A stretch of 20,349 nt of DNA from positions 1-20,349 of the IMG/VR virus record IMGVR_UViG_3300025785_000128; one strand, written 5' to 3'. Shown piece by piece: positions 1 through 20,349 of this stretch. Made by a program: the position numbers and the translations under genes. Each line of letters opens with the position of its first letter. The stretch's first letter is position 1. The DNA is from a virus. Under the pieces are notes generated by a model. That model worked only from the letters and a program-made list of their open reading frames with translations, had not been told where the DNA came from and did no database searches.

Positions 1-1023
1 GCCTGAACCAAAATAGCCTAGGCCAGTGATCCAAGTTTGTAAGCCACCGTCTTTATCACCCATAGAGATGTCAAGACCTTTAACCATAACAGTTGTAAGT
101 GCTTGAGGGCCAAATGCGGCACCAATGTGGCACTGTGCAGAGCCACGCTTGGTTGTGCGTGTGATATCATGTTGCAAGAATGTTGTGAAGATCACTGTGC
201 AACCGTATAGGTTACGCAACATACCAGTAGCCAATAGCTCATCACCCAATGCTGTTAAACCAGCGTTGATTGATGTTCCACCAGTTACGGCTGGATTGTA
301 AACTGCACCACCAGTTAGTTCGCTCAATAGTGCTTGTTCTTCAGCTGGGCTTAGAACAACTGTTGGACGACCTGGGTTACGCGCCTCACGCCATGCCTTG
401 ATCACATTACGGATCATGCCTGTTACTGAAGTTGCGTTAACTGTGTCAACTGCTAGAGCCTGTGTTGAAGTAGATTCAATTAGTGATAGACCTTGTTGGC
501 TCATTGCTGATACACGAGTGAAACCGTCTGTCTTAGGAGCAGAATCAACTGTGTAGTAGGTTGCGCCTTGAGTAGCTTTGAAACCTGCGTTAGAAACATC
601 AGTAGAAGTAACTGCTGATGGGTCGCCAACGAAAGCTGAAGTAACACGCTGATCAACTTTTTCAGCGAAACTTGCACCTAATTCAGCGCCTAGGTTGTTA
701 GCAAGATCAAACGCTGTTGTCCAGCCTAAGAATTTGCTGAATGCAGTTTGAGCAACTGCTGGAGTAGCAACAACTTCTTTAGCTGTAATTGAAGCAGTTT
801 GCTCATTAGAACCAGTATAGTTGTTTGTGCCGCTATCAGTGAAATCACCGTAGCTGATTGGAGCCATTTTTGGCACCTTGTAGGTATTACCTTGGTTAGG
901 CATAACAACATTGGTCATGTTGACTAGGCCTTGTGATTCGTGCAATACTTGGATTGCTGAGTTTTGGATTGTTTTTTCAAACGCGGAACTTTCACCAGAT
1001 GATCCGCCAATAAAATATGACAT
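1..1023 (-). CDS. Major capsid protein (partial, C-terminus off the window)
   Basis: Reading the minus strand from the ATG at 1023, the frame stays open for 341 codons to the window edge. The N-terminus reads MSYFIGGSSGESSAFEKTIQ and the last visible residues are GDKDGGLQTWITGLGYFGSG. The product would form the icosahedral shell. The call rests on position directly after a scaffold-like gene in a TerS-TerL-portal-scaffold-capsid order, on size, and on composition: many A/G/T/V residues, no signal peptide and a long helical stretch near residues 90-130. An HK97-type fold is expected for tailed phages, but no diagnostic motif was tested. An AAGGAG ribosome site sits 7 nt before the ATG, and the gap to the scaffold stop is 28 nt. 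It is probably only slightly longer than the visible part. Confidence 0.8.
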   Translation of the reverse strand, partial: MSYFIGGSSGESSAFEKTIQNSAIQVLHESQGLVNMTNVVMPNQGNTYKVPKMAPISYGDFTDSGTNNYTGSNEQTASITAKEVVATPAVAQTAFSKFLGWTTAFDLANNLGAELGASFAEKVDQRVTSAFVGDPSAVTSTDVSNAGFKATQGATYYTVDSAPKTDGFTRVSAMSQQGLSLIESTSTQALAVDTVNATSVTGMIRNVIKAWREARNPGRPTVVLSPAEEQALLSELTGGAVYNPAVTGGTSINAGLTALGDELLATGMLRNLYGCTVIFTTFLQHDITRTTKRGSAQCHIGAAFGPQALTTVMVKGLDISMGDKDGGLQTWITGLGYFGSG

Positions 1024-1051
1024 TTAAGTCTCCTTAGTTATATTATCGTCT

Positions 1052-1807
1052 TTATACGATTGGCTTGTTTATTGAGACCTGCATACCTTTTAGACTGCGT
1101 CCACCAATCCCTTGGCTTTCTTTCCACTTTTTCCATCCTTCTAAGTCTTGGCTAGCATCAGGTATTTCACTGTCGCTTCGGCCAACGCCTTGTCCAAATC
1201 TGGAACCAGTGCCAGTCCTTGCGTCATCAACAGCAAGTTTAGGTCTGCTTCTCAATATGTCTTGTGCTAGAGCTTCTAGACCTAATGGGTTACCATTTTT
1301 ATCCAGTCTAGGGCCACCTTGAGCACCCTTAATATAAAAGTTTCCATTATCATCAAATTCTATTTGGCTTTCAAATAGACCTGTAGCGATATCTAACATG
1401 TTAGGATCAAAGCCTGCTTTAACAGCAGTTTCCTTGATACTAGCCTGTAAATTTGTTCTACGCACAGTTTCATCTTTGGCCTGCAGTTGTGACTGTAAAC
1501 CTTGAATCATATTGCGTAGTTCAGCAATTTCGCCACCGCCTGATGACTTGTTGGAACCTTTTGATTTTGCGGAATCACCGTCAGAAGATTTCTTAGCTAG
1601 GCTTTCTACAAACTTGACAGCGTCTTTTGTCTTAGAGAAATCAACGCCAGCAACCTTGCTGAGTGCCTGAAGAACTTCATTTTGTCCACTCTTGCGAATA
1701 GCGCCTAAATTAGGGCCTTCTGTAGATTGAACTGTTTGTTGAGCGCCTGCATCTGCTGGAGCACTCGTTTGTTGGCTAGCGGTGCCACCGTTTGCTTTAA
1801 CATCCAT
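1052..1807 (-). CDS. Scaffolding-like capsid assembly protein
   Basis: This 251-aa protein is hydrophilic, with a low-complexity Q/A/T-rich N-terminus (residues 1-30), a Ser/Lys/Gly linker near 75-92, and a predicted coiled coil at about 93-125 (EIAELRNMIQGLQSQLQAKD). The C-terminal third is polar and contains basic residues, as needed for capsid contact in known scaffolds. Such a profile between portal and major capsid genes is typical of scaffolding proteins, which fill the procapsid and are lost on maturation. No protease motif is visible, so a protease-scaffold fusion is unlikely. An AAGGAAAA site precedes the ATG. The role is inferred from position and composition rather than from a recognised family motif. 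Confidence 0.65.
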   Translation of the reverse strand: MDVKANGGTASQQTSAPADAGAQQTVQSTEGPNLGAIRKSGQNEVLQALSKVAGVDFSKTKDAVKFVESLAKKSSDGDSAKSKGSNKSSGGGEIAELRNMIQGLQSQLQAKDETVRRTNLQASIKETAVKAGFDPNMLDIATGLFESQIEFDDNGNFYIKGAQGGPRLDKNGNPLGLEALAQDILRSRPKLAVDDARTGTGSRFGQGVGRSDSEIPDASQDLEGWKKWKESQGIGGRSLKGMQVSINKPIV

Positions 1808-1847
1808 TTGTTAAATTTTCCTTTTTAGAGTTTAAGGGCGTCTAGCC

Positions 1848-1878
1848 CAGCGACTATGATAACGCACATAGTCCAAGC
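1848..1878 (-). other. Intercistronic hairpin between portal and scaffold
   Basis: GACTATG (1852-1858) pairs with CATAGTC (1867-1873) around an 8-nt loop, in the 86-nt gap after the portal stop. No U tract follows, so it looks like an mRNA processing or stability hairpin rather than an intrinsic terminator. This is a sequence observation only. Confidence 0.4.
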
Positions 1879-1893
1879 GATGAATTAGTTATG

Positions 1894-3411
1894 TTAACGA
1901 CCCACACCCAACATTACAAGCTGGCGTGCAATAGGATCATTTGTGGTAACACCCTTGTCTTGGATCTCACCACCGTATATGTTACCTTCAAGTTCTGATA
2001 TCTTATCAACAACAAATTTCTTCTCATCGGTGGAAGCAAATACAGGTTGTGATGTATTGGCAACACCAATCTTGGCTAGATAATCAGCGGCTTCATCTGG
2101 TGGAGCAATCATCTTGATCACTTCACGATCAATAATTTCCTGCACTACTGGATTGGTAGCTGATAGGGCCTGTGCAGTCTGTAGCAAGGCCATACGGAAT
2201 TGTGTATCTTTGTCTTCGTAGTCTGTGGCATAGTCAATGTCACCTGCCCAGTATAGGCCCATCCACAAGCAGACTAGATCTGCAATGACCATCTCAGCGG
2301 CCTGCATTTGACGAGCACGAGCTGATGCTTTACGATGTAGAGCACGGCGTTCTTCAACAATGCTTATACCTGACTGCACCTGTTGTGTGGCCTGGAAACG
2401 AATGCTTCCACGACCTAGGAAACCATCAAGACGCACAATGAGGCTATCTTGTTGTTCACGAATAGCTTGAATATCCTGGGTGGGGATTTGGAACACTTCA
2501 ACTTGATCTTTGTCACCACGGATGATACCACCGCCACCTGCTGGAATGCGTATGCCAGCGGCCGCACGAATCATGGGCTTAGAGAAACGAATTGAGTCAT
2601 AGGCTTCTGCTTCTAATTTTAACATTTCACGCTGGACATCTGCGGCTTCTGTTAGATCGCTCACTCCAAGGTCTGAACGGCGTTGATCAGGGCGGCCAAT
2701 AACCTGAACAGCAGGAATAGGCATACCCAGGGGTAGTGTATAGGATTCAATAGGGTTGATCAATTGATCTTGATCATTTAGTTCTTTGTCTGTGACCCAA
2801 TAGCGTTCACAGTAGGTTGGATTGACAGCATCACCAGCATACCAAACCTTGATGATTGAATGATCCATGTCTTCATATTCAATCACTTTGAGGTATTCTA
2901 TAAAGTCCTTACCATACTCTGTGGCTATCTTCCAATCAATCACATGTTCTGCTGAACAGTAAGAAAGATAAGGACGGTTGTTTTTGCTGGCCGTTTCTGG
3001 TAGGTCTACAAACACCCATGCCCAACCTTCAATGCCAGCCATGCAAGCAATAGTTTCCATGCAGGCAGTAAATGAGTTGCCATTAAGATCAGCATCTTCT
3101 TCAAATGCCGCCCACCATGCAGGCTCTGCAACGGGGATAGAAACCTTGTTTAGGAATGCTGGATGGCGCTGTGGCTCAGTTTCGTAAACAGTATCAACGA
3201 TTTCATCTACGATGGCTTTGCAAATAGGTAGTGCGGCCACATTAAGCAGTTTGTCACGGAATAGAGCCGCATCCTCAGATGGGCGCTTGACTAGGACTGA
3301 ATTCTTAAAGTTGGGACCGCCTTCATAAGCCGCACGGTATGTAACCATCTGAGGCTTGATTTTATTCATTAAAGCACTAGGTGCTAGAAGTTGACGCACG
3401 GTCATTGACAT
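1894..3411 (-). CDS. Portal protein
   Basis: The 505-aa product has the length of a phage portal, the dodecameric ring at the capsid vertex through which DNA is packed. It sits directly after the large terminase and before the scaffold gene, the canonical place. Visible features are an N-terminal alpha/beta region with several Trp residues (WAWVFVDLP near 130), a central stretch rich in Gln and Arg (RFQATQQVQSGISIVEERRA near 340-360) matching the helical stem/clip region of portals, and an acidic C-terminal part. The upstream AAAGGA lies about 13 nt from the first ATG (3411), longer than ideal; a second in-frame ATG at 3405 is two codons in. The portal role comes from size and synteny; the exact portal family was not established. 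Confidence 0.75.
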   Translation of the reverse strand: MSMTVRQLLAPSALMNKIKPQMVTYRAAYEGGPNFKNSVLVKRPSEDAALFRDKLLNVAALPICKAIVDEIVDTVYETEPQRHPAFLNKVSIPVAEPAWWAAFEEDADLNGNSFTACMETIACMAGIEGWAWVFVDLPETASKNNRPYLSYCSAEHVIDWKIATEYGKDFIEYLKVIEYEDMDHSIIKVWYAGDAVNPTYCERYWVTDKELNDQDQLINPIESYTLPLGMPIPAVQVIGRPDQRRSDLGVSDLTEAADVQREMLKLEAEAYDSIRFSKPMIRAAAGIRIPAGGGGIIRGDKDQVEVFQIPTQDIQAIREQQDSLIVRLDGFLGRGSIRFQATQQVQSGISIVEERRALHRKASARARQMQAAEMVIADLVCLWMGLYWAGDIDYATDYEDKDTQFRMALLQTAQALSATNPVVQEIIDREVIKMIAPPDEAADYLAKIGVANTSQPVFASTDEKKFVVDKISELEGNIYGGEIQDKGVTTNDPIARQLVMLGVGR

Positions 3412-3439
3412 ATATGCGGATATCCTTTTGTTATAACAG

Positions 3440-3448
3440 TTCTATTTA
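3440..3448 (-). promoter_or_regulatory. Possible late-type promoter element before the portal gene
   Basis: The minus strand reads CATAAATAG in the 72-nt gap between large terminase and portal genes, about 30 nt before the portal start. This resembles the T4-type late promoter core TATAAATA. It is a single weak match in AT-rich sequence and there is no T4-type sigma gene in the window, so it is listed as a candidate only. Confidence 0.2.
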
Positions 3449-3483
3449 TGTAGCCCTAGCATATTCTGGTTAAAACAGGCTAT

Positions 3484-4929
3484 TTACATCCAAGATTCTT
3501 CTTGTTCTCCATCAAAGAATCTCTGTTTGATGAGCACATCAAGGGCTGGCATTCCGTCAACTCTTGATCTGGCCATAGGATCTCGCATGTAGTCTTGTCC
3601 TGGCTCAATGCTGGCCATATGATCTCCGTCGAGGTATTCTGGTAAAATAGGTTGTTCATGTGTCATTGGGAACAAGTGATGTATGCCATAACGAATGCAG
3701 TCACCAAGGCCGTCTATGTGTGCATACTTGGCGTCTGAGTATTTGACCAGTTGTTTACGAGTTCCATCCTCATAGTGGTAAGTTTCTAGAGCATCTAATA
3801 GCTTGGTCTCTTGATCATTGATAATCAAACGACCTTGTGCGATAAAAGCATTTGATGAGTTGTCTGTGTCTGAGATTAGGGGATTGCTCTTGGCCGTATT
3901 CATGATGCGAAAACCAAACTTCTCTAGAATAGTTTGATCAGTCGTGCCAAATGCTGAAGTAGTGTCACGATTAAGTTGGCTACCTGATCTATCCATGATG
4001 CTCCAAATTGGACGGTGGGGGAAATCTGCTCTTATCCTCTGGGCTATGCCCTCCGTGCCGCAATCTGGTATGGCATAGGATTTGAGTATTTCAATCCGCC
4101 CTTTTTGACTACGGATATCCCCAACTACCTGTGCAACCACAGCACACATAACCCTTTTGTTAAAGTCATGAAAACTATATAACTCTTTGCCTCTATCGTG
4201 GAGTTGCTCTGGCACAGCCATAGTTCTCTTCCACGCATAATAAAATTGATCTTGCACACTTCCCCAATCGCACTCTAGGTCTTTGGCAAACTTGAGTGGT
4301 GATAATAGATAACGCTGTTCTTCAATCCACTTCTTAGGTTGGACTCGCATTTGATTCCATGTCTTGTGTAGATATATCCAGCGTTCAGGGTGAGTTTGTG
4401 CGTGTTGTGCCCAATCATAGAAAGCGTTCTTGCCTTCAGGGGTTGATATTAGGATTAGGCGTCCTTGGGCTTCTGTTTCTCCAGGGTTTGGTCTGATACG
4501 ATTAGACAGTTCTTGGAGTGCTTCATCAGTAAATTCTGCGGCTTCGTCTGCCACAATGACGCCAGCATTGATACCCTTGAGTCCTGTTTCTGAGGATAAA
4601 CAGAAGATTCTGATTCCATTGGGAAAAGTAATTGTTTTGCTGGAGTTGTTGATTTGTTTTTCATCTTCTAAGCCCCACATGGTGATGCAACGCTGTTTTA
4701 GGTCTTTCCAGATAATTCGTGATATCATGGGTGCTGTTGGGGCAACATAAAGGATATCACGCCCTTTGTGCATGGCAGGTGTTGTCGCGGCTATTGGCAG
4801 GAGCAAACTTGCTAGAAAACTCTTACCACTACCTACTGGCAGGACGGCACAGACATTGCGATCGCTCAGCATGGCCTGCCACACTTCTGATTGTGCGCCA
4901 TAAAGGTCTATATTATGCTGGTTTGACAT
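3484..4929 (-). CDS. terL: Terminase large subunit (ATPase and nuclease)
   Basis: The 481-aa product is the packaging motor that cuts concatemeric DNA and drives it through the portal. The N-terminal ATPase shows a Walker A-like loop LPVGSGKS (residues 30-37), a Walker B VIVADE (124-129) with the catalytic Glu, and a coupling motif ISTPEG (161-166). The C-terminal RNase H-like nuclease is marked by Asp255 in SFHDFN, Asp313 in SIMD, and Asp406/Asp410 in HIDGLGD, which fit the metal-binding triad. Its start overlaps the end of the small subunit gene by 17 nt, indicating translational coupling. The Walker A reads GSGKS rather than the more common GR/GKS/T variants but retains the lysine and serine. 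Confidence 0.92.
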   Translation of the reverse strand: MSNQHNIDLYGAQSEVWQAMLSDRNVCAVLPVGSGKSFLASLLLPIAATTPAMHKGRDILYVAPTAPMISRIIWKDLKQRCITMWGLEDEKQINNSSKTITFPNGIRIFCLSSETGLKGINAGVIVADEAAEFTDEALQELSNRIRPNPGETEAQGRLILISTPEGKNAFYDWAQHAQTHPERWIYLHKTWNQMRVQPKKWIEEQRYLLSPLKFAKDLECDWGSVQDQFYYAWKRTMAVPEQLHDRGKELYSFHDFNKRVMCAVVAQVVGDIRSQKGRIEILKSYAIPDCGTEGIAQRIRADFPHRPIWSIMDRSGSQLNRDTTSAFGTTDQTILEKFGFRIMNTAKSNPLISDTDNSSNAFIAQGRLIINDQETKLLDALETYHYEDGTRKQLVKYSDAKYAHIDGLGDCIRYGIHHLFPMTHEQPILPEYLDGDHMASIEPGQDYMRDPMARSRVDGMPALDVLIKQRFFDGEQEESWM

Positions 4930-5275
4930 CTATTTCAATATAGTCAGGAATTTCTTTAGGTGCAAAGTTCAATTGTGGGGCTATGCTTTCACCATTTGAA
5001 GTTATGTCCACCTTGTCCGCCACTACTTTGGATAGTATAAGTCTATTGTATTCTAACTTTAGGCGTTCATCATCGCCATATAGAGCCTGTTGATAACATA
5101 GAGCGAGTTGAGTGGCAAAAGGTAATCCTACTACTTGTTCAATTTCTTCTAGGATATCCCCTGCTGATATTCTAGTTAATAGGCCTTTAGGGCGACCAGC
5201 ACCTGGGCGAGCTCCACCCCATTTAGGTTTTTCTTCTTGAGCTGTTTGATTTTTTGAATTAGTTTCAAGTTCCAT
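4913..5275 (-). CDS. terS: Terminase small subunit
   Basis: This 120-aa protein carries the motif KWGGARPGAGRPKG (residues 18-31), found near the N-terminus of many small terminase subunits, followed by helices (EEIEQVVGLPFATQLALCYQQ). The small subunit recognises the packaging site and regulates the large-subunit ATPase. It lies immediately before and overlaps the large subunit gene. The start codon at 5275 is buried in a hairpin, described separately. Assignment is firm on motif plus synteny. Confidence 0.85.
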   Translation of the reverse strand: MELETNSKNQTAQEEKPKWGGARPGAGRPKGLLTRISAGDILEEIEQVVGLPFATQLALCYQQALYGDDERLKLEYNRLILSKVVADKVDITSNGESIAPQLNFAPKEIPDYIEIDVKPA

Positions 5276-5297
5276 CCTATATTTAACTAGGATGAAC
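5269..5297 (-). promoter_or_regulatory. Hairpin enclosing the small terminase start codon
   Basis: On the minus strand GTTCATCCTA (5297-5288) pairs with TAGGATGGAAC (5279-5269), ten base pairs with one bulged G and an 8-nt loop. The 3' arm contains the weak AGG ribosome site and the ATG itself, so the folded mRNA would hide the start. This could limit terminase synthesis until the upstream gene is translated or the helix is opened. Confidence 0.4.
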
Positions 5298-5308
5298 TAT
5301 TAGGCTTG

Positions 5309-5497
5309 TTATTTGGCCTCTTTAATATATAAGACTGCGGCAGGATAAAAATATTGTTTCATTTCTTTAACATATTCAACAGGATTCAAATCATACCAAT
5401 CATTTAATTCTTTACCTAAATTAAGTGTATAATCAGTTTCTCGTTGATATGTTTCATATCCATTATTTGGATTGAATACAAATACATTATATTTCAT
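5309..5497 (-). CDS. Small protein of unknown function (62 aa)
   Basis: I do not recognise the family. The protein is rich in Tyr and Asn (MKYNVFVFNPNNGYETYQRE) and ends with a short hydrophobic segment, KQYFYPAAVLYIKEAK. It looks soluble. Its ATG overlaps the stop of the preceding gene as ATGA, with GAGG 10 nt upstream, so translation is coupled. It is the last of a run of tiny coupled genes before the small terminase. The opening ATGAAATA is shared with the start of the gene at 6111. Confidence 0.6.
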   Translation of the reverse strand: MKYNVFVFNPNNGYETYQRETDYTLNLGKELNDWYDLNPVEYVKEMKQYFYPAAVLYIKEAK

Positions 5498-5733
5498 TTT
5501 GCGGGTTCCTCTATTTTCAGTGTGGTAAAACGAGCACTTTCATATTGTGCTATGCGATCTTCTAGCCAAAGTAGGTTGTTGCAGATATCTTCTAACTGCA
5601 TCCAAATAGCCTCAAACTTGGGATTGCCAATCAAGGGTTCGTTTAGGTTGTAGGTTTTGGCTATCTGTTTTAATTGCTTTTGGCAAGCAGAGTAAGGCAT
5701 GCCCAGGATCTGTTCTTTAGAGAGTAGAGTCAT
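5494..5733 (-). CDS. Small helical protein of unknown function (79 aa)
   Basis: The product is mostly helical with conserved-looking Leu/Trp positions (FEAIWMQLEDICNNLLWLED). No known motif is seen. Its ATG overlaps the preceding stop as ATGA and has a strong GGAGG 7 nt upstream, inside an 18-bp sequence repeated exactly at the next junction upstream (see repeat). Coding status is supported by tight coupling on both sides. Confidence 0.65.
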   Translation of the reverse strand: MTLLSKEQILGMPYSACQKQLKQIAKTYNLNEPLIGNPKFEAIWMQLEDICNNLLWLEDRIAQYESARFTTLKIEEPAK

Positions 5734-5897
5734 TCTGCGGCCTCCAACTCTGCTAGTTCATTGGCAACAGCCTGTTCAATATCATCAATAGTTAGACCTT
5801 CAGCATCTATATCAAAATCATCTAGATAATTTACCAAATCTCCAATAAGAGTGTGGCGAATATATTTTAAGCGATCAATCTTGTCTTGCGTATTCAT
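5730..5897 (-). CDS. Small acidic protein of unknown function (55 aa)
   Basis: The frame is open from 5927, but the ATG at 5897 is chosen because GGAGG lies 7 nt before it; the protein then reads MNTQDKIDRLKYIRHTLIGD and ends in an acidic helix (AVANELAELEAAE). It is probably a small helical protein; no family recognised. The start lies inside the end of the preceding gene, overlapping it by 23 nt, and its own stop overlaps the next ATG. Confidence 0.65.
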   Translation of the reverse strand: MNTQDKIDRLKYIRHTLIGDLVNYLDDFDIDAEGLTIDDIEQAVANELAELEAAE

Positions 5898-5911
5898 TCT
5901 GCGGCCTCCAA
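5730..5911 (-). repeat. 18-bp direct repeat at two gene junctions
   Basis: The 18-mer TTGGAGGCCGCAGAATGA occurs exactly at 5747-5730 and 5911-5894. Each copy supplies the ribosome site and start codon of the next small gene. A related shorter form, GGACGCAGAATGA, lies at the 6111 start, and GAGGAACCCGCAAAATGA at the 5497 start. The two exact copies are read in different frames of the upstream genes (LEAAE-stop versus WRPQNE), so conservation is at nucleotide level. Confidence 0.75.
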
Positions 5912-6111
5912 TCCAAACCATATCCACTGTATATTACGGTGTTGCCTTTGCGTATGGTCCAATCATAGACACTACGGATATGTAAACGAGCATAACGGCG
6001 TTTTAACCATTTACGCACTCTTTCTGGTAATGCTTGTTCGTCTTCTTCTGGCCAGTTGATCCAAAGTTCATCTAGTAAATCTTCATTAACTACATCTACG
6101 GTGTATTTCAT
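5875..6111 (-). CDS. Small protein of unknown function (78 aa)
   Basis: I choose ATG 6111 (MKYTVDVVNEDLLDELWINW), preceded by AAGGACGCAGA, over the in-frame ATG at 6156, which also has an AGAGG 8 nt upstream and would add 15 residues. The choice is uncertain because a 13-codon reading frame (6149-6108) ends in ATGA exactly at 6111, the same coupling style as the genes downstream. The protein has an acidic first half, a basic middle (RVRKWLKRRYARLHIRS) and Trp/Tyr residues towards the end. Function unknown. Confidence 0.6.
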   Translation of the reverse strand: MKYTVDVVNEDLLDELWINWPEEDEQALPERVRKWLKRRYARLHIRSVYDWTIRKGNTVIYSGYGLDWRPQNEYARQD

Positions 6112-6149
6112 TCTGCGTCCTTGTAAAGTGCGAGTTCTTCTGGCTTCAT
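6108..6149 (-). CDS. Possible 13-aa leader peptide
   Basis: The minus strand encodes MKPEELALYKDAE followed by TGA, which overlaps the next start as ATGA. AGAGG lies about 15 nt before this ATG, on the long side. The terminal Ala-Glu and the overlap mimic the junctions of the next genes, suggesting a coupling leader or the remnant of a deleted gene. The alternative is that translation starts at 6156 in the main frame and this is chance. Confidence 0.3.
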   Translation of the reverse strand: MKPEELALYKDAE

Positions 6150-6208
6150 AAATCATTTCGCTACCTCTTTCTGTGTGTTAAGCAAGAACTATTTCTTACT
6201 ATGTTAAT

Positions 6209-6255
6209 AGTATAGCATCTAGTTTGGAAAAACACAAAGGGAAATTTTACCAAAA
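6209..6255 (-). promoter_or_regulatory. Promoter B, for the packaging/capsid operon
   Basis: On the minus strand TTGTGT (6237-6232), 17 nt, TATACT (6214-6209) form a sigma70-like promoter about 50-100 nt before the first small gene. TTTTGG (6255-6250) lies 12 nt upstream of the -35, the same arrangement as in promoters A and C. It directly follows the U tract of the structured RNA, so terminator and promoter are back to back. Confidence 0.6.
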
Positions 6256-6348
6256 AAGGGTGAGCCCAGCATTTGGCTTGTGTGGAAGAAACGGCGAAAA
6301 TTGGCACCCACGGCATCCTGCTCAGCGCCGTTAACGGGCTCACCCTTT
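6250..6348 (-). ncRNA. Structured RNA element ending in an intrinsic terminator
   Basis: On the minus strand a 13-bp helix P1 (6348-6336 with 6267-6255) closes a 68-nt interior that holds a 7-bp helix P2, AACGGCG (6332-6326) with CGCCGTT (6296-6290). A TTTTTT run follows P1 immediately. It could be a regulatory leader, a phage small RNA, or just an elaborate terminator. No known riboswitch or tRNA consensus was recognised. A 60-codon open frame across it has no convincing ribosome site. Confidence 0.45.
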
Positions 6349-6363
6349 ATTTAGATAAAAGAA

Positions 6364-6393
6364 ACCCCCTTACAGCTCATGCTATAAAGGGGT
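6364..6393 (-). terminator. Intrinsic terminator just after a promoter
   Basis: ACCCCTTTATAGC (6393-6381) pairs with GCTGTAAGGGGGT (6376-6364) over 13 pairs, two of them G-U that work only on the minus strand, around the loop ATGA. TTTCTTTT follows. The expected start point of the promoter at 6411-6439 is only about 10 nt before the hairpin, so this promoter would yield a transcript of about 50 nt unless read-through occurs. Confidence 0.65.
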
Positions 6394-6410
6394 CCTGCTT
6401 TCTTATTATT

Positions 6411-6439
6411 AGTATAGCACCACGAGGGAAAGAGGGCAA
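6411..6439 (-). promoter_or_regulatory. Promoter of a possible small RNA
   Basis: TTGCCC (6439-6434), 17 nt, TATACT (6416-6411) on the minus strand. It lacks the TTTTGG upstream box. No protein gene follows before two terminator-like structures, so the transcript would be non-coding. Confidence 0.5.
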
Positions 6440-6463
6440 TAACTCTTAATAGGAAATCTGTCC

Positions 6464-6489
6464 AGAATAAGGGGTTTCCCCCTTATTCT
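6464..6489 (-). terminator. GAAA-loop hairpin after the metallopeptidase-like gene
   Basis: AGAATAAGGGG (6489-6479) and CCCCTTATTCT (6474-6464) form an 11-bp perfect stem with a GAAA (GNRA) loop, starting at the last base of the TAA stop codon. The 3' arm itself is U-rich (CTTATTCT) but no further U run follows. It probably acts as a terminator or 3' end stabiliser. Confidence 0.6.
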
Positions 6490-6791
6490 TATGTTAGTTG
6501 TTCATCTATCCAAATCCTTAAATCTTTGTTTTCTTTTAATACTTTGGCTAATGCTTCTGCTATATAATATATTTTGTCATGATGTAGTTTTAATCTCATT
6601 AGTTCATCTACACTATGTAATATCTCATGAAACATTGTATCTACAGCGTCTTCTCCTTTGAGATCTGGATTGATCCAAATTGTTTGACGCCAAGCTGGCG
6701 ATATAGATCCATGTAATTTCTTTTTTTGTTCCTCATCAACAATTGGTTTGATTTGGTAAGTTACTGGACCAACTTTTACTTTCTTTAACAT
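6489..6791 (-). CDS. Small HExxH metallopeptidase-like protein
   Basis: The 100-aa protein contains FHEILHSVDE (residues 54-63), an HExxH zinc motif in a helix, as in small phage metallopeptidase-like proteins and SprT/ImmA-type folds. A preceding strand and turn (SPAWRQTIWINPDLKGEDAV) look like the edge strand and loop before the active helix. The third zinc ligand is not certain; His70/His71 or Glu79 are candidates. AAAAGGAAA precedes the ATG. It forms a single-gene unit with its own promoter and terminator hairpin, unlike its neighbours. Substrate unknown. Confidence 0.65.
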   Translation of the reverse strand: MLKKVKVGPVTYQIKPIVDEEQKKKLHGSISPAWRQTIWINPDLKGEDAVDTMFHEILHSVDELMRLKLHHDKIYYIAEALAKVLKENKDLRIWIDEQLT

Positions 6792-6812
6792 TTCTATTTC
6801 CTTTTTAAGTTA

Positions 6813-6832
6813 ATACTGCTTTCCCTCGCAGT
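6813..6832 (-). other. 5' leader hairpin of the metallopeptidase-like gene
   Basis: TACTGC (6832-6827) pairs with GCAGTA (6818-6813) around GAGGGAAA. It lies at or just after the expected transcription start, before the ribosome site; it may stabilise the 5' end of the mRNA. Confidence 0.35.
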
Positions 6833-6838
6833 AATAAT

Positions 6839-6885
6839 AGTATAAGCGAACTAGAAATTAAAATCAACAGAAAATTTAGCCAAAA
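6839..6885 (-). promoter_or_regulatory. Promoter A, for the metallopeptidase-like gene
   Basis: TTGATT (6867-6862), 17 nt, TATACT (6844-6839) on the minus strand, with TTTTGG (6885-6880) exactly 12 nt upstream of the -35 and an AT-rich stretch CTAAATTTTCTG between. It matches promoters B and C in spacing and is 48 nt from the gene start. Confidence 0.65.
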
Positions 6886-6906
6886 GTCATCTACACGGTG
6901 GCTGAG

Positions 6907-6927
6907 CCCGTATATTGATTATACGGG
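6907..6927 (-). terminator. Hairpin after the PPK2 gene
   Basis: CCCGTATA (6927-6920) pairs with TATACGGG (6914-6907), eight perfect base pairs with a 5-nt loop, 23 nt after the PPK2 stop. There is no U tract, so it is a weak terminator or mRNA-end hairpin. It separates the accessory operon from promoter A. Confidence 0.45.
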
Positions 6928-6950
6928 ATCGTATGGATTATAGCAAGATC

Positions 6951-7601
6951 TTATTTGCTCAAAATATAGCGAATGGCTTCTAGGCGAGCTGATTTCTTGT
7001 CATTTGAATCTATTTGTATCCAAGGTGCATAGGCAGTATCTGTTTGCTTGAACATGCGAGTTTTGGCCTGTGTGTAAGCATCCCAAAGTGTCTGTGCCTG
7101 TAGATCTACTGTGCTTAGTTTGCCCTGTTTGAGTGGATTGGTTGCACGATCACTGAGTCTAAGAGCTTGTTCTTCTTGTGTAATTGAAAACCAAAACTTG
7201 ATGATCTTAATGCCTGCTTGTGTCCACATCTTTTCTAGGCGGGGTGCTTCTGATAGGAAACTGTTCATTTGATCTCGGGTGCAGTAGCCCATAACAGGTT
7301 CTACTAGGGCACGGTTATAATAGCTTCTATCCCAAAACTGTATTTCACCTTTGCGTGGAAATTGGTTGATATAGCGTTGCCAATACCATTGACTGCGTTC
7401 TTCTTCTGTGGGCTTGTCTAGGGCTATGACTTTGACTGCTCTAGGAGGGAGATTTTCAGTGATTCTACGGATGTGTCCTGTTTTACCAGCACAGTCTCTG
7501 CCTTCAAATATTATGATATATTGATCACCGCGGGCACGGACCTGTTGTTGCCAAGCGTTGAGTTCTAGGTCTAATTGATACTTTTCTTCTTCATAGGTCA
7601 T
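6951..7601 (-). CDS. ppk2: Polyphosphate kinase 2 (PPK2) family protein
   Basis: This 216-aa protein matches the PPK2 core across its length. Walker A is FEGRDCAGKTG (residues 32-42; the usual form is FEGRDAAGKGG), Walker B is FWDRSYYNR (89-97), followed by the family blocks VEPVMGYCT (100-108), FWFSITQEEQ (136-145), the lid DRATNPLKQGKLS (151-163) and the C-terminal APWIQIDSNDKKSARL (192-207). PPK2 enzymes transfer phosphate from polyphosphate to nucleoside mono- or diphosphates. All key residues are present, so activity is likely, although Thr41 replaces the usual Gly after the P-loop Lys. It is at the short end for the family. Its ATG overlaps the preceding stop (ATGA), and it is the last gene of the accessory operon. 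Nucleotide preference cannot be read by eye. Confidence 0.9.
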   Translation of the reverse strand: MTYEEEKYQLDLELNAWQQQVRARGDQYIIIFEGRDCAGKTGHIRRITENLPPRAVKVIALDKPTEEERSQWYWQRYINQFPRKGEIQFWDRSYYNRALVEPVMGYCTRDQMNSFLSEAPRLEKMWTQAGIKIIKFWFSITQEEQALRLSDRATNPLKQGKLSTVDLQAQTLWDAYTQAKTRMFKQTDTAYAPWIQIDSNDKKSARLEAIRYILSK

Positions 7602-7879
7602 TGTAGGCTTTTAGACTTGATCATTACAGCGTCATGTGCTGAATAAATTTCTTTGTCTTGATCCTGCCAATTGGTCCAATCTAGTTCTGCCAGTTCATAT
7701 GGGCAGGTTATGTTAACCAGGAACTTGCGAGGGATAATAAATCCAAACTGTTTAAGTTGTCCAAAGCGTAAACAGGCCAAGCGAAGTTGACTTTCTGAAT
7801 ATCCATTGTGTAGCAGGCGCACAAAGTCTTCAAATAACTTAGATGGGGCATTAGGGTTATCAAGATTAATTACCTTCAT
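7598..7879 (-). CDS. Protein of unknown function (93 aa)
   Basis: I do not recognise the family. The protein begins MKVINLDNPNAPSKLFEDFV and has a helix with RLACLRFGQLKQFGF in the middle; the second half is acidic with Trp residues. It is probably soluble and small-domain. It overlaps the gene before it by one base (TAATG) and the PPK2 start by four, placing it firmly in the accessory operon. Confidence 0.7.
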   Translation of the reverse strand: MKVINLDNPNAPSKLFEDFVRLLHNGYSESQLRLACLRFGQLKQFGFIIPRKFLVNITCPYELAELDWTNWQDQDKEIYSAHDAVMIKSKSLQ

Positions 7880-8280
7880 TATTGATACTCACTTTTAAGT
7901 ATTTTGATTGCGGTGTAGCTGTTGGGGTTTTTGGCCACTTCGTCTGGTGTGCCTTCTGTGTGCGTGATATTGTGCAGGTAAGCATCACGCAGTTGTTCTG
8001 GATTATAGAGTTTTTGGATATTGTGTTGATTGTCCAGAGTCCACATCATTTGAACTGCTTGATAGCGTTCACCGCCCAACTGCTGTGCTAGCCAATTGAA
8101 AGCATCTGCGTCTGTGAAGTTGCCTTCTGTTTTGCTGGTGGCCATGCGTTCTAGTTCCAAGGCAATCTTTTCACCTTCTTCAAAACTAATGTAGGGACTT
8201 AGCGCCCACATGGCTCTGTCAATTACATAAAATCTGTTGGTCACGCCCACACTTAGGCGTGTCATATCAAATCCTGCCAT
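7879..8280 (-). CDS. Protein of unknown function (133 aa)
   Basis: A soluble, mixed-charge protein beginning MAGFDMTRLSVGVTNRFYV. A middle region FEEGEKIALELERMATSKTE is helical, and the C-terminal third is His/Asn-rich (YLHNITHTEGTPDEVAKNPN). No motif of a known enzyme is visible. AAAGGGAT lies upstream of the ATG, and the Dps-like gene ends 19 nt earlier. It could act with its Dps-like or PPK2 neighbours, but nothing in the sequence shows this. Confidence 0.7.
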   Translation of the reverse strand: MAGFDMTRLSVGVTNRFYVIDRAMWALSPYISFEEGEKIALELERMATSKTEGNFTDADAFNWLAQQLGGERYQAVQMMWTLDNQHNIQKLYNPEQLRDAYLHNITHTEGTPDEVAKNPNSYTAIKILKSEYQ

Positions 8281-8299
8281 ATCTACAAATCCCTTTTAG

Positions 8300-8812
8300 T
8301 TAAAGTTTTTCTGGTTCAAACTCTGCGTCGTTGCCATCTGCATCTTTGTTGTAGTCTGGCTCTACACATATGGTGCTGGCCAGTTCATGCCACATCCAAT
8401 GATCAAGATATTTGATATAGCCTGCTACAATACCAGCAATACCATATTCTTTGGTTTCATGAGCACGGTCATGAGCTTTGACAGCACGATCCTTGATGGT
8501 CTTCATGTCATTAAACAGGATCTTGTTCATTTTGACAAAATCTGGAGCTTCATCAATGTCTTTTAGTTCTGACAGCTCCACAATGCGATCTAGGCTGGCA
8601 GGAGGTATTTCCTGTAGTTCACGGATGGTGTGTCCAATTAGGTGTGTCTGCTTGTTGATCTTGCGACTCATTTTCTTCCAAGTCTTGTGATACATCAACA
8701 TTTCCCAACCTTCTACTGCTAGGCAAAACCCTTCTACTTTGATATAAAGGTGAACGCTGTCTGCGAACAGTTCCTTAAGGTGGTCTACTAATTTGTCTGA
8801 GGCATCTGCCAT
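8300..8812 (-). CDS. Dps/ferritin-like protein with altered metal ligands
   Basis: The 170-aa, nearly all-helical protein has Dps length and helix pattern: LKELFADSVHLYIKVEGFCL, a helix with YHKTWKKM, then THLIGHTIREL, the crossover SLDRIVELSELKDID, and two long C-terminal helices ending in YIKYLDHWMWHELAS. Dps proteins are ferritin-fold dodecamers that oxidise and store iron and protect DNA. Aligned by eye with E. coli Dps, His63 matches His42, but the Asp78/Glu82 pair falls on His57/His61 and His51 is replaced by an aromatic or Cys residue. A canonical ferroxidase centre therefore seems absent. It starts one base after the preceding stop. It could alternatively be another four-helix ferritin-like family. 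Confidence 0.55.
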   Translation of the reverse strand: MADASDKLVDHLKELFADSVHLYIKVEGFCLAVEGWEMLMYHKTWKKMSRKINKQTHLIGHTIRELQEIPPASLDRIVELSELKDIDEAPDFVKMNKILFNDMKTIKDRAVKAHDRAHETKEYGIAGIVAGYIKYLDHWMWHELASTICVEPDYNKDADGNDAEFEPEKL

Positions 8813-8813
8813 G

Positions 8814-9044
8814 TTATTGTCCTTGTTTTATCTGTTCACCTATAAATCCATTGATAATTTTCTGTTGATTATCCAACTGAAGTAATGTGGTGTTAATTGT
8901 TACTACCTGAGCACTGATCAATTTAAGAGCATTGGCCTGATGATTAAGTGCTGTAACCAACTGCTGATTATTGGCAGTCAATTGATTAATTTGTGTTTGC
9001 AAGCTGACCAGCTGTGCAAGTGGGTCAAAGTCTGGATCTAGCAT
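8814..9044 (-). CDS. Short coiled-coil protein (76 aa)
   Basis: The sequence is dominated by Gln, Asn, Leu and Thr in a heptad pattern (LVSLQTQINQLTANNQQLV...), predicting a coiled coil over residues 10-65. No signal peptide or membrane segment. No good Shine-Dalgarno is visible before the ATG; AAATAAATATAAC precedes it. It may be a small oligomerisation or virion accessory protein; function not recognised. Confidence 0.55.
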   Translation of the reverse strand: MLDPDFDPLAQLVSLQTQINQLTANNQQLVTALNHQANALKLISAQVVTINTTLLQLDNQQKIINGFIGEQIKQGQ

Positions 9045-9058
9045 AAGTTATATTTATT

Positions 9059-9469
9059 TTACTTGAATAAATCATCAAACATATTGCCTTTATCTCCCGC
9101 CATTTCAGTCATTTCTATTTGATATTGGGGTAATAGTTTATTCCAACGATCTAATGGAGCACGGGCTATGTCTTTGGGTGTGCCATCTCGCTTTTTGCCC
9201 TTGAGCTCATTGGCCATGTCTTCTAGTATTTCATAACCAGTACGATTGCCACCTGATGTTTTGGGGAATCCTTTTTGCGGTTCCCCAAACTCCATACCCA
9301 GTTCTGGGCATTCATCAATTAGCATGCCCAGTTCATTGATACTGGATTTGACATAGCTGTATAATTCTTTTCTTTGTTTTAATGTTTGGATATAGTATTC
9401 AGTGGCATACTTGACTCCAGGGCGGGGTTCCATCTTTTTGGTTTTGATATAACCAATCTTTTTAGCCAT
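9059..9469 (-). CDS. Protein of unknown function (136 aa)
   Basis: A hydrophilic protein starting MAKKIGYIKTKKMEPRPGVK and ending MAGDKGNMFDDLFK, with a predicted helix near 25-50 and a Gly/Lys-rich loop (GFPKTSGGNRTGYEI). AGGAGA lies six to eight nt before the ATG, within the end of the preceding gene, with an 8-nt overlap. No known motif seen. Confidence 0.7.
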   Translation of the reverse strand: MAKKIGYIKTKKMEPRPGVKYATEYYIQTLKQRKELYSYVKSSINELGMLIDECPELGMEFGEPQKGFPKTSGGNRTGYEILEDMANELKGKKRDGTPKDIARAPLDRWNKLLPQYQIEMTEMAGDKGNMFDDLFK

Positions 9470-9812
9470 TTGTTTCTCCTATCAACTTTGACTTAGATCT
9501 TGGACGGCCTATTTTACGAGCATTGTTGCGACAGATATTCTGCACACGGGTTATAATTTTACAGTTCCATACGGCCCATGGCCCTGTAACATCTTCACGA
9601 ACTAGAACTAGATCATTGGCTCCACGACCACGCATGTGCCATGCTGAAGGATTCCAAAGATTAAAATATTCTTCTCTGGTTAATTCAAAGGGTTCCATAC
9701 GGAATTTGGCCTGACTGCGAGCCACATTGTAGGCATGATGACGCTCTTGTGAAAGAAGGTCGCCTGGATATAGTGTTTGCAGTCTTGGAGTGGGTTTTCT
9801 TGTCTTTTTCAT
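9462..9812 (-). CDS. Phage protein resembling short HNH-like/DNA-binding family (116 aa)
   Basis: The 116-aa protein is basic, with a pattern FELTREEYFNLWNPSAWHMR then GPWAVWNCKIITRVQNICRN and a very basic tail (KIGRPRSKSK). Small phage proteins of this kind with W...RG....LV..R.D..GP+...NV.I or NC.I patterns occur widely and lie close to HNH endonuclease-like proteins, but the catalytic His-Asn-His set is not clear here. Whether it cuts or binds DNA is unresolved. It precedes the 136-aa gene and follows the HNH gene. Confidence 0.55.
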   Translation of the reverse strand: MKKTRKPTPRLQTLYPGDLLSQERHHAYNVARSQAKFRMEPFELTREEYFNLWNPSAWHMRGRGANDLVLVREDVTGPWAVWNCKIITRVQNICRNNARKIGRPRSKSKLIGETNG

Positions 9813-9843
9813 ATATACATTTTATTTATTCTAATGAACAAAA

Positions 9844-10260
9844 TCAACCTTTATGAGTGAATGTCTTATGCACTGACCAACCATACTCATTGAGATGTCG
9901 TGCTAGAGTGCGGAATGGTATGCCCAATTCTTCTGACCATTCTACTAGTGTTTGAGTTCGCCCTTTATATTTGACCAAATGATTAGTGCGGCGATTACGG
10001 CTATTTTCTTTTGGTGTAGCCCAACACATATTCTTAAGCCAATAGCCCTTGTCGTTGTTCTTGCGTTCAAGGTGCATGCCAGGTTTGGGCAGGCCTATGG
10101 TGCTTTCTATGTCTTCGCAAAAGGTTTGGAAATCTTCCCAGCGAGGGTCGTAGTCAATGCCACGACCTCCATAGTATTGATATAGTGCATTGTTTTCGTT
10201 ATTGCAGACATTGCGTAAAAAGCACCATCTGCCAAATAGTGGATGTTGTCTAACTCCCAT
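9844..10260 (-). CDS. HNH endonuclease
   Basis: The 138-aa protein matches the phage HNH homing-type family: RWCFLRNVCNN, YYGGRGIDYDPRW (29-41), then HLERKNNDKGYWLKNMCWAT (63-82) and SRNRR. The central His63, Asn69 and Asn77 cluster fits the beta-beta-alpha metal fold that cleaves DNA. A C-terminal segment TLVEWSEELGIPFRTLARHL with GWS looks like a NUMOD-type helix-turn-helix for site recognition. Free-standing HNH genes of this kind are mobile in phage genomes. Its ATG overlaps the 100-aa gene by 11 nt. A role in packaging is possible but not indicated by position, since terminase is far away. Confidence 0.85.
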   Translation of the reverse strand: MGVRQHPLFGRWCFLRNVCNNENNALYQYYGGRGIDYDPRWEDFQTFCEDIESTIGLPKPGMHLERKNNDKGYWLKNMCWATPKENSRNRRTNHLVKYKGRTQTLVEWSEELGIPFRTLARHLNEYGWSVHKTFTHKG

Positions 10261-10552
10261 TTTTTAAGTTTCCTCGTTGACGATCCCAATTAGGGTCCTT
10301 AAGTCTAGCGGCTGACCTATCAGCACAGGCCTGTTCAAACTGCTTGATGGAGTTCATTCGCGTATCATACTGCCTCCATTTTAAGATATCATCACTGTAT
10401 TTGATAACATCCAACTTGTCTTGCTCTGTAAGTGTGTTATTATCTATTCGTTTTATTAGACCTTGGACTAGCATATAGCGTTCGTTTATTTGGCGAGTTT
10501 CCTCATCCATTTTTTGTTTTTGTTCAGGTGTAGGTGGTGGATAGTATTTCAT
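10250..10552 (-). CDS. Helical protein of unknown function (100 aa)
   Basis: Begins MKYYPPPTPEQKQKMDEETR and is highly charged and helical (QINERYMLVQGLIKRID, KLDVIKYSDDILKWRQY). It resembles no family I can name. The ATG overlaps as ATGA the stop of the frameshifted small gene just upstream, which supports both. It overlaps the HNH gene by 11 nt. Confidence 0.65.
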   Translation of the reverse strand: MKYYPPPTPEQKQKMDEETRQINERYMLVQGLIKRIDNNTLTEQDKLDVIKYSDDILKWRQYDTRMNSIKQFEQACADRSAARLKDPNWDRQRGNLKNGS

Positions 10553-10676
10553 ATTAAACTTGCCCTATTGGCACGAGCCGCATAAAAACTTTTAAGTTCC
10601 ATTTCAAAATCTTTATCTTTCCAAAGATATAAATTAATTCCTTTAAAAAAGGATAATCATTTAATAGTTCATTCAT
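10549..10676 (-). pseudogene. Small gene with an apparent -1 frameshift
   Basis: From ATG 10676, preceded by AGGAAA, frame zero encodes MNELLNDYPFLKELIYIFGK and stops at 10554. The -1 frame, open from a T6 run at about 10650, reads LWKDKDFEMELKSFYAARAN and ends at TGA 10549, which overlaps the next start as ATGA. That ending and composition look genuinely coding, more than the frame-zero tail. The shift site is T TTT TTA in the zero frame, the canonical -1 slippery heptamer. It may be a true frameshift, a recent indel, or an assembly error in the homopolymer. I list it as a broken gene because the cause is not settled; function unknown. Confidence 0.5.
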
Positions 10677-10707
10677 ACATATTTCCTATAGGTGGTTTAA
10701 TTATAAG

Positions 10708-10725
10708 AGGTCTTTAACAAGACCT
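10708..10725 (-). other. Small hairpin before the frameshifted gene
   Basis: AGGTCTT (10725-10719) pairs with AAGACCT (10714-10708) around GTTA. TATAAT overlaps just downstream on the minus strand but lacks a -35 partner. Confidence 0.35.
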
Positions 10726-10737
10726 GCTAACAACTAA

Positions 10738-10768
10738 AAATATAACTTCGCTTCACTCAGTTATATTT
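10738..10768 (-). terminator. U-tailed hairpin
   Basis: AAATATAAC (10768-10760) pairs with GTTATATTT (10746-10738) over nine bases around a 13-nt loop, and the T run extends a further bases. The stem is AT-rich, so termination is likely weak. Confidence 0.4.
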
Positions 10769-10813
10769 CTAATTGATAGCTGTTTTTTATTTTACAACTT
10801 GAAAAAGAGATCT

Positions 10814-10899
10814 ACTGAAAGAGTTCATGGGACGGCTAATGTAATTAGGAAACAAAAAAAATATTGTCCTAACCACTAACCGTCTCCCAAACTCTCAGT
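10814..10899 (-). ncRNA. Long imperfect hairpin, possible structured RNA
   Basis: The arms pair in order ACTGA, GAGTT, GGGACGG and TTAGGA with their complements, separated by bulges, over 86 nt, with a U-rich terminal loop on the minus strand. Such a sequence is unlikely to arise without selection for RNA structure, but no family was recognised, and it could equally be an inverted-repeat remnant. Confidence 0.35.
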
Positions 10900-10937
10900 A
10901 AAATTCTTTCTGAAGTCGCCTGTTTCCAGGAATGGGA

Positions 10938-11029
10938 CTTATTCAGACTTTCAAGCAGTAGTTTGTCTATATATAACTGCTACCTATTGCTAGGCGTCTT
11001 GGGCACCGCTCTAATCAGGACTGAATAAG
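10938..11029 (-). ncRNA. 92-nt closed stem-loop at the end of the 132-aa gene
   Basis: CTTATTCAG (11029-11021) pairs perfectly with CTGAATAAG (10946-10938). A nested stem AGCAGT/ACTGCT (10981-10976 with 10959-10954) lies inside. The 5' arm overlaps the last codons of the gene. It does not match a tRNA: no T-arm consensus is present. Confidence 0.35.
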
Positions 11030-11413
11030 AAATCCTGTGGCGAGGAGCGGATTAGCCGTCATATGAACGCTCCTTTGTTGTGTGATGCTTTCGCGAAGTG
11101 CCTTGATGTGTTGCCTAGTTTTTTCTGCTTTAGATCTTCTGCCTATTACACTTGCCGTAATATTTGCCAATTTGTTTAGATGTTTTGCCTTGAGTGAAAA
11201 TTGCTTGTGATATACCCAGCTCCATAATGCCGCCCAAACTCCACGCTGTGTTTTATCTAGATCAAACCAAAACTCTTGGTGGAACTTGACTAGAATAATA
11301 ACATCGTCAATTTGTGGATGCTTAGTTAGATCTCTACTTTTAATGCCAACAGAACGGCACCACAAGTTTGTATAATGTGTAAGCTCAGAGTTAGTTAAAG
11401 AGAATTCTGTCAT
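11015..11413 (-). CDS. Protein of unknown function (132 aa)
   Basis: ATG 11413 is chosen, with AGG five nt upstream, over a TTG at 11434 with no ribosome site. The protein starts MTEFSLTNSELTHYTNLWC, has a Trp-rich middle (QRGVWAALWSWVYHKQFSLK) and a basic helical C-terminal half (IGRRSKAEKTRQHIKALRES). It looks like a small DNA- or RNA-associated protein, but this is only composition. It is the first gene behind promoter C and so heads the accessory operon. Confidence 0.7.
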   Translation of the reverse strand: MTEFSLTNSELTHYTNLWCRSVGIKSRDLTKHPQIDDVIILVKFHQEFWFDLDKTQRGVWAALWSWVYHKQFSLKAKHLNKLANITASVIGRRSKAEKTRQHIKALRESITQQRSVHMTANPLLATGFLIQS

Positions 11414-11455
11414 GCGCCTAAATTGTTTTATCAATAATATTTATGCAATATGTAA

Positions 11456-11502
11456 ATTATATGGCAGAAACTGGGTAAAAGCAAAAGAATTTTACGCCAA
11501 AA
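11456..11502 (-). promoter_or_regulatory. Promoter C, for the accessory operon
   Basis: TTGCTT (11484-11479), 17 nt, TATAAT (11461-11456) on the minus strand, with TTTTGG (11502-11497) exactly 12 nt before the -35. The TTTTGG follows directly on the U tract of the terminator at 11506-11537. It lies 43 nt before the 132-aa gene. Confidence 0.6.
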
Positions 11503-11505
11503 GAA

Positions 11506-11537
11506 AATCCCTATAAGACCCGCATCTTATAGGGATT
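11506..11537 (-). terminator. Intrinsic terminator of the tail operon
   Basis: AATCCCTATAAG (11537-11526) pairs perfectly with CTTATAGGGATT (11517-11506) around an 8-nt loop, followed on the minus strand by TTCTTTT. This is a convincing Rho-independent terminator about 140 nt after the glycosyltransferase gene. Confidence 0.8.
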
Positions 11538-11563
11538 ATATGACAACGCCTTTTTTGTGTCCA
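11535..11563 (-). promoter_or_regulatory. Promoter-like sequence overlapping the terminator
   Basis: TGGACA (11563-11558), 17 nt, TATAAT (11540-11535) is a near-consensus sigma70 promoter on the minus strand. Its -10 overlaps the terminator stem, so initiation would occur inside the hairpin's 5' arm and escape the full stem. It may add to promoter C. Confidence 0.45.
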
Positions 11564-11583
11564 CCTACATAGGAGTGTAGGTG
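11562..11583 (-). other. Hairpin downstream of the structured 3' RNA
   Basis: CACCTACA (11583-11576) pairs with TGTAGGTG (11569-11562), eight base pairs with a 6-nt loop. No U tract follows; it stacks next to the 81-nt structure. Confidence 0.45.
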
Positions 11584-11663
11584 CAATAAGAGAGGTGATA
11601 AAACCAATCTAGGGAAAGATGGACTAAACAACCAACGAAGATAATTTAGAACTCTCTTATCGC
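11583..11663 (-). ncRNA. 81-nt multi-helix structured RNA after the glycosyltransferase
   Basis: GCGATAAGAGAG (11663-11652) pairs with CTCTCTTATTGC (11594-11583), 12 pairs including one G-U that forms only in the minus-strand RNA. Inside are CTAAA/TTTAG and CCATCT/AGATTGG (one bulge), suggesting a three-way junction. It starts 10 nt after the glycosyltransferase stop. No tRNA T-arm or known riboswitch consensus was seen. It could be a stable 3' UTR end or a processed small RNA. Confidence 0.45.
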
Positions 11664-11673
11664 ATTGTATTTA

Positions 11674-12750
11674 TTAGCTGACGGTTTTGACACCCAAATA
11701 ATAGAGTAAATTTACACTTAGACGCTCATTAGAGGGATCCATATTTTTAGCCATAGTGCCAAACTCCACAGCCTTTTCAGTCATGCCCATATTCCAAGCG
11801 GCCAGTGCGGCTAGGTCATAGGGCTTCCATCCCCAGCATTCTGGATCCACTGTGTAAACACTTTCTCTGTCTTTGATAGCTAGGGCACGAACGGCACTGA
11901 TATAACACTCATCCCAGAGACTTTTCTTATAGCAGGATTCTGCCAGATCTACCCATGGTTCTCGTGTAAAAGGAGCCTCAATTGACGCCAATCTGAAGGC
12001 TTTTAAGGCGTTTTCGCCATCTCCTAAAGCATCGTATGCTCTACCCTTCACTCGCAACGCATAACACCTTTCATTGACCCATGTTGCATCTGGCAAGGCC
12101 AAATAACGATCTACTGCGGCTATTGATTCCTGCCAACGCTTGTGAAATCCTAACTCCCTGGCATAGTAAAAGGCATTGCGAGCATTCCAAGGATTTTCTT
12201 TTACATCCGCTTCTAGCAAGGGCATATATTGTCCGCGGCTTTTTGTGTTATCTGGCATATGGATCACTAGAAGTTCATCTGTTGTTGCCCAAACTTCAAC
12301 GGTGCGTGGGTCTGGATAAACTGCTTCGTGGCACATATTACGCCAACGGAATCCATGACGGGCATGGCATTTGTCATAATAGAATGCTATGCCAGCACCC
12401 CAATCAAATTTGTATTTGAGTCTATTGGTTTCGCCCTTCTTCCAAACACGCTCAATTTCTTCACGCCAACCTGGCTGAAGCACTTCATCAATGTCCAAGC
12501 TCATGCAGACATCTATATCTGTGGGGATTAGCCCTAGTGCAATATTGCGGGCATCATCAAAGCGCCAAGGCTTGACTGAGATGTCATAGACTGTTGCACC
12601 CAACTCTCTTAACTTATCACCAGCACCATCAGTGCTACCAGTATCGCAGACTAGGACGAGGTCTGCCGCTTTAGCCCCTTCCATAAAGCGGGGAACAAAA
12701 TCTACTTCACCATTACATATAGCATAAACACATATCTTCAAATCTGTCAT
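11674..12750 (-). CDS. Glycosyltransferase (GT2-like) with C-terminal helical repeats
   Basis: The 358-aa protein starts with a GT-A-like Rossmann fold: KICVYAICNGEVDFVPRFME, DTGSTDG (36-42, typical of GT2 nucleotide-sugar binding) and a DxD-type metal motif LDIDEVL (85-91). Residues about 180-350 are helical repeats of TPR character (NAFYYARELGFHKRWQESI, YALRVKGRAYDALGDGENAL, AAWNMGMTEKAVEFG). This fusion is known in phages. It would transfer a sugar from an activated donor to a protein or glycan; the acceptor is not shown by sequence. It lies a few genes after the Thr-rich collagen-like fibres and so could modify them (inference). It overlaps the preceding gene's stop by four bases. Confidence 0.82.
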   Translation of the reverse strand: MTDLKICVYAICNGEVDFVPRFMEGAKAADLVLVCDTGSTDGAGDKLRELGATVYDISVKPWRFDDARNIALGLIPTDIDVCMSLDIDEVLQPGWREEIERVWKKGETNRLKYKFDWGAGIAFYYDKCHARHGFRWRNMCHEAVYPDPRTVEVWATTDELLVIHMPDNTKSRGQYMPLLEADVKENPWNARNAFYYARELGFHKRWQESIAAVDRYLALPDATWVNERCYALRVKGRAYDALGDGENALKAFRLASIEAPFTREPWVDLAESCYKKSLWDECYISAVRALAIKDRESVYTVDPECWGWKPYDLAALAAWNMGMTEKAVEFGTMAKNMDPSNERLSVNLLYYLGVKTVS

Positions 12751-13046
12751 TTAATTATTACCTTTTTTTGTTTGCAGGTTTTGCATTTGCCTTGCCAAAC
12801 TTTGGATTCAAAATCGCGGGAATAGGTTTTAAGGTTAGGTTGTTCAACTCGTTCGTAGCACCAGTCGCAGGTGGTCTCTGCTTGCTTAAAAGCCAGCACC
12901 ACTGTGTGTCCTTTTTCTGGGAGTTCGCTTCTGATTTCGCCATCTTTGACTTTGCCCTGTAGGTTAGTAAACAAACTACTGCCATTTTCAATGTATTCAC
13001 AAATAGGTGTGATTGCCTTTAGATAATATTTTGGGTCCATACCCAT
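12747..13046 (-). CDS. Small zinc-ribbon-like protein (99 aa)
   Basis: Two CxxC pairs (Cys60/Cys63 in CDWC, Cys88/Cys91 in CKTC) are 24 residues apart, the layout of a zinc ribbon that binds one metal ion. The first half has no Cys pair. The likely start is MGMDPKYYLKA; a second ATG two codons in is an alternative. Such small proteins often bind nucleic acid or other proteins, but the partner is unknown. It ends inside the glycosyltransferase start (4-nt overlap). Confidence 0.6.
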   Translation of the reverse strand: MGMDPKYYLKAITPICEYIENGSSLFTNLQGKVKDGEIRSELPEKGHTVVLAFKQAETTCDWCYERVEQPNLKTYSRDFESKVWQGKCKTCKQKKVIIK

Positions 13047-13055
13047 AATTATCTT

Positions 13056-13310
13056 TTACTTTAATGGGTGGTTAAGGATTACGGCAACAATAGTGCCAGT
13101 GGCTCCAATGCCTGCGACTATGATGGTTGATACTGCTTGGATGATTGTTACCCTAGTTGTTCTGATATATTCTTTAACTGAGGCCGCAAGTTCATCCAAG
13201 CGATGTTCAACTGCATCCAAGCGAGTTTCCAATGCGTGATAGCGTTGAGCACATAGACTCACATGAGTAGGTAGGCTTTCACTTTCTTGTTCAATAGTTT
13301 CTATAGTCAT
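13056..13310 (-). CDS. Coiled-coil and single-transmembrane protein (possible holin-type)
   Basis: The 84-aa protein has a heptad-type helix (YHALETRLDAVEHRLDELAA, residues 24-43), a short basic stretch, and one strongly hydrophobic segment (IIQAVSTIIVAGIGATGTIV, 56-75) before a short tail. This resembles XhlA-like lysis-associated or other phage membrane proteins. A holin role is possible, but no endolysin is in the window and one TM segment is fewer than most holins. The ATG follows the preceding stop by two bases without a clear ribosome site, suggesting coupling. Confidence 0.55.
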   Translation of the reverse strand: MTIETIEQESESLPTHVSLCAQRYHALETRLDAVEHRLDELAASVKEYIRTTRVTIIQAVSTIIVAGIGATGTIVAVILNHPLK

Positions 13311-13312
13311 GA

Positions 13313-13465
13313 TTATAAGTCGCAGTGGATTTCAATTCTCTGTAGGTCCGGATATTCAGCTTGTGCCAAACTGATAAAATAGTCTGATGTTTGTGCATCT
13401 GTCCATTCTGCATCTATGGAACCTAATTGGATAGGTCCTTGAAATATATCTATTCTAATGTTCAT
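13313..13465 (-). CDS. Small acidic protein (50 aa)
   Basis: ATG 13465 is chosen, with AGGAGA eight nt upstream inside the end of the LamG gene; a longer in-frame start has no ribosome site and would run back through that gene. The product MNIRIDIFQGPIQLGSIDAE... is acidic with a beta-then-helix pattern. Function unknown; in tail modules such proteins may be fibre chaperones, but that is a guess. Confidence 0.5.
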   Translation of the reverse strand: MNIRIDIFQGPIQLGSIDAEWTDAQTSDYFISLAQAEYPDLQRIEIHCDL

Positions 13466-13466
13466 A

Positions 13467-15044
13467 TTATTCTCCTGGGAAAGGTGCTGTTGGTGGGGTA
13501 AATGCCGCAGGGTATCTTCCAACACCAACAGTTATACGCACCTCATCAAAGTTTGCACCGTTATTATTGTTTGAGGCATTATTACCTTCACCTATGCGAG
13601 CATAGGTATTGGCCACACCTTGTGTTCCTGCATAAGCACCAGATGTAGTATTAAATCCATAATTGTTAGTATCTGAGTAAGAAGCCTTTTGAACACCATT
13701 AATATACATTTTACAGGTGCCGCTATTTCTTGAAAGTGCAATATGATACCATGTAGTAGAACTCATACCATGCGCACCGTAACCAACCAAGGTATCCTTT
13801 GGTACAGATCCGCCATCTGCATAGTGTGCCAAATTAGTTCCATCAAACCAAAATTGAAGTCCTGCGGCACCTGTTGAAGGAGTGGTTGATGATGTTAGAT
13901 AAGGGCGATTGTCAAATATTATACCTTGTCCATTATTAGTTGTTGTTCTATAAGCCCAACATTCAATAGTAAAATCACCCGTGCCTGGGCTAAAGAGTCC
14001 TGTATCTCCACTTGTAGTTACATAAGCATAAGTTGATTGACTTGAGCCCTGACGAGGACTCATACAATAACTATTAAATGCTTGGCTACCACCTGTATTG
14101 TAAGCCATAGTTCCATTAACTGACCAAGCAACTTGTCTTTGGCTAACATCTAGCACAGCATTTTCGCAACGAAGATGTGTGGTTACATTGGCTCTATAAG
14201 GATCTTTAGGTAATGGAAAACGACTTGATGCATCAACTGTAAAGTTTGTTGCTGTTGAATAGCGAGCGACACCAGAAGTAATACGCACTTCATCAATATA
14301 ATAAGGACTGCCTGACTTTTGACAATCAACACCTACTCTAACATAACCAAAACCTTGTGAATGTGTTCTAGCACCTGGGTTGGCAATCCAACTGCCTGTA
14401 GCCGCAACACCATTAAGGAATACACCTAAAAAGTTATTTTGATGAACAATGGCAAAGTGTTGCCATTGTCCTGTGGTAAATTTAACAGAACCTGCTGTTC
14501 CTTGTGCTGGACCACCATAGTCTGTTCCATTGTCCATGTAATAGAAAAGTTCTCCATTGTCACGACATCCAGGACGAACGCCATTAACTGTGGCACTATA
14601 GGTAAAGTTATTTGGACTATCTGTAGAAACAAAATAAGCCTGTGAACCTGAGGCAGGTAAACTGACCCAATAGATCCAACCTTCAATAGTCCAATCTCTA
14701 CTCATATCGCAAACTGTGCCTGCAATAGTTGCGGTCGTGCCTGTTGGAACTGCCCAGTTGACAGCACTATATCTAGTTGCCACATTATAGTTTGTGGTGT
14801 AACTCATGTCTAAACTGGTGCCACCTTGGAAATAGGTAGTTGCTGTTAAGGCCGCATTTTGAGTTTCACTTACTGCTTGACTTGGTGTCCAACGATTCCA
14901 ACTGTAATCTTGAAAGCCAACACCACTGGTATCTGCTTGAGCACCATCAAAGTGAGCAAGGAATGTGGTATGATTGGGATATAGATCTACTGAACTGGAT
15001 GCAGTAGAAGCCGCCCTAACAATTTGTCTGTTAAGGCCTTTCAT
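13467..15044 (-). CDS. Double LamG/concanavalin-like lectin tail protein
   Basis: The 525-aa protein contains two jelly-roll lectin-like domains, about 22-275 and 285-520. Each opens with a sandwich strand and reaches a signature like DWTIEGWIYW or DFTIECWAYR, then WYHIALSRNSG / WQHFAIVHQNN, and ends with IDEVRITSGVARYS or FDEVRITVGVGRYP. LamG-like domains in phage fibres commonly bind surface sugars, so this is a plausible receptor-binding or fibre-tip protein. Its start overlaps the end of the collagen-like fibre by one base (TAATG). No catalytic motif of a depolymerase is visible. Confidence 0.8.
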   Translation of the reverse strand: MKGLNRQIVRAASTASSSVDLYPNHTTFLAHFDGAQADTSGVGFQDYSWNRWTPSQAVSETQNAALTATTYFQGGTSLDMSYTTNYNVATRYSAVNWAVPTGTTATIAGTVCDMSRDWTIEGWIYWVSLPASGSQAYFVSTDSPNNFTYSATVNGVRPGCRDNGELFYYMDNGTDYGGPAQGTAGSVKFTTGQWQHFAIVHQNNFLGVFLNGVAATGSWIANPGARTHSQGFGYVRVGVDCQKSGSPYYIDEVRITSGVARYSTATNFTVDASSRFPLPKDPYRANVTTHLRCENAVLDVSQRQVAWSVNGTMAYNTGGSQAFNSYCMSPRQGSSQSTYAYVTTSGDTGLFSPGTGDFTIECWAYRTTTNNGQGIIFDNRPYLTSSTTPSTGAAGLQFWFDGTNLAHYADGGSVPKDTLVGYGAHGMSSTTWYHIALSRNSGTCKMYINGVQKASYSDTNNYGFNTTSGAYAGTQGVANTYARIGEGNNASNNNNGANFDEVRITVGVGRYPAAFTPPTAPFPGE

Positions 15045-16558
15045 TATGCGTATCCTTTGGTTAGCGCGGCGTAATAGGTAGTTCCAATATAACTGATAGT
15101 TAAGATATCAATTGAACCTGCCGCGGTTGATAATGTTTTATAACCATTGGCAAATTTCATAGTTGAAGTTAATGTTCTGCTACCTGTTCCGTCTTGTGTA
15201 AGGATTAGAGTAATTGCTTGCCCTGATACTGGATTATTAAACGCACTGATTGTCACATTACCTGTTAGCGTAGTTGTTTGAACTGTGCCGTTAGTAAAGT
15301 CAGGAGTTAGTGTGGACGCATAGGTTAAAGCGTATGGAGTATCAATAGCAGGTCCTGTTGGCCCAGTTGGTCCAGTGCTACCTGTAGTTCCAGTGCTACC
15401 TGTTGGCCCCGTAGGCCCAGTTGGTCCTGTGCTACCTGTAGTTCCAGTGCTACCTGTTGGCCCCGTAGGCCCAGTTGGCCCTTGACTGCCTGTGGTTCCA
15501 GTAGAGCCTTGTGCCCCAGTAGGACCCGTTGGCCCAGTTGGACCAGTGCTACCTGTAGAACCAGTATTTCCGCCAGGTCCAGTAGGTCCAGCCGCTCCGC
15601 GTGTTCCTGATAAACTAATCAACCAATCTGAACGAGCAGTGATACCACCTGTGCTGGTTATCACATTGACTGTTAGGACTGTGCCAGAATAAGCAGTAAT
15701 GTTACCCCATAATTGATCACCAAAACCAGTTGATGTAATGAATACATATTCACCAACTGTAAAAGCATTGGTTCCTTGTGCTTGGTTGACATTGAAATTA
15801 TAAGTAGTGCCAACTGTGGTGCTAGGCTGTTTGCTGTCACTAGATGTTAAGCCACTAAATCCTAAACCATTTGTTCCGTTACTACCATTAGTGCCCGCGG
15901 CACCAGTAGGCCCAGTTGGTCCCGTAGGTCCCTGACTACCTGTATTACCAGTTGTGCCTTGTGCGCCAGTTGGCCCCGTTGGCCCAGTGGGTCCTGTGCT
16001 ACCATTTGTTCCAGCAGTTCCCTGAGCACCTGTGGGACCCGTTGGCCCAATAGCCCCAGTAGTTCCATTTGCCCCTGTAGGTCCTGTTGGCCCTGTAGAT
16101 CCTTGTGATCCAGTGCTACCAGTTGGTCCTGTAGGCCCAGCTACGCCTTGACTACCCTGGCTACCAGTAGGCCCAGTGGGTCCCACATTACCTGTGCTAC
16201 CTTGTGCGCCAGTTGGACCTGTTGGTCCCTGGCTACCATTTGTTCCATTAGTTCCGTTAGTGCCTGCGGCTCCAGTTGGACCTGTTGGCCCTACATTGCC
16301 CGTCGCTCCAGTAGGACCTGTGGCACCTGTTGCGCCTGTGGGTCCTTGACTGCCCGTAGCACCTGTTGCGCCTGTGGGTCCTTGACTGCCCGTAGCACCT
16401 GTTGCGCCTGTGGGTCCTTGACTGCCCGTTGGTCCTGTTAGGCCCTGATTGCCTTGTGGTCCTGTTGGCCCCTGTAGACCATTAGCAGTTGTGACATAAG
16501 TGCCATCATCAAACTGTAGGCCGTTTTTAATTTTGAAGTATTTTTCTTGTGAACTCAT
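15044..16558 (-). CDS. Collagen-like tail fibre protein 1
   Basis: The 504-aa protein has a short N-terminal module ([20 protein letters not shown], 5-24) then long Gly-X-Y repeats dominated by Gly-Pro-Thr ([19 protein letters not shown]). A non-collagen module of about 90 residues (roughly 233-325) interrupts the repeats, and the last about 95 residues form a beta-rich cap ([19 protein letters not shown]...) that would nucleate the trimer. Collagen repeats in phages make thin trimeric shafts. Tandem DNA repeats of 36 and 54 bp lie inside, so length can change. The N-module is shared with fibre 2. Confidence 0.9.
15375..15482 (-). repeat. 54-bp tandem repeat in collagen fibre 1
   Basis: Two near-identical copies with period 54 bp (18 residues) start at 15375 and 15429. 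They add six Gly-X-Y triplets each and preserve frame. Confidence 0.75.
16323..16430 (-). repeat. 36-bp tandem repeat in collagen fibre 1
   Basis: Three copies, identical but for the last base, with period 36 bp (16323, 16359, 16395) encode [12 protein letters not shown] three times. Exact identity at synonymous sites implies recent slippage or unequal recombination. Confidence 0.85.
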
Positions 16559-16595
16559 TTAAGTTTCCATATTCCACTTAAGGACTAAATTTAGA

Positions 16596-16612
16596 GGGGG
16601 CTTTTCACCCCC
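16596..16612 (-). terminator. Terminator-like hairpin between the two collagen fibres
   Basis: GGGGG (16612-16608) pairs with CCCCC (16600-16596) around TGAAAAG in the 62-nt gap after fibre 2. TCTAAATTTAG follows, which is AT-rich but not a U tract. It may reduce the amount of downstream transcript. Confidence 0.45.
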
Positions 16613-16620
16613 ATTGTGCG

Positions 16621-18342
<1,722 letters not shown>

Positions 18343-18363
18343 TTATTGCTCCGTGTTGTTGGC

Positions 18364-19569
18364 TTATACAGCCATTAGTGTTTTTGTTATTCTAACATTC
18401 AATGAACTTACATTGTTTGGTGTGAATAACAGTCTCATGTTAGATCCATTTACATCAGCTGTAAATGTGCCTAAAAGTCCGTGATTGGTAGTAATACCAT
18501 ATTCACTGATAGTAATATCAGTTCCATCATAGAACATGACTATTTCAGTTGTATGAATATTAGTGCCATCTTTTAATTTTAAAAAGTATTTTACTGTGTC
18601 ATATTTGGTAGTATCAACTGAGTCTAGTTGTTGTTGACTAGTTCCAGTAATACCATTGATTTCTTCTGGGGGAGTATCTGTAATAGCTGGTCCCACCCAG
18701 TTGCCTGCTGAATCAATAACTTTAACAGCAGAGCTTTCATTAGATCCAATCCACACGCCATCATGTGCAACAACTCCTGCGGCACGAACTTCTGGAGTGT
18801 AAAGATATTGAGCATTAAAAATAACTGCTCCACCAACATTGAATCCAATATTATTGCCAACATCGATATCTAAATAGTTGCTGGCATTAATTGTGTTTCT
18901 TGGATTGTTGAATATGTTTTGATCACTGGTTAATTCTATTGTTCCACCTGTGTTGCTGGTTAATAAAATTTCTCCAGCATTCATTTCAATACCAAGATTA
19001 GGATTGACTAAAATGGTTTTTGAACCGTTAGTTAAAGAAACACTACCAGCACTAACTTGTCCAGTAAAGCCCGCACTAGCGGCCTGTATTGCTGAAGTGG
19101 CATGCACAGTGGTTGTTTCAATGCCTGTTGGAAAACTGATAGCTGTTGTGGCTGTGCTTAATAGCACAGGACTAGCATCTGCACCAACTGGATGTTGGAA
19201 ACTTAATACGGCCGCAGGTGCCGCAACAATGCTGGTCAACGCAGTTAAGGTATTAAATGTAGAAGTTGTTTCGCTTGAACTGAATAATGTCCAATTAGTA
19301 GTATCTAGGATTGGATTCGTGGTGCTGGTAACTGATTGTTGTGCTAGATAGACATTGCCTATATATTTTACTGTGTCCCCACGAAGATAACTAGTGCCTG
19401 AAGTCCAATCACCTTTATAGCTATTGGCCAGTGTAGTGGTTTGAATTAGGGTAGCATTAGTATTAATGCTGACCTGTGTGCCCGTTTGGGCGATAGTGAT
19501 ATTGTTGCCCTGTCTAGGGTTTATGGTTATATTGTTACCTGAAGTGGTAACTGTGAATGCGTAGCCCAT
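18364..19569 (-). CDS. Tail fibre-like structural protein sharing a C-terminal module
   Basis: The 401-aa protein is Thr/Ser/Asn-rich and beta-structured. Residues about 48-80 (YKGDWTSGTSYLRGDTVKYI) form a small carbohydrate-binding-like module, also seen in other phage fibres. The last about 90 residues (DTVKYFLKLKD, HTTEIVMFYDG, SEYGITT, LRLLFTP-like end) resemble the end of collagen fibre 2, suggesting a common attachment or trimerisation cap. No enzymatic motif is seen. The stop is 21 nt before the fibre 2 start. Confidence 0.7.
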   Translation of the reverse strand: MGYAFTVTTSGNNITINPRQGNNITIAQTGTQVSINTNATLIQTTTLANSYKGDWTSGTSYLRGDTVKYIGNVYLAQQSVTSTTNPILDTTNWTLFSSSETTSTFNTLTALTSIVAAPAAVLSFQHPVGADASPVLLSTATTAISFPTGIETTTVHATSAIQAASAGFTGQVSAGSVSLTNGSKTILVNPNLGIEMNAGEILLTSNTGGTIELTSDQNIFNNPRNTINASNYLDIDVGNNIGFNVGGAVIFNAQYLYTPEVRAAGVVAHDGVWIGSNESSAVKVIDSAGNWVGPAITDTPPEEINGITGTSQQQLDSVDTTKYDTVKYFLKLKDGTNIHTTEIVMFYDGTDITISEYGITTNHGLLGTFTADVNGSNMRLLFTPNNVSSLNVRITKTLMAV

Positions 19570-19573
19570 ATGA

Positions 19574-20080
19574 TTAGGCTCCTACAGTTATTGCTGTATA
19601 GCCACCTGCAAGAACTGGATCCCCTGCTGTTACTCCTGGCTCCCAGCACTGAATAAATGCCCAACGATGAGTATCTGTGTTAGTAGGAGTGCCTGCATCT
19701 GTCCAAGTAACACCTACTACTGAAATAGGAATATGTGTGCGAGCATCTGGCAGTATAGCACCTGTATACATAGCACTAGGGAATGTGATGGCCACTGTGC
19801 CTGATGTGGCATTAACCACTGAAACATAAGTTGAAGTTGAGATTACTGTTTTATTAAAGTAACCTATAACATTTGAATTAGAAAAGTTTGGTGCACCTGA
19901 TGTGCGGTCAAATGCCACAGAGTCAACAACAATAGTCTGTTGCTCTAATAGGAAACTCCAACCTGTAATATCTGTGCCAAAGTCGTAGACAAAGGTCTTT
20001 TGATTTGATGGAAATATCTGTTCTATTTGAACATTATCTGCTCCACCAATGTAATTAGAAAAGTTTAATACGCCTGCCAT
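19574..20080 (-). CDS. Small tail structural protein (168 aa)
   Basis: A beta-rich, Thr/Val/Ser-rich protein, MAGVLNFSNYIGGADNVQIE at the start, with conserved-looking GWSFLLEQQTIVVDSVAFD and a Trp-containing C-terminal part. It lies four bases before the following fibre gene and has AAGGAG seven to eight nt before the ATG. Its place in a tail module suggests a tail or fibre-connecting protein, but no family was recognised. Confidence 0.65.
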   Translation of the reverse strand: MAGVLNFSNYIGGADNVQIEQIFPSNQKTFVYDFGTDITGWSFLLEQQTIVVDSVAFDRTSGAPNFSNSNVIGYFNKTVISTSTYVSVVNATSGTVAITFPSAMYTGAILPDARTHIPISVVGVTWTDAGTPTNTDTHRWAFIQCWEPGVTAGDPVLAGGYTAITVGA

Positions 20081-20103
20081 GTTAGCTCCTTGAGGGTGTA
20101 AGA

Positions 20104-20126
20104 GCAGTAGGCATAAGGTCTACTGC
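20104..20126 (-). other. Leader hairpin before the 168-aa gene
   Basis: GCAGTAG (20126-20120) pairs with CTACTGC (20110-20104), loop 9 nt, before the ribosome site of the 168-aa gene. Confidence 0.45.
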
Positions 20127-20133
20127 AATTTAG

Positions 20134-20141
20134 TATATTTA
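20134..20141 (-). promoter_or_regulatory. Possible -10/late-type element before the 168-aa gene
   Basis: The minus strand reads TAAATATACT; TATACT would fit a -10 but no TTG-type -35 lies 16-18 nt upstream, and TAAATA resembles a late-phage core. Weak candidate only. Confidence 0.2.
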
Positions 20142-20142
20142 C

Positions 20143-20166
20143 CCAGCCCCCATAATTAAGGGCTGG
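20143..20166 (-). terminator. Hairpin after the partial gene at the window edge
   Basis: CCAGCCC (20166-20160) pairs with GGGCTGG (20149-20143), loop 10 nt, just after the stop of the partial gene. No U tract, so termination would be weak. Confidence 0.4.
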
Positions 20167-20172
20167 ATATAG

Positions 20173-20349
20173 TCAAATACTTCCTGGGGATTTTATTCCT
20201 AGTGGAGGAGCGCGATTTATTTCAAAATCAAACAATCCCTGGAATTCACCCCATGATCTAAAATATGCTCCATTAAAAATGCTGTTAGCATGATATATAA
20301 TTTCTACATAACTTCCAGTCATTGGCGATTTACCAGAAAACAATAATTG
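20173..20349 (-). CDS. C-terminal end of an unknown gene (58 residues visible)
   Basis: The frame from the window edge reads QLLFSGKSPMTGSYVEIIYH and ends ...KSPGSI at TGA 20175-20173. It has no recognised motif. A Trp/Phe-rich segment (FRSWGEFQGLFDFE) near the end suggests a folded domain. Given the tail genes that follow, it is probably a virion structural protein. Confidence 0.65.
   Translation of the reverse strand, partial: QLLFSGKSPMTGSYVEIIYHANSIFNGAYFRSWGEFQGLFDFEINRAPPLGIKSPGSI

Follow-up and report, generated by a model that had tools for sequence, protein, structure and literature searches.

Can a phage draw on the polyphosphate (polyP) of its host? The question is raised by one gene of a 20,349-base viral record (the window), which also encodes terminase, portal and collagen-repeat proteins and an HNH endonuclease, and whose source is a freshwater-type phage. 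The gene, at 6951..7601 (-), had been predicted from its letters to encode a polyphosphate kinase 2 (PPK2) and is referred to here as ppk2. We consider it probable that ppk2 encodes a working class-I-type PPK2, used in infection to recharge nucleoside diphosphates (NDPs) to triphosphates (NTPs) from polyP, and that the gene is movable as a gene-sized cassette. It belongs to a lineage that is virus-only in our sample.

The ppk2 product is a class-I-type PPK2

The ppk2 ORF called on the window begins with ATG, contains one stop, at its end, and specifies 216 amino acids. The product is a member of Pfam family PF03976 (PPK2), scoring 264.8 bits where the cut-off is 22.3 (E 8.2e-79). A search of solved structures identified class I PPK2 of Francisella tularensis (FtPPK2; 5LLB) as the closest relative, matched without gaps over ppk2 residues 2-215 (E 2.9e-73) at 55% identity. 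The top-scoring NCBIfam model was TIGR03707 (polyphosphate kinase 2, P. aeruginosa type; 294.0 bits, E 8e-88), which falls just below the equivalog cut-off of 301.8. Thus, we file ppk2 as PPK2 family, class I type, and not as a TIGR03707 equivalog. An asparagine after the Walker B motif is the signature of class I (PMC8776046), and this residue is present as Asn96. Additionally, the best scores were obtained with class I models and class I structures. Thymidylate kinase was rejected as an identity, with the dTMP kinase model reaching only E 0.008 versus 8e-88 for TIGR03707. A PHROGs search of the window returned no PPK2 family.

Active-site and polyP-contacting residues are conserved

The original prediction described the PPK2 core motifs as intact, and alignment located each of them: Walker A, EGRDCAGKT (residues 33-41; 7479..7505 (-)), Walker B, FWDRSYYNR (residues 89-97; 7311..7337 (-)), and NPLKQGKLS within the lid region RLSDRATNPLKQGKLS (residues 148-163; 7113..7160 (-)). 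For the lid this holds in part. While NPLKQGKLS is present and Arg148 and Arg152 are kept, the lid is not fully canonical, since the conserved tryptophan of PLKxW-K is Gly160 in the window protein. The consensus residues of Walker A (DxxGK; D36-K40), Walker B (DRSxY; D91-Y95) and the lid (R...R...P...D; R148/R152/P156/D166) are all found, and D36, K40, D91, R92, R148 and R152 are invariant in a 43-row alignment.

Roles in catalysis or polyP binding have been assigned to individual FtPPK2 residues (PMC4748334; PMC8776046). D62, K66, D117, R118 and R174 of FtPPK2 are kept as D36, K40, D91, R92 and R148 in the window protein, and R178, K184, K228, K229 and R232 as R152, K158, K202, K203 and R206. 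Alanine substitutions at FtPPK2 K66, R118 or R178 weaken polyP binding and activity (PMC8776046). The only checked position not kept is His76, which is Asn50 in the window protein.

An AlphaFold2 model built from the 43-row alignment (pLDDT 93.6) superimposed on polyP-bound FtPPK2 (5LL0/5LLB) with an rmsd of 0.9-1.0 Å and a TM-score of 0.97, indicating the PPK2 fold. By sequence and model, the product is an intact-looking class-I-type PPK2. FtPPK2 (FTT1564; 4YEG, 5LL0, 5LLB) shares this fold, the Walker motifs, the lid arginines and the class I asparagine with the window protein, which differs from it in having Gly160 for tryptophan, Thr41 for the glycine after the Walker A lysine and Asn50 for His76. 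The solved F. tularensis chains also carry ∼26 extra residues ahead of the matched region. Class I PPK2 SMc02148 from Sinorhizobium meliloti (3CZQ, 6DZG) has fold and motifs in common with the window protein at ∼50% identity; it differs at the same Gly160 (Trp) and Thr41 (Gly) and has a long N-terminal extension.

Gly160 and Thr41 are traits of a viral lineage

Residues 160 and 41 were tallied in a set of distinct PPK2 sequences, 119 of them bacterial and 81 viral. At position 160, tryptophan occurs in 117 of the bacterial sequences, tyrosine in 2 and glycine in none; the viral sequences divide into 31 with glycine and 50 with tryptophan. Most PPK2s have glycine at position 41, including 116/119 of the bacterial set, and the three bacterial exceptions, all serine, are distant (33-35% identity). 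Among the viral sequences, 11 have threonine or serine at this position and every one belongs to the 31 with lid glycine; Asp36 and Lys40 are invariant. GK[T/S] is the ordinary form of a P-loop. Because T/S in viral sequences is confined to those with lid glycine while glycine prevails in bacteria, we read Thr41 as a recurrent trait of the lineage by which the P-loop regains its usual GK[T/S] form, and not as decay. The Thr41 substitution had been put forward as a possible cause of lost function; this is not borne out, as 11/31 distinct lid-Gly sequences share T/S with an unchanged Asp36 and Lys40 and the model lies 0.9 Å from FtPPK2. We found no statement on the role of the lid tryptophan in the PPK2 literature searched. 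Its replacement by glycine, as well as Thr41, could alter substrate or rate.

Phylogeny had been proposed as a check on the assignment, and it places the window PPK2, class I by Asn96 and best scores, in a fully supported clade. Both trees were built without the two marker columns (positions 160 and 41). In the 94-row tree the 25 lid-Gly representatives all group together as a single clade (SH-aLRT 100), and in the 59-row tree the same clade has support of 100/100 and appears in 100% of bootstrap trees. On the 94-row tree, lid glycine requires a single change and T/S two. Neither tree contains a bacterial member of this clade, and the nearest bacterial relatives are 56-59% identical. Since the bacteria sampled were the best 80 GTDB loci plus a single class, represented by 369 genomes, the clade is virus-only for the present sample. 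Recent capture from a bacterium was rejected on the same identity ceiling in this sampling and on the tree.

PPK2s from huge phages (records of ∼635-735 kb, L058, L060 and related IMG/VR contigs) are also viral and of class I type. These form their own clade, with lid tryptophan and GKG, and each of the two clades has an SH-aLRT of 100. The window protein lies outside the huge-phage clade, and an origin of its gene there was rejected. Further viral PPK2 copies are placed elsewhere in the tree, and together with the huge-phage clade they show that phages acquired PPK2 more than once. Among phage copies, the deposited genome of Moraxella phage Mcat6 (KR093630.1; L057:6001-6642) carries an unannotated PPK2 of the lid tryptophan type (52% identity) that the tree places close to a bacterial copy.

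Although the original prediction called this an uncommon auxiliary metabolic gene, the viral collection includes at least 118 confirmed PPK2-encoding stretches, although a few of these are near-duplicates of one another or the edges of prophages. Indeed, viral ppk2 has been reported, including in metatranscriptomes, as an auxiliary metabolic gene that environmental phages carry as the window phage does (available portions of PMC9636769 and PMC13188868). Those portions contain no description of the lid-Gly clade, a structural test or an allele replacement. Relative to the reports found, both the lid-Gly clade and the replacement of the allele described below appear new; viral PPK2 as such was already known. 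Virus-encoded polyphosphate kinases are also said to be the subject of Li et al. (2025, Water Res 268:122678, cited in PMC13188868), which may overlap the present findings.

To estimate selection, we compared three phage alleles (window, L002 and L001), for which pairwise dN is 0.16-0.17 and dS 0.88-1.41. The resulting dN/dS of ∼0.11-0.19 over deep divergence indicates purifying selection on ppk2. At least one phage PPK2 lineage is thus deep, kept under purifying selection and distinct in sequence, and not a recent bacterial stray.

The lid-Gly clade occurs in two phage backgrounds

The original prediction also had ppk2 ending an operon with a Dps-like gene, and ppk2 does come last in a co-directional gene run (9044-6951), one member of which encodes a weakly matching ferritin/Dps-like protein. 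The first 4 bp of ppk2 (7598-7601) are shared with the end of the ORF before it, o7598 (7598..7879 (-)); homologues of this small ORF lie beside ppk2 in L002 and L023. ORF o7879 (7879..8280 (-)) is conserved upstream of ppk2 in L001, L002, L010, L023, L069 and L079. The Dps/ferritin-like protein (8300..8812 (-)) scores 25.7 bits against PF00210 (cut-off 24.5) and matches phrog_3636; a sequence search of solved structures gave no match. It lies upstream of ppk2 in this phage group and after portal in others (L048, L052). The terminase large subunit (3484..4929 (-); phrog_2, E 2e-36) is downstream of ppk2. In this terminase group (the window, L001, L002, L010 and L079, with L023 and L069 in part), the genes run Dps-like, o7879, (o7598), ppk2 and on to terminase and portal. 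ppk2 is accessory here: among ten relatives recovered in a terminase scan (terminase ≥65% identity, ≥4 kb upstream), five carry it and five lack it.

The second background is a replication module, where ppk2 lies near genes for DNA polymerase A, a PD-(D/E)XK nuclease, a SNF2-type helicase and a DUF927 protein (L062-L068, L071-L073, L076, L078 and others). In L064 the ppk2 start overlaps the end of the DNA polymerase A gene.

These settings bear on whether ppk2 is a neutral passenger, gained by recombination and retained only temporarily. Its accessory status in the window's group would fit such chance carriage, as would an allele that differs between near-identical genomes. We give this explanation hardly any weight, given the dN/dS over deep divergence, the invariant active site and a single viral clade spanning both backgrounds.

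Nearly all second-group phages also have a small Lys-rich protein tied to ppk2. It is encoded in L064 at 6516-6854, and homologues lie beside ppk2 in L061-L095, L101, L110, L134 and L003; these proteins contain 25-28% Lys+Arg and ∼10% Asp+Glu, with the pattern GFVTxxGKFVxRKKAAKIA...KKLHSxDLR. It was not found in the 80 bacterial loci and has no PHROG. Our guess is that it may be a polyP-binding partner.

An allele difference is bounded by the gene

The window and IMG/VR contig L002 align over 14,491 bases, with 5 differing sites in the 13.8 kb outside ppk2. Within the gene, a diverged tract (6981..7574 (-)) has 154 mismatches and no gaps. The tract begins 27 bases inside the ppk2 start and stops 30 bases inside its stop, and its mismatches fall 44/29/81 by codon position (dN 0.17, dS 1.05). 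Divergence is about equal between any two of the alleles of the window, L002 and L001; one of two near-identical genomes therefore has an allele as divergent as that of another phage species. Near-identical flanks around a diverged ppk2 were unique to this pair among 86 viral pairs compared, and L002 was the only further contig found with the window's 5' flank. Unless one assembly is chimeric, the difference looks like a gene-bounded allele replacement, and we infer recombination as its cause.

A chimera would have arisen if a strain-mixed assembly placed one phage's allele between flanks from a different phage, an artefact that concerns the window/L002 difference and not the gene itself. Both records are metagenome contigs, and a contig from the same population, L006 (99.96%), begins 19 bp past the ppk2 stop (window 6931) at hairpin-like sequence. 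Against this, the alignment is free of gaps, and identity at the two gene ends reaches only ∼27-30 bp into the gene, so that a chimera requires an additional genome with longer shared sequence at each of the two joins. Additionally, no other pair with near-identical flanks has the pattern. An artefact is thus unlikely, and allele replacement is the reading we retain.

In the other pairs with near-identical flanks ppk2 tracks the flanks, which does not support the gene as a general hotspot of variation. HNH homing next to ppk2 was considered as a driver of the swap, but no endonuclease gene adjoins ppk2; the HNH endonuclease gene (9844..10260 (-); phrog_3377, E 6.5e-36) is upstream in the same orientation. 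Another identity pattern was seen in L062, L064, L066 and L078, whose ppk2 genes are 98-100% identical while stretches ∼450-1050 bp upstream are 75-87% identical in several pairs. Here the similarity of ppk2 exceeds that of some flanking segments, yet high identity runs past the gene; the pattern is a sign of recombination in the ppk2 region. The window and L002 provide two natural ppk2 alleles that are directly comparable in one phage background.

Proposed function of the phage PPK2

During infection, phage PPK2 would move phosphate from host polyP onto NDPs, and the recharged nucleotides would feed phage NTP/dNTP demand. Homologous recombination at the conserved gene ends would allow ppk2 itself to pass from phage to phage as a gene-sized cassette. 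Characterized class I PPK2s mostly favor NDP phosphorylation from polyP (PMC8776046). Together with the replication-module context, this preference makes nucleotide recharging the best reading; activity, NDP specificity, the direction from polyP to NTP and use in infection are all inferred. Counting against it, the accessory ppk2 of the window's group sits in a packaging/Dps region away from replication genes, and Asn50 occupies the position of FtPPK2 His76.

The reaction could instead run mainly toward synthesis, storing phosphate as polyP from ATP or GTP. Some class I PPK2s prefer this direction, C. glutamicum PPK2 and P. aeruginosa PPK2B being good polyP makers (PMC8776046), so that direction is not set by sequence, and an increase of polyP accumulation through viral ppk has been suggested (PMC13188868). 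We nonetheless regard dominant synthesis as very improbable, since most characterized class I enzymes favor NDP phosphorylation and a replication module fits polyP consumption.

Removal of polyP might itself be the benefit, with recharging as a by-product, if phage DNA were freed from silencing by polyP and Hfq or if polyP stress responses were dampened. In E. coli, polyP with Hfq silences AT-rich prophages and mobile elements (PMC10954037), so polyP consumption could also benefit a phage. The window DNA is moderately AT-rich (42.6% GC), and in its group ppk2 lies near a DNA-protection-like (Dps-like) gene. Still, the silencing evidence comes from E. coli prophages and not from infection of a freshwater host, and the second group has ppk2 beside DNA polymerase and other replication genes. 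As the main benefit, polyP removal is distinctly unlikely, and we continue to favor recharging.

A more specialized role is possible, if doubtful. The lid-Gly proteins, partly with GK[T/S], may constitute a phage PPK2 subfamily retuned for infection, with alleles exchanged as a cassette under selection. Retuning could be, for example, toward deoxynucleotide or pyrimidine diphosphates, or toward removing polyP from DNA silenced by Hfq. Whether phages draw on host polyP becomes a testable question with a harmless enzyme of 216 residues and a single residue comparison (Gly160/Trp).

Other genes of the window

Outside the ppk2 region, a 358-amino-acid protein (11674-12750) has a glycosyltransferase-like reading and homologues in L001 and L011; it gave no Pfam or NCBIfam match. 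A lectin-like (Laminin_G_3) protein is encoded at 13467-15044 and two large collagen-like repeat proteins (GPTGPTG...) at 15044-18342, all of which are probably parts of the tail fibre.
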